Shown in pieces: positions 1 to 64,000 of a DNA stretch of 64,000 bases. The notes under the pieces were generated by a model. The model worked only from the letters and a program-made list of their open reading frames with translations. It did no database searches and was not told the DNA's origin. The first letter of the stretch is position 1, and every line of letters starts with the position of its first letter. The DNA lies in NCBI GenBank assembly GCA_021740625.1, contig JAIOZK010000001.1, positions 186,001 to 250,000 on the forward strand, read 5' to 3'. The position numbers and the translations under genes were made by a program. Source of the stretch: Bacteroidales bacterium. Its GTDB lineage: Bacteria; Bacteroidota; Bacteroidia; Bacteroidales; JAIOZK01.

Positions 1-154
1 TGTGCCCCATTTCCTCTCCGGCAAATTGAGTAAACACTTTTTTCATTTCCTCATTGGATGCATTGTTTGCAAGTTCGGTATAAAAATCCACAGCTTCCTG
101 CTCTGAATTGATCGCAAAATCAAGAATGTCGTCGATATTTTTAAATTCTTCCAT
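1..154 (-). CDS. Ferritin-like / rubrerythrin-family protein (N-terminal part, runs off the window)
   Basis: The frame opens with ATG at 154 and is still open at the window edge, so about 51 residues are visible. They begin MEEFKNIDDILDFAIN and contain EQEAVDFYTELA and later AGEEMGH. A Glu in helix 1 followed by an E-x-x-H pair in helix 2 is the diiron pattern of the rubrerythrin/ferritin-like four-helix family, whose members handle peroxide or store iron in the cytoplasm. Only the first half of the diiron site is visible, so the subtype (rubrerythrin with a rubredoxin tail, or ferritin-like only) cannot be told. It lies downstream of hppA on the same strand but a terminator separates the two. 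Confidence 0.7.
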   Translation of the reverse strand, partial: MEEFKNIDDILDFAINSEQEAVDFYTELANNASNEEMKKVFTQFAGEEMGH

Positions 155-247
155 TATATTGAATGTTTGTTGATTATTTACAGTAGATACTACAAAGATA
201 AATTATCCTTGAAATTAATTACATACATATGGCTAAATTAACAGGTA

Positions 248-285
248 AATAAAAAGCTACCCTGATACGATCCCAGAGTAGCTTT
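248..285 (-). terminator. Rho-independent terminator of the membrane pyrophosphatase gene
   Basis: On the minus strand AAAGCTAC (285-278) pairs perfectly with GTAGCTTT (260-253), followed by a T-rich run (TTTTTATTT). It lies just beyond the hppA stop codon at 307. Confidence 0.8.
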
Positions 286-306
286 CTCATCAAATAAGCT
301 TTATGC

Positions 307-2739
307 CTATTCGTCTGCTTTATTTTTCTTTATCTGTTGCTTAATACGCATCCCGTAGAAAGAGCGGTATGCAAAGAACAATCCTGCAACCAGGAATACC
401 AGGCCGATGATGGGAGAATAATTGGTCCTGCCAGATTTTTCTGCATGCATGATCATTTCAATGGCTATCTCTGCTGCAAGCAATCCAAACAAAGTGGAAA
501 ACTTGATGATGGGATTCAGTGCAACAGATGATGTATCCTTGAAAGGATCACCTACAGTATCTCCTACAACCGTTGCTTCATGAAGTGGTGTATCCTTTTC
601 TTTCAGATCCACTTCCACGACTTTCTTGGCATTGTCCCAAGCACCGCCGGCATTGGCCATGTACATGGCCTGGAAGAGGCCGAACACAGCAATGGATATC
701 AGGTATGAAACAAAGAAGTTGGGATCGAAGAACGCAAAGGCCAATGTCAGTGAGAAGATCACGCCGAATATATTCCACATCCCCGACTGGGCATATTTGG
801 TACAAATCTTTACCACATTTTTGGAATCCTGCATATCGGCTTCTTTTTTGTCCAGATTGATGTGTTTCTTGATAAATTCAACAGCACGGTAAGCGCCAGT
901 TGTAACCGCTTGCATGGAAGCACCTGTAAACCAGAAGATCACGGCACCTCCTGTAATAAACCCGAGGATTACCTGGGGATCGGTGAGTTCGAGTTGCAGC
1001 AATCCCACCTTCTTCAAAAGAAGAATGATGGAGAATATCATGGTTGTTGCACCGATCACCGCTGTACCGATCAGCACAGGTTTTGCTGTAGCTTTAAATG
1101 TATTTCCTGCCGAGTCATTTGCTTCGAGATGGTATTTTCCTTCTTCAAAATTAGGTTCAAAACCGTAATCATTTTTAATATCTTCTTTGATATTCGGAAT
1201 CTGTTCTATTCTGGAAAGTTCAAATACTGACTGCGCATTGTCGGTCACAGGCCCATAACTGTCAACCGCAATGGTAACAGGCCCCATACCCAGGAATCCG
1301 AATGCCACCAGCCCGAAGGCGAATATAGATGGGTAAATCATAAATTGATCCATTCCGAGTGTACTTACAAAAAAAGCACCTACCATTAATAATACTATGA
1401 CAAGGCCTTTCCAGAAGGCACTGAAATTTCCGGCAACGATACCTGACAGTATGGTCAGGGAAGCACCACCTTCACGCGAAGCGGTAACAATTTCCTGCAC
1501 ATGCCGTGAACCGGAACTGGTAAATGCTTTTGTAAATTCGGGGATAATGGCCGCTGCCAGGGTTCCAAAGCTGATGATGGTAGCCAGCTTCCACCAGAGG
1601 TCAGTAACGACTGCCCCGTCGGTCATGGTCAAATTCCCTATCAGCACGTAACTTACGATAAATGTCACAACAACAGATAGCAGTGAAGTGATCCATACCA
1701 GCGAGGTCAGTGGTATTTCAAAATTAAATTTTTTCGATTGTCCAAAACGTGCTTTTGAAACACCCTGGTTAACATAATATGAAAGCAGGGAGGTGAAGAT
1801 CATCAAAATCCTCATGGCAAAGATCCAAACGATTAGCGTTGCCTGAAACTCAATGCTGGGGATTGCAAGCACGATAAAAGCGATAAGCGCCACACCGGTT
1901 ACACCGTAAGTTTCAAACCCGTCTGCTGTGGGTCCCACGCTATCGCCGGCGTTATCACCGGTACAATCAGCAATTACACCAGGATTTCTGGGATCATCTT
2001 CAGGAAGTTTGAAAACGATTTTCATCAGGTCGGCCCCGATGTCTGCGATCTTGGTAAAAATACCACCTGCAATTCTGAGTGCAGAAGCACCGAGGGATTC
2101 ACCGATTGCAAAACCGACAAAACATGCACCGGCGCTATCACCAGGCATATAGAGAAGAATGATAAGCATCATGACCAATTCCACGCAAACAAGCAGCAGT
2201 CCAACCGACATTCCCGATTGCAGGGGAATGGACATTACCTCGAAAGGTTTATTTTTTAAGGCAGCAAAGGATGTCCGGCTGTTGGCCAGGGTATTGATCC
2301 TGATACCGAACCAGGCCACCCCATAAGAGCCCAGTATACCAATGACCGTCCACATCAGAATCAGCAATACTTTTGGTACGCCGATTCCCGCAACAAGGCC
2401 CAGGAAATAATACGCAATCGCCGCTGCAACGATCAGAAAAAGGATGAACAGAAACCTTCCCTGCTGCAGGAGATAAGTCTTACATGTTTCATAAATAATA
2501 TTACTAACATCCAACATGGCCTTGTGCACCGGGATCTTTTTGATCGTTGAATACTGATAAAGCCCAAACAATATTCCGATCAGGATGATGATCGACCCCC
2601 AGAGCAGCAGGGTAGATCCATTGATTCCCAGGGCCGGGAAAAAACTCTCCTTAAGATCCGGAATGGGTAAATCTGCTTCACTAGCAAAAGATAAGGCCGG
2701 CAGCAACAACACCGCCAATAAGCTTAGGATTTTTCTCAT
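307..2739 (-). CDS. hppA: Membrane-bound ion-pumping pyrophosphatase
   Basis: 810 residues, an integral membrane pump of the H+/Na+-PPase family that couples hydrolysis of pyrophosphate to cation export across the inner membrane. A signal-like first helix (MRKILSLLAVLLLPALSFAS) is followed by some 16 hydrophobic segments. The active-site signature DDPRNPGVIAD is present, followed by CTGDNAGDSVGPTADGFETY, a variant of the more usual DNVGDNVGD-AGMxADLFE sequence, so this is a divergent subfamily. At the potassium-switch motif (usually GNTTAA or GNTTKA) the sequence reads GNTFKA with Lys549, which in studied homologues goes with K+ independence. Ion specificity (H+, Na+ or both) cannot be read with confidence. 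Transcribed alone, divergently from the nuclease gene, and closed by its own terminator. ATG at 2739 is chosen because it gives the signal-like first helix. Confidence 0.93.
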   Translation of the reverse strand: MRKILSLLAVLLLPALSFASEADLPIPDLKESFFPALGINGSTLLLWGSIIILIGILFGLYQYSTIKKIPVHKAMLDVSNIIYETCKTYLLQQGRFLFILFLIVAAAIAYYFLGLVAGIGVPKVLLILMWTVIGILGSYGVAWFGIRINTLANSRTSFAALKNKPFEVMSIPLQSGMSVGLLLVCVELVMMLIILLYMPGDSAGACFVGFAIGESLGASALRIAGGIFTKIADIGADLMKIVFKLPEDDPRNPGVIADCTGDNAGDSVGPTADGFETYGVTGVALIAFIVLAIPSIEFQATLIVWIFAMRILMIFTSLLSYYVNQGVSKARFGQSKKFNFEIPLTSLVWITSLLSVVVTFIVSYVLIGNLTMTDGAVVTDLWWKLATIISFGTLAAAIIPEFTKAFTSSGSRHVQEIVTASREGGASLTILSGIVAGNFSAFWKGLVIVLLMVGAFFVSTLGMDQFMIYPSIFAFGLVAFGFLGMGPVTIAVDSYGPVTDNAQSVFELSRIEQIPNIKEDIKNDYGFEPNFEEGKYHLEANDSAGNTFKATAKPVLIGTAVIGATTMIFSIILLLKKVGLLQLELTDPQVILGFITGGAVIFWFTGASMQAVTTGAYRAVEFIKKHINLDKKEADMQDSKNVVKICTKYAQSGMWNIFGVIFSLTLAFAFFDPNFFVSYLISIAVFGLFQAMYMANAGGAWDNAKKVVEVDLKEKDTPLHEATVVGDTVGDPFKDTSSVALNPIIKFSTLFGLLAAEIAIEMIMHAEKSGRTNYSPIIGLVFLVAGLFFAYRSFYGMRIKQQIKKNKADE

Positions 2740-2841
2740 AATAAATCGGATTTTGGTTAATATATTTTAAGGTTGGCTAATGTAAGAAAAAAACCAAATC
2801 GCCGCTAAAAGCTTTCTTATTATTTATCAAAAGGAAGTATT

Positions 2842-2873
2842 TTTGACTATGTTTAAAATAATTCCTACTTTTA
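2842..2873 (+). promoter_or_regulatory. Bacteroidota-type promoter of the bifunctional nuclease gene
   Basis: TTTG at 2842-2845, a 20-base spacer and TACTTTTA at 2866-2873 (7 of 8 to TAnnTTTG) match the Bacteroidota -33/-7 layout. The ATG follows at 2901. A second perfect TATTTTTG overlaps the -33 element at 2838-2845. Confidence 0.55.
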
Positions 2874-2900
2874 TTCATTAGTAGAGGGAAGGTAGTATTT

Positions 2901-3494
2901 ATGGACAAAATCAAGCTTGAAATTATCGGGATGTCATACAGCCAGTCGCAAAGCGGAGCGTATGCACTGATCATGGGAGAAAAAGAAGGGAAACGGCGAT
3001 TGCCAATCATCATCGGAGGATTTGAAGCGCAGGCCATCGCCATTGAACTGGAAAAAATGAAACCTTCCCGTCCGCTAACGCACGACCTTTTCAAGAATTT
3101 CGCCGATCATTACAACATCAAAATCAAAGAAGTTGTAATCAATAAATTCCAGGAGGGCGTCTTCTTTGCTAAACTGGTTTGTGATAGCAATGGAGAACCC
3201 AGCGAGATCGACAGCAGAACCTCCGACGCAGTTGCATTGGCCATACGTTTTAATTGTCCCATTTATACCTACGAACAGATCATGGCAGATGCAGGTGTCG
3301 TCATGGATGATAAAGAAAAAGGAAGCAAAGAAAAACGAAAACCAACCACCGCCGAAAAAAAAGAAAAAGGTGGATATGCAGCGCTTTCTACCAATGAATT
3401 GTACGATTTACTGAAAAAAGCGGTTGATAAAGAAGAATATGAAAAAGCTTCCGTAATCCGTGATGAGATCAACAAACGAAAGTCAACCAGTTAA
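2901..3494 (+). CDS. Bifunctional nuclease family protein (BFN/DUF151) with UVR motif
   Basis: 197 residues. Residues about 1-135 are a bifunctional-nuclease (DUF151) domain, recognisable from MDKIKLEIIGMSYS, LPIIIGGFEAQAIAIELE and SRTSDAVALAIR. After a Lys/Glu-rich linker (about 136-155) comes a UvrB/UvrC-type motif, LYDLLKKAVDKEEYEKASVI. The family is known from plant BFN proteins with DNase/RNase activity; the bacterial role is unclear, though the UVR motif hints at contact with nucleic-acid machinery or Clp-type partners. This domain order is common in Bacteroidota. The gene is monocistronic: its promoter is at 2842-2873 and a strong terminator begins 16 bases after the stop. Confidence 0.85.
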   Translation: MDKIKLEIIGMSYSQSQSGAYALIMGEKEGKRRLPIIIGGFEAQAIAIELEKMKPSRPLTHDLFKNFADHYNIKIKEVVINKFQEGVFFAKLVCDSNGEPSEIDSRTSDAVALAIRFNCPIYTYEQIMADAGVVMDDKEKGSKEKRKPTTAEKKEKGGYAALSTNELYDLLKKAVDKEEYEKASVIRDEINKRKSTS

Positions 3495-3509
3495 ATTTCC
3501 TGCAAACGG

Positions 3510-3540
3510 AACCATCCATCGGATGGTTTTTTTTATTTTT
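3510..3540 (+). terminator. Rho-independent terminator after the bifunctional nuclease gene
   Basis: AACCATCC (3510-3517), loop ATC, GGATGGTT (3521-3528), then a long T tract. A perfect 8-bp stem. It argues that the transporter downstream starts after this point (ATG 3568), not at the in-frame ATG 3460 inside the nuclease gene. Confidence 0.88.
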
Positions 3541-3567
3541 GACCCCTCAACAAAGGATACGGGCAGG

Positions 3568-5388
3568 ATGAAAATCAGGATCTCATTGTTTAGCATTTTA
3601 TTTTTGATCATTTCGAGCACGCTGGGGCAGAACACTGCCAAGCGCATCAACCTGATCACACAAGAATGGAAACCCGTTGCCGTGCAACAAAGCCCGGAGA
3701 AAAAATTAAGCTCCTTTGCAAGCACGGACTATTTGAGTTTCTTTAAAGAGGACAATATCTTTAAAGAAAAGATTTCAACACTCGATATATTGGCAAGTGG
3801 TCATTGGCAGCTTGACAGTAATTTACTGATCCTGGAGTATGATCTTGAACCCATTTCCATGGAAATCGATTCAGTGGTTTATCATGTGGATGATGATCGG
3901 CCTGAATTGATCTATTACCAGGATGGAAAAGAAATCACCCGTTTCCGGCAAAATGCACTTGAAGCTGAAAAGAAAAAGGAAGCATATGAGATTGTCGAAT
4001 TGTCGGAAGATAAACTGATCCTCAGAAAACAAAAAATTACTTATGAATACGCCAGCAACAGTCACGATAAAACTTTTGCCCTCAGCAGCTCTGGCTTCAA
4101 CCTAAAATCCCTCTTCCGGGGTATCCTCGGACTGTTCACGGTTATCTTCCTGGCATTTCTGATGAGCAGCAACCGCAGGGCCATCAGTTGGAAAATCGTG
4201 GGAGTCGGATTGCTGGTGCAAATCATCATCGCTATCGCAGTTTTAAAAGTTCCTTTTATTCAAGACTTCATCGAATTTGTGGGGCAGATGTTCATCAAAG
4301 TCCTGGATTTTACAAAAGTGGGCAGTGAGTTTCTATTCGGGGGATTGCTTAATACCGAAACATATGGATTTATTTTTGCTTTTCAGATCCTGCCGACCAT
4401 TATCTTCTTCTCTGCCCTGACCAGTGTTTTGTTCTATTACGGGATCATACAGAAGATCGTTTATGCCCTGGCATGGCTGATGACGAAAGCATTGAAGATT
4501 TCGGGAGCGGAAAGTCTTTCTGCCTCCGGTAATATTTTCCTCGGGCAAACGGAATCCCCTTTGTTGATTAAGGAATACCTGCCCAAAATGAACCGTTCGG
4601 AGATCATGCTGGTGATGGTAGGCGGTATGGCAACCATTGCCGGAGGAGTACTTGCTATATACATCGGTTTGCTGGGAGGGGATGACCCCGCCGAACGAAT
4701 CCTCTTTGCCAAGCACCTGATCACAGCTTCCGTGATGGCGGCACCCGGAGCTGTGGTTGCAGCAAAAATCCTGGTACCACAAACAGAACCCATCCAAAGC
4801 GAGATTAAGATCACCCAGGAAAAAATCGGCTCCAATATCCTCGAAGCAATTGCCAATGGCACCAATCAGGGACTTCGACTTGCGGTGAACGTTGGGGCCA
4901 TGCTCCTGGTCTTCCTGGCCTTCATTGCTATGTTGAACTTCATTCTTTTCAAGATCGGAGCATGGACCGACCTGAATCCCCTGATCGCGGACATCAGCAA
5001 CGGGCAATTTGAAAAATTCAGCCTGGAGTTCCTGCTGGGATATGCATTCACACCTGTAGCCTGGGCCATTGGTGTTCCTGCAGCGGATATGACGCTGGTG
5101 GCACAGCTTTTTGGTGAAAAGATCATCCTGAACGAAATGATCGCTTACGTTAGCCTGAAAAATATGCTGAACGCGGCTAGCTTCTCCTACGATAAATCAG
5201 CCATCATCGCTACCTATATTCTTTGCGGATTTGCCAATTTCAGCTCCATCGGCATACAGCTTGGCGGTATCGGTGCTCTGGCTCCAAACAAAAAGACCAT
5301 GCTGTCGCAGCTTGGTTTCCGCGCCCTGGTCGGCGGAGCGCTGGCCTCTTTGCTTTCGGCTACGATTGTGGGGATGATTCTGGGCTAG
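3568..5388 (+). CDS. Concentrative nucleoside transporter (NupC/CNT family) with N-terminal extracytoplasmic domain
   Basis: 606 residues from ATG 3568; an upstream in-frame ATG (3460) is rejected because it overlaps the nuclease gene and its terminator. A signal peptide (MKIRISLFSILFLIISSTLG) leads into about 170 soluble residues containing ASGHWQLDSNLLILEYD and YEIVELSEDKLILRKQK, a pattern like small lipocalin-type beta barrels. From about residue 180 to the end is the CNT permease: GNIFLGQTESPLLIKEYLPK and MLVMVGGMATIAGG are family hallmarks, followed by the PVAWAIGVP and SSIGIQLGGIGAL segments. CNT proteins import nucleosides with Na+ or H+. Usual length is about 400 residues, so the extra domain is real added sequence. 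Thymidylate synthase follows 215 bases downstream, consistent with pyrimidine use. Confidence 0.9.
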   Translation: MKIRISLFSILFLIISSTLGQNTAKRINLITQEWKPVAVQQSPEKKLSSFASTDYLSFFKEDNIFKEKISTLDILASGHWQLDSNLLILEYDLEPISMEIDSVVYHVDDDRPELIYYQDGKEITRFRQNALEAEKKKEAYEIVELSEDKLILRKQKITYEYASNSHDKTFALSSSGFNLKSLFRGILGLFTVIFLAFLMSSNRRAISWKIVGVGLLVQIIIAIAVLKVPFIQDFIEFVGQMFIKVLDFTKVGSEFLFGGLLNTETYGFIFAFQILPTIIFFSALTSVLFYYGIIQKIVYALAWLMTKALKISGAESLSASGNIFLGQTESPLLIKEYLPKMNRSEIMLVMVGGMATIAGGVLAIYIGLLGGDDPAERILFAKHLITASVMAAPGAVVAAKILVPQTEPIQSEIKITQEKIGSNILEAIANGTNQGLRLAVNVGAMLLVFLAFIAMLNFILFKIGAWTDLNPLIADISNGQFEKFSLEFLLGYAFTPVAWAIGVPAADMTLVAQLFGEKIILNEMIAYVSLKNMLNAASFSYDKSAIIATYILCGFANFSSIGIQLGGIGALAPNKKTMLSQLGFRALVGGALASLLSATIVGMILG

Positions 5389-5415
5389 CGTAAGGCAATA
5401 GCCTGCCTTTCGCTA
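5386..5415. repeat. Hairpin overlapping the transporter stop codon
   Basis: TAGCG-T-AAGGCA (5386-5397), a 6-base loop, and TGCCTT-T-CGCTA (5404-5415) form an 11-bp stem with one T/T mismatch. There is no T tract, so it may be an RNA-stabilising 3' structure or a weak terminator. Confidence 0.5.
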
Positions 5416-5603
5416 CACTATTGTGAACGATGCAAGGGCGGCACTCGGCAGAAGGCAGTCAGCATTTAGGCATAGACAAGAAGGAACTCATAACTCAAAA
5501 CGCAAAACTTCTCCTGTTTATCTTTTGTTCATAAAAAACATCGATACTTTTCAATATTTTATCATTAAATTTTCATCTTTGAAGCAAAATCAGACATTTG
5601 CGA

Positions 5604-6398
5604 ATGAAACAATACTTAGAACTCTTAGATCATATACTGAGCAACGGCATTGTTAAAAAAGACCGCACCGGGACCGGTACCATCAGCACATTTGGATACC
5701 AGATGCGTTTTGACCTGGCGCAGGGCTTTCCGGTGCTGACCACAAAAAAACTTCACTTAAGATCGATTATTTATGAATTACTGTGGTTCCTGAATGGAGA
5801 TACCAACATCAAATACCTGAAAGATCATAAAGTCAGGATATGGGATGAATGGGCCAATGAGGAAGGGGACCTGGGGCATATTTATGGCTACCAGTGGCGC
5901 TCATGGCCGGCACCCGACGGGAAAAAGATCGACCAGATCTCCGAGGTGGTGAAATCCATACAGGAAAATCCTGATTCCAGAAGGCACATCGTGAGCGCCT
6001 GGAACGTGGGTGAACTCGACAAAATGGCTCTTCCCCCCTGTCACGTGCTCTTCCACTTTTATGTCGGAAACGGGAAGCTATCCTGCCATCTTTACCAGAG
6101 AAGCGCAGATACTTTCCTGGGTGTACCTTTCAACATTGCTTCCTATTCACTCCTCACCATGATGATGGCACAGGCAACGGGTTTAAAACCGGGAGAATTT
6201 ATCCATACCTTCGGGGATGTGCATATCTACCTGAACCATATTGAGCAGTGCAAATTACAACTAACAAGAAAACCCTATCCATTGCCCCGGATGAAGATCA
6301 ACCCAAAAGTGAAAAGTATTTTTGATTTTCAATATGAGGATTTTGAGCTCGTGGGGTATGAGGCACATCCGCATATTAAGGGGGAGATTTCGGTGTAG
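5604..6398 (+). CDS. thyA: Thymidylate synthase
   Basis: 264 residues from ATG 5604, exactly the length of E. coli ThyA (a TTG two codons upstream is rejected). Converts dUMP to dTMP using methylene-tetrahydrofolate in the cytoplasm. The N-terminus [12 protein letters not shown] and the RTGTGTIS loop bind folate and phosphate; the catalytic cysteine is Cys146 in [12 protein letters not shown], followed by [20 protein letters not shown] and the C-terminal [10 protein letters not shown]. Every expected residue is present. Its product dihydrofolate is recycled by the folA gene 57 bases downstream, so the two probably act as a unit. No Shine-Dalgarno is visible; CATCTTTG at 5574-5581 is a near match to a -7 box. 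Confidence 0.97.
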
Positions 6399-6410
6399 AT
6401 TTTAGTTTTG

Positions 6411-6430
6411 CTCCCGAAAGCTTTCGGGAG
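6411..6430. repeat. Perfect 20-bp palindrome between thyA and folA
   Basis: CTCCCGAAAGCTTTCGGGAG reads identically on both strands, with no loop. It sits 13 bases after the thyA stop and could cruciform, bind a dimeric protein or mark a mobile repeat. Confidence 0.75.
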
Positions 6431-6455
6431 AGTTTTGAATTTTGAGTTTTGAGTT

Positions 6456-6944
6456 ATGAGAAATATTTCCATTATTGTCGCCATTGCTGCCAACAACGCC
6501 ATAGGAAAAGACAACCAGCTCTTGTGGCATATTTCGAATGATCTGAAACGGTTTAAGAAGATCACTCAGGGTCATCCTGTGATCATGGGAAAGAAGACTT
6601 TTGAATCCCTTCCGAAAGCTCCCCTGCCCAATCGCACAAACATTGTGATTACGGATGATCCGAATGAGACTTTTGACGGATGCATTACGGTTTATTCGAT
6701 CGACGAAGCGCTGGAACATTGCGATAAACAGGAAGAAAGCTTTATCATCGGTGGTGGTTCCATTTACAGGCAATTTATGCCTCATGCCAGTAAGCTATAC
6801 ATCACAAAAGTTCATAAAGATTATGATGCGGATACATTTTTCCCTGAGATCAAGGAAAAAGAATGGAAACTTGTCGAAAAGGAAGAAATAAATGATGATC
6901 CACAAAATGATTTCACCTATTCCTTTCTCACTTATGTGAAATAA
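6456..6944 (+). CDS. folA: Dihydrofolate reductase
   Basis: 162 residues, the usual length for bacterial DHFR. Reduces dihydrofolate to tetrahydrofolate with NADPH. The N-terminal strand ISIIVAIAANNAIGKDNQLLWHIS carries the Met20-loop region and is followed by DLKRFKKIT (the active-site acid is the Asp of this helix), GHPVIMGKKTFESLP (NADPH phosphate binding) and FIIGGGSIYRQFM (cofactor glycines). It follows thyA directly, the classical arrangement for recycling the dihydrofolate made by ThyA. The ATG lies inside a Bacteroidota filler repeat (GAGTTATGAG) and no Shine-Dalgarno is visible. Confidence 0.97.
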   Translation: MRNISIIVAIAANNAIGKDNQLLWHISNDLKRFKKITQGHPVIMGKKTFESLPKAPLPNRTNIVITDDPNETFDGCITVYSIDEALEHCDKQEESFIIGGGSIYRQFMPHASKLYITKVHKDYDADTFFPEIKEKEWKLVEKEEINDDPQNDFTYSFLTYVK

Positions 6945-6990
6945 TAATCCGGGAGAAGAGTTATTTTCATAACAAACCCCTGATAAAAGA

Positions 6991-7833
6991 ATGAACAAGT
7001 ATTCTATATCCATACTATTAATTGCGCTGCTATTGCTATTTGCCTGCAAAGATGACAATACTTCAATCAACTTGAATCCCAACCTGGAAGCCGCCAAAAA
7101 CAACACCCTGGCCGAAGACATTGTGCACGACATATTTGCGATTTTACATCAGGCTGGCTATGACAGCAGCTTGCATGCCAATGGGAGCAAAGAGATTTTT
7201 GCTGCTACGGTTATGTACCAAAAAAGCAATGATTCTGTCAGTATTCGTGTTTTCTACCCCAGTTGGTACGTAGTATGCCCTGACAGCCTGAAAAGGAAAG
7301 GACAGATTACCCTTCATCTGAGCGGAGACTTTGGTGAGCCTGGCACCAGCGGCAAAGTTAGCTTTGTAAACTTCGGTGTAAGCAACATTGTTTTATCAGG
7401 AAATTTGCAATTTCAAAACACCACTCCGAATGATTCAATACCACAGTACGCTCTTAGTACGGGAAACATGTCATTTTTGCTGGGTGACTCCTCCAGCAGC
7501 ATTCAATGGCAATCTGAAAAGAATATCGTATGGTATGCAGGCTCTGACTCCCCGCAGGATTTTTCCGATGATGTTTTTCGCCTGAGTGGAACAAGCAGTG
7601 GTACTTCAGTTGGTCAGAAACCCTTTTCTTCACAAACAACAAGCCCGCTGATAAAAAGCAAACAATGCAGGTGGATTCATGGTGGATCCCTTGATTTCAG
7701 CACACCCGGAATGGAATGTCAACAGGGGGAAATCGTTTATTACGAAGGTGGCTCCTGCCATCAACAGTTTGACATGTATTTTGAGGGAACCCGCTTTTAC
7801 GAGGAATTCATCAAGCTGTATCGACAGAATTGA
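6991..7833 (+). CDS. Hypothetical lipoprotein
   Basis: 280 residues. The N-terminus MNKYSISILLIALLLLFACK is a lipoprotein signal with Cys20 as the lipidated residue, followed by KDDN, which resembles the acidic export signal that sends Bacteroidota lipoproteins to the cell surface. The mature part is Ser/Gly/Thr-rich with alternating hydrophobic residues (probable beta structure) and has three or four cysteines near the C-terminus (SKQCRW, GMECQQG, GGSCHQQ) that could form disulfides. I do not recognise a family. It is 46 bases after folA and may be co-transcribed. Its stop codon abuts that of the convergent gene (TGATCA). Confidence 0.75.
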   Translation: MNKYSISILLIALLLLFACKDDNTSINLNPNLEAAKNNTLAEDIVHDIFAILHQAGYDSSLHANGSKEIFAATVMYQKSNDSVSIRVFYPSWYVVCPDSLKRKGQITLHLSGDFGEPGTSGKVSFVNFGVSNIVLSGNLQFQNTTPNDSIPQYALSTGNMSFLLGDSSSSIQWQSEKNIVWYAGSDSPQDFSDDVFRLSGTSSGTSVGQKPFSSQTTSPLIKSKQCRWIHGGSLDFSTPGMECQQGEIVYYEGGSCHQQFDMYFEGTRFYEEFIKLYRQN

Positions 7834-9114
7834 TCAGGTTTTCCTTTTTTGCTTTTTTGCCGCGGGGAAAAGAATATTGTTCAGGATCAGCCTGTAGCCG
7901 GGTGAATTCGGGTAGAGGTCCAGCTCGGTAGGAGGATCGCCAATAAAATGATGATAATCCTCCGGATCATGTCCCCCATAAAAAGTCCAGGTTCCTTCTC
8001 CAAATTCACCGTGTATATACCTTGCCTCATTCGCCGTTTTCGTTTCTCCCATGACGAGTACGTTTGGTTTCAGGGTATTTTTATTAAAGGCAGTGGTTTG
8101 ACCCATAAAGCCCTTGATCACCTGGGTATGGTTCTGACATAACATGGTCGGTACCGGATCCCACTTGGCGGAAAATTCGAAAAGGGTAAAGAAATCGTTT
8201 CCTTCCCTTAAAGATTTTGGGCGTGTTTGCGTTACATCGATTGAGGATATTTCATATTCGAATGGGTTCATGCTGATGTCGAAATCCTCAAATGCAAAAC
8301 AATTATTATAATTCAATTTTTGTTGTGCATTTGCTTCGGGGGGATCTCCGTCGAACATTACATCACATATATCCACATTGCTGGCCGCGAGGGCTACATC
8401 ATAACTATCCGGTGCAGAGCACATGGCAAACAGGTAACCCCCTCCTGCTGCAAACTCCCGGATTTTTTTGGCTACCGCCAGCTTCAGATCCGAAACTTTT
8501 TCGTATCCGAACTCCCTGGCAATTTGCTCATTCACCCGCACATCTTCCTGGTACCAGGGATAATCCCGGTAGCGTGCCCAGAACTTTCCATATTGACCTG
8601 TAAAATCTTCGTGGTGCAGATGAAGCCAGTCATACATGGGCAAAGCACCATTCAAAACTTCCGGATCATAAACTATATCATAAGGTATCTCGGCATAAGT
8701 CAGAGCCAGGGTAACAGCATCATCCCAGGGTTGCTTGTTTTTGGGGGAGTAAACCGCAATCTTCGGAACTTTGTGAAGTTTGATCTCATCCATGTTTACT
8801 TCAGGCTGGGCTATCTCATTGAGTATGGCAGAAGCCTGCACATCGGCGATGATCTCGCTGCTTACCCCCCTGATCACACATTCACTTTCAAATTTTTCAT
8901 TGTAAGGAAACATCCAGCTCCCGCCTCTGTAATTCAACAACCAACTGATTTCAACCTCGTGTTCCAGCACCCAGTAGGCAATGCCATAGGCTTTCAAATG
9001 ATTTTTCTGTTTGCTATCCATGGGGATCAACAAGTATGCTGCATTCAGATTAAATGCTAAAGAAATCAGAAAAACCAGGATGATAAATCTTTTCGAAAAA
9101 ATCTTGGATTTCAT
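7834..9114 (-). CDS. Conserved secreted Bacteroidota protein, function unknown
   Basis: 426 residues with a signal peptide (KRFIILVFLISLAFNLNA, cleavage near residue 25). Conserved-looking blocks include YLLIPMDSKQKNHLKAYGIA, NYRGGSWMFPYN, DWLHLHHEDFTGQYGKFWA and GTWTFYGGHDPEDYHHF. The protein is His/Asp/Tyr-rich in the middle and looks like a globular periplasmic or surface protein. From memory, similar Bacteroidota proteins are sometimes auto-labelled asparagine synthetase B, but no glutaminase Cys1 or PP-loop signature (SGGxDS) is present, so I would not use that name. The start overlaps the stop of the upstream dehydratase gene as ATGA, which implies translational coupling in a two-gene unit. 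Confidence 0.75.
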   Translation of the reverse strand: MKSKIFSKRFIILVFLISLAFNLNAAYLLIPMDSKQKNHLKAYGIAYWVLEHEVEISWLLNYRGGSWMFPYNEKFESECVIRGVSSEIIADVQASAILNEIAQPEVNMDEIKLHKVPKIAVYSPKNKQPWDDAVTLALTYAEIPYDIVYDPEVLNGALPMYDWLHLHHEDFTGQYGKFWARYRDYPWYQEDVRVNEQIAREFGYEKVSDLKLAVAKKIREFAAGGGYLFAMCSAPDSYDVALAASNVDICDVMFDGDPPEANAQQKLNYNNCFAFEDFDISMNPFEYEISSIDVTQTRPKSLREGNDFFTLFEFSAKWDPVPTMLCQNHTQVIKGFMGQTTAFNKNTLKPNVLVMGETKTANEARYIHGEFGEGTWTFYGGHDPEDYHHFIGDPPTELDLYPNSPGYRLILNNILFPAAKKQKRKT

Positions 9115-10997
9115 GTATTCTCAACGTCTTCGGCAGCGTCTAATTGTTCGTATACAGAATTTTTACTTTTGAATTCAGGAAGAATCTCTTTCATTCTTTT
9201 CACGATCTTGAAATTATCCTGTTTTAGATACAAGGCGATCAGCTCATTGATCACCTTTTCTACATACTTGCGTTCGTATTCCTCTACCCTGGCGATCATA
9301 ATCTGGGGGTGATGTGTAGGCAATGTGTTTTCCTTATCATTCAGAAGTTCTTCGTATAATTTTTCGCCGGGGCGCAAACCAATGTATTTGATCTGTATAT
9401 CTTTCCCAAGTTCAAGTCCGGACAATTTGATCATTTTCCTTGCCAGATCGACAATCTTCACCGAATCGCCCATATCAAAAATATAAATTTCTCCTCCTTT
9501 TCCCATGGCACCGGCCTCGAGGACAAGCTGGCAGGCTTCGGGGATGGTCATAAAGTAACGGGTAATCTCCGGGTGGGTAATGGTAACGGGCCCACCGTTC
9601 TCAATTTGTTGCCTGAAAAGTGGAATCACAGAACCGTTGGAGCCCAACACATTCCCGAAACGGGTTGTAATAAAACTGGTTTTGCCATTGCTGAGAGATT
9701 GCACGTATATTTCGGCAATCCTTTTGGAGGCGCCCATTACGTTGGTAGGCTTAACAGCCTTATCGGTTGAGATCATGATAAATTTTTTCAGACCAAATTC
9801 AACGGCCAGATCAGCCAGTATTCTGGTTCCTTCCACATTGGTATGGATGGCCTCCGTGGGGTTGTTCTCCATCATGGGTACATGCTTATAAGCGGCTGCA
9901 TGATAGATGATCTCAGGATTAAAAGTGTTGAAAACTTTACGCATCCGCATTTCATTGCAAATATCAGCCACAATGATCTCATAATTTAAATCGGGAAATT
10001 TCTCAAGGCATTCCAGCTCCAGGTGAAACAAGGGTGTTTCCGACTGGTCGAGCAAAAGCAGTTTTCCCGGTTTAAAGCGTGCAAGCTGTCTGAACAATTC
10101 ACTGCCGATACTTCCTGAAGCCCCGGTAATCAATACGGTTTTACCATTCAATTCCCTGTGCAGGCTTTTCTCCTCAAGCTTGATCACCTCCCGACCCAGC
10201 AGGTCCTCGATGTTGATCTTCTTGATCTGATTAAAGCTCAGCTCACCATTGATCCATTGAACGATCGGAGGAACATTCATGACTTTGACATCATACCTGA
10301 TACAACTTTCAATGATCTCCTGCTTCCTGGACTGCTTCAAATTTTGTACTGAAATAATAACCTGCTCCACATGATTTTTTGCAAGCAGACCATCGAGATT
10401 GCCTGTTGGTATGATCTCGGTCCCTTCCAGTTTTTTACCCGCTTTCCGGGGATCATCATCCAGAAATGCCAGCACCTTTAGCTTTGAGCCGGCATCTCTT
10501 TCCAGAACACGTTTGGTAAGAATACCGGCCTCTCCGGCTCCAAAAATGATTACCTTACTTCGTCTTCCGCTCGGGCCCGAAAGCTCAAGATAAGTGACCT
10601 TTGCGATAAGCCGGACGGCAGCAGCCCCAAAAAAGCTAAGTAAGAATTCTATTATGATAATGGAAAAAGGAATGAAAAAGATGTTACCAAAGAAAAAATA
10701 AGTAACAATATCAACTGAAACAAATATCACACTCCCGATGATCATGACAATGATCAGCCTGACAATATCCTGGGTGCTGGTATAACGCAAAATCCCGAAA
10801 TGGGTCTTCCCGATCAAAAAACTTATCAGCCTTACCGACAGCATGATAAGCAAAATCCATGGCAGGGGTTTTAATTCATAATCGGGTATCTCAAAATTAA
10901 AGCGGATCAGGTATGCCAGGATCACAGCAAAGAACACGATCACCACGTCAATGGTAATGATCAGCCAGCGGGGCATGTTTTGTCTGTCTATCAGCAT
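9111..10997 (-). CDS. Membrane nucleotide-sugar 4,6-dehydratase (CapD/WbpM/PglF type)
   Basis: 628 residues from ATG 10997. An upstream TTG at 11024 overlaps the -7 box and is rejected. Four N-terminal transmembrane helices (about 10-120) are followed by a first Rossmann domain (VIIFGAGEAGILTKRVLE, about 150-165) and a second, catalytic short-chain dehydrogenase domain (VLITGASGSIGSELFRQL, about 290). The signature STDKAVKPTNVMGASKRIAE has Met where ordinary epimerases have the catalytic Tyr, typical of UDP-GlcNAc 4,6-dehydratases that start the route to bacillosamine, QuiNAc or FucNAc sugars. A role in O-antigen, capsule or glycoprotein glycan synthesis follows from the family. The coupled downstream gene encodes a secreted protein of unknown function; no glycosyltransferases are nearby. 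Confidence 0.9.
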   Translation of the reverse strand: MLIDRQNMPRWLIITIDVVIVFFAVILAYLIRFNFEIPDYELKPLPWILLIMLSVRLISFLIGKTHFGILRYTSTQDIVRLIIVMIIGSVIFVSVDIVTYFFFGNIFFIPFSIIIIEFLLSFFGAAAVRLIAKVTYLELSGPSGRRSKVIIFGAGEAGILTKRVLERDAGSKLKVLAFLDDDPRKAGKKLEGTEIIPTGNLDGLLAKNHVEQVIISVQNLKQSRKQEIIESCIRYDVKVMNVPPIVQWINGELSFNQIKKINIEDLLGREVIKLEEKSLHRELNGKTVLITGASGSIGSELFRQLARFKPGKLLLLDQSETPLFHLELECLEKFPDLNYEIIVADICNEMRMRKVFNTFNPEIIYHAAAYKHVPMMENNPTEAIHTNVEGTRILADLAVEFGLKKFIMISTDKAVKPTNVMGASKRIAEIYVQSLSNGKTSFITTRFGNVLGSNGSVIPLFRQQIENGGPVTITHPEITRYFMTIPEACQLVLEAGAMGKGGEIYIFDMGDSVKIVDLARKMIKLSGLELGKDIQIKYIGLRPGEKLYEELLNDKENTLPTHHPQIMIARVEEYERKYVEKVINELIALYLKQDNFKIVKRMKEILPEFKSKNSVYEQLDAAEDVENT

Positions 10998-11021
10998 CTG
11001 TATCCCTTTTCTTGAGTGCTT

Positions 11022-11029
11022 CAAAGATA
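11022..11029 (-). promoter_or_regulatory. -7 box for the nucleotide-sugar dehydratase gene
   Basis: On the minus strand TATCTTTG matches TAnnTTTG exactly, about 25 bases before ATG 10997. No clear -33 element was found. Confidence 0.55.
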
Positions 11030-11098
11030 AAACATTAATCTGAAGTGTATCGAAGGGATTTTTTGTGAATCAAATCACAATAATCCATGCGTATTTCT

Positions 11099-11106
11099 TA
11101 ATTTTG
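11099..11106 (+). promoter_or_regulatory. -7 box for gcvT
   Basis: TAATTTTG is an exact TAnnTTTG match, 25 bases before the gcvT ATG, and is divergent from the dehydratase promoter. Confidence 0.55.
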
Positions 11107-11131
11107 CCTCTTTACTAAAAAATTAAAAAGT

Positions 11132-12220
11132 ATGAAAGATACTGCATTAACAAAGATTCACGAACAGATGGGTGGAAAGATGGTAGCATTTGCCGGCTAT
11201 AACATGACTGTTCAGTTCGAAGGTGTAAATATTGAACATGAAACAGTGAGAAAAGGTGTTGGCGTTTTTGATGTATCCCATATGGGAGAGTTCTGGATCA
11301 AAGGTCCTAAGGCTTTTGAATTGGTCCAAAGGATCACCAGCAATGATGTTGCAAAACTTTTTGATGGGAAAGTCCAGTATTCGTGTTTCCCGAATGACAA
11401 AGGTGGAATTGTGGACGACCTTCTGGTTTACCGCATGAATGAAGAAACCTACCTGTTGGTGGTGAATGCTGCCAATATCGACAAAGACTGGGAGTGGGTC
11501 AAAAAACAAAATATCAATGATGCCAATATACGCAACGCATCGGATGAAATTTCCCAGCTTGCCATTCAGGGACCAAAGGCACTGGAAGCCATGCAAAAGC
11601 TGACCGATGAAAATATTATCGACATGGAATATTACACCTTTAAAAATCTTGAATTTGCAGGTGTGAAAGATGTGATCCTTTCTACTACAGGATATACCGG
11701 TTCAGGGGGGTGCGAAGTTTATATAGCCAATGAAGATGCTGACCAGGTTTACAAAGCTGTTCTGGAAGCCGGCGAGGAATATGGTATTAAACCAATCGGC
11801 CTGGCAGCCAGGGATACTCTCCGGCTGGAAAGCGGTTTTTGCTTGTATGGCAATGACATTGACGAAACAACATCCCCCATCGAAGCTGGTTTGGGCTGGA
11901 TTACCAAACTCACCGATGGCAATGATTTCATCAACAGGCCATACATTGAAAAACAGAAAGAAGAAGGCATCACCAGAAGGCTGCGGGGCTTTGAAATGAT
12001 CGACAAAGGCATTCCCCGACAACATTACGAAATTTGTGATGCGGATGGAAACCAGATTGGAGAAGTTACATCCGGTACCATGTCGCCCATGCTGAAAGTC
12101 GGAATCGGAATGGGATACATACAAAAAGAACATGCAAAATTCGACACGGAAATATTTATCCGGGTAAGGAAAAAACTTTTGAAAGCAAAAGTCGTGAAGA
12201 TTCCTTTTTACAAGGGATAA
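11132..12220 (+). CDS. gcvT: Aminomethyltransferase (glycine cleavage system T protein)
   Basis: 362 residues, normal length for GcvT. In the glycine cleavage complex it moves the methylene group from the aminomethyl-lipoyl H protein to tetrahydrofolate and releases ammonia. Recognised from [15 protein letters not shown] near residue 50, [19 protein letters not shown] (folate-binding Asp near 100), [35 protein letters not shown] and [12 protein letters not shown]. The other gcv genes are not in the window, which is common because in many genomes gcvP and gcvH lie elsewhere. The methylene-tetrahydrofolate it makes is the ThyA cofactor. The next gene, an M49 peptidase, begins 38 bases after the stop. 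Confidence 0.96.
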
Positions 12221-12258
12221 TGCAGATTTCCACATCAAGCCACTTAACAGCAAATTCA

Positions 12259-14310
12259 ATGAAAAAGTTTATTTTGATGACGATGATAGCAATGTTTGGC
12301 CTGATGGCCTGTAGTTCCGGAGAAGGAAAAAAGGAAGAAGACAAGAAAGATGAATTCAAATATAAGATAGATCAGTTTGCCGATCTGCGAGTGATGCGCT
12401 ATCGGATCCCGGGCTGGGAAGAGCTGAGTCTGAAACAGAAAAAACTCATCTATTACCTGAGCGAAGCTGCCAAAGCAGGGAGGGATATCGTTTTCGACCA
12501 GAACTTTCAATACAACCTGGCCATTCGCGAAACCCTGGAGGAGATCTATAAGAATTACCAGGGTGACAGAAATACGGAGGATTTCAAGGACTTTATGGTT
12601 TACCTGAAGAGGATCTGGTTTTCCAATGGCATCCACCATCATTATTCCACGGATAAGATCATGCCTGACTTTTCAGAAGGTTATTTCATGGAACTGGCCA
12701 GAAATTCAAAAGATGCTGAATTCCCTGTAAAAGAAGATCAAAGTACTGAAGAATTTCTTGAGTGGATCAAAGCGTATATTTTCGATCCGGAGATCGCCGC
12801 CAAAAAGATCGTTACCGATCCTGATAAGGATATCGTTGCCGAATCAGCTACTAATTTCTATGCTGAGGATGTAAACCAGAAGGAAGTACTGAAGTTTTAT
12901 AAAAAAGTAAAAGACCCGGAAGACGATACACCGGTTTCATATGGCTTGAATACCAAAATCGTAAAAGAGAACGGAAAAATCAAGGAAGAGGTCTATAAAT
13001 TTGGCAGTCTCTATGGACCTGCCATTGAAAAGATCGTTTACTGGTTGGAAAAAGCCAAAAAAGTTGCCGAGAACGAACAGCAGAAAAAAGGTTTTGAAGC
13101 ATTGATCGATTATTACAAAACCGGTGATCTTGAAACATGGGATGAATACAATGTACGCTGGCTGAACGACGGCAATGCCTTTGTGGATTATGTGAACGGA
13201 TTCATCGAAGTTTACGGCGATCCCCTGGGCATGAAGGCCACATGGGAATCAGTGGTAGACTTCAAGAATATGGAAGCCACCAAACGTACAAAGATCATCA
13301 GCGAGAATGCACAGTGGTTTGAAGACAATTCTCCCGTCGACCCGAGATTCAAGAAGAAAGAAGTGAAAGGCGTTACGGCAAAAGTGATTAAGGTTGCTCA
13401 ACTTGGTGGCGATTGTTACCCCACCACACCCATTGGCATCAACCTGCCCAATGCCGACTGGATCCGCAAAGAACACGGCTCCAAATCCGTTACCATGGAC
13501 AACATTACATATGCTTACGACCAGGTGGCCATGCAAAGCGGATTCCTGGAAGAGTTTGCCGCATCACAGGAAGAGATCGACCGGCAACACAAATACGGCA
13601 GCCTGTCGGATAACATCCATACGGATATGCATGAATGCATCGGTCATGCCAGTGGACAATTGCTGCCCGGCACGAGTTCCGAAGCATTGCAGAGCTATTC
13701 ATCGGCCCTGGAAGAATCCCGCGCCGACCTCTTTGCCCTGTATTACATGATGGATCCAAAAATGGTGGAACTGGGTTTGCTGCCTGAACTGGAAGCGGCC
13801 AAAGCCCAGTATGACGGATACATCCGCAACGGTTTGATGACACAACTTACCAGGATTGAATTGGGCAAGGACATTGAACAGGCGCACATGCGCAACCGCC
13901 AGTTGATCAGCAAGTGGTGCTATGAAAAAGGCAAGAATGACAATGTGATCGAAATGTTCAAAAAGGATGGCAAAACCTATGTCATGATCAATGATTACGA
14001 AAAACTGCGTGAGCTGTTGGGTGAATTGCTGGCCGAAGTTCAGCGCATTAAATCGGAAGGGGATTATGAAGCAGGAAAAGAACTGGTGGAATCTTATGGT
14101 GTGAAAGTAGATCCCGCATTACATGCCGAAGTTAAGGAACGTTATGCAAAATTAAACCTGGCACCATATGGTGGATTCATCAATCCTGACATCATCCCAG
14201 TAAGAGAAAACGGAGAGATCGTGGATGTGAAAGTGGAATATCCGGATGATTATGTGGAACAAATGATGGAATACTCGACGGATTATTCGTTTTTGCCAGT
14301 GTATAATTAG
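12259..14310 (+). CDS. Dipeptidyl-peptidase III-like metallopeptidase (family M49), lipoprotein
   Basis: 683 residues from ATG 12259; an in-frame ATG at 12220 overlaps the gcvT stop and would put extra residues before the signal sequence. The N-terminus MKKFILMTMIAMFGLMACSS is a lipoprotein signal with lipidated Cys18. The M49 zinc site is complete: HECIGH at residues 458-463 (the unusual HExxGH spacing) and the second motif EESRAD from residue 485. M49 enzymes cut dipeptides from the N-terminus of oligopeptides; a lipid anchor places this one in the periplasm or on the outer membrane, fitting peptide scavenging. It may be co-transcribed with gcvT (38-base gap), though no functional link is evident. 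Confidence 0.92.
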   Translation: MKKFILMTMIAMFGLMACSSGEGKKEEDKKDEFKYKIDQFADLRVMRYRIPGWEELSLKQKKLIYYLSEAAKAGRDIVFDQNFQYNLAIRETLEEIYKNYQGDRNTEDFKDFMVYLKRIWFSNGIHHHYSTDKIMPDFSEGYFMELARNSKDAEFPVKEDQSTEEFLEWIKAYIFDPEIAAKKIVTDPDKDIVAESATNFYAEDVNQKEVLKFYKKVKDPEDDTPVSYGLNTKIVKENGKIKEEVYKFGSLYGPAIEKIVYWLEKAKKVAENEQQKKGFEALIDYYKTGDLETWDEYNVRWLNDGNAFVDYVNGFIEVYGDPLGMKATWESVVDFKNMEATKRTKIISENAQWFEDNSPVDPRFKKKEVKGVTAKVIKVAQLGGDCYPTTPIGINLPNADWIRKEHGSKSVTMDNITYAYDQVAMQSGFLEEFAASQEEIDRQHKYGSLSDNIHTDMHECIGHASGQLLPGTSSEALQSYSSALEESRADLFALYYMMDPKMVELGLLPELEAAKAQYDGYIRNGLMTQLTRIELGKDIEQAHMRNRQLISKWCYEKGKNDNVIEMFKKDGKTYVMINDYEKLRELLGELLAEVQRIKSEGDYEAGKELVESYGVKVDPALHAEVKERYAKLNLAPYGGFINPDIIPVRENGEIVDVKVEYPDDYVEQMMEYSTDYSFLPVYN

Positions 14311-14367
14311 GTTTTGAATGTCGAATCATAAAGTTTTTGTCCTGTCCTGTCCTGACAGGTCTAAGAT

Positions 14368-14400
14368 AAAAAAAGGGCAACCCTTTTAAAACGCTGCCCT
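14368..14400 (-). terminator. Rho-independent terminator of the GroES gene
   Basis: On the minus strand GGGCAGC (14399-14393) pairs with GTTGCCC (14381-14375), one G-T wobble, followed by seven T residues. Confidence 0.75.
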
Positions 14401-14426
14401 CCGAATTTCAACTTTCTATTTTCAAA

Positions 14427-14714
14427 TTATATTTCCTCGGTTTCCACCAGTTTCGCCAGCAAATCCCCGTAAGGGATGCTCAGATACTTATTTCCTTCAT
14501 ATTCGATCTCTGTCCCGGCAAAAGCTTTATAAAATACCGTATCACCTACTGAAATCTCGGGATTGTCGATGTTCCCGATCGCCAGCACTTTTGCATACTT
14601 TGGTTTTTCTTTCGCTGAATCCGGAATGATAATGCCTCCGGATGTTTTTTGTTCGCCTTTTTCTTCATTAATATCCAGCAGAACATTCTGATTCAATGGT
14701 TGTAATTCTTTCAT
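14427..14714 (-). CDS. GroES-family co-chaperonin, stand-alone
   Basis: 95 residues, the size of GroES. Begins MKELQPLNQNVLLDINEEKG and contains the mobile loop EQKTSGGIIIPDSAKEKP, which docks on GroEL, and the AKVLAIG and VGDTVFYKAFAGTEIEY strands of the beta barrel. GroES caps the GroEL folding chamber. Unlike the usual groES-groEL operon there is no GroEL gene on either side: downstream is a terminator and then the convergent peptidase gene. It could be a second, diverged GroES copy or a moved single copy. No CIRCE element was seen upstream. Confidence 0.92.
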   Translation of the reverse strand: MKELQPLNQNVLLDINEEKGEQKTSGGIIIPDSAKEKPKYAKVLAIGNIDNPEISVGDTVFYKAFAGTEIEYEGNKYLSIPYGDLLAKLVETEEI

Positions 14715-14812
14715 TGTTTCTATTTTTTATTTACAAACACTTATTAATTTTCTTATTTCAATTATTTTCCAATCAGTTGGAAAACGGAAGCTGGAAGTTA
14801 GAAGTCGGAAAC

Positions 14813-14896
14813 AACTTGCATCCTGCAACTTACAACCTGTAACTTGCAACCTGTAACATGCAACCTGCAACTTGCAACCTGTAACTTGCAACCTGT
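14813..14896. repeat. Six tandem 14-bp repeats
   Basis: Units of consensus AACTTGCAACCTGT start at 14813, 14827, 14841, 14855, 14869 and 14883, differing at one to three bases; a further AACC follows. They lie between the start of GroES and the stop of the redoxin gene. Each unit is itself nearly two 7-base halves (AACTTGC/AACCTGT). Confidence 0.85.
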
Positions 14897-14903
14897 AACC
14901 AGC

Positions 14904-15482
14904 TTAACCCTGGATCCCCAACATATTATTAATCTTTGTCTTATCAAATCCCACAATGATCTGTCCGTCGATCTCGGTCTGGGGCACACCTTGCTGTCCG
15001 CTTCTTCTCACAAGCTCCTCGGCGGCGCTCTGGTCAACTGAAACATCCACATCGGTAAATTGAATACGATGCTTACGCAAATGGCTTTTCAGGGTATTGC
15101 ACCAACTGCATGCAGGCGTTGAATACACCGTTACCGATTTTTGTGCTTTGCCTTCGGAAGCCTCCGCATAATAAAGACTGCTTTCGAACAATGATTTATA
15201 AAATTCCGGAGTGCTGCAGCCCTTGTTGGATTTAATAAAATCTTTGCCTTCGAAGATCAAAAGCGATGGAGCAGTTTTGATGCCGTATTCGGTATGCACA
15301 TCCCTAACCCGGCTCACATCAACCAGGAATATGTTTAGTTTGTCATACTCCCTGCTTACTTCATTTATGCTTTTCAAAGCACATTCACTTAATTCTGAAT
15401 CTTTCTTGTAAAGCAATACGTATGATTTTTCCTTTTCTTTTAAACTGCCGAACAATTCCTGCTGACTTCTTATCTCTTTCAT
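14904..15482 (-). CDS. Thioredoxin-like / glutaredoxin fusion protein
   Basis: 192 residues from ATG 15482; an in-frame ATG 48 bases upstream would add 16 residues with no matching domain. Residues about 1-100 look like a thioredoxin fold (KSYVLLYKKDSELSECALK, then NIFLVDVSRVRDVHTEYGIK and the cis-Pro segment TAPSLLIFEGK) but the usual CxxC is reduced to one Cys. Residues about 115-190 are a glutaredoxin with an intact redox motif ACSWCNTLK, a cis-Pro at GVPQTEIDG and a terminal GFDKTKI helix. Probably a cytoplasmic thiol-disulfide enzyme in which only the second domain is catalytic. It precedes groES on the same strand, separated by the 14-bp repeats, so transcriptional linkage is uncertain. 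Confidence 0.8.
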   Translation of the reverse strand: MKEIRSQQELFGSLKEKEKSYVLLYKKDSELSECALKSINEVSREYDKLNIFLVDVSRVRDVHTEYGIKTAPSLLIFEGKDFIKSNKGCSTPEFYKSLFESSLYYAEASEGKAQKSVTVYSTPACSWCNTLKSHLRKHRIQFTDVDVSVDQSAAEELVRRSGQQGVPQTEIDGQIIVGFDKTKINNMLGIQG

Positions 15483-15563
15483 GTTGAATCTGATTGATAA
15501 TTTATTTGCCTGCCTTTTATCAAGATACATGCCATGGCATGCATCTCCTGAATACTTATATCT

Positions 15564-15736
15564 ATAATTAGAGTCTGTCTATAAACTCGTCCTCCTTCGC
15601 AAACCCCTCTAACTCTCCGCCTGAGGCGGAGAGAACCATCCAACCCCTTGGTTGTGTGGGGGATTTCCCTTCAGGGGACTAAGGGGGTGCGGAGGGTGGT
15701 GGTAAAATTGAGACTTTATGGACAGACTCTAATTAT
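15564..15736. mobile_element. MITE-like element with 22-bp terminal inverted repeats
   Basis: A 173-bp stretch bounded by 22-bp inverted ends at 15564-15585 and 15715-15736 that match at 21 of 22 positions; the core is AGAGTCTGTC. Inside are a perfect hairpin (CTCTCCGCC-TGA-GGCGGAGAG, about 15613-15633) and a G-rich stretch. There is no coding capacity for a transposase. This is the form of a miniature inverted-repeat element mobilised in trans. A target duplication is not clear. Confidence 0.65.
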
Positions 15737-15948
15737 GACTAAATGTACTTTACAAGAATTGAGACATAACTCATATAGAAATATTTGCTTATGTCATTTT
15801 AACAAATATGACAGAATTGCAGTTAGGATTCGGGATGCTGGATGACTTGATACTGGATACTCGAGGGTGGTGTATCAAGTATCAAGAGATATTCTCAGCA
15901 ACAATTCAATTTTCTTTCTCCTTCCTTCTGATAATTAAAAACTTTTAC
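15737..15948. other. Non-coding leader region upstream of rpsF
   Basis: No gene seen. It holds an imperfect inverted repeat (CTTGATAC ... GTATCAAG, about 15846-15886) and then AT-rich sequence leading into the ribosomal-protein promoter. Confidence 0.5.
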
Positions 15949-15956
15949 TAATTTTG
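15949..15956 (+). promoter_or_regulatory. -7 box of the rpsF-rpsR-rplI operon
   Basis: TAATTTTG is an exact TAnnTTTG match, about 47 bases before the rpsF start, leaving a leader that could take part in S6/S18 autoregulation. Confidence 0.6.
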
Positions 15957-16002
15957 CACCTCATTTTTAACAGATACATATAATTAATTTAAAATCAGAA
16001 TT

Positions 16003-16386
16003 ATGAACCAGTACGAAACCGTTTTCATTTTAACTCCCGTTTTGTCTGAAGAACAGATGAAGGAAGCGGTGAACAAGTACAGGGGATTTCTGAAGGACAA
16101 AGGTGCCGAAATGGTTCACGAAGAGAACTGGGGCATGCGTAAATTCGCTTATCCGATCCAGAAAAAATCCACTGGCTTCTATCACCTGTTCGAATACAAA
16201 GCTGAAGGCAAAGCTATCGACACATTGGAAGTTGAACTTATCCGGGATGAACGCATCATGCGTTTTCTCACCGTAAAGCTCGACAAACATGCCATTGCTT
16301 ACAACGAAAAGAAACGTCGGAAAGCAAAAGAAGCCAAAGCAGAACCCAAGGAAGAAGAAACCAGTAACGAACCTCAAAAATCTTAA
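16003..16386 (+). CDS. rpsF: 30S ribosomal protein S6
   Basis: 127 residues. Starts [19 protein letters not shown] and contains [20 protein letters not shown] and [15 protein letters not shown], all S6 hallmarks. S6 forms a heterodimer with S18 on the platform of the small subunit. The C-terminal 25 residues are a Lys/Glu-rich extension ([16 protein letters not shown]) typical of Bacteroidota. First gene of a three-gene ribosomal operon, three bases ahead of rpsR. Confidence 0.98.
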
Positions 16387-16389
16387 ATC

Positions 16390-16659
16390 ATGGCACAAGG
16401 AGATTCAGATATTAAGTATTTGACCCCCATCGCGGTCGATACCAAGAGAAAAAAATATTGCCGCTTTAAAAAAGCAGGCATCAAATACATCGATTACAAA
16501 GACGCAGACTTCCTGCTGAAATTTGTGAATGAACAGGGTAAGATCCTGCCCCGCCGCATCACCGGTACTTCCACCAAATACCAGCGGAAAGTTGCGCAGG
16601 CCATCAAGAGGGCCCGTCATTTAGCACTAATGCCTTACGTAGCTGACCTGTTAAAATAA
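16390..16659 (+). CDS. rpsR: 30S ribosomal protein S18
   Basis: 89 residues. The family core is plain: [40 protein letters not shown] and [14 protein letters not shown]. Binds S6 and 16S rRNA on the small-subunit platform. In Flavobacterium, S18 with S6 and S21 is reported to hold the anti-Shine-Dalgarno tail of 16S rRNA. Its stop codon TAA is the first part of the Shine-Dalgarno of rplI. Confidence 0.98.
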
Positions 16660-16664
16660 GGAGG
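16658..16664 (+). promoter_or_regulatory. Strong Shine-Dalgarno of rplI overlapping the rpsR stop
   Basis: AAGGAGG, spaced 7 bases from ATG 16672. It shares bases with the TAA of rpsR. This is exceptional in the window, where most genes have none, and it decides ATG over the TTG at 16666. Confidence 0.8.
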
Positions 16665-16671
16665 ATTGAAC

Positions 16672-17121
16672 ATGGAAATTATTTTAAAAGAAGATATAAG
16701 CAACCTGGGATATAAAAACGATCTCGTTACCGTAAAACCCGGTTATGCCAGAAACTTCCTGATCCCCAAAGGGAAAGCTATTATAGCTACGACTACGGCC
16801 AAGAAGGCCAGGGAAGAAATGCTGAGGCAAAGAGCGTTCAAGGAAGAAAAGATCAAGAAGGAAGCTGAAACTGTAGCAAAAGCACTCGACGGCAAAGAGA
16901 TTCGTATTGGTGCCAAAGCCGGTACTTCAGGAAAGATCTTCGGTTCGGTGAATGCATTGCAGATCGCTGATGCCATCAATGAACAACTGAAAATTGAGGT
17001 TGACAGAAAAAACATTGAAGTGGACGGTGAATCTATCAAAGAACTCGGAAATTACACGGCCAAAGTAAAACTTCATAAAGAAGTTGAGGCAGAGGTGAAG
17101 TTTGAGGTTTTTGCTGAATAA
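16672..17121 (+). CDS. rplI: 50S ribosomal protein L9
   Basis: 149 residues from ATG 16672, the normal length. The N-terminal 23S rRNA-binding domain reads MEIILKEDISNLGYKNDLVT and VKPGYARNFLIPKGKAI; a long connecting helix (AREEMLRQRAFKEEKIKKEA) leads to the C-terminal domain (IGAKAGTSGKIFGSVNALQI). L9 sits at the base of the L1 stalk and supports reading-frame fidelity. Last gene of the operon, followed by a strong terminator. Unlike its neighbours it has a full Shine-Dalgarno sequence. Confidence 0.98.
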   Translation: MEIILKEDISNLGYKNDLVTVKPGYARNFLIPKGKAIIATTTAKKAREEMLRQRAFKEEKIKKEAETVAKALDGKEIRIGAKAGTSGKIFGSVNALQIADAINEQLKIEVDRKNIEVDGESIKELGNYTAKVKLHKEVEAEVKFEVFAE

Positions 17122-17148
17122 AAAAATGCACATAGATTTGATTTTGAG

Positions 17149-17174
17149 AACCCGGCTTCTGGCCGGGTTTTTTA
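17149..17174 (+). terminator. Rho-independent terminator of the rpsF operon
   Basis: AACCCGGC (17149-17156), loop TTCTG, GCCGGGTT (17162-17169), then TTTTT. A perfect 8-bp GC-rich stem. Confidence 0.92.
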
Positions 17175-17646
17175 TTATCCAGCACCAAACAACAATTTAC
17201 AAATAACAAATAAACACCAATATCCAGTGACTCAATGACCAAAAGTCCCGGTTTGTAGCCGGAATTTTGAACAATAAACCATGGGAGTCGGAATACATTT
17301 ATTGCTTCATTTTTACCCAGATGCACCGTAGTTGTTACGTAGTTAATACGTAGTTCATACGATTATTTACGTATCAACTACGCACTAAAAAGCTCTTTGC
17401 TCCGAATGGAAAAGCATCTGCTTTTGTATCGCTTGAGTAAAAGAATTTAAATAATGAAATTGAAAGTGTGGCCTGCCCGTCTTAAGAACCCTTCTGACGA
17501 ACAGTCAGCTTTTTGATGAATCCAAACCGGGGCAAGGCCTTCATTATGATTATTCATGGGCTCAGGAATTCCTTTTGCTAAGTGTTATTGGATGCCGGGA
17601 GATGGAAATTTTAAATATCAGTGATTTGCGGATGATTTTACAGCCT
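17175..17646. other. Non-coding stretch
   Basis: No convincing gene on either strand. It contains AT-rich filler (AACAATTTACAAATAACAAA), an 11-bp tandem repeat (listed separately) and a weak hairpin CTGAC-GAACA-GTCAG at 17494-17508 followed by CTTTTTG. Confidence 0.5.
17327..17361. repeat. Three tandem 11-bp repeats with a partial inverted copy
   Basis: CGTAGTTNNTA repeats at 17327, 17338 and 17349; a related inverted sequence (ACGTATCAACTACG) follows about 20 bases on, so the cluster could fold. Confidence 0.6.
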
Positions 17647-18804
17647 TCATTTTAACGCATTCAATTGCTCATAAATAATCTTTGCCACGAGCTTGTGCCC
17701 CTTGCTATTAAAGTGCACATCGCCTTGTAAATAATAATTCTTTATTACATCTTCTTCTGGCAGTCTGCCAAAGAAAACTGGAAAAAGGTTGATGAAATGA
17801 ACATCGTTCTGCTCACAAAACAGCTCCCAGAACTGAACCTGAATGCTGTTGAAGTCGCCCTTTAGTAGCTGCAAAGGCCAGGGATAGACACAAACATGCA
17901 TTTTGATTCCATGCTCCATGCACAGATCAGCCAGCCGGGTCATGTACCATTTTTCCAGGATAAATCCTTCGCGGCCCCATCTTTCAAAAGTCATCTTATC
18001 CAGGTACCAGTATGCAATGTTGTGGAATTCCTCCCGTGCAAGCAATTCACTGTCGTAAAACTGATCAAAGAAAGTAGCATACAGATCTGTTTTTGGATTT
18101 TTTACATCCCTCCGGGCCAGCTTATAGAAGTGATCCAGCTTTTGTCTTTCCAGGATACCGGATATGGCGTGACAGGAAAAGGAATGTTTCTTCCAGAACC
18201 TGCAAACATCATAAAAAGCCTTTTGCCAGGCGGATTGGATCTGCGGCTCAAAATCCTGGTAGACCAGTTCGTTTTGCACATCGGATATATCAATACAAAC
18301 TACCAGTTCGTCAAAACCCAAGCCTTTCTGCTCGATCAGGTATTTTGTTTTATAAAAATAGAGTTTCGGACTGTAACTGACTGCCGCGGCATTCAGCACT
18401 TCCACTCCATCTCTACTGTACCATTGATCAATGAGCCCGGCAAAAGTATCAGGATATTCCACACCCACACCTTCGGTATGAGAATCTCCGATGAAGAGGA
18501 TCCTTTTTTTTTCAGGATGTAGTTCCACTTTCCTGCAGGCATCATCCCGGAAACCCAGGGAGTTCGTATAAAAAGTATAATACAATTGATTATCCCAGGT
18601 GGTGCGCACTTTTTGTTCCGGCATAAGGTCATGATGATAGTAAGGATGGGCGACCCTGAAAGAATGTATATCCTCCGGGATCATGAATATTCCCATCATG
18701 AAATCAATGATCCCGAACAAAAGCAGCAAAACAATCATGATGCTGAGTGCCGGATATCTTTCAAATATTCTTTTCTTTTTTTTTGCCTTCATCAGGTATC
18801 TCAA
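17647..18804 (-). CDS. Membrane-anchored SGNH/GDSL-type hydrolase-like protein
   Basis: 385 residues (the start may instead be Met5). One N-terminal transmembrane helix (SIMIVLLLLFGIIDFMMGIF, about 21-40) is followed by an extracytoplasmic domain. RILFIGDSHTEGVGV puts a candidate catalytic Ser108 in the block I motif, and QGDVHFNSKGHKLVA near the C-terminus gives Asp362 and His364 in the D-x-H block, completing an SGNH triad. Such proteins are esterases or O-acyl transferases acting on polysaccharides or lipids outside the membrane, sometimes beside MBOAT partners; no MBOAT gene is present here. It is transcribed alone. Confidence 0.75.
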   Translation of the reverse strand: MRYLMKAKKKKRIFERYPALSIMIVLLLLFGIIDFMMGIFMIPEDIHSFRVAHPYYHHDLMPEQKVRTTWDNQLYYTFYTNSLGFRDDACRKVELHPEKKRILFIGDSHTEGVGVEYPDTFAGLIDQWYSRDGVEVLNAAAVSYSPKLYFYKTKYLIEQKGLGFDELVVCIDISDVQNELVYQDFEPQIQSAWQKAFYDVCRFWKKHSFSCHAISGILERQKLDHFYKLARRDVKNPKTDLYATFFDQFYDSELLAREEFHNIAYWYLDKMTFERWGREGFILEKWYMTRLADLCMEHGIKMHVCVYPWPLQLLKGDFNSIQVQFWELFCEQNDVHFINLFPVFFGRLPEEDVIKNYYLQGDVHFNSKGHKLVAKIIYEQLNALK

Positions 18805-19013
18805 GATGGGTTACAACGCATATGCCTAAGCAAGATACGAAAACTATGTAACAAAATGAAAGCAGATGTGCCAGCAGGCTCTGGCATTTTACCACATGGC
18901 AAATATGCCTTACTATTTTCACTTTTTCGGTTTGATCGGAATATCTCAGAAGGCAAGTTCCAATCATCCGGCAAGCAGAATAATTACTAATTTTATCTTT
19001 TCAACATTTTAAT

Positions 19014-19793
19014 ATGCTTTCAAAAAACCAGATAAAACACATTCGTTCCCTGCACCAGAAAAAATTCAGGAATGAACTGGGGCTATTCATTGCCGAAGGT
19101 CCGAAGCTGACTGAGGAATTGCTTCAAAGCGGGTACAGGGTCAAAGAAGTTTATCTCCTGGCTGATGCCCTGCCGGATTTCCAGAAAAACTACGCCACAA
19201 ACAAACCGGAGTATTTTGAAGTGAGCAGAAAAGACCTTGAAAGGATCAGCACCTTAAAAACACCCAATGATGTGCTTGCTGTCGTTGAAATCCCTGCTAT
19301 CAAGCCTGACTACAGCAAAATCTTTGAGCAGGCAATCCTTATACTCGACGATATCCAGGACCCAGGGAATCTGGGTACCATCATCCGCTCGGCCGACTGG
19401 TTTGGCATCAAAACCATCCTTTGTTCAAAAAACACGGTTGAAGCATTTAATCCAAAGGTGGTGCAGGCCACCATGGGTTCGATTTGCAGGGTGGATGTTT
19501 TTTACCTGGATCTGGCGCTGTTCTTCGAGCGGGCCCCTACCTCCTACCCTTTTTATGGCACCCTGCTCGAAGGACAAAGCATCTATCAATTCGATTTTGA
19601 GAAAGCCTGCGCCATCATCATCGGAAACGAATCCAGAGGGATCAGCCGGGAAGTTCAAAATTTTGTCAAAGAAAAGATCAAAATACTTCCTTACCAGAGG
19701 GATGATAAAGAAACGGCAGAATCCTTGAATGCTGCAGTAGCCGCCTCCCTGGTGATGGCAGAATACCGCCGGCAGCAATCAAAAAAAACTTAA
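19014..19793 (+). CDS. SpoU/TrmH-family RNA 2'-O-methyltransferase
   Basis: 259 residues, the size of RlmB/TrmH-type enzymes. The N-terminal about 100 residues form the RNA-binding substrate domain (FIAEGPKLTEELLQSGYRVK). The SPOUT methyltransferase domain carries the three family motifs: ILDDIQDPGNLGTIIRSADW (motif 1, about 115-135), IIIGNESRGIS (motif 2) and a C-terminal ETAESLNAAVAASLVMAEYR (motif 3), which build the knot that holds S-adenosylmethionine. It methylates a ribose in 23S rRNA or tRNA; the exact site cannot be read from the sequence. A single gene, 62 bases before the small Cys-rich protein. Confidence 0.9.
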   Translation: MLSKNQIKHIRSLHQKKFRNELGLFIAEGPKLTEELLQSGYRVKEVYLLADALPDFQKNYATNKPEYFEVSRKDLERISTLKTPNDVLAVVEIPAIKPDYSKIFEQAILILDDIQDPGNLGTIIRSADWFGIKTILCSKNTVEAFNPKVVQATMGSICRVDVFYLDLALFFERAPTSYPFYGTLLEGQSIYQFDFEKACAIIIGNESRGISREVQNFVKEKIKILPYQRDDKETAESLNAAVAASLVMAEYRRQQSKKT

Positions 19794-19855
19794 CGTATGG
19801 ACAACAATTACGTATCTATTTTGTTAAATTTGTAACGGAAAACAAAAGGAGAAAA

Positions 19856-20068
19856 ATGATCTGGAAATTATTACTGATATCAGCTGTTTTGATTGGGATT
19901 GCCATCGCGGGCATCGCCATTAAAATGTTTTTACAAAAGGATGGGGAGTTCAAAAAACAATGTGGAAGTACTGATCCTGCTACAGGACAGAAAATAGGCT
20001 GCACATGCGGTGGTGGCGAAGGAAGCTGCGAGAACAAAAGTTTAAAAGCGAATGCATCATCCCATTAG
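19856..20068 (+). CDS. Small Cys-rich membrane protein
   Basis: 70 residues. One hydrophobic helix (LLLISAVLIGIAIAGIAIKMF) is followed by a short tail with four cysteines, KKQCGST, IGCTCGGG and GSCENK. The tail spacing could hold a metal or an iron-sulfur cluster, or form disulfides. It has a good ribosome site (AAGGAG at 19846-19851), rare in this window, and a -7 box TAAATTTG at 19825-19832, which together support a real gene. From memory, similar one-helix Cys-tailed proteins occur across Bacteroidota, often without a name. Its partner is unknown. Confidence 0.65.
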   Translation: MIWKLLLISAVLIGIAIAGIAIKMFLQKDGEFKKQCGSTDPATGQKIGCTCGGGEGSCENKSLKANASSH

Positions 20069-20083
20069 CAGATCCTTTTTAAC

Positions 20084-21208
20084 TTATCTAACAAAATCCA
20101 TGTAGTTTTCTTTATTTACCACTTTATACTGAGCATCAGGGTATGTCTTGCTAAAACTGGCCGGAGGTTTGATTTTTTTACTTGAGTGCCATTTGAATTC
20201 ATAAGCAAAGATTTTTCCATCATATTCTTCGAGATAATCAACTTCCTGCTGCCTGGTAGTCCGCCAAAAAAACACACTTCTGTATAATTTATGGTACTCC
20301 AAATATTTTAAACGCTCCGAGACCAAAAGATTCTCCCATAAGGCACCTACATCATTTCTGAGCTCTAATGAATTAAATTGATTTATTATGGCATTTCTTA
20401 TTCCATTGTCAATGAAGAAAATTTTCTTTGATCTTTTTAATTCATTCCTTAGATTTCTTGCATAGGAAGGTAAACGGAAAATAATATAAGCTTCTTCGAG
20501 TAAATATATATAACGCTCAATGGTTGACACATCAGCCTGAAGCATATTTGAAAGTTCCCGGTAAGATACCTGATTGCCTATCTGAAAGGCCAATGCTTTT
20601 ACCAGCTTTTCAAGCAAATCGGGTTTGCGCAAATCTTTTAAGCGAAATACATCTTTGAACAAATAATCAGAAATAAGTTCCTGCAATACTGCTCTTTCAT
20701 CCCCGGCCCTTGTGACCACTTCCGGATAGGAGCCAAATATCAAACGGGTGCTTAATGATCTCTCCAACTCCATTCTGTTTGTATATTTCTCCAGTTCTTC
20801 AAATGATATGGGAAATAATTTATACGTCCACTTTCTACCTGTAAGTGATTCTTTAATCTTATCTGTTAATTCAAAAGAACTTGAACCTGTTGCTATCAAC
20901 TGAATTCCTTCACAATTATCATGAATAATCTTCAGAACCAAACCGGAGTTTTCAAGTCGTTGGGCCTCATCAACTATCACAATGTTACCTGCAGTGAACA
21001 ACTCAACAGCACGGGTTGAATTTAAATTATTTAATATTTCTCTGTCATCAGGATTATCAGCATTTATCCATATGGTTTTATTCTTGCTGCTTTTCTGAAT
21101 CTGTCTCATTATAGTAGTTTTGCCAACCTGCCTTGCACCCAGCAACAAGATTGTTTTCCCTGAGAAAAGCCGGGAATTAATACTTTCTAATAATGTTCGT
21201 TTTATCAT
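20084..21208 (-). CDS. AAA-family ATPase with DUF4143 domain
   Basis: 374 residues. The N-terminal AAA_14 ATPase has Walker A (LLGARQVGKTTIMRQ, about 20-35) and Walker B (NIVIVDEAQRL, about 75-85), followed by a sensor segment IQLIATGSSSFEL. A winged-helix-like part (QIGNQVSYRELSNMLQADVS) leads into the C-terminal DUF4143, with ARNLRNELKRSKKIFFIDNG and a nuclease-like end, VDYLEEYDGKIFAYEFKW. The last part resembles the core of restriction-like folds (D...E-x-K). The cellular role of the family is not established. The promoter lies inside an 18-bp inverted repeat, suggesting tight or self-regulation. Codon use is more AT-rich than its neighbours, compatible with transfer. Confidence 0.88.
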   Translation of the reverse strand: MIKRTLLESINSRLFSGKTILLLGARQVGKTTIMRQIQKSSKNKTIWINADNPDDREILNNLNSTRAVELFTAGNIVIVDEAQRLENSGLVLKIIHDNCEGIQLIATGSSSFELTDKIKESLTGRKWTYKLFPISFEELEKYTNRMELERSLSTRLIFGSYPEVVTRAGDERAVLQELISDYLFKDVFRLKDLRKPDLLEKLVKALAFQIGNQVSYRELSNMLQADVSTIERYIYLLEEAYIIFRLPSYARNLRNELKRSKKIFFIDNGIRNAIINQFNSLELRNDVGALWENLLVSERLKYLEYHKLYRSVFFWRTTRQQEVDYLEEYDGKIFAYEFKWHSSKKIKPPASFSKTYPDAQYKVVNKENYMDFVR

Positions 21209-21213
21209 TTTAT

Positions 21214-21259
21214 ATGGTTATAACCGACAAATATACGCATTTTTGTCGGTTATAACCAT
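21214..21259 (-). promoter_or_regulatory. Dyad operator and -7 box of the AAA/DUF4143 ATPase gene
   Basis: A perfect 18-bp inverted repeat (arms 21214-21231 and 21242-21259, 10-bp spacer). Each arm contains the self-palindrome GGTTATAACC, at 21216-21225 and 21249-21258, 33 bp apart. On the minus strand an exact -7 box, TATATTTG (21235-21228), runs into the arm nearer the gene, so a bound protein would block the promoter. Confidence 0.7.
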
Positions 21260-21332
21260 TTTTTTTCCACTGTTATGCGATTCTCTACTATACATCCTGT
21301 ACCTTTAGTGTTAAATAATTAACAGATTTTGC

Positions 21333-21340
21333 TACTTTTG
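21333..21340 (+). promoter_or_regulatory. -7 box of the M3 peptidase gene
   Basis: TACTTTTG is an exact TAnnTTTG match, 36 bases before ATG 21376. Confidence 0.5.
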
Positions 21341-21375
21341 CTAACTTCAAATGAACTAAAAACAATACTAATGTT

Positions 21376-23505
21376 ATGTCTAAAATGCAAACGATCAGAC
21401 CCACAAACTTAAAACACTTACTCATTCTTTTGGCCGGCTTGGTGCTTTTACTATCAGGGTGTTCAACCCAGGAAACAAACCCGCTTTTAACAGATTTTGA
21501 TACTCCTTTTGCGGCACCTCCTTTTGATGAGATTAAGAACGAATATTATCTGTCTGCTTTCGAGAAGGCCATACAAGAACATAATGGAGAAATCGAAGCA
21601 ATTACCAGCAATAAAAAAGAAGCAGATTTTGAAAACACCATTGTGGCTTATGACAATTCCGGCGAATTGCTTACACGCACCAGTAAAATATTTTATGGTC
21701 TAAACAGTGCCAATACCAATGCCGAATTGCAGGAGATCGATAAAAAAATAACCCCTATGCTGTCGGCACACAACAACGATATCCTTTTTAAGGAGGCACT
21801 TTTTGAAAGAATAAAATCAGTTTATGACCGACGCCAGGAGATGAATCTCAACCGCGAACAAATGCAGGTAGTCGAGAAGATCTATGATGATTTTGCCCGC
21901 AACGGGGCTGCCCTGCCTAAAGAGCAACGTGACAAACTGAAAAAGATCAATGAGCAGATATCCTTGGTTTCGCTTCAATTGAGACAAAACCACCTGGCCG
22001 AGAATAACAGTTTCAAGCTCGTGATTGACGATGAAGCCGACCTTGCAGGTCTTCCGGATCATGTTATTTCAGCAGCCGCAGAGGAAGCAAAAGCCTCCGG
22101 GGAAGAGGGCAAATGGATATTCACCCTGGCAAAGCCCAGTTGGATACCTTTCCTGCAATTTTCCGAGCGCCGTGAGCTACGCGAAAAACTGCATAAGGCA
22201 TACGCGAACCGGGGCGATAACAACAACGAAAACGATAACAAAGAACTTTTTAAAGAACTGCTGATGCTTCGCCAGCAAATGGCAGAAATGCTGGGATATG
22301 ATAATTATGCAGCATATTTCACCAGCATCCAAATGGCACAGAATCCGGACAATGTTTATGACTTCCTTTACCAGGCCTGGGAACCCTCCCTTGAACGTGC
22401 CAAGCAAGAACGAGAGGAATTGCAGGCCATCATCGAAAGACAGAACAAAGATTTTGAGTTGGCGCACTGGGACTGGTGGTATTATTCCGAAATCTTAAGA
22501 AAAGAAAAATACGATCTGAATGAAGATGAACTGAAGCCTTATTTCACCCTGGATAATGTTCGTGAGGGTATTTTCAAACTGTCGAACAAACTTTACGGGA
22601 TCAGCTTTGAAAAGCAAAATGATGTACCTGTATATCATCCGGAAGTTGAAGCTTACGAGTTGATCGACAATGACGGTACTTCCCTGGGCCTGCTATACAT
22701 CGACCCCCATCCCCGTCCGGGCAAAAGAAGCGGCGCCTGGTGCGGAACCTACCGCAGCGGATATTATGAAAATGGTAAAAAGGTGAATCCCATTGTTACC
22801 ATCGTAATGAATTTTACCCGCCCCACCGGCGATAAACCGGCCATGTTGAGCTGGGATGAAACCGGGACCTATTTTCATGAATTCGGACATGCCCTGCATA
22901 ACTTCTTTGCGGATGGCAGATACCAGCGCACCAGCCGAAGCGTTCCGAGAGACTTTGTTGAGTTGCCTTCACAGATCATGGAAAACTGGGCCGGAGAACC
23001 GGAACTACTGAAAACCTATGCAATCCATTACGAGACAGGCGAACCCATTCCCGATGAATTGATCGAAAAACTGGACAAGAGTAAATATTTCAACCAGGGA
23101 TTCATCAAAACAGAACACCTGGCCTCAGCCATCCTCGATATGGACTGGCATACCAGCGATGTCAACATGGATACGGATGTGAATGCATTTGAAAAAGCCG
23201 CCCTTGACAGCATCGGACTCATCAAGGAGATCGTACCCCGCTACAGAACCACCAACTTCGGACACATTTTCAGCTCAGGCTATGCTGCCGGATACTATGT
23301 TTACAGTTGGGCAGGGGTGTTGGATGCAGATGCTTTCAATGCATTTAAAGAATCAGGCGATCTTTTTAACCGCGAACTGGCAGAGAAATTCAGGAAATAC
23401 ATATTGGCTGGGAATGCACTCTACGAAGGCATGGACGCCTATGTGGAATTCAGGGGAAGCGAACCTTCTATTGATCCTTACCTGGAAAGAAGCGGGTTGA
23501 AGTAA
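21376..23505 (+). CDS. M3-family zinc metallopeptidase (peptidyl-dipeptidase Dcp/oligopeptidase type), lipoprotein
   Basis: 709 residues. The signal sequence (LKHLLILLAGLVLLLSGCST) ends in a lipobox, so the enzyme is lipid-anchored in the periplasm or outer membrane. The thermolysin-like zinc motif is FHEFGHALHNFF (His501, Glu502, His505), with the third ligand Glu in the downstream DFVELPSQIMENW helix and a closing SSGYAAGYYVYSWAGVLDAD block; all are typical of Dcp/oligopeptidase A. It removes C-terminal dipeptides or cuts short peptides. Full length for the family (about 680-700). With the M49 peptidase at 12259 it suggests peptide scavenging. A strong terminator follows. Confidence 0.95.
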   Translation: MSKMQTIRPTNLKHLLILLAGLVLLLSGCSTQETNPLLTDFDTPFAAPPFDEIKNEYYLSAFEKAIQEHNGEIEAITSNKKEADFENTIVAYDNSGELLTRTSKIFYGLNSANTNAELQEIDKKITPMLSAHNNDILFKEALFERIKSVYDRRQEMNLNREQMQVVEKIYDDFARNGAALPKEQRDKLKKINEQISLVSLQLRQNHLAENNSFKLVIDDEADLAGLPDHVISAAAEEAKASGEEGKWIFTLAKPSWIPFLQFSERRELREKLHKAYANRGDNNNENDNKELFKELLMLRQQMAEMLGYDNYAAYFTSIQMAQNPDNVYDFLYQAWEPSLERAKQEREELQAIIERQNKDFELAHWDWWYYSEILRKEKYDLNEDELKPYFTLDNVREGIFKLSNKLYGISFEKQNDVPVYHPEVEAYELIDNDGTSLGLLYIDPHPRPGKRSGAWCGTYRSGYYENGKKVNPIVTIVMNFTRPTGDKPAMLSWDETGTYFHEFGHALHNFFADGRYQRTSRSVPRDFVELPSQIMENWAGEPELLKTYAIHYETGEPIPDELIEKLDKSKYFNQGFIKTEHLASAILDMDWHTSDVNMDTDVNAFEKAALDSIGLIKEIVPRYRTTNFGHIFSSGYAAGYYVYSWAGVLDADAFNAFKESGDLFNRELAEKFRKYILAGNALYEGMDAYVEFRGSEPSIDPYLERSGLK

Positions 23506-23536
23506 GATTCATTATTTTGAAAGACTAAAGTGATTG

Positions 23537-23570
23537 AGGCCTGGTTTCTATTCGAAACCAGGCCTTTATT
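23537..23570 (+). terminator. Rho-independent terminator of the M3 peptidase gene
   Basis: A perfect 12-bp stem, AGGCCTGGTTTC (23537-23548) with GAAACCAGGCCT (23554-23565), loop TATTC, then TTATTATTT. Confidence 0.85.
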
Positions 23571-23601
23571 ATTTCCAAAAATCCAAAAAAATATATTAAA
23601 T

Positions 23602-23655
23602 TTTGTCGGATTAATTTGACAAATTTTACCAAATCTGTCGGATATATTCCACAAA
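23602..23655. promoter_or_regulatory. Pair of TGTCGG imperfect palindromes without an attached gene
   Basis: Two 22-bp imperfect palindromes, 23602-23623 (TTTGTCGGA...TTTGACAAA) and 23634-23655 (TCTGTCGGA...TTCCACAAA), 32 bp apart. They share TGTCGG and the spacing with the operator at 21214-21259, and are followed by TTATAAAATG, which resembles the ATATAAAATG at the ATPase start. No ATPase gene follows; a repeat cluster does. Confidence 0.5.
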
Positions 23656-23667
23656 TTATAAAATGAA

Positions 23668-23913
23668 CTGCCCCGAGGCAAGCCTGCGGGGTATCAATAT
23701 GAGACATTCATTTGATTCGTCCCAAGGAGCGGGGAACCTGACCGTCAGGCAAGTTATACCAACGAGATCCCTCGACAGCGCCTCCGCTGAGCAGCTTCAG
23801 CGCTTGCGGAAGCTCGGGATCCCTGCCTGGCCGTCAGGCAGGAGTTCGACTTTGCTTTTTCAGTTCGCTATCGCTCATAAAAAAGATCCGGGCACTGGTA
23901 GAACCATGCCCGG
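23668..23913. repeat. Cluster of palindromic repeats
   Basis: This stretch has no credible gene but several hairpins: CTGAC-CG-TCAG near 23739-23750, CCTGCCTG-GCCGT-CAGGCAGG near 23822-23842, a GATCCC/GGGATC pair around 23770 and 23816, and CCGGGCA...TGCCCGG at 23888-23913. It resembles REP-type intergenic repeats of Bacteroidota. Confidence 0.55.
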
Positions 23914-23990
23914 CGTTTATTTATCTGTTCACATTTTGGCTTTTCAATATTGTATCTTCAGCAGTGGACACAAATCAAAACCAAATCAAA

Positions 23991-25421
23991 ATGAAAAACA
24001 AGTTTACTCTTATACTCTTATTGGTAATAAGCTGGCAGTGCAACTCAAATGCACAGGCAAGGCTTCAATCAGTATCCGAAACGACCATGTACCCTCCTCA
24101 TGAGCTGATCCGCAACAAAATGTCAGCAGTGAACATTCCGGGAATGCAGGTATGCGTTATTGGAATTGACACCGTTTTATGGCATCACAATTATGGTTAC
24201 GCAAACCTGAATGACAGCACCCCGGTGACGGATTCCACTCTGTTCAATGCTTTTTCGATCGGGAAGTCCATCACAGGAGCCCAGGTATTGCAATTGCAGG
24301 AAAAAGGAATGATCGGGCTGGATGAGAACATCTGTCATATCGTACCTTTCAACCTTGACAACCCCTATCTTGACTATGACAGCGTCAGTATCCGCATGCT
24401 TATGACGCACACTTCCAGTATCAAGGATTATAATTTTGAAAATCATGTCGTTCTTGGAGACCCTGCCGAGAGCCTTGCATCATTCATTGCAAATTACCTG
24501 GATCCTGAAGGAGACTATTATTCACTGGGCAATTTTATGATCTATCCGGGAGGAACAGCTTACAGTTATACCAACATTGGGATCGGTTTGAACGGCTATC
24601 TTGTTGAGGTCCTCAGCGGGATAGACTTTGACCAGCATGTACATGATTCCATTTTCATACCCCTTGATATGCAAAGGACTTGCTTTTTTATTTCCGACCT
24701 GAACATCTACAACCTGGCCATCGGTTATGATCCTGACGGAAGTCCCAATCCGCATTATGGCTGTTCTCCCTACCCCGGTGTTTCCATGAGATCAAGAGCC
24801 CTCGAACTTTCAAATTTTGCGATCGTGATGATCAATGACGGGATATTCAGAGGAAAAAGAATCCTTGAAAAGGAGACCATCGACAGCATGTGCGTAGTGC
24901 AGTACCCTACCCTAAGCAACAGCGGTCTGGGATTGTATCGGTACCAACTGCAGAATATAATGGACACGGTTTGGGGCCACCGGGGCGGCGGAACCCTGGG
25001 CTATGCCGCTCATCTATTATTCAACCGGGACGAACATACTGCCGTAGTGGTTATGACCAACTCCAGCACCTTTGTTTTCGACATCATGGATGAACTCTTC
25101 ACCTATGCCGAATATCTCCGTGATTCCACTACCGTGCATATTGAAGATATTCGTTTTAGCGAAAATATAGCCAGCCTGAATATTCAACCCAATCCGTTCA
25201 GAGATCAATGCCGGATCAGTTATGAATTGCCGGTGGCATCTCATATAAAACTGGAAATTTTCGATCTGCATGGCAATAGGGTGGCAGAAATACTGAGCAA
25301 TCAACAGCCTGCGGGCAAACAGGAAGTAATCTTCAACACAGGCAAACTCAGACCCGGGATTTACATATGCAGGCTGCAATGTGATAAGAACAACATTAGT
25401 AAAAAGATCATAAGGCTTTGA
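23991..25421 (+). CDS. Secreted serine hydrolase (class C beta-lactamase family) with T9SS sorting domain
   Basis: 476 residues from ATG 23991, which begins the signal peptide MKNKFTLILLLVISWQCNS; an in-frame ATG nine codons upstream is less likely. The catalytic domain (about 30-380) has all three motifs of the penicillin-binding/class C fold: S-I-G-K (Ser89, Lys92), Y-T-N (Tyr193) and a GHRGGG loop (His330) replacing KTG. Such proteins are peptidases or esterases more often than beta-lactamases. The C-terminal about 75 residues, with the typical PNPFRDQCRISYELP start and KLRPGIYICRLQ end, form a type A T9SS sorting signal, so the protein is exported across the outer membrane and attached or released. 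Confidence 0.92.
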   Translation: MKNKFTLILLLVISWQCNSNAQARLQSVSETTMYPPHELIRNKMSAVNIPGMQVCVIGIDTVLWHHNYGYANLNDSTPVTDSTLFNAFSIGKSITGAQVLQLQEKGMIGLDENICHIVPFNLDNPYLDYDSVSIRMLMTHTSSIKDYNFENHVVLGDPAESLASFIANYLDPEGDYYSLGNFMIYPGGTAYSYTNIGIGLNGYLVEVLSGIDFDQHVHDSIFIPLDMQRTCFFISDLNIYNLAIGYDPDGSPNPHYGCSPYPGVSMRSRALELSNFAIVMINDGIFRGKRILEKETIDSMCVVQYPTLSNSGLGLYRYQLQNIMDTVWGHRGGGTLGYAAHLLFNRDEHTAVVVMTNSSTFVFDIMDELFTYAEYLRDSTTVHIEDIRFSENIASLNIQPNPFRDQCRISYELPVASHIKLEIFDLHGNRVAEILSNQQPAGKQEVIFNTGKLRPGIYICRLQCDKNNISKKIIRL

Positions 25422-25424
25422 TGA

Positions 25425-25574
25425 GGCCGTCCAAAAAGTACGTTATTTCGTCAGGCTGAGCGCCTTGCCTGCCGGCTAGGCAGGGAGTCGAAGCCTAAAT
25501 ATCGTTAATTATCAGTGCATCTCGACTGCGCTCGATGTGACTCAAATAACTATTAGGCATTTTTTGGACAGTCT
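25425..25574. mobile_element. MITE-like repeat element
   Basis: About 150 bp ending in imperfect inverted repeats (GGCCGTCCAAAAAGT on the left, ATTTTTTGGACAGTC on the right). Inside are a CCTGCC-GGCTA-GGCAGG hairpin and the motif CTCGACTGCGCTCGATGTGA. No coding capacity. The ends share GTCCAWAAA with those of the element at 15564-15736. Confidence 0.5.
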
Positions 25575-25622
25575 TAAATAATGAATATCGAATATCGAAT
25601 AACAAATTAACAAATTAACAAA

Positions 25623-27749
25623 ATGACCCCAAAACAACATCTTCTTTTGCTGCTCACCCTTTTAATGATTCCCTTCGGCCTGTCTGCCCAGTGGAATTTC
25701 CAGAACCCTTTACCCACAGCACATAATTTATACGACATCTGCTATATCAATGAACAGGAATCCTTTGCAGTGGGAGCTTCGGGGACCATCATGAGCAGGA
25801 ATACCACAGTGAACCCGGACTGGGAACTCCTCCCCTGCCCGGTGCAGGAAAACCTGAACAAGATCGCAATGGAAACAGATGGCATGGCATTTATAGCAGG
25901 AAATAACGGAACGGTATTAAGATCTGCTGATTACGGGGAATCCTGGATTACACTGAACACAGGCATAACCACAAACCTCAATGACATTGCTTTCATCTCG
26001 CCGGACAGGGTCTGGGCAATTGGTGCAGAAGGGATGGTGATCCATTCAGAAGATTCGGGTGAAAACTGGGCTGTGCAGGAGCTTGAATTTGATTATGGTC
26101 TGAATTCAATCTTCATGCACAATGCAGAAGAAGGCTGGATCTGTGGCAATCATTTCTCCCTCTACCATACAACAGATGCTGGCCAGAACTGGGATCTTGT
26201 TGAACATGACAAAGCAGGAAGCGATGAAAAATGGGAATATAACTTCTATACCAGAATTTGTTTTACAGACAGCATGAATGGGTGGTGCTGTGGTTACACA
26301 AATATAAATGAATTCTTTTCAAAGATCATTAAGACGACCAATGGAGGAAACACATGGACAGAATGCTTCTATCAATCTGAGGGAATACTTACTGATATCC
26401 ATTTTTTTGATGATTCCTGCGGACTCATGAGCAAAGACGGTGATCTTTACAGCAGCCAGGATGGAGGCTCACACTGGGATATGCTTTACGAAAACCTGGG
26501 TAGCAACGGTATCTTCTTCCTGAACGACAGCCTGGGCGGTTCCGTCGGGAATACCGGCAAAACAATGGAAAGCTGGGATGGCGGACAAAGCTGGTCCGGC
26601 AATTCCCACAGCATAACCTACAATGATCTTAATTCTTGTTCCTTTGTCAATGAAGACAAAGGCTGGATATGCGGTCCTGAAGGGGCAATATTCTTTACAG
26701 AGGATGGAGGGGATACATGGATACAGCAAGAAAGCAATGTTGATGTTTATTTAAAAGAAATCCTCTTTACCGATGAGATGCATGGCTGGGCCCTCGGCAG
26801 CAAACACCTGATCAGGACCACAGATGGCGGGCAAAACTGGGAAATATTGCTGACCCAGACAAAATACGACAGCGACATCCATTTCGTTGACTCCCTCAAT
26901 GGCTGGATGGTAGGTGATGGCCCGTCGGTGAAGCATACGGATGATGGTGGAATAAGTTGGAACGGTCAGGCAACCGGATTCCACACCTGGGATGAGATGT
27001 ATGCCGTCTGCTTTTCCGATGAACTGCATGGATGTGCCGCCGGAAGTCGCGGGATGCTCTGGACAGTTAATGGTGGAGACACATGGACTGAGTCCAATAC
27101 ATTCCTGCACCAGGGCAAGGAATTTTACCTTCTTGACAACCGCCAGGGCTGGCTGGTTTACAGGGCGTCAAACGCCAGTTTAATCTATAAGACGGAAGAT
27201 GGAGGAGAAAACTGGACCCGCCTCAGTACATTCTTCGATCACTATTTTACATCCATTTATTTTATTGATCGCCTGCGCGGATTTGTAAGCAATGATGGTT
27301 ACAATGGTGGCATTTTTTATACTGAAGATGGAGGGATTACATGGGAAGATATCCCGGCAACCAATGACTTAAGATTTCATTGTTTAGACTTTGGGGATGA
27401 AGAGAACGGATGGGCCGTCGGAAGAAATGCTGTGATCATGCATACGGACAATGGAGGCATTGTCGGCATTGATAATCAAGAGCTACCGGAAGAAGTTGAC
27501 GTTGAACTGATCGTTTATCCCAATCCCGCAGATGATCTCATCCACTGCAAGCTGAACTTCGAAAAGTCCAGCCAGGTAAACATGGCACTATTCAATGCAC
27601 AGGGAACATTGATCTGGCAAATTCCGGTAAAGGAATGCGGAGGTGATGAAGACATTCCAGTCAATACAGCAAAGCTGAAAAGCGGCATCTACTTTTTACG
27701 CCTGCAAACAAACAACAAAAGCATCACCCGCAAGATCCTTAAACTTTGA
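25623..27749 (+). CDS. Ycf48-like beta-propeller protein with T9SS sorting domain
   Basis: 708 residues. A signal peptide (HLLLLLTLLMIPFGLSAQ) is followed by some twelve propeller-type repeats in which SxDGGxxW recurs (for example KTTNGGNTWTECFY, RTTDGGQNWEILL, YTEDGGITWEDIP) paired with GWxxGxxG segments. This is the pattern of Ycf48/BNR (sialidase-type) propellers; no sialidase catalytic residues are evident, so it is likely a binding or scaffold protein. The C-terminal about 80 residues (VYPNPADDLIHCKLN ... LKSGIYFLRLQTNNKSITRK) are a T9SS type A sorting signal, so it is surface-attached or secreted. It follows the MITE-like element and a short filler leader. Confidence 0.9.
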   Translation: MTPKQHLLLLLTLLMIPFGLSAQWNFQNPLPTAHNLYDICYINEQESFAVGASGTIMSRNTTVNPDWELLPCPVQENLNKIAMETDGMAFIAGNNGTVLRSADYGESWITLNTGITTNLNDIAFISPDRVWAIGAEGMVIHSEDSGENWAVQELEFDYGLNSIFMHNAEEGWICGNHFSLYHTTDAGQNWDLVEHDKAGSDEKWEYNFYTRICFTDSMNGWCCGYTNINEFFSKIIKTTNGGNTWTECFYQSEGILTDIHFFDDSCGLMSKDGDLYSSQDGGSHWDMLYENLGSNGIFFLNDSLGGSVGNTGKTMESWDGGQSWSGNSHSITYNDLNSCSFVNEDKGWICGPEGAIFFTEDGGDTWIQQESNVDVYLKEILFTDEMHGWALGSKHLIRTTDGGQNWEILLTQTKYDSDIHFVDSLNGWMVGDGPSVKHTDDGGISWNGQATGFHTWDEMYAVCFSDELHGCAAGSRGMLWTVNGGDTWTESNTFLHQGKEFYLLDNRQGWLVYRASNASLIYKTEDGGENWTRLSTFFDHYFTSIYFIDRLRGFVSNDGYNGGIFYTEDGGITWEDIPATNDLRFHCLDFGDEENGWAVGRNAVIMHTDNGGIVGIDNQELPEEVDVELIVYPNPADDLIHCKLNFEKSSQVNMALFNAQGTLIWQIPVKECGGDEDIPVNTAKLKSGIYFLRLQTNNKSITRKILKL

Positions 27750-27839
27750 ACAAAAAACAAATAATGAATATCGAAGATAGAATTTCGAAATGACCAATGA
27801 CCAATGACCAAAACAACAAATCAAACCAAATCAAAAAAA

Positions 27840-30800
27840 ATGAAAAAAATTGTCTATCCCTTAATTATTTGCGTGGTACTGCTCTGGGCAGCTTGTGATC
27901 CCCCCACTTTCCAGATTGAACACCCCATTGAGGTGAAAACAATGGATACGATCTTCATTCCATTTACCTTTGAACGCTTCTGGCCGGGAGAAAACTATCT
28001 GGAGTTGCTAAACGAATTGCCTGACTCAGGACTTCTTAAAAAGAAAATTGTTGAATACACCCAGACAAGCAATCGCCTGCATGATTCCCTCTGGTTTGGC
28101 ATCAAAATGCCTGAAAACTGGACAGTAATTGACAGTTTTCCTTTTGTGGCTTACGACTCCCTGCCGGCCAGTATCATCGACAGTGGACTTTTTGTGTACT
28201 CCCTGAAACATGTACAGGAAATGAACAACACCCGGCCACCGGGGCCAGGATACAAATGGATGGCATGGACTTCCGATGCCCTGGCCATGGATCGGGGTAA
28301 ATTATGGTCGGGCATCCAACTGATCACTGATGACACATGCGGATATATCTACCTAAAGTATGTTTCAGGATACAATCCAATGATATTAACCCAGGTATCA
28401 GACTCAATGCTCACTGCTTGCGGAGCCATGAACGAAACATCCCGGGTATACACAACGGCAGATGACGGACCGGGTAGCCTGAGATATGCAATCTATAATA
28501 CAAAAGCCCGGGGCCAAATTTCCATGGACATAGATGCAGGGGATACCATTAAACTTAACAGCAGCCTCCTGATTCGAAAGCCGCTTGTTTTGAATGGAGC
28601 CATTGATGACAGCTTGCGTGCCAACATCCAGGGACCAGATTCCTCCCACTGCATTGTGGCTCAAAATATCCCGGGCGGAGGGGTTACTGATTTTCTGGTT
28701 GTGAGTAACGCCAATATTTTTGGGGCAGGCAGGGATGGAATTCATAATACCGGATCACAAATTAGAATCATGAGAAGCAAAATATATGACAACCAGGGCG
28801 CAGGTATTTACGCGGGTCCCGGGGGAGGATTTTTATATTTGTATTCCTGTGAAATACACAACAATCAGAACTCCGGTGTGCGATTTTCACAAAGAGGCAG
28901 CGAAAGCACGATTTCCTCATGCTATATTCACGACAATATTGCCGAAGAAGGAGGCGGGATCTATATCTCTTCCGAAGAATCGACGGAAGTCCGGATGGAA
29001 GACTGTCTGATCGAAAACAATTCAGCCCTTTACGGGGGAGGCATTTACAGCAATGGCGATAATGTTAACATTCTGTTGTTATCAACAAAAGTCAGGAAAA
29101 ATTCAGCCCAGGAAGGCGGTGGTATTTATTCCAGGCACGCTCATATCGGTGCTGGCTACGCTCAAACAAATATGAGTGATATTTACCTCAACCAGGCAAT
29201 AACAGGAAAAGACATCTACTGGTGGAATGATCATCACCTCAACATTTACATAGATACTTTCACAGTACTTTATCCAACCCCCATTTATATTTATGCCATA
29301 AATGAAGAGGGAATTCCCCAAAGTTTTGATTATGAAATATTCCATGGTATCCTTGATCAATTCTCGCATGACTTTTATGTTTCTCCTGAGGGTCATGATG
29401 AAAATGACGGAAGCAGCTGGGAAAATGCCAAGCAAACCATAAATTCAGCCCTGGAAGCCTGCCTGCCGGATCACCCAATGAGTATTTACCTGGATTCCGG
29501 TCAGTATGCACAGGGATTTTATGAAGAGAGGTTCCCGATTGTTTTATTCGGCAAGGTCAAACTACAGGGAATGGGCGCGGAGAAAAGTATTCTGGGACCG
29601 GCACCCGAAGTCCTGTTGCTTTGGAATGGCGAGAAAGCAGAAATTCGTGATCTGGGTATTAAAACCTCGAAAACCGGTATCAATTGCTATGCTGACAGAT
29701 TAATACTGGAAAATGTGAATATGCTGAAAGATTCATCCGGAAATGCAAGGGGTATTGATGCAAAAAACAAAGCGATAAACATCAAGCATAGTCAATTTAA
29801 AGGTTTGCACATAGGAATACATTATGCATCCAGCGTCAACATTCACAACAGTGAATTCAGGGATTGTGCACATGCCATCTATTATGATGCTTACAACCTT
29901 GAAAAGCCAAAAATGTCCTTTGTATCCAACAGCCTGTTCAGTAACAACGAATGGGTCTTCAGTGATTGCGGCAGATTAACGGGTGAAAACCTGGAGATCG
30001 TTAACAACGGAAATGTTGGCAGAATGCGAGATTACTTTAAGCTGATCAACAGCAAGATTTCCGGTAACACTAAGGGGATTGAATTTCAGGGTGACAGCCT
30101 CATCCTGGACAATTGCAGCATAACTGGCAATGGAACAGGGGCCCAATACACTGATTTTGCGGGTGGGATTAACTGGTACTGCCAACCAGAATCACCGTTT
30201 CAAAAGATTTACCTTCGTTTGTTAAACTCCCGTTTCGAGAACAACACTGGTGAATATGCCGGCGCCTTTTCTTTTCGTTATTTTCACCCCCACGCAAACC
30301 ACGACATAACAATAACCGACCACCTGATTCGGAACTGTATCTTTGAAGGGAACAAGGTAACAAATCAATCTTTTGGTTCCGGCAGCGCCCTCTATGTTCG
30401 ACCAGATAACGACGATCAGGAATGTACGCTGGAAATGAATATTGTCAACTCACAATTTACAGATAATGATTGGGCCAGGGCAGTCATCTGGACTGAAAGC
30501 AAATGTCCTTTGAATTTCATCAACTCCACGCTGGCCAACAACAGCAGCCGTTATGGCATTGTCAACGCTTACAATGACACCATTAAGGTTATCAATTCCA
30601 TTGTAAGGCACGGAGAACCCGGTCCTTTCTTCTTCCAGGAACTTCCGCCATTCATTGCATATTCAAACATTCAGGACACACTGACAGGACCGGGGGTTAT
30701 TGATACCCTGCCGCTTTTTGACAGCCTGGGCATTTTTCCCTATCAGCTCCTTGCGGGTTCTGCCTGTATTGGAAGCGGCTCAATGGACACAAACGGTTTT

Positions 30801-31163
30801 AACCTGCCGGATCTTGATCTTGCAGGAAATCCGCGTATCACAGATGGCAGCATCGACATGGGAGCTTATGAATGCCTGTATACCGGTATCAGCAGACCAA
30901 AAACTGAAGTCTTTCATTTAGAAGTTCTCCCGAATCCCATGCAGGAAAGTCTTTTGTGCCGTTTCAGGCTGAGAGAAGGTAAAAAAGTCAGCCTCGAAAT
31001 TTTTGACCAGCATTCCCATTTGGTCTATCAATTACAAGAACATTGTTTTGCAAGCGGGAAAAATCAATTAAGAATCGATCTTAAAAACCTGAGCAGCGGA
31101 ATTTATTACCTCCGTCTGCTGACAGATGAGGAAGTGATCTCGCGAAAGATCATCAAACTTTAA
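27840..31163 (+). CDS. Surface beta-helix protein with lipobox-like signal and T9SS sorting domain
   Basis: 1107 residues from ATG 27840, which starts the signal sequence; an ATG 12 codons earlier lies in a filler repeat. The signal MKKIVYPLIICVVLLWAACD has a lipobox (Cys20). After an N-terminal region of about 180 residues comes a right-handed parallel beta-helix with many short coils, such as SKIYDNQGAGIYAGPGGG, CYIHDNIAEEGGGIYIS and CLIENNSALYGGGIY, then a second one (about 500-1000) with NNTGEYAGAFSFRY. The DMGAYEC segment before the tail is typical of Bacteroidota choice-of-anchor proteins. It ends in a T9SS tail (VLPNPMQESLLCRFRLREG ... SSGIYYLRLLTDEEVISRK). Such helices often bind or cut polysaccharides. 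A paralogue lies at 39795-42182. Confidence 0.88.
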   Translation: MKKIVYPLIICVVLLWAACDPPTFQIEHPIEVKTMDTIFIPFTFERFWPGENYLELLNELPDSGLLKKKIVEYTQTSNRLHDSLWFGIKMPENWTVIDSFPFVAYDSLPASIIDSGLFVYSLKHVQEMNNTRPPGPGYKWMAWTSDALAMDRGKLWSGIQLITDDTCGYIYLKYVSGYNPMILTQVSDSMLTACGAMNETSRVYTTADDGPGSLRYAIYNTKARGQISMDIDAGDTIKLNSSLLIRKPLVLNGAIDDSLRANIQGPDSSHCIVAQNIPGGGVTDFLVVSNANIFGAGRDGIHNTGSQIRIMRSKIYDNQGAGIYAGPGGGFLYLYSCEIHNNQNSGVRFSQRGSESTISSCYIHDNIAEEGGGIYISSEESTEVRMEDCLIENNSALYGGGIYSNGDNVNILLLSTKVRKNSAQEGGGIYSRHAHIGAGYAQTNMSDIYLNQAITGKDIYWWNDHHLNIYIDTFTVLYPTPIYIYAINEEGIPQSFDYEIFHGILDQFSHDFYVSPEGHDENDGSSWENAKQTINSALEACLPDHPMSIYLDSGQYAQGFYEERFPIVLFGKVKLQGMGAEKSILGPAPEVLLLWNGEKAEIRDLGIKTSKTGINCYADRLILENVNMLKDSSGNARGIDAKNKAINIKHSQFKGLHIGIHYASSVNIHNSEFRDCAHAIYYDAYNLEKPKMSFVSNSLFSNNEWVFSDCGRLTGENLEIVNNGNVGRMRDYFKLINSKISGNTKGIEFQGDSLILDNCSITGNGTGAQYTDFAGGINWYCQPESPFQKIYLRLLNSRFENNTGEYAGAFSFRYFHPHANHDITITDHLIRNCIFEGNKVTNQSFGSGSALYVRPDNDDQECTLEMNIVNSQFTDNDWARAVIWTESKCPLNFINSTLANNSSRYGIVNAYNDTIKVINSIVRHGEPGPFFFQELPPFIAYSNIQDTLTGPGVIDTLPLFDSLGIFPYQLLAGSACIGSGSMDTNGFNLPDLDLAGNPRITDGSIDMGAYECLYTGISRPKTEVFHLEVLPNPMQESLLCRFRLREGKKVSLEIFDQHSHLVYQLQEHCFASGKNQLRIDLKNLSSGIYYLRLLTDEEVISRKIIKL

Positions 31164-31291
31164 TCTACTAAAAACCTATCAATTAATAATAAATGAAGCA
31201 CAAATTTTAATAATCATGCATCGGATCCTCTAAATAAACTTGCGAATAAACAATGAATTTATCTATCTTCGATAAAAAGATCAAACCAAAA

Positions 31292-32044
31292 ATGCTCAGG
31301 ACCATCATTGTTGATGATGAATTGCATGTCAGGGAAACACTGAAAAGCTTTCTGCATAAGTATTGCCCCCCGGTAAAGGTTATTGGTGAGGCCGGAAGTT
31401 TTACACAAGCCAACAAACTCCTGCAAAGTGTCACACCTGATTTGCTTTTGCTGGACATACAACTGGGCGACGGGAATGGTTTCGAACTGCTTAAACAATA
31501 CGGATCCCCGGATTTTAAAATAATTTTTATAACGGCACATGATCAATACGCCGTGCAGGCCTTTAAGGTAAGCGCGGTGGATTTCATCCTGAAACCGGTC
31601 AACCCCCTGGAACTGAAAGAAGCGGTGGAAAAAGCCAGGGAGGTTTTAAAAAACGAATTACGGATCAAGCTTGAAGCTTTGGAAAGCAACCTCTCGGCCA
31701 ATCATAAACATCACAAGAAGCTGGTCATAAAAACCCTGGAGAACATCTACCTGCTCGAAACAAGCCAGCTCACCCATTGTGAATCGGAGGGTTCTTACAC
31801 CCGTATTTACACAACAAATCAGGAAGTCATTCTTTCTTCACGAGGGATCAGGGAATATGAAGATATGCTTTTCCCCGTGGGATTTTGCAGATGCCATCGC
31901 TCATATGTGATCAATCTTGCACACATAAAAAGATTTGAGAAATCTGAAGGAGGCTCGGTCATTCTTACCGGTGACCATAAGATCCCGGTTGCTTCCAGGA
32001 AAAGGCAAATGTTGCTGGAGCTCTTTGAAAGCTTCACTGAATAA
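31292..32044 (+). CDS. LytTR-family response regulator
   Basis: 250 residues from ATG 31292 (MLRTIIVDDELHVRETLK); an ATG 13 codons earlier gives an atypical leader. The receiver domain (1-120) has the acidic pair DD, phosphoacceptor Asp55 in LLLLDIQLGDGNG, and the switch Lys in FILKPVNPLELKEAV. The C-terminal LytTR domain (about 145-245) contains NIYLLETSQLTHCESEGSYT and the HRSYVINLAHIKRFEKSEGG motif that contacts DNA. It is followed within 7 bases by its likely partner kinase, so the two form a two-component system of the LytS/LytR type. Its targets may include the adjacent T9SS genes, but that is inference. Confidence 0.95.
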   Translation: MLRTIIVDDELHVRETLKSFLHKYCPPVKVIGEAGSFTQANKLLQSVTPDLLLLDIQLGDGNGFELLKQYGSPDFKIIFITAHDQYAVQAFKVSAVDFILKPVNPLELKEAVEKAREVLKNELRIKLEALESNLSANHKHHKKLVIKTLENIYLLETSQLTHCESEGSYTRIYTTNQEVILSSRGIREYEDMLFPVGFCRCHRSYVINLAHIKRFEKSEGGSVILTGDHKIPVASRKRQMLLELFESFTE

Positions 32045-32051
32045 AACGGGC

Positions 32052-34190
32052 ATGTGGAAACGTTTAATCTGTTTCATGATTCTGTCAACCAGCCTGGCTA
32101 ATGCATATGCACAGGCATTCCAGGATATCGAATGGTATGATGTGGATAGTTTGTTATCCGTACTGCCTCATCAGCATGGAGTAGAAAGACTCAAAAGTCT
32201 GAACAATCTTGCAGCTTCTCTCTCATTCCAGGATGCAAAGCAATGCAGTCGCTATGCTTTAGAAGCCCTGGAGCTCGCAAAAGTACTGAATCATCCGGAA
32301 GGCACTGCAGCAGCTTTTCGGAACCTGGGACGCAAAGATTTTTATGCGGGCTACTACCCGGGTGCTCTGGATTATTACCAGAAGGCTTTGCGCATCTATG
32401 ATAAAACCGGGAAAGATCGCCTGACGGCAAGGACAATTGTGGATATCAGTACCACACATTTCTTTGCCGGCAATATCGAAAAAGCCCTGGAGATCATGGA
32501 CGAGGCCCTCCGGATATACAGAAAGAAAAATAAAGACGGGAGCCCGGTAGGCAGTGCCAGAGACACAATCACGATTTATTCACGCATAGGCCTGCCATAC
32601 CGGCTTACAGGAAGATCGGATCAAGCAAGGCTGCTGTACCTAAAATACCTTGAGGTCGGGAAAAAAAACAATTTCGAAATCACAGATATGATGGTACACC
32701 ATGGCTTACTTGCCATGTGTTATTATGAAACAGGAAATATCGATAGCTGCATTTACTACTTCCGCCTTTCACAACAATTTCCGGATGCCAATATGAGCAT
32801 ATATGCCCTGAAACATGAGAATTTACGCCGGATGGCAGGCATATATCTCGATCCTGTGATAAAACAAAGACTGCATCCGTCTTTCATGGATTATAAAAAT
32901 CCAAACAAAGGATCAGAGCCGGATTACAGCATGACAGACACGGCCATCCATTATCTGAAGACATCCTTCAATTGGTTCTCACAACAGGGCTTCCTGAAAC
33001 AATCGCAACTGGCTTCAAGGCAACTGGGTGACCTGTATTCCAATCTTGACAGCCTGAAACAGGCCGAACATTATTACTGCAAATCCGAGGAACTTTTGAA
33101 TGAAATGATCAGCAAAGGATCCTATTACCGCTATGATTCACTGAAATACGTTGTTTCATGGGGAAGTGAATTATACCTCCCTTTCACCAGAAAAATGATC
33201 AGGGAATCTGTCTACCGGCAGGCCAACATGTTGTACAATCAAATATATCGGTTTTATCAGCATCAGAACCGCCTTGAAGATGCCATGAAATACCTCATCT
33301 TTGCCTCGAACGCCAAAGATACGCTTCAATTACTCGAAAAAAACCGGGAGGCCATTGAAATCCAAACCAAATACGAAACAGAACAAAAAGAACAGGAAAT
33401 ATTTCAATTATCTCAGGAAAATCAATTAAAGGAACTCCGAATCAGGCAGGGTATCATCATATTGCTTGCGCTTGTCGGGTTGCTCATGCTGATCATCCTG
33501 GTTTCCATCCTTCTGTTACGACAACGCAATCTTCGCACGGAACAAGAACAATTGCGCCTGATGCAAAGGATACTTCGATTGCAAATGAACCCCCACTTTA
33601 TTTTTAATTCACTCTCCAGTATCCAGCATCAGGTCGTGCAAGGGGACAGTGAAAATGCCAGCATCTACCTGGCCCAGTTCTCAATATTGATTCGGAATGT
33701 TCTACATAATTCCATTTACGAATACATTGAATTAGAAGAAGAGTTGAAAACGCTTGAAAGCTATCTGTCTCTGCAACAGCTTCGCTTTAATAAGAAATTT
33801 GATTTTAAGATTGAAACAGATAAAAAGATACTGAGAAAGGGAACCGAAATTCCCGTAATGATGCTTCAACCCTTTGTGGAGAACGCCATAGAACATGGCG
33901 TAAAAAACAAAACCGGCAAAGGCCTTATCATTTTGCGGGTTAAAATGGATAAAGAACATCTTCTTTTCGAAATTGAAGACAATGGTATCGGGAGGGAGAA
34001 AGCAGCGGAACTACTTCGACTACAAAACCCGGATCATCAATCCATGGCAACAGGCGCTATAAAGGAAAGGATCAGCATTATGAACCGGAACAATAAAAAT
34101 AAATACATACTGCTCGTTACAGATCTGAAAGACAAAGGAGGAAAAACACAGGGAACACTCGTCCGTCTGTGGTTGCCTTTAACGGACTGA
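32052..34190 (+). CDS. TPR-containing LytS-type sensor histidine kinase
   Basis: 712 residues from ATG 32052, which begins the signal sequence MWKRLICFMILSTSLANAYA; the frame extends upstream into the regulator gene but that part is not used. A periplasmic sensor domain of tetratricopeptide repeats (about 40-440, e.g. AAAFRNLGRKDFYAGYYPGA and ALDYYQKALRIYDKTGKD) is followed by a coiled coil, one transmembrane helix (about 480-500, IIILLALVGLLMLIILVSIL) and a His_kinase domain with the phosphorylated His515 in LQMNPHFIFNSLSSIQHQ. The ATPase region has N-boxes (FVENAIEHGV) and IEDNGIG. It probably phosphorylates the LytTR regulator upstream, in response to a signal outside the inner membrane. 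Confidence 0.94.
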   Translation: MWKRLICFMILSTSLANAYAQAFQDIEWYDVDSLLSVLPHQHGVERLKSLNNLAASLSFQDAKQCSRYALEALELAKVLNHPEGTAAAFRNLGRKDFYAGYYPGALDYYQKALRIYDKTGKDRLTARTIVDISTTHFFAGNIEKALEIMDEALRIYRKKNKDGSPVGSARDTITIYSRIGLPYRLTGRSDQARLLYLKYLEVGKKNNFEITDMMVHHGLLAMCYYETGNIDSCIYYFRLSQQFPDANMSIYALKHENLRRMAGIYLDPVIKQRLHPSFMDYKNPNKGSEPDYSMTDTAIHYLKTSFNWFSQQGFLKQSQLASRQLGDLYSNLDSLKQAEHYYCKSEELLNEMISKGSYYRYDSLKYVVSWGSELYLPFTRKMIRESVYRQANMLYNQIYRFYQHQNRLEDAMKYLIFASNAKDTLQLLEKNREAIEIQTKYETEQKEQEIFQLSQENQLKELRIRQGIIILLALVGLLMLIILVSILLLRQRNLRTEQEQLRLMQRILRLQMNPHFIFNSLSSIQHQVVQGDSENASIYLAQFSILIRNVLHNSIYEYIELEEELKTLESYLSLQQLRFNKKFDFKIETDKKILRKGTEIPVMMLQPFVENAIEHGVKNKTGKGLIILRVKMDKEHLLFEIEDNGIGREKAAELLRLQNPDHQSMATGAIKERISIMNRNNKNKYILLVTDLKDKGGKTQGTLVRLWLPLTD

Positions 34191-34600
34191 GTAGCCTGTT
34201 TGCAAAACAAAAGAATTGACAAGTCAGGAGGCAGGCAGACGGACAGGATCAAAAGGGCGCTTTATACATAAGCATGGGAATTTTTATTCAAATGGAACAT
34301 CAAAAAGTGGGTAATAATAAACTTGTGCGGACAATTCGCAATAGAGGCAATTCAGTAAAAACATGAGCAGAACAGGACTCAGTGCAGATTTCTTCATCCC
34401 CCATGTTTTACTATCATTACAATGCGTCATAATCAGGCAATGTTATAAAACGGGTGGGATGCATCCCTCAGCACGACCAATTCCTGTAAAAAATACAAAA
34501 TCTAAAGATACACAAACAAAACTTTGGGTATAAAAATAGTTGAATTCAAAAAAGCAATGATCTATTTATGCTTTTCTTATGAAATTAAAGACCATTCATA
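34191..34600. other. Non-coding stretch between the kinase and apbE
   Basis: No gene seen in any frame. On the minus strand a weak hairpin (AAAAGCA at 34575-34569 with TGCTTTT at 34556-34550, 12-base loop) ending in T residues may terminate apbE. Confidence 0.45.
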
Positions 34601-35596
34601 TCAACGGTACATCAAGCTCCTCATCCCCGAAGTCATATACGTTTGATTTTTACCTTCTTCATCCGAATAGATCAGGTAAACTTCCAGGTTTGCTTCATGT
34701 TCATTCAGGTAGTTCTTCGTCTTTTCCAGTCCCATCACCATGAATGCTGTTGCATAAGCGTCTGCAGTCATGCAGTCCGAAGCCAGAACGGTAGCACTAA
34801 GCAGGGAGTGTTGCACAGGATAACCGGTTTTGGGATCAAGGGTGTGTGAATATTTGATACCGTCTTCCACATAAAATTTCCGGTAACTGCCGGAGGTGGC
34901 CAGGGCTTTATCACGCAAAAATATTACGGCCTGAAGTTCCCGCGGGGCATTCATATCTTCTGCCGGTTTTTCGATACCCACTTTCCATTGCTCTCCACCC
35001 GGCTTGTTTCCTTCTGCATAAACCTCACCGCCGATATCCACCAGGAACCTGTCAATATCCTTTGAACGCAAGAAGTCAGCCAGCAGATCCACGGAATAAC
35101 CCTGGGCGATGGCATTAAAATCGAATTGTATCCTGGGATCGGATTTGATCACTTTCCCATTCGCAATCTTCACTTTTTCATAACCCACAAAATTTAGAAT
35201 GCTGTCGACAATATGCTGGTCCATCTTCATCTTATTCTGAAAGCCAAAGCCCCAGGCATTGATCAAAGGTCCCACCGTGAAATCAAAAGCCCCATGGGTT
35301 TTTTCTGCTACTTCAACGGATTTCTTAAAAATAACCATAAAGGGTTCGTTCAAATCTACGGTCGTATCTCCCCTGTTCACCCTCGACAAGATTGAATTTT
35401 CCACCCACATGGATGCCACCTGATCAAAATCTTTTAAAAGGGAATCAATCTCGTTTTGAAGATTTCGACCCTGCTTATCAAAGTATGTAAGGGCATAATA
35501 AGTTCCCTGGGCTTCGCCGGTGAAGGAGACTTTTTGGTGACTTTCACAGCATGACAATAAAAGAAAAATGATTATGAAATACAATAACCTCCACAT
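34601..35596 (-). CDS. apbE: FAD:protein FMN transferase (ApbE), lipoprotein
   Basis: 331 residues from ATG 35596; the TTG three codons upstream is rejected. A lipobox (LLYFIIIFLLLSCCES) anchors it in the periplasm. It contains the ApbE signatures: GTYYALTYFDKQGR, TVGPLINAWGFG, IQFDFNAIAQGYSVDLLADFL, FLVDIGGEVYAEG and TLDPKTGYPVQHSLLSATVL, with the Ala/Asp-rich MTADAYATAFMVMG near the end. ApbE links FMN through a phosphoester to Thr/Ser of extracytoplasmic targets, above all NqrB and NqrC of the Na+-pumping NADH:quinone reductase, whose operon lies 7 kb away. A good -7 box (TACTTTTG) precedes it. It is not in the same transcript as nqr. Confidence 0.96.
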   Translation of the reverse strand: MWRLLYFIIIFLLLSCCESHQKVSFTGEAQGTYYALTYFDKQGRNLQNEIDSLLKDFDQVASMWVENSILSRVNRGDTTVDLNEPFMVIFKKSVEVAEKTHGAFDFTVGPLINAWGFGFQNKMKMDQHIVDSILNFVGYEKVKIANGKVIKSDPRIQFDFNAIAQGYSVDLLADFLRSKDIDRFLVDIGGEVYAEGNKPGGEQWKVGIEKPAEDMNAPRELQAVIFLRDKALATSGSYRKFYVEDGIKYSHTLDPKTGYPVQHSLLSATVLASDCMTADAYATAFMVMGLEKTKNYLNEHEANLEVYLIYSDEEGKNQTYMTSGMRSLMYR

Positions 35597-35617
35597 AAAT
35601 GCCAAATTTTAATATGA

Positions 35618-35625
35618 CAAAAGTA
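35618..35625 (-). promoter_or_regulatory. -7 box of apbE
   Basis: On the minus strand TACTTTTG matches TAnnTTTG exactly, about 21 bases before ATG 35596. ATTG lies 18 bases upstream (35647-35644) as a weak -33. Confidence 0.6.
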
Positions 35626-36041
35626 TAAAAGTAATAGCTCTCAATTTCATAAAAGAAATGACAACAAGTTCTGCTTTTGTTATTATTTTTTATTTATAAT
35701 CATTCTTAATTTCATCCAACAGGGTTACTTTTTCCCTATTTCAGGAATAAATATATTTAGGGGTTGATAAAGAGCTTGCCGGGATCATTTAAACCAATAA
35801 AACCAAATATGCTCCATGCATCCCATAAATACATTGAATTCTGCTTTCTTTGTAGAGAGAGAGAGAGAGAATAGGAACCATGTTAGCGGAATAGAAAGCT
35901 TAAGAAGCGACAACAAAACCAATGAACTCAAACTAAGAAAATATTTGAGTTATTCTAAGATTTTTCCACCTTAGAGATTTAATAAAAAAAGCACGCCTTT
36001 ACATCTTCAATCAAATATGTTAAATTTAAATCTTAATTGTT
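35626..36041. other. Non-coding leader of the large T9SS gene
   Basis: AT-rich, no gene. It holds an (AG)8 microsatellite at 35854-35870 and two hairpins, AACTCAAA/TTTGAGTT (35925-35932 with 35944-35951) and TCTAAG/CTTAGA (35954-35959 with 35970-35975). These could shape the 5' end of the transcript. Confidence 0.55.
35854..35870. repeat. (AG)8 microsatellite
   Basis: Eight AG units plus an A, about 170 bases upstream of the start of the next T9SS gene. Slipped-strand length change could alter the spacing upstream of that gene. Confidence 0.8.
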
Positions 36042-39000
36042 ATGAAAAAGGTAATCAACATATTATTTCTATTGATTTTAGTGTATTCATATTGTTCAGG
36101 ACAAAGCGATATGTATCAGGATACTACTATAATCAATGATTCAACAATAATTGTCCAAAATTTTACCGAAATTGACAGTAGTTTTTTTTCAGAAAGAGTT
36201 GTCCATCTTAACAATACCATAATTGGCATCGCTAATTCTTTTGAGAGCATAAGAGAAAACAATTCAGATGGGAATGAATTTATTGAAAACATATCCATTC
36301 CTGAAAGTTATAGCAGCAGGCCTTATGATGGTGTATATAACCCCAATGACGACTGTTATTATTTGTATTGTGGTACAAGAGTTCTGCGGTTAAACGCAAA
36401 TACGTATGAGGTAACCTACACCTACGATATTTCTAATTATGGGATATTCGATGTGAACTCAACAAATTTACCTGATATACCAAACTTGAACAAAATTGCA
36501 TTGAATGAGACGGAAAATAAAATCTATTGTGTAACCGAATCGAATGAATTAATTAGCATAAACTGTAACAACCAGACAGTTAGCGACCCAATAACCGTAG
36601 ATTTTGATGATAATAATACCATTTCATCTGTCTATTATAATGAATACGCTGACAGGGTATACTGGATAATAAACACAACACTCTATCATAAAATGTTGGT
36701 CTTTGACGGCAATTTGGGTTATTATTTGGAGAAGTCCTATTCGTACGATATAATTAGTGTTTTGTTTAATAATAACGACCTTTTTTTAAGTAGCTCAAAT
36801 TCTGTTCAATGGTACAATGCATCCAATTTGCAATATATAAATTCATATAATCATGGAAATGCGTCAACAGGAACCGTTATGGTTATTAATCCCAATAACT
36901 CGAAACTTTATGTTTATTATAAAGAAACTTACGGTGATAATGTAATTGATATAATATACGTATCTCCTGATAATTTTCAATTAATAGATCAGGTCACAGA
37001 TTTACCAATTATTGATGCAATAGATGGAGCTTATGATCAGCAAAACAATTTGGTTTTTTTTGGTGGAGTGGCACAACAAAACAGTGGGATAGTGTTCTTA
37101 ATTGATAATCTTCACGATGTTATCGGTACTTATAGTGTTCCCTTGGTAATGCGGATTACATATAACAACAACAATGGGCTTACCTATGCCTCCGGAACCT
37201 ATATAACCTCATTTTCCGGTAATAATTTTTTAGGTACTATAGGTATAGATGCACTTGCGGATGAAATCGTCGTAAATGAATCCAATAATGATATCGGAGT
37301 AGTAAGCATTGACGGGGGATCAACCCGAATCTTTGATCATTCGCTTTCATTTGTTTCCAATAAAAATCTTGGTTCAAGAATTTGTTACGGAAGCCTTGCC
37401 GAATCCCTAAACAAATCATTATGGTTAAACAGCCTTTCCTACAGTAGCTTTGGGACTGCCACACTGATTGATCATAACACAGGTGAATATCATAATTTTA
37501 CAATTGGGGCATGGTTAAATTCACTGGCTTATAATGAAGAAAATATGAAGTTCTTTGTTGGATTTAATCACGATTATTTAGGCAGAGGTGTTAGTGTAAT
37601 TGATGCTGAGAATAATACCTTGATAACTACATTTAATGATCTTCATCCCGTAGGCATTTATTCTTCAGGCGATTATGCTTATATCGGGTCCAATAACAAA
37701 ATTCATATCATCAATGCGAATAACTTAAACGTAAATACGCTCGAACCCTCTGGCAACTACAGAGTAAAACATTTTGTTGAAGATGAGGAAAATGTATATG
37801 CGCTTGCCTATAATACTTCGCTCCCGTCAGGTAACAAGGTAATTGCTATCAGAAAATCGGATCATACGGTTATTGCCGAGGTGCCTGTCGATCAATGGGC
37901 ATACGATATTTGTATTGACACGGATAGGGGTAAGATTTATGTGATAAGTTATCAGAGCAATAACATCAATATCATAAACACAAATGATTTTAGCAGTACA
38001 GACTGGTTGTTTGCTGGGCAGTTCTATCCCAACGAAATCGAGTTCTGTTCCAGGGATAATCTTTTGTTTTGCAGAGGAAAAGATGTAAACTATAATGAAT
38101 CTGTAATCCTTGTTTTGGATTGTAGCGACAACTCCCAAAAGGGAGTATTAAACTATTCAGGAATGAATATGAAATATAATGAATCTAACAACTGTTTATA
38201 TGTTCAGGGGTATGTAAGAAATAATAATACAAGTGAATTGTATTGCAGGGTCATTCATTGTTCAACATTGGAAATCATTGATGATATTTATTTGCATCAA
38301 AATGCCGAAGGATATATTTTCTCTTTTTTGGAGGCTGGTGATATATTGTATAATACGACTACCAACGAAATCTATATTCCAAACCAAGGCTTAAGCAATT
38401 TCAGCATCATCCAATGCTCCGATGATATTCTTCCCTTGCAGGAAGACCGCGACGGCTGGACCTGGCTCTCCTTCCCACGCCTCAACAGAACCGGAAATCA
38501 GGGTGTGCCCGTTGACGACGTGCTGGGCAATGATGCCGGCGGCAACAGCCTTATTTTACCGGGTGATTATTTTGATGGCGATTTTAAAACAAGGCCCCAG
38601 AATAGCGAATTCATGGATTATGCAGAGTTTAATTATGATAATGATGTATGGGTTCCTGATCAAAATGATCCCTTAAATGAAGTAAAAAGTACCTATGGCT
38701 ATAAAATCTACCTTGATCCCGATCAGGAATATGTCAGGTTGCAGGGCAGCATGCTGGACCATGATCACCCGGATGCCTATATCGAATTGCATGAAGATTA
38801 TGAAGACAACTGGACAGGTTACTGGCTTCCCGAAAGACAAGACCCTTTCGATGCCATACCACAGTGGGTTTTGGATGAACTGACTTCATTCAAATCGCAA
38901 AGCTGGGCCTGTGCCAAATACTGGGGAGATGGCATTCCAGAGCCCTACTGGCTATGCGCCACACAAAAAGATGATATTATGCTTTCATATGGTGATATGG

Positions 39001-39716
39001 TGGTGATGGAAACCGGTACCGATCTTACTTTCCAATGGAATCGTTATGGAAGCGGGAACAATGATGACGGGCGTTCAGCACCCGAACAATACCAGTATAC
39101 AGAGCAATCCGATTACACCTCTCTTTTTGTCGAATTGGATACTACGGAAAACCCACAAGAGATGGGAGCTTTTGTGGGAGATAGCTGCGTGGGTGCAACC
39201 AAAGTGCTGGAAAATGATACACTGGTGCTGATCCCGGCTTATACCGATGGCTTAAGCGGGGATATTACATTTCAGGAGTATTATGGAACCAAGGCGACTT
39301 CTGCCAAAAGAGATGATTATTATGTAAACACTTTCATATCGGGTAAATGGGAAAAGCGAAACATACATACAAAGGAGAACAATGATTTTTACCTGATATC
39401 CCTTAAGGGAAAGAAAAACAATGTACATATTCCCCAAGAAAGCTCCTTTGGATTAAGCTGCTTTCCGAACCCCGTATCTGCAACATGCAGGATTTCATAT
39501 ACCCTGCCCTCGGAACAGCATGTAAGACTTGAGGTATGTGATATTTTCGGAAATACTGTAGCTGTGATCAGAGATGGATTAAACAAGTCCGGGGATTATG
39601 AATTAACGTGGAAAGCTGTATATTCTTCAGGTCAAAAATTACCTGCAGGAGTATATATCATACAATTGAAAGTAAATGGAAGAACGGAAAAAACAAAGAT
39701 CGTGATCGGCGGATAA
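36042..39716 (+). CDS. Large T9SS cargo protein: beta-propeller N-terminus fused to a conserved C-terminal module
   Basis: 1224 residues with a signal peptide (KKVINILFLLILVYSYCSG). Residues about 80-790 are repeating propeller-like blades of the YncE type (for example NKIYCVTESNELISINCNNQ, RGKIYVISYQSNNINIINTN). From about 795 the sequence changes to a GWTWLSFPRLNRTGNQGVPV module seen in other Bacteroidota secreted proteins, with Asp/Asn-rich loops and many Trp. It ends in a T9SS sorting signal (CFPNPVSATCRISYTLPSEQ ... LPAGVYIIQLKV). The first two-thirds are strikingly AT-rich (AAT, TAT and ATA codons), the last third is GC-richer like the neighbouring genes, so the gene is a mosaic. Expected at the cell surface; ligand unknown. 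Confidence 0.88.
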   Translation: MKKVINILFLLILVYSYCSGQSDMYQDTTIINDSTIIVQNFTEIDSSFFSERVVHLNNTIIGIANSFESIRENNSDGNEFIENISIPESYSSRPYDGVYNPNDDCYYLYCGTRVLRLNANTYEVTYTYDISNYGIFDVNSTNLPDIPNLNKIALNETENKIYCVTESNELISINCNNQTVSDPITVDFDDNNTISSVYYNEYADRVYWIINTTLYHKMLVFDGNLGYYLEKSYSYDIISVLFNNNDLFLSSSNSVQWYNASNLQYINSYNHGNASTGTVMVINPNNSKLYVYYKETYGDNVIDIIYVSPDNFQLIDQVTDLPIIDAIDGAYDQQNNLVFFGGVAQQNSGIVFLIDNLHDVIGTYSVPLVMRITYNNNNGLTYASGTYITSFSGNNFLGTIGIDALADEIVVNESNNDIGVVSIDGGSTRIFDHSLSFVSNKNLGSRICYGSLAESLNKSLWLNSLSYSSFGTATLIDHNTGEYHNFTIGAWLNSLAYNEENMKFFVGFNHDYLGRGVSVIDAENNTLITTFNDLHPVGIYSSGDYAYIGSNNKIHIINANNLNVNTLEPSGNYRVKHFVEDEENVYALAYNTSLPSGNKVIAIRKSDHTVIAEVPVDQWAYDICIDTDRGKIYVISYQSNNINIINTNDFSSTDWLFAGQFYPNEIEFCSRDNLLFCRGKDVNYNESVILVLDCSDNSQKGVLNYSGMNMKYNESNNCLYVQGYVRNNNTSELYCRVIHCSTLEIIDDIYLHQNAEGYIFSFLEAGDILYNTTTNEIYIPNQGLSNFSIIQCSDDILPLQEDRDGWTWLSFPRLNRTGNQGVPVDDVLGNDAGGNSLILPGDYFDGDFKTRPQNSEFMDYAEFNYDNDVWVPDQNDPLNEVKSTYGYKIYLDPDQEYVRLQGSMLDHDHPDAYIELHEDYEDNWTGYWLPERQDPFDAIPQWVLDELTSFKSQSWACAKYWGDGIPEPYWLCATQKDDIMLSYGDMVVMETGTDLTFQWNRYGSGNNDDGRSAPEQYQYTEQSDYTSLFVELDTTENPQEMGAFVGDSCVGATKVLENDTLVLIPAYTDGLSGDITFQEYYGTKATSAKRDDYYVNTFISGKWEKRNIHTKENNDFYLISLKGKKNNVHIPQESSFGLSCFPNPVSATCRISYTLPSEQHVRLEVCDIFGNTVAVIRDGLNKSGDYELTWKAVYSSGQKLPAGVYIIQLKVNGRTEKTKIVIGG

Positions 39717-39794
39717 ATATGAATCCGGCAGTTTCAGCTATCGGGCATAAAACCTCTTGGCTGAAACTGCCTTACAAAATTTAACAAAATCCTT

Positions 39795-42182
39795 ATGAAA
39801 CAATTGATGGCCATAGTATATGTTTTGATAAGCCTGCAAGCCGCATCGCAGATCATTACAGTGAAACAGGACGGAAGCGGGGATTTTACGATCATACAGG
39901 ATGGCATAGATGCCGCAACCTCCGGAGATACCATACTGGTGTATCCCGGAACCTATTATGAGAATTTGAAGATCATTGATAAGAACCTTGTACTGGGAAG
40001 CCTGACCCTGACCACGGGAGATGAATCTTATATCAATCAAACCATCATTGACGGAAATCAACTTAGCTGTTGTATCAATATTACCGATAATACAGAAAAA
40101 AACACAATCTGTGGTTTTACAATGCAAAATGGCAATGGTTATAAGTTTGAGCCTAACGATAGACATAGCTATGGCGGAGGATTGTACATAAGAGAATCTG
40201 ATATTGATATTCATCATTGTGTAGTCAAGAATAATTTTTCATTTGGACATGGCGGGGGAGTCTTCATTTATGAATCTAATGTTAATATTTTTTGTTGTTC
40301 AATTGACCAAAATAATGCTTTCTATGGTGGAGGGGGTGGTATTAGTGTAGGGTATTCCGATATATACCTTTCTAATGCTACGGTTAAAAGGAATTATTGC
40401 AGTGGTCATGGAGGAGGAATAGCTTTTGTTTCTACAAATTTCATATGGGATACTTTGAACCGTTGCAATATTTACCTGAACCATGGCACAACAGGTACTG
40501 ATATAAGCAAGGGTGTCAATTGCCCTCCCCTCCACCTGGTTGTGGATACTTTCACAGTTGCCGATCCTGACAGGTACTATGTAATTTCAACTTTACCTTA
40601 CAGGTACCCTGTTAATGATGTTACCTATGAAATCAATGCCTGGGTTGTAGAAAGGGAAAACCAAAATCTTTATATTGATCCGGTCAGTGGCAACAACGAA
40701 AATTCAGGCCTAACACCAGATGAACCTTTAAAAAATATAAATTATGCCCTGTTAAAAATTGTGTCCGATAGCATTGATCCTAAAAGCATTTACCTGGCAG
40801 ATGGTGTATATTCTCTCGCAAGCGGAGAAAAATTCCCGATGCCCCTCCGCCATTATGTTTCCCTTATCGGGGAAAGCCGTGATTCCACCATCATCGATGC
40901 ACAGGATACAGCCTATCATTTTGAAGGAAACCCCTGGACAAAAAATTATTCCATCAAAAATCTGACACTTTCCAATGGAAATGCAAATAAGGTGGATGCT
41001 TACCAGGGCTCGATCGGCCTTTTTGACAATGACAACATCACTTTTGAAAACCTGCTGGTTTATGATAATAAAGGAAAAAGTGCCAGTGCTATTGGGATTG
41101 GCAACTCAAACAATGTGCTGTTCAAAAATGTAGATTTTGTTGAAAATGAAGGACAGGCATCCCTTGGATTTGGTATCAGCTATGGAAATGAGCAATTAAC
41201 TGAATTTTATGATACTGCCCATATCATAAATTGCCGCTTCGTTGGAAATACAGGCGACCCCGATGATCCGGAAATTGTCGGAAGCGCTTTTTCAACCAGC
41301 GGAATGGATCTTACCAGAGATTCACTTGTTTGCTACCTGACCAACTGCCTTTTCTACGAAAATGTATGCGAGTTGCCCCCTCCCCCGGTAGGATTGGGTC
41401 GCGCAAGCCTTGGTGCGGAGAATGCCAGGGTAAATATGCTAAATTGTACCCTTGGAAATAATTTTACGGAGAATTTTGCCGGGGCCAATATGGGTGTTGT
41501 GGGAAAGGGTGAATTAAACGTCTATAATTCCATCATGTACGACAATGATTATGCGGAATTTTACATGGCCACAGATCCCGGCTTTGGGCCGCCTGCCCTG
41601 AATATTTACAACTCCATTGTGGAGGGAGGCGAAGAAAACATTAGGATCTATACCAATAATTACCATTTACATTATGATTCAAGCAATATGAACACGGATC
41701 CTTTGTGGGACACCACAGGCTTTTTTCCTTACGCCCCCACTTATGGTTCGCCCTGTATCAATGCTGGCACTACAGATTTACCCGAGGGATGGGAAATACC
41801 CGAAACCGACTTGGTGGGCAACCCCCGCGTTTACGATGGACAAATAGACATGGGTGCCTATGAGTTTGGCCCCTGGGTGGGCGCGGATTATCGTCCACCA
41901 GTGCCTCCAAAACCACAACTCTCAGCCAGCCCCAACCCCTTCCACCACGAAACCCGCATCCGCTACCATAGCAAAGAAAAAGGCAAACAAAGTATATTTG
42001 TGTATGACATTGGTGGAAATGTCGTGGCCACTGTAATGGACATCACAGGCCAGCCCGGCCGTGGCGAGATCATCTGGAACGGAAGAAACGACTACGGCCG
42101 AATGCTTCCCGCCGGGCTCTATGTAGTGGAGTTTGTGGTAAATGAGGAAAGCAAAGGGAGCGTGAAGGTGGTGAAGAAGTGA
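39795..42182 (+). CDS. T9SS-sorted right-handed beta-helix protein
   Basis: 795 residues. A short signal peptide (MKQLMAIVYVLISLQAASQ) leads straight into beta-helix coils: TVKQDGSGDFTIIQDGIDAA is the pectin-esterase-like start, then RHSYGGGLYIRESDIDIHHC, FGHGGGVFIYESNVN and SGHGGGIAFVSTNF. A second helix follows (SLIGESRDSTIIDAQDTAYH onward) and VGNPRVYDGQIDMGAYEFGP closes it. The end (SASPNPFHHETRIRYHSKEK ... LPAGLYVVEFVVNEESKGS) is a FlgD-like T9SS sorting tail. No catalytic pair of a pectin esterase or lyase stands out, so function is open. Domain order and several segments (IYLN...TGxDI...DTFTV) match the protein at 27840-31163. Part of the first helix (about 40080-40440) is AT-rich. Lies 78 bases after the preceding T9SS gene and may be co-transcribed. 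Confidence 0.9.
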   Translation: MKQLMAIVYVLISLQAASQIITVKQDGSGDFTIIQDGIDAATSGDTILVYPGTYYENLKIIDKNLVLGSLTLTTGDESYINQTIIDGNQLSCCINITDNTEKNTICGFTMQNGNGYKFEPNDRHSYGGGLYIRESDIDIHHCVVKNNFSFGHGGGVFIYESNVNIFCCSIDQNNAFYGGGGGISVGYSDIYLSNATVKRNYCSGHGGGIAFVSTNFIWDTLNRCNIYLNHGTTGTDISKGVNCPPLHLVVDTFTVADPDRYYVISTLPYRYPVNDVTYEINAWVVERENQNLYIDPVSGNNENSGLTPDEPLKNINYALLKIVSDSIDPKSIYLADGVYSLASGEKFPMPLRHYVSLIGESRDSTIIDAQDTAYHFEGNPWTKNYSIKNLTLSNGNANKVDAYQGSIGLFDNDNITFENLLVYDNKGKSASAIGIGNSNNVLFKNVDFVENEGQASLGFGISYGNEQLTEFYDTAHIINCRFVGNTGDPDDPEIVGSAFSTSGMDLTRDSLVCYLTNCLFYENVCELPPPPVGLGRASLGAENARVNMLNCTLGNNFTENFAGANMGVVGKGELNVYNSIMYDNDYAEFYMATDPGFGPPALNIYNSIVEGGEENIRIYTNNYHLHYDSSNMNTDPLWDTTGFFPYAPTYGSPCINAGTTDLPEGWEIPETDLVGNPRVYDGQIDMGAYEFGPWVGADYRPPVPPKPQLSASPNPFHHETRIRYHSKEKGKQSIFVYDIGGNVVATVMDITGQPGRGEIIWNGRNDYGRMLPAGLYVVEFVVNEESKGSVKVVKK

Positions 42183-42189
42183 GGAGATG

Positions 42190-42270
42190 GTCATTTGGCA
42201 TTAGTCATTGGGCATTGGTGGCTTGCATGACAAATGACTGATGACCAATGACAAATGACAAATAACAAAT
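42190..42270. repeat. Inverted filler repeat (ATGACAAATGAC type)
   Basis: GTCATTTGGCATTAGTCATT on the left is matched in inverse by ACCAATGACAAATGACAAAT on the right (42239 onward). The same ATGACC/ATGACAAA words occur near 27791. Confidence 0.6.
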
Positions 42271-42307
42271 GAGGAAAACATCCACCTTTGTATAAGTGCT
42301 ATGATTT

Positions 42308-42338
42308 ATAAAAAAAAGCCGGAACTTCTCCCGGCTTT
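42308..42338 (-). terminator. Rho-independent terminator of the nqr operon
   Basis: On the minus strand AAAGCCGG (42338-42331) pairs with CCGGCTTT (42322-42315), loop of 8, then five or more T residues. Confidence 0.88.
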
Positions 42339-42359
42339 CAAAATGTTTATCAAATAATC

Positions 42360-43619
42360 TTATCCTCCAAAATCGTCAAAGGCGATCATTTCTTCCGGTA
42401 CGCCGTAATCATCCAGCATTTTGAGCACTGCCTGGTTCATCATGGGCGGACCACAGAAATAATATTCTATTTCTTCCGGTTCGGGGTGATCCTTCAGGTA
42501 TTCATCGATCACCATGTTATGAATGAAGCCTGTATATCCATTCCAGTTATCTTCCGGCAGGGGTTCCGAAAGGGCGATATGGAATGAGAAGTTCGGAAAC
42601 TCTTTTTCGATCTCCCTGAACTCATCTATATAAAACAGCTCTCTCATGGAACGTCCGCCATACCAGTAGGTAACCTTCCTGTCAGTAGTTCTCAGGGTGT
42701 GGAACAAATGGAAGATGTGTGAGCGCAAAGGTGCCATACCGGCACCACCGCCGATGTACATCATTTCGCGTTTGGTATCCTTGATGAAGAACTCACCATA
42801 AGGACCTGATACTGTGACCTTGTCGCCGGGTTTCCTGGAAAAGATATAAGAAGAGCAAATCCCCGGGTTCACGTTCATGAACTGGTTTTTCTTCTTATCC
42901 CAGGGTGGCGTTGCAATACGGATGTTCAGCTTTACGATATTCCCTTCAGCAGGATGGTTGGCCATGGAATAGGCACGGAAAATGGGTTCGGGATTTTTCA
43001 TCTTGAGATCCCACATATTGAATTTATCCCAATCTTCTCTATATTCCTTCTCTACTTTAATATCCTTATAATCCACTTCACATTTGGGCACATCGATTTG
43101 AATATAACCACCCGGCTGGAAGTCGAGATTTTCCCCTTCGGGCAATTTCACCACAAATTCCTTGATAAAGGTGGAAACATTATCGTTCGAAACCACTTCG
43201 CATTCCCATTTCTTGATACCAAAGATCTCTTTGGGGACACCGATCTTCATATCCTGGCGTACTTTCACCTGACAACCGAGGCGCCAGTTATTCTGCTGTT
43301 CTTTCCTGGTAAAATAACCTTTTTCTGTCGGAAGGATGGATCCGCCCCCATCGAACACCTGGCATTTGCACATGGCGCATGTACCTCCTCCACCGCAGGC
43401 TGAAGGCAGGTAGATGTCCTCATTCGACAAGGTTGACAATAAGGTGGAACCGGGATCCACTTCCAGTTCCTTTTCATCATTGATGGTAATTTTTACCTTG
43501 CCCTGGGGGGTAAGCTTTTTTCTTGCGTAGAGCAACCCCCCTACCAGCAAAAGGATGATCAGCATAAACACGATAATGCTGGCAAGTATTACGATTCCGG
43601 TGCTAACTACTAATGTCAT
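42360..43619 (-). CDS. nqrF: Na+-translocating NADH:quinone reductase subunit F
   Basis: 419 residues (about 407 in Vibrio). One N-terminal transmembrane helix, then a 2Fe-2S ferredoxin domain with ligands Cys75, Cys81, Cys84 and Cys116 ([14 protein letters not shown] ... WRLGCQ), then a ferredoxin-reductase part: [13 protein letters not shown] binds FAD and [16 protein letters not shown] and [17 protein letters not shown] bind NADH. NqrF takes electrons from NADH at the cytoplasmic face and passes them to NqrC, NqrB and quinone while Na+ is pumped out. Last gene of the six-gene operon, directly before a terminator. Confidence 0.98.
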
Positions 43620-43646
43620 ATCGTTTTACAGATTTCCGTTAATGAT

Positions 43647-44264
43647 TTATAATTTAATACCCAGAAAACTCATGAAAGCAATTCCCATCAAACCTGTGAT
43701 AATAAATGTGATACCCAGTCCCCTGAGCGGTGCCGGCACATTTGAATATCTGATCTTTTCCCTGATGGCAGCGATGCCAACGATGGCCAGGAACCAGCCC
43801 ACACCTGAGCCAAGTCCGAAGGATACAGCCTGCGCAATATTGGGATATTCTCTTTCCTGCATAAAAAGTGAACCTCCCAGGATGGCACAGTTCACTGCGA
43901 TGAGGGGCAGGAAAATACCCAGAGAGTTATATAGGCTTGGTGAGAACTTCTCAACGATCATCTCAACCAGTTGCACCATGGAAGCGATCACAGCAATGAA
44001 CATGATGAAAGTCAGAAAGCTCAGATCAACTTCTGCAAACTCCGGACTAATCCATGCCAGTGCTCCGGGTGCCAGCAGGTACTGGTTGATCAGGTAATCG
44101 ATCGGTACGGTGATACCCAAAACAAAAATAACAGCAAACCCAAGTCCCACGGATGTTTGAACGGTCTTTGATACCGCCAGGTAAGAACACATACCCAGGA
44201 AGTAGGCAAAAACCATGTTGTCAATAAAGATCGACTTGACGAATATGTTAAAGATTTCTTGCAT
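43647..44264 (-). CDS. nqrE: Na+-translocating NADH:quinone reductase subunit E
   Basis: 205 residues, all hydrophobic helices (about six). Contains the family segments [20 protein letters not shown] and [19 protein letters not shown], the latter with the Cys that, together with one from NqrD, holds an iron centre in the membrane. Inverted topology relative to NqrD, as in the Rnf homologues. Lies 27 bases upstream of nqrF. Confidence 0.97.
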
Positions 44265-44331
44265 AATTTAGATATTTCAAAACAATTTCACCCAATTATT
44301 TGTTTCCGATTATTTTCCAGCATCCAGGCAT

Positions 44332-44988
44332 TTAGTTCTCCTCAATCAATTCCCTCGTCTTCGTTCGTTGTATCCAGATAATCACCCCCACGATGATGAG
44401 CGCCATTGGCGGCAGGATAAAGAATCCATTATTTTTATAACCAAATTCATAAAAACCTTCCGGGATCACCTGGTATCCCCACAGGGTGCCTGAACCAAAT
44501 AACTCGCGCGTAAAGCCAACGGCAAGCAATATCCAGCCATAACCCATGGCATTTCCAATACCATCAAGAAAGGAAGGCCAGGGTTTGTTAGCCAGGGCAA
44601 AAGCCTCGAGGCGCCCCATGATGATGCAGTTGGTGATGATCAGGCCTACAAATACCGACAATTGCTTACTCACATCGTAAACAAAGGCTTTCAGAAACTG
44701 ATCCACCAGGATCACCAGGGCGGCAATCACCGTAAGCTGCACAATGATCCTGATGCGGGGCGGAATTCCTTTGCGCATCAGAGAGATTACCACATTGGCC
44801 ATGGCCATTACAAAAACAACCGAAAGCGTCATCACAAATGAGGGCTTCAGCTTTGCTGTAACCGCCAGGGCAGAACAAATTCCAAGTACCTGAACTGTAA
44901 TGGGGTTTTCCCTGTTCAGGGGGTTTGTTAATAATTTCCTGTTTTTAACAGAAAACAAAGGTTCCCGATCTTTCTTTGCTTCACTCAT
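44332..44988 (-). CDS. nqrD: Na+-translocating NADH:quinone reductase subunit D
   Basis: 218 residues, about six membrane helices. Typical segments are NPITVQVLGICSALAVTAKL and LSVFVGLIITNCIIMGRLEA, with Cys residues that bind the in-membrane iron site shared with NqrE, and FTRELFGSGTLWGYQV. The start ATG abuts the stop of nqrC, so translation is coupled. Confidence 0.97.
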   Translation of the reverse strand: MSEAKKDREPLFSVKNRKLLTNPLNRENPITVQVLGICSALAVTAKLKPSFVMTLSVVFVMAMANVVISLMRKGIPPRIRIIVQLTVIAALVILVDQFLKAFVYDVSKQLSVFVGLIITNCIIMGRLEAFALANKPWPSFLDGIGNAMGYGWILLAVGFTRELFGSGTLWGYQVIPEGFYEFGYKNNGFFILPPMALIIVGVIIWIQRTKTRELIEEN

Positions 44989-45732
44989 TTATCTAATGTG
45001 TTTTTTTACAAATGGAACATATAACTTTAAAACATCATTAAGCATATCGCTCACACCATTGCTGGTGATGGTGCCACCGGAAATCGCATCCACACCATGA
45101 ATTTTCATATCCTGCGGAAGCATATCAATACCGCCTTTAACCACCTGGATAGAAACAAATTCTTTGGTTTTGTTAAAGATAGTCTTACCAAAAAACTGAT
45201 CCTCAAAAGCCTGGGTATTGATTTCGGCACCCAGGCCCGGGGTTTCGCTTTTATGATCAAAACTAACACCCACCACTTTGTCGAAACCGGAACCAAGTGC
45301 GATATTTCCCCAAATGGGGCCCCAGAGGCCTTTACCATATAGCGGAACAATGTAAACGGTATCTCCACCCTGTCGGGCAATATATAAAGGCATATGATAA
45401 TCATTGCCTTGCGATTGCTTATACAATTCTTCTTTCATCTTGAGTTCAAATGGTCTCACATCTCCTTTCAGCAACTCTCCATCTTGGTATTCGCTCACGA
45501 TGTCACCGTTTTTGTCAATGGCCAGCTCGACCAGGATATTCTCCCGATACAATTCAATGGCATCTTCAGGTGTGGAGCTAACATTGGCAGCAGCCAATAT
45601 ACCCTGCATTTTATCCACTTTGATATTTTTGGTCTGAAAGGGCTTCAGCAACATGGCGGCGCCTGAAAGCACAGCGGCTACTACAATCACCATTATTGTT
45701 GCGTATCTAAAAATATATGCATTTGAATACAT
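44989..45732 (-). CDS. nqrC: Na+-translocating NADH:quinone reductase subunit C
   Basis: 247 residues: one N-terminal helix (TIMVIVVAAVLSGAAMLL) and a periplasmic FMN domain. The flavin attachment motif is DAISGGTITSNG with Thr221; the ApbE consensus is D-x-x-S/T-G-A-T, so the Ala is replaced by Gly here. The rest (GLWGPIWGNIAL, SETPGLGAEINTQAFEDQF) is normal. FMN is added covalently by ApbE, encoded at 34601-35596. Confidence 0.97.
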   Translation of the reverse strand: MYSNAYIFRYATIMVIVVAAVLSGAAMLLKPFQTKNIKVDKMQGILAAANVSSTPEDAIELYRENILVELAIDKNGDIVSEYQDGELLKGDVRPFELKMKEELYKQSQGNDYHMPLYIARQGGDTVYIVPLYGKGLWGPIWGNIALGSGFDKVVGVSFDHKSETPGLGAEINTQAFEDQFFGKTIFNKTKEFVSIQVVKGGIDMLPQDMKIHGVDAISGGTITSNGVSDMLNDVLKLYVPFVKKHIR

Positions 45733-45744
45733 AATCAGTCTTCT

Positions 45745-46896
45745 TTATGCTGTTTCTAATGTATTATCAATTCTTTTCAAGCGTTTCTTTATGTTTGCAC
45801 GGAGCACATAATGGTCGATCAGTGGTGCAAATACGTTCATCAACAAGATGGCAAGCATCATTCCCTCCGGGTATGCCGGATTGAAAACCCTGATCAGGAT
45901 GGCAATAAAACCAATGAGAAAGCCATATATATATTTTCCCCGGTTTGTTTGCGAAGCAGTTACCGGATCTGTAGCCATATACACGAGTCCAAACGCAAAG
46001 CCACCCATGACAAGATGTTGCCAGAAAGGAATCTGCATGTATTCATTCAGGGCCCAGGCATTAAAAATCAAACCCATTACAATGGCTCCGGCAAGGGTTG
46101 ATAACATGATGCGCCAGCTTCCCACACCTGTCCATAACAAAATGACCGCACCGATCAAAATGGCCAGGGTAGATGTTTCGCCAATGGAACCGGGGATAAA
46201 ACCGTAGAACATGGTCATGGTATCCGGTATTTTGTCGATGTGGCCAACCAGTGCATCGCCCAGTGGTGTAGCACCAGAATAGGCATCAGCTTTTTCTGCA
46301 ATCCATACTTTGTCTCCTGACATTTCTTTTGGATATGCAAAGAAGAGGAAAGCACGGGCGGTTAATGCCGGATTCAGAATATTCATACCCGTTCCCCCGA
46401 ACACTTCTTTGCCAATGATCACGGCAAAAGCTGTTGCTACTGCAACCATCCACAATGGCACATCGGGTGGCATCACAAGGGGGATCAGCATTCCTGAAAC
46501 CAGGAAGCCTTCATTCACCTCATGGCCTCTCGATTGGGCAAAGGCAAACTCAATGGCAAGCCCGGTTACATATGAGACCACGATGATTGGAAATACTTTC
46601 AGAAATCCAAACCAGAATGTCTGCCAGAAAGCAGCATCTACACCAATTGATAAAAAATGTTGATAACCTACATTCCAGATTCCAAACAAAAGGGTAGGCA
46701 TCATAGCGATCACCACCATGCTCATCAACCGTTTCATATCCATGGCATCCCTCACATGACTGCCTGAGGCGGTAACTTTGTTTGGAACAAAGAGGAAAGT
46801 TTCAAATGCATCAAAAGTAGAGTGCAGTTTTTCAAACTTCCCACCCTTTTCAAATTGCGGTTTAATTTTGTCTATTTGCTTCCTTAATGCTTTCAT
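45745..46896 (-). CDS. nqrB: Na+-translocating NADH:quinone reductase subunit B
   Basis: 383 residues, slightly short against Vibrio (about 415). About ten membrane helices. The covalent FMN site is YSGATPLGDAL with Thr210. KEVFGGTGMNILNPALTARA is the family signature, and MATDPVTASQTNRGKYIYGF lies near the end. NqrB carries the sodium path together with riboflavin and the quinone site. Downstream of nqrA by 24 bases. Confidence 0.98.
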   Translation of the reverse strand: MKALRKQIDKIKPQFEKGGKFEKLHSTFDAFETFLFVPNKVTASGSHVRDAMDMKRLMSMVVIAMMPTLLFGIWNVGYQHFLSIGVDAAFWQTFWFGFLKVFPIIVVSYVTGLAIEFAFAQSRGHEVNEGFLVSGMLIPLVMPPDVPLWMVAVATAFAVIIGKEVFGGTGMNILNPALTARAFLFFAYPKEMSGDKVWIAEKADAYSGATPLGDALVGHIDKIPDTMTMFYGFIPGSIGETSTLAILIGAVILLWTGVGSWRIMLSTLAGAIVMGLIFNAWALNEYMQIPFWQHLVMGGFAFGLVYMATDPVTASQTNRGKYIYGFLIGFIAILIRVFNPAYPEGMMLAILLMNVFAPLIDHYVLRANIKKRLKRIDNTLETA

Positions 46897-46920
46897 TCAA
46901 ATAAAGAATATTGTGAAAAA

Positions 46921-48270
46921 TTAAGTCATTTCTTTTCTCATCAGATCAAGTCCCTGCCTAACGATTTTCTGCATTTCCGTTTTGGATACGTCGATAAGTT
47001 CGCAAAGCGCAAAGTCTTCCTCATCCACTTCATAAATACCCAGTTGTTCCATCAGGTCGATGTCCTCCACCATGATAGCCTTGATCAGTTGCATCGGGTA
47101 TATATCGAAGGGAAAAACTTTTTCATATTCACCGGTCAGCACAAAAGCACGATGGCCACCATGCAGATTGGTGTCCATTCTCCACTTTTTGGAAGGGTTC
47201 ATCCAGGAGAAAAAGGTCCTGGATGTGCTGAACTTTTGAAAACCGGGCGCGGCCCAGCCAAAAAACTCATAATAATCCCCTTCCGGGATCACCGTTACCT
47301 GGTCGTGATAATATCCCAGGTAACCTGTTTTCAGAATTTTTTCACCAGTCAGCACATTACCACTAATGTATCTTTTGTCGACATTGCTGACTTTGCCATC
47401 CACCAGTTTATCAATGGCAGCTCCCATTTTTAACCTGTAATAAGATGGCTTTTTAACTTCTGACCCACAAAGGGCAATAATCCTGGTAACATCGTATTTG
47501 CCTTCCAAGAAGAGCTTGCCAATACTGATCACTTCCTGCGGCCGCAAGTACCAGATGATGTCTCCCTTTTTAATGGGATCGATTTTATTGGCCTGCACAC
47601 CCACATTTCCTGCAGGATGCGGACCTTCGAACTGACTGATCTCAACATTCTTAGAATTGCTAAAAACTTTCGACTGCCCGTTAAAAGGCCTGGTATTCAG
47701 GTGTATTTTACCGCTTGTTAACTTTTTAAGCACATCCAGTCCTGCCTGAAAAGCATCTCCCTGCCCATGGACGATATAATCATAATCGGGTGCGAGCGGC
47801 GCGGAATCGAAAGCCGAGATATAAATGGCTTTGGGATCATCCTTGGGATCAGCGATCACAGAATAAGGACGCTGCCTGATCGCAGGCCACAAACCACTCT
47901 TCAGAAGTTTTGCGACAATATCTTCCCGATTCATCCCGGTCACTTCATCCTTCCCAAAATCTATGTACTCATCATCTACATCCGCCTGGATCCTGATCTC
48001 GAGCAAAATCCTTTTGGGACCGCGTTTGATCTCAATAACGGTTCCGCTCACCGGTGAGGTAAACTGAATATTATCCCTGTATTTATTGTAGAAAACAGGA
48101 GAGCCAGCCTTCACCTTGTCTCCCTCTTTAACCATTAACTTCGGAAATACACCGGTAAAATCCGTAGGCTTCAGGGCATAAGTATCAGCCCGGTAATCGC
48201 TTATCACCTTTTCCGCTTCACCGGAAAGCTTCAGATCCAGCCCCTTTTTAATCTTGTATACGTTCGGCAT
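46921..48270 (-). CDS. nqrA: Na+-translocating NADH:quinone reductase subunit A
   Basis: 449 residues (446 in Vibrio), cytoplasmic and without membrane helices. Starts YKIKKGLDLKLSGEAEKVIS and carries the Rnf-like barrel VKEGDKVKAGSPVFYNKYRD, FTSPVSGTVIEIKRGPKR, then HPAGNVGVQANKIDPIKKGD and CELIDVSKTEMQKIVRQGLD. It contributes to ubiquinone or menaquinone binding. First gene of nqrABCDEF; promoter candidate about 100 bases upstream. Confidence 0.98.
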   Translation of the reverse strand: MPNVYKIKKGLDLKLSGEAEKVISDYRADTYALKPTDFTGVFPKLMVKEGDKVKAGSPVFYNKYRDNIQFTSPVSGTVIEIKRGPKRILLEIRIQADVDDEYIDFGKDEVTGMNREDIVAKLLKSGLWPAIRQRPYSVIADPKDDPKAIYISAFDSAPLAPDYDYIVHGQGDAFQAGLDVLKKLTSGKIHLNTRPFNGQSKVFSNSKNVEISQFEGPHPAGNVGVQANKIDPIKKGDIIWYLRPQEVISIGKLFLEGKYDVTRIIALCGSEVKKPSYYRLKMGAAIDKLVDGKVSNVDKRYISGNVLTGEKILKTGYLGYYHDQVTVIPEGDYYEFFGWAAPGFQKFSTSRTFFSWMNPSKKWRMDTNLHGGHRAFVLTGEYEKVFPFDIYPMQLIKAIMVEDIDLMEQLGIYEVDEEDFALCELIDVSKTEMQKIVRQGLDLMRKEMT

Positions 48271-48372
48271 AATTGCTTAATCAAGGATTCTAAAAACTGC
48301 AATTTTACAAAAAAATATTCAAAAATACTCTATATATGAACCTGTGTTAATACTTTAACAATGATTTGTCGA

Positions 48373-48380
48373 CAAAGTTA
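48373..48380 (-). promoter_or_regulatory. Candidate -7 box of the nqr operon
   Basis: On the minus strand TAACTTTG matches TAnnTTTG exactly, 103 bases upstream of the nqrA ATG. No clear -33 element; the long leader is unexplained. Confidence 0.45.
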
Positions 48381-48484
48381 TAAAATATCCAAAAATTTAG
48401 ATAATTAAATATTGATATGTTTGATATTTTTTTAACGTGTCCGCAAATTTAAATTTACCTTTATGCTTTAAAGACATCGATAAA

Positions 48485-49786
48485 ATGATAATTAAAACAT
48501 TGATCTTCATTACAGCTTTTTCCCTAGGGCCCGTGAGCAATTCAATTGCACAGCAAAACGGGAGCGACAATAAGGATACAGGTTTTGTTCTGAATACAAA
48601 CTGGGTTTACAAGGACAATATCAAAACTGTTATTCTGGAAAAAAGCATTTCAGAAGGATCTTATCCGGTCATAAAACTGCAGGCAGGTGAAAAGTTGCAA
48701 TTGGAATTTGACGACCTTCAGGCCGGCGTGAAGGACTATCAATACACGGTATTTCCCTGCAATTTCGATTGGTCGGAATCGGATTTAAAGCCATACGAAT
48801 ATCTCGAAGGTTTTCAAACCGACCTGATTGAGAATTTTGAGAGCTCACTGGGGACTGATTATCCGTATACCCATTATTCCATAGAATTTCCAACTGAATA
48901 TCTTCAGATTACAAAAAGCGGAAACTATATTTTACAGGTATTTGAAAAAAATCTTGCTCCGCAAACAACCATCATCACTTACAGGTTTTTTGTTGAGGAC
49001 CCACAGGTAGGTGTATCGGGCGTGATCAAAAAAGCGCTTTCCTCAAGCGATGAGCAGGGATACAATCAGCGGCTTGAAATTGCCGTGGACCTGGGAAACA
49101 TGCATGTGGTTAATCCATCTCAAAACCTGAACCTGGTTGTATTGCAAAACGGTCGATGGGACAATGGGAAATTCAACATCAAACCTACAACGCTGATCGG
49201 AAACAAAGCTGAATACTATAACAATGAAAAACTTGTGTTTAAAAGCGGCAATGAATTCAGGTTTTTCGACATCAAAGATTTTGATTACCATACTGATGAT
49301 GTTCGATCCATCAAATCAACGCCCATGGGGTATGTGGTGGATCTTTCCACCGACAAAAGAAGAACTTTCCAGCAATATTATTCGGAGCAGGATCAAAACG
49401 GTCGCTTCATGATCCGCACGAAAAGAGGGCGTGATCCAGCTTTTGAGGCAGATTACGCTGAAGTCAATTTTTACCTTGCTTATGATTATCCCATAGGTTT
49501 TGGCGATCTCTACCTGATCGGGCAGTTAAGCAACTGGGTAATCAATCCAGCAACAAAATTGACATATAATTTTAACCGGAAACAATACGAAACAACTCTC
49601 TTGCTCAAACAAGGATATTATGATTACCAGTACGGCTTTGTTGAAAAAGGAAAAGTTGCCGCCGATGTGAGTTTTATAGAAGGTAATTACGTAGATACAG
49701 AAAACGAATACATGGTGTTGGTTTATTACAGGGAACCGGGCAACAATTATGACCAGTTGATCGGCTCGGCAATCATCTCAAAATAG
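48485..49786 (+). CDS. DUF5103-family secreted protein
   Basis: 433 residues from ATG 48485 (an ATG 16 codons upstream would bury the signal). The signal peptide is MIIKTLIFITAFSLGPVSNS. The mature sequence has the blocks of a Bacteroidota-wide family (DUF5103): YKDNIKTVILEKS near the N-terminus, YTVFPCNFDWSESDLKPYEY, DYPYTHYSIEFPTEY, HVVNPSQNLNLVVLQNGRWD and YDYQYGFVEKG. It is mainly beta structure with Ig/carbohydrate-binding-like features (YLIGQLSNW resembles an E-set domain near the end). Function unknown; periplasmic or surface. Divergent from nqrA. Confidence 0.85.
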   Translation: MIIKTLIFITAFSLGPVSNSIAQQNGSDNKDTGFVLNTNWVYKDNIKTVILEKSISEGSYPVIKLQAGEKLQLEFDDLQAGVKDYQYTVFPCNFDWSESDLKPYEYLEGFQTDLIENFESSLGTDYPYTHYSIEFPTEYLQITKSGNYILQVFEKNLAPQTTIITYRFFVEDPQVGVSGVIKKALSSSDEQGYNQRLEIAVDLGNMHVVNPSQNLNLVVLQNGRWDNGKFNIKPTTLIGNKAEYYNNEKLVFKSGNEFRFFDIKDFDYHTDDVRSIKSTPMGYVVDLSTDKRRTFQQYYSEQDQNGRFMIRTKRGRDPAFEADYAEVNFYLAYDYPIGFGDLYLIGQLSNWVINPATKLTYNFNRKQYETTLLLKQGYYDYQYGFVEKGKVAADVSFIEGNYVDTENEYMVLVYYREPGNNYDQLIGSAIISK

Positions 49787-49992
49787 CACAGGATCTACAT
49801 TATAACGACCATATCCAGAAATACTGTTGCAGGTGCCTGAATCAAAAAACCAATCATGGGAACAAATCCCATTTATGGAATAAAAACCAGAAGTCACAAA
49901 ACACATAAAACTGAATACCAATAGCTTAATTTATGGCATAAATTTTACATAATAAAAAATAGGTAAAATCAGGTTTTCAATTGTCAGAAAAA

Positions 49993-52521
49993 ATGGAACA
50001 TCATTTAAAAAGTCGTTTTTTGATTTTTACAGGAACAATTTATTTGGTTCTTTTTCTTGCGGCATGTCAGAAAAACAAGCACGATCCTCTGGACAATTCC
50101 AAAGATATTGATGACCTTGTTATCGCGGATGATTTCAACTGGAGCACCAGCCAAAGCATTAAACTTCAAATTTCAAATAATGAATCGGGATTGATAAGGA
50201 TTACCTCCGAAGATGGATCTATAATCTACCATAAAAGTTATTACAACAAGATTGAAGAATACCATACCATTACCTTAAACCTGGCTTCCCATATCAAGAA
50301 TATAAAAATCAACGGTCAGCGTTTCGAAATTACAGGAAACAATATGTTCATTGATCTTTCCGGAAAATTTATAAACCATAAAAATTATAAAGAATTCAAA
50401 ATCTTTATCGATGGCCTGGTTTCCCATTGGCATTTTGATGAGAACCAGGGCAACATTGCCAGTGACAGCGAAGGAAGCAATGATGGTGAAATAACAGGTG
50501 CCGAGTGGGTACCCGGCATCAATGGAAGTGCACTGGATTACAATGGCGAGAATGGCCAAACGCGCATACCATACAGTGATGAACTGGATATTACTGACAA
50601 CAGCATCAGCCACTCCCTCTGGTTCAAACTTGATCATGTTGGCGATGACGGTTCATTGTTATTTCACCGGACAAAGTATATCCTGCGAATTGACAAACTT
50701 GGCAAAATGCTTTTCGGTTTATACAATCCAGGTTGGAGCCATGCAAACATTGGCTGGGAAAACCGCATCATTGATACGGACTGGCACCATCTTGTTTCCA
50801 CATATGACGGATCCAAAATGAAAATATACCTCGATGGTCAGTTATACGGTAACACGAATACCTCCGGAAATATTAAATCATCCTCATCGGATGTTTATAT
50901 TGGGAACCAGTCCAGCATTAACTTTTTTGATGGCATCATCGATGAGGTTTCCATTTATGACAAGGCGCTCACACAGGCGGAAGTAACACAACTGTACACA
51001 TCAACCCCCGATCCCGGCAATGGTTCCGATGATATCATTTCTCACTGGAAACTCGACGAGAACAATGGTGTAAGCGCTTTCGATTCGGAAAATGGGAATG
51101 ACGGCGTCATTACAGGAGCCTCCTGGGAAACTGGTATAAATGGAAGTTGTTTAGATTTTGATGGTCAGGATGATTATATCATTATCCCAAATGCTGAAAA
51201 CCTGAATCCTACTTCCGAATTGACGATCATGGCCTGGGCGAAAACCAACGAAAACAAAACAGCTAAAATTGCCCAGAAAGGCGACTGGGATGGCCATGGT
51301 ATAAAACAGGATAAATGGAGCGGATGGCATGGAGAAATTCGACTGGCCAACAATAACAGCCATAGCATCAACTGGCAAAACGGAATACCTGTATTTGGTG
51401 AATGGTATCACCTTGCTGTTACATACAATGGCAGCATCCTGAAACTTTTTATCAATGGTCAGTTGAAAAACAGCAAAGCGATCAGTGGAATTCTAAAAGT
51501 CAACAACAGGACTTTCAGCATTGGCTCGGACAACGGAGCCCAGAAATATTTCAACGGGTCCATCGATGATGTAAGGTTTTATGCCAGTGCGCTGAGTCAG
51601 ACCGAGATTCAGACGATTTACAACAACCAGGGCAACAATACCACGGATACAGATGGGGATGGTATTCAGGACGATAATGATGATTACCCGAACGATCCGG
51701 GCAGAGCATTCGCAAATTACTACCCCGCTTCCGGATATGAGAGCCTGGCATTTGAAGACCTCTGGCCGGGCAAAGGTGATTATGACTTTAATGACCTTGT
51801 TCTCGATTACAGGTTTACCATGATCACAAATGCACAGAATAAGCTTTCAGATGTAAACGGCACTTTTATCGTACGGGCGATTGGTGCCGGTTTCAGCAAT
51901 GGTTTCGGATTTCAATTGGGTAACGAAAACATACAAGAGGAAGACATGGAGGTAAGCGGATATATCCTGACAGAATCATATATCAGCCTTGCTGAATCCG
52001 GGTGTGAAACCGGACAAAACAAACCTACCATCATCGTTTTCGACAATGCAAAAGAAATACTTCCGTCGGCTGGTGGATTTGGAGTCAATGTCGATCCTGC
52101 AGCACCTTACGTTCAGCCCGACACACTTAACATCCAGATCCTTTTTTCAAATCTCAATTATGACCTGGAGGATCTCAATATTGCATCCTTTAATCCATTT
52201 TTGATCATCGATGGTCTCCGTGGAAAAGAAATTCATCTTCCGGGTTTCGAACCAACCTCACTGGCTGATGCAAGTTATTTTGGTACCATGAACGACAACA
52301 CAAATCCCAATCTGGGAATTTACTATAAAACATCCAATAATTTACCATGGGGTTTAAGAATATCCCAAAGCTTTGATTACACCAGGGAGAAAGCCACGAT
52401 CATCAGTGCCTATCTGCATTTTGCTGAATGGGCTGAATCTTCGGGCAGCCTTTACCCGGATTGGTATATGGACATCAATGCATACAGAAATAAAGATTAT
52501 TTATATTTGATTTCAAAATAA
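49993..52521 (+). CDS. Lipoprotein with two LamG-like domains and a LruC domain
   Basis: 842 residues from ATG 49993 (a TTG four codons upstream is rejected). Lipoprotein signal ending LVLFLAACQ. Residues about 140-340 and 345-540 are two concanavalin-like LamG/laminin-G folds: SHWHFDENQGNIASDSEGSN / DGIIDEVSIYDKALTQAEV and SHWKLDENNGVSAFDSENGN / NGSIDDVRFYASALSQTEI. A calcium-binding loop DTDGDGIQDDNDDYPNDPG then leads into the C-terminal LruC/DUF4842 domain (AFEDLWPGKGDYDFNDLVLD onward). It may bind glycans or matrix proteins on the cell surface. Forms a pair with the next gene, 34 bases downstream. Confidence 0.9.
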   Translation: MEHHLKSRFLIFTGTIYLVLFLAACQKNKHDPLDNSKDIDDLVIADDFNWSTSQSIKLQISNNESGLIRITSEDGSIIYHKSYYNKIEEYHTITLNLASHIKNIKINGQRFEITGNNMFIDLSGKFINHKNYKEFKIFIDGLVSHWHFDENQGNIASDSEGSNDGEITGAEWVPGINGSALDYNGENGQTRIPYSDELDITDNSISHSLWFKLDHVGDDGSLLFHRTKYILRIDKLGKMLFGLYNPGWSHANIGWENRIIDTDWHHLVSTYDGSKMKIYLDGQLYGNTNTSGNIKSSSSDVYIGNQSSINFFDGIIDEVSIYDKALTQAEVTQLYTSTPDPGNGSDDIISHWKLDENNGVSAFDSENGNDGVITGASWETGINGSCLDFDGQDDYIIIPNAENLNPTSELTIMAWAKTNENKTAKIAQKGDWDGHGIKQDKWSGWHGEIRLANNNSHSINWQNGIPVFGEWYHLAVTYNGSILKLFINGQLKNSKAISGILKVNNRTFSIGSDNGAQKYFNGSIDDVRFYASALSQTEIQTIYNNQGNNTTDTDGDGIQDDNDDYPNDPGRAFANYYPASGYESLAFEDLWPGKGDYDFNDLVLDYRFTMITNAQNKLSDVNGTFIVRAIGAGFSNGFGFQLGNENIQEEDMEVSGYILTESYISLAESGCETGQNKPTIIVFDNAKEILPSAGGFGVNVDPAAPYVQPDTLNIQILFSNLNYDLEDLNIASFNPFLIIDGLRGKEIHLPGFEPTSLADASYFGTMNDNTNPNLGIYYKTSNNLPWGLRISQSFDYTREKATIISAYLHFAEWAESSGSLYPDWYMDINAYRNKDYLYLISK

Positions 52522-52555
52522 AAAAACAATAACAGGCATAATACAACTGGACAAA

Positions 52556-54589
52556 ATGATAAAAAAACGCATTGCTTATTTGGTATTGATCATTGCAATA
52601 ATATCTGGATTGCAATCATGTAAAAAAATAGATGAAACAGAGAATGAGCCCAAAGACAATGATTCACCGGCCATTGAAAAGCTATTGATCAGCGAGGATT
52701 TCAACTGGGAAAGCAGCCATGAGATCCCTGTCAAGGTCAGGGCAAAGGATAATGCCGGCAATCCCATGCAAAACATCAAATTCTCCATTTATACGGATGA
52801 TCCGGAAGAGGGCGGCAAATTCGTTTTCAGCGGAGCTACCGGTAACAACGGTCTTTTTGAAAGAACATACGAGTTTCCGGCCTATTTCGATTCCCTTACC
52901 ATCACCACCACATACATTGGCCTGCCGAACATGGTCAGGGTTCCGATAACGCAGAGCGGTGTCGACTTCACATTTGGAGATTTCCGGAAAGCAATTTCTA
53001 CCAAATCTATCAGCAGTCCCGCAAACATCAACAGCGATTTTGTCTACCTGGGTGGATATGACGGGTTTGGCGTTCCCGACTACCTTGAGGAAGAAGATGA
53101 GGTAATCACCCAGGATCTGCTTGACGATATCAACAACACACTGCCTGAGAATGTAAGACTGGATGAATCACACCCACAATACTTTGAAAACCAGCTAACA
53201 CATAATCTGGTATTGCTGGAAACAGCCGATGTATATGTTACATATGTGCATGAAGGGGCTGGCTATAAAAATGTCCTTGGATTTTACACTTTCAACAAGA
53301 ACAATCCGCCCCAAAGCCCGAACGACATTGAAGAAGTTACCATCATTTTCCCGAATGTTTCCCATCAATACAGTGGTGGCGGGCTGGTATCCGGCAACAC
53401 GGTGCATATCGGTCAGTTTCCGGCAGACACCGAGATTGGATGGGTGCTGATTTCCAATGGATGGAATGGAAGTGAAGTTACATCGGGTTACAATACATTC
53501 TACTCTAACAAAAGTTTTAATCCCGAAGGAGACCCGGATCTGAGACAACATAGTGTATTTCTAAATGACATTGGCAGAGAACTGATCCTGCTTGGATTTG
53601 AAGACCTTCACAGGCAGGGTTGGTGCGACCATGATTTCAACGATGCCGTTTTTTATATTGGCGTAACACCTTACACAGCAGCCGATATGTCGAACCTGGA
53701 ACAAATCGATTATACAGGACAGGACACAGATGAAGATGGCGTAACCGACAACCAGGATGATTACCCGGATGATCCCAACAAAGCCTTTGACAATTATTTC
53801 TTCACGCAGGGTACATACGGTACGCTTGCTTTTGAAGATATGTGGCCGGGAACGGGAGACTATGATTTCAACGATATGGTAATTGATTACAACTTCAACC
53901 AGGTCACCAATGCGGAAAATGATGTGGTTGAGATACAGGGAGAATTTGTTCTGAAAGCATTTGGTGCCAGTTTCCACAATGGGTTTGGCATTGATCTGGG
54001 CATTTCTCCTTCACTTGTTACATCTGTTAGCGGCTATAAAGCGGATGCTGACTGGCTTGATCTTAACGCCAAGGGCCTGGAGAACGGACAAAGCAATGCC
54101 GTGATCATCCTTTTTGATGATGCATATGATTTGATGGCCCATACCGGTGGTATTGGTGTAAATACCAACCCTGCATATGCTTATGTTACCCCCGATACAA
54201 CCAATATACTGGTAACACTATCAGAACCCGTAGATCTGAATGATATTGGCATTCCACCGTACAACCCGTTTATCATCGTGGATCAGGTGCGGGGCCATGA
54301 GGTCCATCTAAGCGACCATGCACCCACCGACCTGGCAGATGCAAGTATGTTTGGCACTTACCGGGACGACAGTGACCCGGTCACAGGCAGATATTATAAA
54401 ACAGAAAACAATTTGCCCTGGGGAATCAAGCTGATCGAACAATTCGATTACCCCATCGAAAAAGTTGAAATCCTGGGTGCTTACCTGAGGTTTGGCAACT
54501 GGGCAGAAAGTGAGGGGACATTATACAATGACTGGTATACCAATGAAGCCGGATACCGGAATGAAAGCAACATTTACGAGATCCCATGA
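52556..54589 (+). CDS. LruC-domain lipoprotein with DUF4114-like region
   Basis: 677 residues. The signal MIKKRIAYLVLIIAIISGLQ leads to lipobox Cys22. An N-terminal beta domain (about 40-140) is followed by a DUF4114-like region ending LLGFEDLHRQGWCDHDFNDA (about 220-370), the loop DTDEDGVTDNQDDYPDDP and the LruC/DUF4842 domain (AFEDMWPGTGDYDFNDMVID; about 415-677). The LruC half is plainly paralogous to that of the upstream gene (NPFIIVDQVRGHEVHL vs NPFLIIDGLRGKEIHL; PTDLADASMFGTYRDDSDP vs PTSLADASYFGTMNDNTNP), so the pair arose by duplication or domain swapping. Likely surface-exposed and co-transcribed with the gene before it. Confidence 0.92.
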   Translation: MIKKRIAYLVLIIAIISGLQSCKKIDETENEPKDNDSPAIEKLLISEDFNWESSHEIPVKVRAKDNAGNPMQNIKFSIYTDDPEEGGKFVFSGATGNNGLFERTYEFPAYFDSLTITTTYIGLPNMVRVPITQSGVDFTFGDFRKAISTKSISSPANINSDFVYLGGYDGFGVPDYLEEEDEVITQDLLDDINNTLPENVRLDESHPQYFENQLTHNLVLLETADVYVTYVHEGAGYKNVLGFYTFNKNNPPQSPNDIEEVTIIFPNVSHQYSGGGLVSGNTVHIGQFPADTEIGWVLISNGWNGSEVTSGYNTFYSNKSFNPEGDPDLRQHSVFLNDIGRELILLGFEDLHRQGWCDHDFNDAVFYIGVTPYTAADMSNLEQIDYTGQDTDEDGVTDNQDDYPDDPNKAFDNYFFTQGTYGTLAFEDMWPGTGDYDFNDMVIDYNFNQVTNAENDVVEIQGEFVLKAFGASFHNGFGIDLGISPSLVTSVSGYKADADWLDLNAKGLENGQSNAVIILFDDAYDLMAHTGGIGVNTNPAYAYVTPDTTNILVTLSEPVDLNDIGIPPYNPFIIVDQVRGHEVHLSDHAPTDLADASMFGTYRDDSDPVTGRYYKTENNLPWGIKLIEQFDYPIEKVEILGAYLRFGNWAESEGTLYNDWYTNEAGYRNESNIYEIP

Positions 54590-54658
54590 TCTGCGCCTCA
54601 GGAATCATAACCGTTATCTGCCGGAATCTTTTTACTTTTACGCTTCAATAACAAACAA

Positions 54659-54898
54659 CTAAAGAAGTTTATCAGAACAAAAAGAATTTACTGCGCCAAT
54701 TGCAATACCTTGCTTTACAAATATCACAAAGTCAGGGAAGGGCATCTTATCAAATGTTTTGTAAAACGCATTAAAGAAGATTATACCCGGGGCGATCTCA
54801 AATGCCCGAATTGCGGGGAACAATTTGCCAGGCCCAGGATGATAAGGGGGCAGAAGGCCCATAAGATCATTCAGGGAAAAGTATTTGTAAAAAATTGA
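54659..54898 (+). CDS. Small zinc-ribbon protein; standard start codon missing
   Basis: A 79-residue frame with two CxxC knuckles: Cys12/Cys15 in YCANCNTLLYKY and Cys49/Cys52 in DLKCPNCGEQFARP, the pattern of a zinc ribbon. The rest is basic (KCFVKRIKEDYTRG, GQKAHKIIQGKVFVKN), suggesting RNA or DNA binding. The frame is open back to 54611 but contains no ATG, GTG or TTG before the first knuckle; the first TTG (54710) would delete Cys12 and Cys15. A natural start would be LKKFIRTKRIYCANC at 54659, where CTA stands in place of ATG; ATT or ATC initiation is another possibility. A -7-like TACTTTTA lies at 54633-54640. Alternatives: decayed gene or sequencing error at the start. Confidence 0.5.
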   Translation, partial: LKKFIRTKRIYCANCNTLLYKYHKVREGHLIKCFVKRIKEDYTRGDLKCPNCGEQFARPRMIRGQKAHKIIQGKVFVKN

Positions 54899-55013
54899 AC
54901 AGGATTGCATTCAAACAGCCGGAATTACAATAGGAGCGTACCATGACGAAGCAAGCCTACCGGGCATCCTGGAATATTGATTTTATTCGCTCCAGGGGCT
55001 GGAAAATAAGCAA

Positions 55014-58000
55014 TCATTCGAAATATTTACTGATAATTTCAGAAAGCTCACTTCTCTTTATGGGCTTGGCAATATAATCATTACAACCTGCTTCGATGGC
55101 TTTTTCCCGGTCACCTTCAAGCGCAAAAGCAGTTTGGGCGATGATGACAACATCCTGGTTGAATTCCCGGATCTTTCTCGTTGCATCGTAGCCATTCATA
55201 CCGGGCATTTTGATGTCCATGAGGATCAGGTCAATATCAGGATTTGCCTGCAGTTTGTCGATTACTTCCTGTCCACTTTTTGCCGAAAATATCTTTTTAC
55301 TCTGCTTTTGCATAAGCAGTTCCAGGTAATCCAGGGCAGATTGATCATCTTCAGCGATCAACAAGACCAGGTCACTGTTCCCAGCTTTTGAAATTCCTTT
55401 GTTTTTGCTTTGCTGCTCCATTTCTTTTATTTTGTTTTTGTTGACTGGAATGCTGAAATAAAAAGAAGATCCCTTTCCTGCTTTTGATTTTACCCAGATC
55501 CTTCCGCCAAGCAATTCCACATAAGCTTTACAAATGGCCAGTCCCAGGCCAGCCCCCTCGTATGTTCCATCAGAAAATGAATGGGCACGGGAAAATCTTT
55601 CAAAAACATCTTTCTGCCTGTCCTCGGGAATACCGGTACCAGAATCAATAACAAAAAACTCCATAAAACCGTTTTTGGGGTAATACCCGAATTTCACACT
55701 TCCGGTATCTGTATATTTCAAAGCATTCTTGATCAGGTTGGTAAGGATGGCATAGAGCTTCTCCCCATCGGTATAAATGCTGGACTCCGTGTCGGGAAGG
55801 GAGCAAATCATCTTGATCTGCAATCCTTTCTTTTCGGCTTCTGGCTTAAAGAAATCATGCAAGTACGACATTTGCCAGTTCACATTGGTTTCCGAGGTGC
55901 TGATCTCAACCTGACCCGCCTCGATCTTCGAAATATTGATCAGGTCGTTGATGATATTCAACATGCGCTCACCGCTTTTTTCAATTACGTTGATATATTG
56001 CCGCTGGTCTTCTCCTGAAAGACCCGGTTCTTTGAGCAAATCGGCAAAACCCAGGATACCATTCATAGGAGTTCGTATTTCATGGCTCATGTTGGCCAGA
56101 AATGCCGATTTTAAACGATCGGATTCTTCGGCTTTTTCTTTGGCCAGGATTAATTCCCTTTCTATTCGTTTTCGCCTGGTTATGTCCTGAACCATCAACA
56201 TATAACCGGCTATTTCATTTTCTGAACCATGTAGGGGTGTGATGATATAATCGAATTCTGCAGTACCTGTCTTGCTCGAATCATACTGCCCCATACTTTT
56301 CACCTTTTCAAAATCGAAAGTTGCCTGATACCGGATTGCCTCTCCATTCCTGAGCTTTGATTTGTTTTCCTCGCTTAGGCTGGTTCCATCAAAAATATTG
56401 AAACGCTCAACTTCTGAGAAGCTCGATATTCCGAACATCTCCAGTGAAGCGGGATTTGCATTAATCTGTAATCCATCAGAACGATATATTTCTATTCCGA
56501 TTGGAGATTCATTGAAAATGGCTCTGAATTTTTCTTCGCTTTCCCGTATATCTTTTTCTGCAAGTATACGATTCGTAATATTTTGTTTGGTACCAAAGAC
56601 CTTCAATGGTTTCCCATCATGATCATAAAAAACTTTGCTCACAGATCGCACATAAATCGTTTCTCTGGTAAGTCGGTTTATGGTTCTGTATTCATAATTA
56701 AAATCCTTTTTTTGCTCCAGGCATTCCTGAAAGTAATTCAGTACTTTTTCCCGGTCCTCAGGGTGGACAATCCCGGCAAATTCTTCCTGCGTGTACTTTT
56801 GATCCGGCTCAAATCCAAACATCTTGCAAAACTGCACAGAACCTTTCCAGTAACCGGTGGTTAAATCTGTTTCGTAACTACCGATTTTCCCAATGGCCTG
56901 TGCTTCCTGCAGTTTCTGTTCGCTTTCAATGATGCTCTCCTGAGCCTTTACCTTTTCCGTGATGTCGCGGATGGCAACAATTCTAACTTTTTCACCCCTG
57001 AAAACAACATCCCTTCCCTCAATCTCAGCGATGATGACTGCACCATCTTTCCGCCTGGCCTTAACCTGGTAGGGCTTTGCATGGTCCTGTTTTACTTTTT
57101 CTGATGCCTTTTTAAAATCCTCCCTGGAAACAATATTCTTGAACAAGTTCTGACCAACAGCCTCTTTTTTAGAATAGCCCGTAATGAACTCAAATGATTT
57201 ATTGACATCCAGGACAACTCCATCTTTGTGAATAACAATGCCTTCAAAAGTAACATCCGAGAGAAAACGAAATCTTTCTTCGCTTTCCTGCAGGGCATTT
57301 TCAGCATTTCTTGTTTCTGTTATATCTCTCAGGATACTAATGTTGTAATCACGATTTCTCCGGATGGCAGTAGAAATTTCCAGTATTTTTCCTTTGAAGT
57401 TGATTTCAAACTTTTCGATGGATTTTCCGAGGGTCAGATTTTTCAGGGCCTTCCACAAAACAGGCAATGAAGCCTTGCCGGCAAATTTTCTGGCAAGGTC
57501 AAATCCAGTTTTCCCGATCATATCATCTCGTGAAATTCCGGTTATTTCGGTAAATGCAGGGTTCACATCCACAACTCTCGTTTTCGCTCCCGTAATAATT
57601 ATTGCATCTCCTGCACTTTCAAAAAACTGGCGAAACTTCTTTTCACTTAGCAGCAATTCTTCCCTGGCCGCTTTTTGATCCGTTACATCAATGGCAATAG
57701 ACAACAAACGCTCTTCCCCATCATCAATGATAATTTCACCAAAATACCTGCACCAGATTTTTTCTCCATTCTTCTTTTTTATCTCAAATTCCAGGTTTGA
57801 AACCTTACCTTCCTTTTCAAGTGAACCAATGAGTAATTTTCTTTCCTTCTCAGAAATAAAACCGATTTCGGTAGAAGTTTTGCCGATCACTTCCTTTTTG
57901 GAAAAACCCAAAGTTTTCAGAAATCTATCATTTACCTCCAGGTACCTGCCGTCTTCAATTGCGCTGATTGACATGAGTAAGGGTCCGTTGAGAAATGCTT

Positions 58001-58154
58001 TTGAAAATAATTCGCGTGATTGATGCAACTCCTGCAAGATCTTTCCCTTTCCATTTGCATCAAGCAGTTGTTTTAACTCTTCGTTTTCACGGATCAGATC
58101 TCGATTTTTTTTCTCGAATTCCGTGATCCTTTGTTTTAATTTCTCTATATCCAT
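55014..58154 (-). CDS. Hybrid sensor histidine kinase with five PAS domains and a receiver
   Basis: 1046 residues from ATG 58154 (a TTG seven codons upstream overlaps the -7 box). No membrane helix, so cytoplasmic. An N-terminal coiled coil (MDIEKLKQRITEFEKKNRDL) is followed by about five PAS/PAC units (roughly 55-165, 170-285, 290-405, 410-530 and 535-660), a HisKA domain with His691 in [20 protein letters not shown], an ATPase (about 790-905: DSGTGIPEDRQKDVFERF, GAGLGLAI) and a C-terminal receiver (about 925-1046) with phosphoacceptor Asp980 in LILMDIKMPGMNGYDA and the Lys of AKPIK. First-listed of three paralogous kinases in a row on this strand; it shares most with the one at 59881-63114. 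Signal and partner unknown. Confidence 0.95.
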   Translation of the reverse strand: MDIEKLKQRITEFEKKNRDLIRENEELKQLLDANGKGKILQELHQSRELFSKAFLNGPLLMSISAIEDGRYLEVNDRFLKTLGFSKKEVIGKTSTEIGFISEKERKLLIGSLEKEGKVSNLEFEIKKKNGEKIWCRYFGEIIIDDGEERLLSIAIDVTDQKAAREELLLSEKKFRQFFESAGDAIIITGAKTRVVDVNPAFTEITGISRDDMIGKTGFDLARKFAGKASLPVLWKALKNLTLGKSIEKFEINFKGKILEISTAIRRNRDYNISILRDITETRNAENALQESEERFRFLSDVTFEGIVIHKDGVVLDVNKSFEFITGYSKKEAVGQNLFKNIVSREDFKKASEKVKQDHAKPYQVKARRKDGAVIIAEIEGRDVVFRGEKVRIVAIRDITEKVKAQESIIESEQKLQEAQAIGKIGSYETDLTTGYWKGSVQFCKMFGFEPDQKYTQEEFAGIVHPEDREKVLNYFQECLEQKKDFNYEYRTINRLTRETIYVRSVSKVFYDHDGKPLKVFGTKQNITNRILAEKDIRESEEKFRAIFNESPIGIEIYRSDGLQINANPASLEMFGISSFSEVERFNIFDGTSLSEENKSKLRNGEAIRYQATFDFEKVKSMGQYDSSKTGTAEFDYIITPLHGSENEIAGYMLMVQDITRRKRIERELILAKEKAEESDRLKSAFLANMSHEIRTPMNGILGFADLLKEPGLSGEDQRQYINVIEKSGERMLNIINDLINISKIEAGQVEISTSETNVNWQMSYLHDFFKPEAEKKGLQIKMICSLPDTESSIYTDGEKLYAILTNLIKNALKYTDTGSVKFGYYPKNGFMEFFVIDSGTGIPEDRQKDVFERFSRAHSFSDGTYEGAGLGLAICKAYVELLGGRIWVKSKAGKGSSFYFSIPVNKNKIKEMEQQSKNKGISKAGNSDLVLLIAEDDQSALDYLELLMQKQSKKIFSAKSGQEVIDKLQANPDIDLILMDIKMPGMNGYDATRKIREFNQDVVIIAQTAFALEGDREKAIEAGCNDYIAKPIKRSELSEIISKYFE

Positions 58155-58172
58155 AGATGATCCTTGTTCAAT

Positions 58173-58180
58173 CAAATATA
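58173..58180 (-). promoter_or_regulatory. -7 box of the five-PAS hybrid kinase
   Basis: On the minus strand TATATTTG matches TAnnTTTG exactly, about 18 bases before ATG 58154; TTTG lies 16 bases further upstream (58200-58197), closer than usual. Confidence 0.5.
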
Positions 58181-58206
58181 TACTTATTGATCATTTCAAA
58201 TAGATT

Positions 58207-58260
58207 TTATTTTCGTATCGGTTTACTAATATAATCATAACAACCGGCTTCAATGGCCAT
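58207..58260 (-). pseudogene. Remnant of a receiver domain (last 17 residues)
   Basis: Out of frame with the kinase that ends at 58250, the minus strand reads [17 protein letters not shown] and stop. This matches the end of the receivers of both neighbours (AIEAGCNDYIAKPIKR and ALAAGCNDYIAKPINR), including the conserved Lys-Pro. The rest of a receiver (over 100 residues) is missing. The junction is an A8 run (58267-58260 on the minus strand). It marks a kinase that lost its receiver by deletion and frameshift. Confidence 0.8.
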
Positions 58261-59770
58261 TTTTTTTATCAATAGCTAGCAGGGGATGCGTAAAATAAAA
58301 AGTGGAACCTGAATTGATCTCCGACCTGAGCCAGATACTACCTCCCAGCAATTCCACGTAGGCCTTGGTTATGGAAAGTCCCAGTCCCGAACCCTCAAAT
58401 GCTTTCGTATCCTGAATATCAGCCTGAACAAAGCGATCAAAAATGGCATCCTGCCGTTCTTCAGGAATGCCAATGCCGGTATCACTAACATAAAACTCGA
58501 CATGATTCTCATTTAGCTTTGCTCCGAAACGGATGAAACCTTTGCTGGTATATTTAATTGCATTTTTGAGCAAGTTTGTCATGATGGATTCGAAAAGCGA
58601 AGGATCAGTCTGTAAAACAAGTTTCTCCGGAAGGTCTTTTGAGTCAAGGAATAGTTGCAAGTCTTTATCCTTAGCTTCTTTCTGAAAGAAAGCAAAAAAG
58701 TTTTGAAATTCCCTGATCACATCTACGGTTTTCATTGCAGGTTGAACCTGTTCTGTTTCTATCCTTGAAATATCAATAAGATCATTCACCGTATTCAGCA
58801 TTCTGTCACCACTTTTCTGAATGATTTCAACATATTTCTTTTGTTGTTCTCCGGTGAGATCGGGCTCGCTCAACAACCCGGTAAACCCGAGTATCCCATT
58901 CATCGGTGTGCGAATTTCATGACTCATATTGGCCAGGAAAGCAGATTTTAATCTGTCACTTTCCTCAGCACGGTTCTTCGCATCAATTAGTTCTTTTTCA
59001 ATAAGCTTTCTACGCTGAATATCCTCTTTAAGACTCCTGGTTTTTTCTCTTACTTTCTCCTCCAGTTTTTCATTGGCCTCTTCCACTTTTTCACTTTCTT
59101 TTTTCAGCAGGTATCGATTAAAAAAATCCTTGCGGGCATAAAACTCAAGGGCATATCCACCAAACATACCCAGTATATTCGCGCTCACCAAAAAGAAAAG
59201 GTTGATACGGGCCACATCCAAATCAACCCCAGGAAAAAGGATCGTAGAGACCAGATACGCAATAATGATCAGCCAGCCTGCCAGCGAGGCCCATACAAAG
59301 CGTAGTTTGATCAGCATGTAACAATAAAAAAGCACCAGCATGGCACCGGGATAATAATGATGCCTGCCCAGTTCAGGAGAAATGACGGTCATAACAACAA
59401 TCCCAAAACCTGCAATGGTTGTAGCAATAAAGGCGGCAAACTGCCACCACCGGTGGAAACCTTTTGTAAATGAAAGCAGAAAAACTGCCAAGATCACAGG
59501 AATGACAACATAAAAGCGGATGATAAACAGTTCTCTTTTCACCTCAGGCAAGGCAACAACATCCAGAAATGCAAAACTTGAATAATATATGATGCCCAGG
59601 AAAAAAGAATAACGAAGCAGGCGAACGGACGATTGGAAGTAATCCTGCCGGAATTTTTGTTCAAGCTCATCCCCAAAAGCGAGGGTGAAAATATTTAGAT
59701 CCATCCCGGGGCGGGAATTGCCTGAATCCCTGCCAAGCTGCTTGTCAATGTTTACATTTTTCTTGACCAT
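58250..59770 (-). CDS. Membrane sensor histidine kinase lacking the receiver of its paralogues
   Basis: 506 residues from ATG 59770. N-terminal module of about six transmembrane helices (roughly 45-205, e.g. [53 protein letters not shown]), a coiled coil (about 215-265), HisKA with His284 in [20 protein letters not shown], and an ATPase ([26 protein letters not shown]). After [16 protein letters not shown] the frame stops; the next 17 codons in another frame are the end of a receiver (listed separately). It therefore must now pass phosphate to a separate regulator. Sister of the hybrids at 55014 and 59881. Confidence 0.93.
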
Positions 59771-59880
59771 GCTGTTGTCGAACAATTCTTTTCAACCTTC
59801 TTTTTTATGCGGCAATCGTCAGAAAGCAGTGTATCTTTACTTCCATGCTTTTGCAGACGATCAAGCCGACATTTGGCATT

Positions 59881-62800
59881 TTATTGTTTCTCAATTAATT
59901 TTTGTATCAAAAGAAAAAGCTCCTTCCTGTTAATGGGTTTGGCGATATAATCATTGCATCCGGCTGCCAAAGCCTTTTCCCTGTCGCCCTGAAGTGCATA
60001 TGCAGTTTGAGCAATAATCACAACATCCTGATTAAACTTCCTGATTTCCCTTGAAGCCATGTAACCATCCATTACAGGCATTTTTATATCCATCAGTATA
60101 ATGTCAATATTTTTATTTTTGCGGCATATCTCTACAGCTTCTTTGCCATTTTTTGCCATCAACAGGTTTTTACATTTGTTTTTCAGAATATCATTGAGAT
60201 ACATTCTTGCATATTCTTCGTCTTCAACAACAAGGATATCCAAAATCCCGAGTTTTGTTTTGCCATCCAAATTCAAATTATCTTTATCTTGTTGCAAGTT
60301 TGTCTTTGATTTGACTTTCCGGGGTATCTTAACAAAGAAAGTTGTTCCCTGGCCCAGTTCTGAGTTCAAACTGATCTTTCCACCCAGCATTTCTGTATAA
60401 GCCTTTGTTATAGAGAGTCCCAGACCAGAGCCTTCGTAGGGTCTTGTATGCGCAAGATCTGCCTGCACGAACCTGTCAAAAACAGCCTTTTGTCTTTCTT
60501 TGGCAATGCCCACACCTGTATCCTGCACAAAAAACTCAATCCATTCATTATAAGGATGATAGCCTATAGTTATACTGCCTTGCTCAGTGAATTTAATGGC
60601 ATTCTTCACAAGATTCGATAAAATAGAATGCAGCTTATCCTTGTCCGTTTCTAAAATAATATCCAGTTTATCGCCTGGTTCAAATACATTCAGGCGTAAA
60701 CCTTTCTTTTCGGCTTCGGGTTTAAAAAATTGAAAAATATCATTCAGATGCTCATCAATGTTGGATTCAGATAAATTGATATTTACCTGCCCCGATTCTA
60801 TCCTAGATATATCAATCAGGTCGTTGATGGTGGTGATCAAACGTTCACCACTTTTTCTGATAATATCAATATACTTTTTCTTTTCTTCTGCTGAATAATC
60901 ATGTTCAGAAAGCAAATCGGTAAATCCAAGTATACCATTCATGGGGGTTCGGATCTCATGACTCATATTGGCCAGGAAGGCTGATTTAAGGCGATCTGAT
61001 TCCTTGGCCTGCTCCAGGGCTTTAAACAAATCTTCCTCGTATTTTTTTCTTTCAATGGAAATTCCGATCTGACCGGAAATCAGTTCAAGTAATTTTAAGT
61101 CTGATTCAGTGAATGCATTTTTATCATCATAACTTTGTAACACCAGGGCACCTGTAACTTTTCCTTTTACAAAAAGTGGTACACCCAGCCATAGCAATGA
61201 ATCCGATCCGTACTTCTCGATTTCATTTGCTTCTTCAAGCTCTTTTATCTTTGCCTGATTTGCAAAAAGAGATTTGCCGGTCCGGATGATATAATGGGTT
61301 AATGTTTTTCCTTCGGGAAAACTGGTAAAATGATCCCGCTCATCCTGAAAAAAAGGCAAACTCAGTTTTTTGCTTTCCTGATCATATAAAGTAATATAAT
61401 AATTTTTCGTGTCGATCAAGGTACTGAGCTCATTTTCAATAAATATTACCAGATCTTCGATATTCAGGGTTTTAAGGGTTGCGTTGGAAATATTGTAAAT
61501 AACACTCTGGATTTCCTCTGCTTTTTTCCGCTCACTGATATCATTCGCCAGAGCCAATACAAATTCCTGTCCCCCCATCGTGATTTTCGATAAGGTAATA
61601 TTAACAGGATAAACAGAACCATCTTTTCTAACATGGCTGGCATCAAATGAATAAGAATCTCCTATCTTTAAAGATCTGAGCCAGTATTTTCTTCTATCAC
61701 TCCTATGCTCGGCATCGGGATCAATATCATAAACGGTCATTGATAACAATTCTTCTTTGCTGTATCCGGTATTCTTAACAGCCGCATTATTGACCTCAAT
61801 GATATTTCCATCCAGATCGTGTAGAAATAACATTTCGGCAGCCTGTTCTACCAGGGAACGAAATTTATTTTCACTTGAGGCAATTCTTTCATCCGCTTGG
61901 ATTTTCTCGCTTATATCAAGGCAAGTGGTCTGATAATATATATTTTTGCCATCTTGAATTACTGATATGTTCAAAATAACATTGATTGTGTTGCCATCTT
62001 TCTTTTTCAACCTTGTTTCAAAATTATGCAGCACACCCTCTTTATCCAGTAAATTCTTGATTTTGATTCTTTCCTCAGGATTCTCATACAGATCAGCAAG
62101 TTTTTCATTGATAAGTTCTCCTTTCTCATACCCCAGGATTTGAGCAAAAGCACGATTGCATTCGAGTATATCACCTTCCGGTGTGCCCAGCCCGATCCCT
62201 ATAAGTGAATTTTCGAATAAAGACAGATAACGGTCTTTTTCCAGTTGAAGGCTTTTTTGTGCCTTGCTTTTTTGTGTATTGGTTTCCTGGAGATCAGAAT
62301 AAAATTTTTGCAATTTTTCGTTGCTCGCAAGCAATTCTTCATTGGAAGTCTGATACTCCTCATTCAAAGCCGCCAGCTCATCATTCTGATCTTTTATATA
62401 CTCTTCGCTTTTTTTGAGTTCGCTTATATCTCTCATCAGATCAACATATTTGATGATCTGTCCATTTTGATTAAAAACAGGAGCGGATTTTATGGAAAAA
62501 TATTTTTCAAATAGTGGCTCATACCTTTCTACATATTCGGGCTTATGCGATTCTTTACTTTTTATCAACGGACAGAAATCACCGGGTTCATCCACGCAAT
62601 GTATTACTTCATAACACTTCCTGCCCACAAGCTCACTTCTCTCTTTTGAGAGTAGATCAAGTGCATTTTGATTGACATCCAGTATTTCAAAATCCCGACT
62701 GATTACAATCAAAATATCATCCAGTGCATGGATTGTATTTAACCAGTCATTTTTCAAAATTACTTCCCTTGTGATATCTTTTACTGTGGAGATCACCCCG

Positions 62801-63114
62801 TCAACTTCGCCTGACTCATTCCTATGAGGATAATAATTTACCAAAAGGAAGCGATCATCCTCGTTTACTCCATATGGAATGACATTTATATATTGGACTT
62901 TTTCACCTTGAAGACATCGCTCAAAATGAGGTTTGACTTTTTCTTTGAAATTTTGTTCTCCGACCAGAACCTCAACTTTCCGACCTATGATCTCATCATA
63001 TGTCTTCCCGAAAAAGTCGCAATAGGCTTTGTTAACAAAAACATAGGCATAGTTTTTATCAACAAGAGAGATTGGTTCGGAAATAATATCGAGGATCTCC
63101 TGCTGCACTGTCAT
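59881..63114 (-). CDS. Hybrid sensor histidine kinase with PAS and GAF domains and a receiver
   Basis: 1077 residues, no membrane helix. PAS domains at about 1-115 and 120-235, a long coiled coil (SEEYIKDQNDELAALNEEYQ onward, about 235-290), PAS domains at about 295-415 and 415-540, a GAF domain (about 545-690, with SLLWLGVPLFVKGKVTGALV and ISGQIGISIERK), HisKA with His719 in [20 protein letters not shown], ATPase ([26 protein letters not shown]) and a receiver with phosphoacceptor Asp1009 in IILMDIKMPVMDGYMA and the AKPIN switch. ATG 63114 begins the first PAS domain. It precedes the membrane kinase on the same strand by 110 bases, so the two may be transcribed together. Confidence 0.95.
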   Translation of the reverse strand: MTVQQEILDIISEPISLVDKNYAYVFVNKAYCDFFGKTYDEIIGRKVEVLVGEQNFKEKVKPHFERCLQGEKVQYINVIPYGVNEDDRFLLVNYYPHRNESGEVDGVISTVKDITREVILKNDWLNTIHALDDILIVISRDFEILDVNQNALDLLSKERSELVGRKCYEVIHCVDEPGDFCPLIKSKESHKPEYVERYEPLFEKYFSIKSAPVFNQNGQIIKYVDLMRDISELKKSEEYIKDQNDELAALNEEYQTSNEELLASNEKLQKFYSDLQETNTQKSKAQKSLQLEKDRYLSLFENSLIGIGLGTPEGDILECNRAFAQILGYEKGELINEKLADLYENPEERIKIKNLLDKEGVLHNFETRLKKKDGNTINVILNISVIQDGKNIYYQTTCLDISEKIQADERIASSENKFRSLVEQAAEMLFLHDLDGNIIEVNNAAVKNTGYSKEELLSMTVYDIDPDAEHRSDRRKYWLRSLKIGDSYSFDASHVRKDGSVYPVNITLSKITMGGQEFVLALANDISERKKAEEIQSVIYNISNATLKTLNIEDLVIFIENELSTLIDTKNYYITLYDQESKKLSLPFFQDERDHFTSFPEGKTLTHYIIRTGKSLFANQAKIKELEEANEIEKYGSDSLLWLGVPLFVKGKVTGALVLQSYDDKNAFTESDLKLLELISGQIGISIERKKYEEDLFKALEQAKESDRLKSAFLANMSHEIRTPMNGILGFTDLLSEHDYSAEEKKKYIDIIRKSGERLITTINDLIDISRIESGQVNINLSESNIDEHLNDIFQFFKPEAEKKGLRLNVFEPGDKLDIILETDKDKLHSILSNLVKNAIKFTEQGSITIGYHPYNEWIEFFVQDTGVGIAKERQKAVFDRFVQADLAHTRPYEGSGLGLSITKAYTEMLGGKISLNSELGQGTTFFVKIPRKVKSKTNLQQDKDNLNLDGKTKLGILDILVVEDEEYARMYLNDILKNKCKNLLMAKNGKEAVEICRKNKNIDIILMDIKMPVMDGYMASREIRKFNQDVVIIAQTAYALQGDREKALAAGCNDYIAKPINRKELFLLIQKLIEKQ

Positions 63115-63342
63115 GATTGTATAAGATTAACCCGTTCGTTAAAACACCTGTTCTTTGCAGTATCAAATAAGGATTCCAAATCCACAAAACTGTAATAGAA
63201 ATGTGTAAATATAGCAAAAATCCAGATATGAATTCAAGTGGAATGCGCATCTGTTGTTTCAGAAGGATCTCAATATTTCCGGGATAGTTCGATTAACCAA
63301 TATCTTTCTGAAATAATTTCGACTGTGTTCAAACAGAAATTT

Positions 63343-64000
63343 TTATTTTACGATCATGCCGAATTCTTTCATCTGCTCCACCATATCCACGGCTGATTTC
63401 TCAATATCCGTATAGTTTAAACCCAGTTCCTTTATACTTTTAGATGCATTCAATTTAATGGGATAACCCACGTTCCTTTTCACAAATCCGCGCTTCATGC
63501 CAAACAACGGGCCGATCAGTGATATCAGCCATTTGGGGGATTCTTTTTTCGGAAGTTTATACTGATTACCATATTTTTCCCGGATGATCTGTGCGTAATC
63601 CAGCATTGTCATACTACGATCGGCCAGGATGTGCCGTCCTGAAACATACTCATTTTCAAGCGCAAGCAGATGGGCTTTAGCCACATCGCGCACATCCACG
63701 AAACCAAACCAGAGCTCGGGCATGCCCGTGGCATATTTACCTCCCAGCAAGTCTTTCATTAAACTGAGACTTTCGGAATCAGACATTTTGGTGAGAGAAG
63801 GACCAATCACAAAAGAAGGATTGATCACCACCAGCTTCCATTCCTTCTGAGCCTCATATATTCTCCAGGCTTCTTTTTCTGCCAGCACCTTGGAATATGA
63901 GTAAGGCTGGTGTTTTATGGAGCTTGTGTTGTTCCAGTGATCTTCCGTAAACGCATCCAGGCCTTTTTCCTGCATATCAATTGCATCACCATGCACCGCC
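63343..64000 (-). CDS. NAD(P)-dependent epimerase/reductase of the extended SDR family (C-terminal part)
   Basis: The frame enters from beyond the window and about 219 residues are visible, ending at 63343. The active-site YSYSK (Tyr..Lys of YxxxK) appears near the visible start, followed by VINPSFVIGPS, VDVRDVAKAHLLALENEYVS and a C-terminal SIKELGLNYTDIEKSAVDMV, the pattern of dihydroflavonol-reductase-like/NAD-dependent epimerases. The N-terminal Rossmann nucleotide site is outside the window. Likely reduces or epimerises a small carbonyl or sugar substrate; the substrate cannot be read. It lies upstream of the kinases on the same strand, with about 230 non-coding bases between. Confidence 0.88.
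   Translation of the reverse strand, partial: AVHGDAIDMQEKGLDAFTEDHWNNTSSIKHQPYSYSKVLAEKEAWRIYEAQKEWKLVVINPSFVIGPSLTKMSDSESLSLMKDLLGGKYATGMPELWFGFVDVRDVAKAHLLALENEYVSGRHILADRSMTMLDYAQIIREKYGNQYKLPKKESPKWLISLIGPLFGMKRGFVKRNVGYPIKLNASKSIKELGLNYTDIEKSAVDMVEQMKEFGMIVK

Follow-up and report, generated by a model that had tools for sequence, protein, structure and literature searches.

The WYL-domain repressor BrxR is said to be a winged-helix dimer that represses a defence operon by occupying a palindrome of ca. 20 bp in its promoter, and AbiE and other toxin-antitoxin systems reportedly regulate themselves through several inverted repeats in their promoters. Separate winged-helix repressors of defence operons are likewise known from CapW, which binds as a dimer to a ca. 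20-bp palindrome over the promoter of such an operon and represses it (PMC9122588). PMC12988326 ranks PDC-S01, in which an AAA ATPase is joined to a PD-(D/E)XK-like domain, fourth in frequency among prokaryotic defence systems and treats it as a candidate without validated function. As far as the literature on DUF4143, PDC-S01 and COG1373 was searched, no operator, autoregulation or DNA specificity was found.

The locus treated here lies in a 64-kb stretch of Bacteroidales DNA (“the window”) and encodes a member of the PDC-S01 family. The gene and its protein features are as follows.

20084–21208, minus strand: AAA_14/DUF4143 ATPase gene, 374 aa, PADLOC PDC-S01 (PDLC04789), from Pfam and PADLOC matches
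21116–21142, minus strand: Walker A motif LGARQVGKT, residues 23–31
20465–20623, minus strand: predicted winged helix-turn-helix, residues 196–248, with the recognition helix at 227–239 (AlphaFold2 model)
20525–20533, minus strand: putative specificity triplet D V S, residues 226–228, at the start of the recognition helix
20192–20350, minus strand: C-terminal domain, residues 287–339, with E292/D324/E337/K339 (conservation in 94 relatives)

Both Pfam domains passed their cut-offs (DUF4143, 137.4 bits against 28.1; AAA_14, 101.2 bits against 27). The match to PDLC04789 ran from end to end (E 1.9e-155; residues 1–373 of 374 in the protein and 1–373 of 375 in the profile), and a role in phage defence has candidate status. 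A sequence-only reading of this DNA had held that the family has no established function, a statement that PADLOC's listing of the family as the defence candidate PDC-S01 qualifies. The AlphaFold2 model, built from 49 sequences, had a mean pLDDT of 90.9 and comprised an AAA+ domain, a winged helix and a C-terminal domain; residues 226–228 mapped to the start of the predicted recognition helix. The C-terminal domain is a candidate for the PD-(D/E)XK nuclease fold class (PMC12988326). Its residues E292, D324, E337 and K339 were conserved in 98–99% of the 94 relatives and fit the acidic/lysine pattern of a PD-(D/E)XK active site. The gene is flanked by an rRNA methyltransferase, a 70-aa open reading frame and an M3 peptidase. 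The 70-residue frame (19856–20068) has a hydrophobic N-terminal stretch, a Cys-rich tail and no Pfam match; its region is similar at the DNA level to the same place in a genome of the same genus, after which synteny stops. That genome retains the rRNA methyltransferase and the small frame after it but differs from there on, and therefore offers no clean empty site. No antitoxin or toxin partner gene adjoined the ATPase in the window, as a toxin-antitoxin system would require.

A dyad was found 6 bp upstream of the ATPase start codon (21208). Its 18-bp arms, at 21214–21231 (ATGGTTATAACCGACAAA) and 21242–21259 (TTTGTCGGTTATAACCAT), are perfectly complementary, as the sequence-only reading had claimed, with 10 bp intervening; the window contained no further perfect inverted repeat whose arms reach 18 and whose loop is at most 40. 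Dinucleotide-shuffled versions of the window contained no perfect inverted repeats at arm lengths of 14 or 16 (5 shuffles per length). The self-palindrome GGTTATAACC does occur in both arms, at 21216 and 21248; the spacing, previously given as 33 bp, measured 32 bp. The enclosed promoter element proved exact, too: TATATTTG, at 21228–21235 on the minus strand, matches TAnnTTTG, the Bacteroidetes -7 consensus (PMC7366714). A single TAnnTTTG is not rare (5 in 3 kb vs. 3.5 expected). The neighbouring M3 peptidase gene, which runs in the opposite direction, has its own TACTTTTG at 21333–21340, ca. 70 bp outside the dyad.

Relatives were assembled from genome contigs (46 loci) and from searches over relatives, phylum and class, to which further stretches were added; the 94 of 126 genes that passed 250 bits to the window protein were defined as the subfamily and served as the training set. 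When seven close relatives were aligned with the window, two 22-bp imperfect palindromes (e.g. TTTGGCGAATATAATCGACAAA) were seen 32 bp apart around TATATTTG. On this alignment, the window's pair is best read as the same arrangement with weakened outer halves, and the 18-bp repeat as the remnant made up of the facing halves and the cores. The single dyad with GGTTATAACC cores that had been put forward as the unit was accordingly replaced by paired 22-bp palindromes 32 bp apart, measured between centres, of which only the facing halves are strong in the window. The operator features are listed here.

21210–21231, minus strand: predicted operator unit 2, 22 bp, gene-proximal, TTTGTCGGTTATAACCATATAA (5' to 3'), aligned with seven close relatives
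21242–21263, minus strand: predicted operator unit 1, 22 bp, upstream, AAAAATGGTTATAACCGACAAA, over the -33 region, aligned with seven close relatives
21214–21259, no strand: 18-bp inverted repeat, i.e. the GGTTATAACC cores plus the facing (inner) half-sites of both units
21228–21235, minus strand: -7 box TATATTTG (TAnnTTTG; consensus from PMC7366714), overlapping the left arm of unit 2

The centres of units 1 and 2 are 32 bp apart, and unit 2 is expected to span the transcription start. The alignment thus supports a probable operator extent of 21210–21263, wider than the dyad. With the 22-bp score, 1 of 200 shuffles was as good as the window pair. An early 18-bp pair score was dropped because it failed to pick up this pair, against which 10 of 100 shuffles scored as well.

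Terminators and the ends of mobile elements carry inverted repeats as well, and the family is patchy and multicopy. The repeat might on these grounds be an RNA hairpin (an attenuator or RNA regulator) or one of the terminal repeats of a mobile element. Folding of the 5' leader that starts at 21228 is no better than that of its shuffles (z -0.44), however, and unit 1 lies outside the expected transcript because it is upstream of the -7 box; there is hardly any chance that this account holds.

The new genes set aside for prediction came from 105 loci, which yielded 100 genes, of which 94 remained after four near-duplicates and two distant genes were dropped. The upstream region of L160 was too short, and a Walker A search found no gene in L196, L250, L251 and L252. 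In a scan of 28–37 bp, the best-fit spacing was 32 bp in 75 of 94 training genes and 78 of 94 hold-out genes, and the units outscored all 200 shuffles in 58 and 61, respectively. Control promoters of genes lying 500 bp or more from every family start (n = 153, same loci) showed a flat spacing distribution, with 17 at 32 bp; just two beat all 200 shuffles, and one of these (L056) is a truncated family gene. This set replaced a first one of 106 promoters (12 at 32 bp); since divergent neighbours have the operator in common, contamination of that first set is probable. No significant pair (at 10/200) was detected in 18 of 94 training and 13 of 94 hold-out genes. Some relatives have three or four palindromes instead of two. 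Seven gut Bacteroidales loci (L032, L033, L039, L041 and L043–L045) seemingly carry one unit, of the GGATTCAATTCC type; a complete second unit is replaced by apparent half-sites 32 bp upstream (a distance counted by eye and for L044 alone).

The letters of the units vary by lineage (e.g. TTGTGAATTGATTCACAA, TTTAGATTATAATCTAAA and CCGTCAGTTAACTGACGG), with a different palindrome in most lineages. Conservation of the dyad upstream of orthologues, which the sequence-only reading had proposed to look for, therefore fails as an exact sequence (present in 1 of 295 genomes, the window's own) and holds as an architecture: searching other genomes for the same dyad is unsuccessful because the sequence diverges while the arrangement persists. 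Among 32 distant paralogues outside the subfamily, eight beat all 200 shuffles and ten prefer 33 bp. Five distant paralogues in the window's own genome (L004, L006, L011, L012 and L013; 26–31% identical) each have their own palindrome pair before the gene, at 29–33 bp, that beats all 200 shuffles. L012 carries TGTCGAATATATTCGACA, which is near the units of the window family despite the distant protein.

The units were positioned relative to the promoter. TAnnTTTG was present in the promoters of 96 of 127 operators, compared to 15.5% in shuffles, and was phase-locked to the units; the centre of the last unit fell mostly 6–7 bp after or 22–25 bp before the end of the -7 box (127 promoters). So phased, the units would overlie either the start site or the -33 region. 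The upstream placement, found in many genes, and the genes in which units lie only upstream of the -7 box make it conceivable that the ATPase binds the units yet activates its own promoter. Other genes, the window's included, have a unit over the expected start (+6/+7 from the end of the box) that should block polymerase, and activation is judged improbable.

A second possibility is that the palindromes serve mainly as a place where the ATPase-nuclease lands or is loaded (like a centromere or a replication-initiator site, or else a cleavage site), with promoter overlap as a by-product. The tandem arrangement with its fixed period is reminiscent of initiator or partition sites, and the AAA+ and winged-helix part resembles DNA-loading ATPases (the Foldseek matches include RuvB, Cdc6/Orc1 and MuB). 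The phase-locking to the -7 box runs counter to this idea, as does the lack of further sites in the genome. An 18-mer genome search for a regulon gave nothing and missed even the window's own asymmetric units; a 16-mer half-site was therefore used. Its exact form occurred twice in the genome, both times in the window operator, and near matches were not in excess (55 vs. 66 for the reversed control), so that no second site emerged. The loading-site account is considered quite improbable.

The reading preferred here is that the ATPase is its own DNA-binding regulator and that the repeats form the operator of its gene, which we regard as very likely. The evidence for it includes co-variation between protein and DNA. 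Operator calling used the DNA only and required a spacing of 31–33 and no more than 2 of 200 shuffles scoring as well; it succeeded in 61 of 94 training genes, and 59 remained after proteins at least 90% identical were removed. Some palindrome arrays allow two centres that differ by 16 bp; for these the family profile, and not the protein, set the register. Out of 3465 pairs of a protein column and a half-site position, ranked by corrected mutual information, the top three were 228/-6, 227/-7 and 226/-5. In the training operators, E at residue 228 accompanied C at base -6, K or H accompanied G, and N or I accompanied T; at residue 226, D went with G and S with C at base -5; at residue 227, K or H went with G at base -7. 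The rule (for residue 228: E to C, K to G, N to T at -6) was fixed before the hold-out stretches were obtained.

Operators were called in 68 of 94 hold-out genes; genes with no operator called, and hence outside the test of the code, numbered 33 of 94 in training and 26 of 94 in the hold-out. Residue 228 predicted base -6 in 55 of the 57 genes that the rule covers, and the mean frequency of the predicted base was 0.912, vs. a mean of 0.359 and a maximum of 0.557 in 5000 permutations. The rule was specific to -6 (at most 22/57 at other positions) and independent of the choice of register (34/36 unswitched, 21/21 switched). Residue 226 predicted base -5 in 55 of 63 (0.833 vs. 0.470 permuted, maximum 0.635). 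For residue 227 the prediction held in 33 of 37, a test without permutation power because a single class was represented. In 67 of the 94 hold-out genes a two-base core could be predicted; counted whether or not an operator was called, 85% of these had the predicted inverted pair, compared to 30% when permuted. Both gene sets belong to one phylum and overlap partly in their genomes, and redundancy was reduced only among proteins with 90% identity or more. Relatedness was addressed with a tree of 127 genes from which the helix-turn-helix columns were left out: of 18 path-disjoint pairs differing in the class of residue 228, base -6 changed as predicted in 17 and in the opposite direction in none, with one tie. 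For residue 226, seven pairs were as predicted, one was opposite and one was tied. For a winged helix, we judge this residue-to-base code to be unusually clean.

The window gene itself is atypical, with a residue 228 that the rule does not include and degenerate outer half-sites. Its triplet is D226 V227 S228. All four half-sites have G at -5, which fits D226. S228 falls outside the rule; at -6 the inner half-sites carry C and the outer ones T. L231, a hold-out gene with the same triplet, has A or C there. The window operator may be in evolutionary transition. The three-residue rule was not plainly transferable to the distant paralogues (helix-turn-helix rows compared by eye). One genome (G349; L092, L118, L132, L133 and L139) holds seven subfamily copies, including two adjacent pairs, with seven different recognition triplets (DKE, DYK, NKI, DTK, NHH, DKN and SKN). 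Paralogue pairs within a genome shared a triplet in 1 of 70 cases vs. 3.6 expected, a trend only (508 of 5000 shuffles were as low).

The subfamily was also found in 41 of 239 genomes of a second phylum, that of L051 (Candidatus Roizmanbacteria). Upstream of 36 genes from this phylum, direct repeats peaked at 33 bp (9.64 vs. 7.57 shuffled), with a smaller rise at 32. By eye, TTGACA-like elements were seen among the units near the gene, which again argues against a loading site. Among 34 non-redundant genes, GGA-N5..7-TCC was present in 13 of 15 with D226 and K228 vs. 0 of 17 without K228; the comparison excluded a further two genes that have K228 but lack both D226 and the motif. The motif occurred in 7% of shuffled upstream regions of the K genes. 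This test was less strict than the hold-out because it was framed after the sequences had been viewed; on its terms, the K-to-G part of the rule appears to have held in the second phylum.

The position of the operator alone would be compatible with a separate regulator encoded elsewhere, for which no supporting evidence was found. Residue-level co-variation with the ATPase's own recognition helix, the held-out prediction and the second phylum all tell against it, and it is rated very improbable. The palindromes look self-read because three recognition-helix residues largely predict operator bases in other bacteria. Because the operator co-varies with the recognition helix, and the hold-out and the second phylum agree, the ATPase very probably reads its own operator. 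The same three lines lend support to the earlier proposals of an operator over the promoter, of binding on one helical face and of self-regulation, which are taken here as probable.

In a structural comparison, the best matches of the model were the archaeal STAND-like ATPases 2qen (Z 17.0; 3.2 Å, 252 residues) and 2fna (Z 16.8; 3.1 Å, 251 residues), followed by plant NLRs, CED-4, Apaf-1 and Avs5; the matches mostly span residues 1–310. A sequence search for a full-length relative of known structure found none, the best match (29 bits) covering the AAA part only. The likeness to STAND-type ATPases (SSO1545, PABY2304; NLR, CED-4/Apaf-1, Avs) is the order of NTPase then winged helix, a shared fold alone. 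Unlike them, the window ATPase is without a repeat sensor domain and has a C-terminal DUF4143 instead, and its winged helix appears to be under base-specific selection. In CapW and BrxR the regulator is a separate WYL-domain protein, whereas here the ATPase, the predicted DNA reader and the putative nuclease are in one polypeptide, with two or more palindromes at a fixed 32-bp period. With multi-operator toxin-antitoxin systems the locus shares self-regulation through repeated promoter palindromes. The two marks of an autoregulated winged-helix repressor, an operator over its own promoter and base-specific reading by its own helix, were found computationally, the latter as a prediction from co-variation. 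An AAA_14/DUF4143 gene of Thermus thermophilus, TT_P0211, is among the genes changed by the presence of a plasmid (value 6.6) and lies near a CRISPR array, according to PMC4406477. Plasmid presence is thus a possible inducing condition for such a gene.

These ATPases very probably bind their own promoters and, judged by position, repress them; private negative autoregulation by the ATPase is the simplest reading, in which binding, repression and oligomer contacts are inferred. Two palindromes (three or four in some relatives), 32 bp or about three helical turns apart, would cover both the -33 region and the transcription start. One ATPase dimer would bind each palindrome through its winged-helix domain, with residue 228 contacting base -6 of each half-site, residue 227 base -7 and residue 226 base -5. 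Adjacent dimers would share a face of the DNA and obstruct RNA polymerase. Relief of repression may be tied to the ATPase or nuclease activity of the protein. A bolder and rather unlikely extension is a one-gene, NLR-like immune sentinel, in which an oligomer on its own tandem operator would keep both gene and nuclease off. Competing DNA ends, a nucleotide change or a phage protein could then serve as the infection signal that releases the ATPase, and derepression and nuclease activation would therefore be one event.

As far as the literature was searched, no ATPase-nuclease has been described that would read a tandem operator of its own by a code that can be deciphered. An operator predictable from three residues gives a direct experimental handle on a very common defence candidate. 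If each copy does read its own palindrome through a three-residue code, the family would constitute a large natural set of insulated repressor/operator pairs, with targets readable from the protein sequence. Private self-regulation of each copy may explain why the family survives in many copies.
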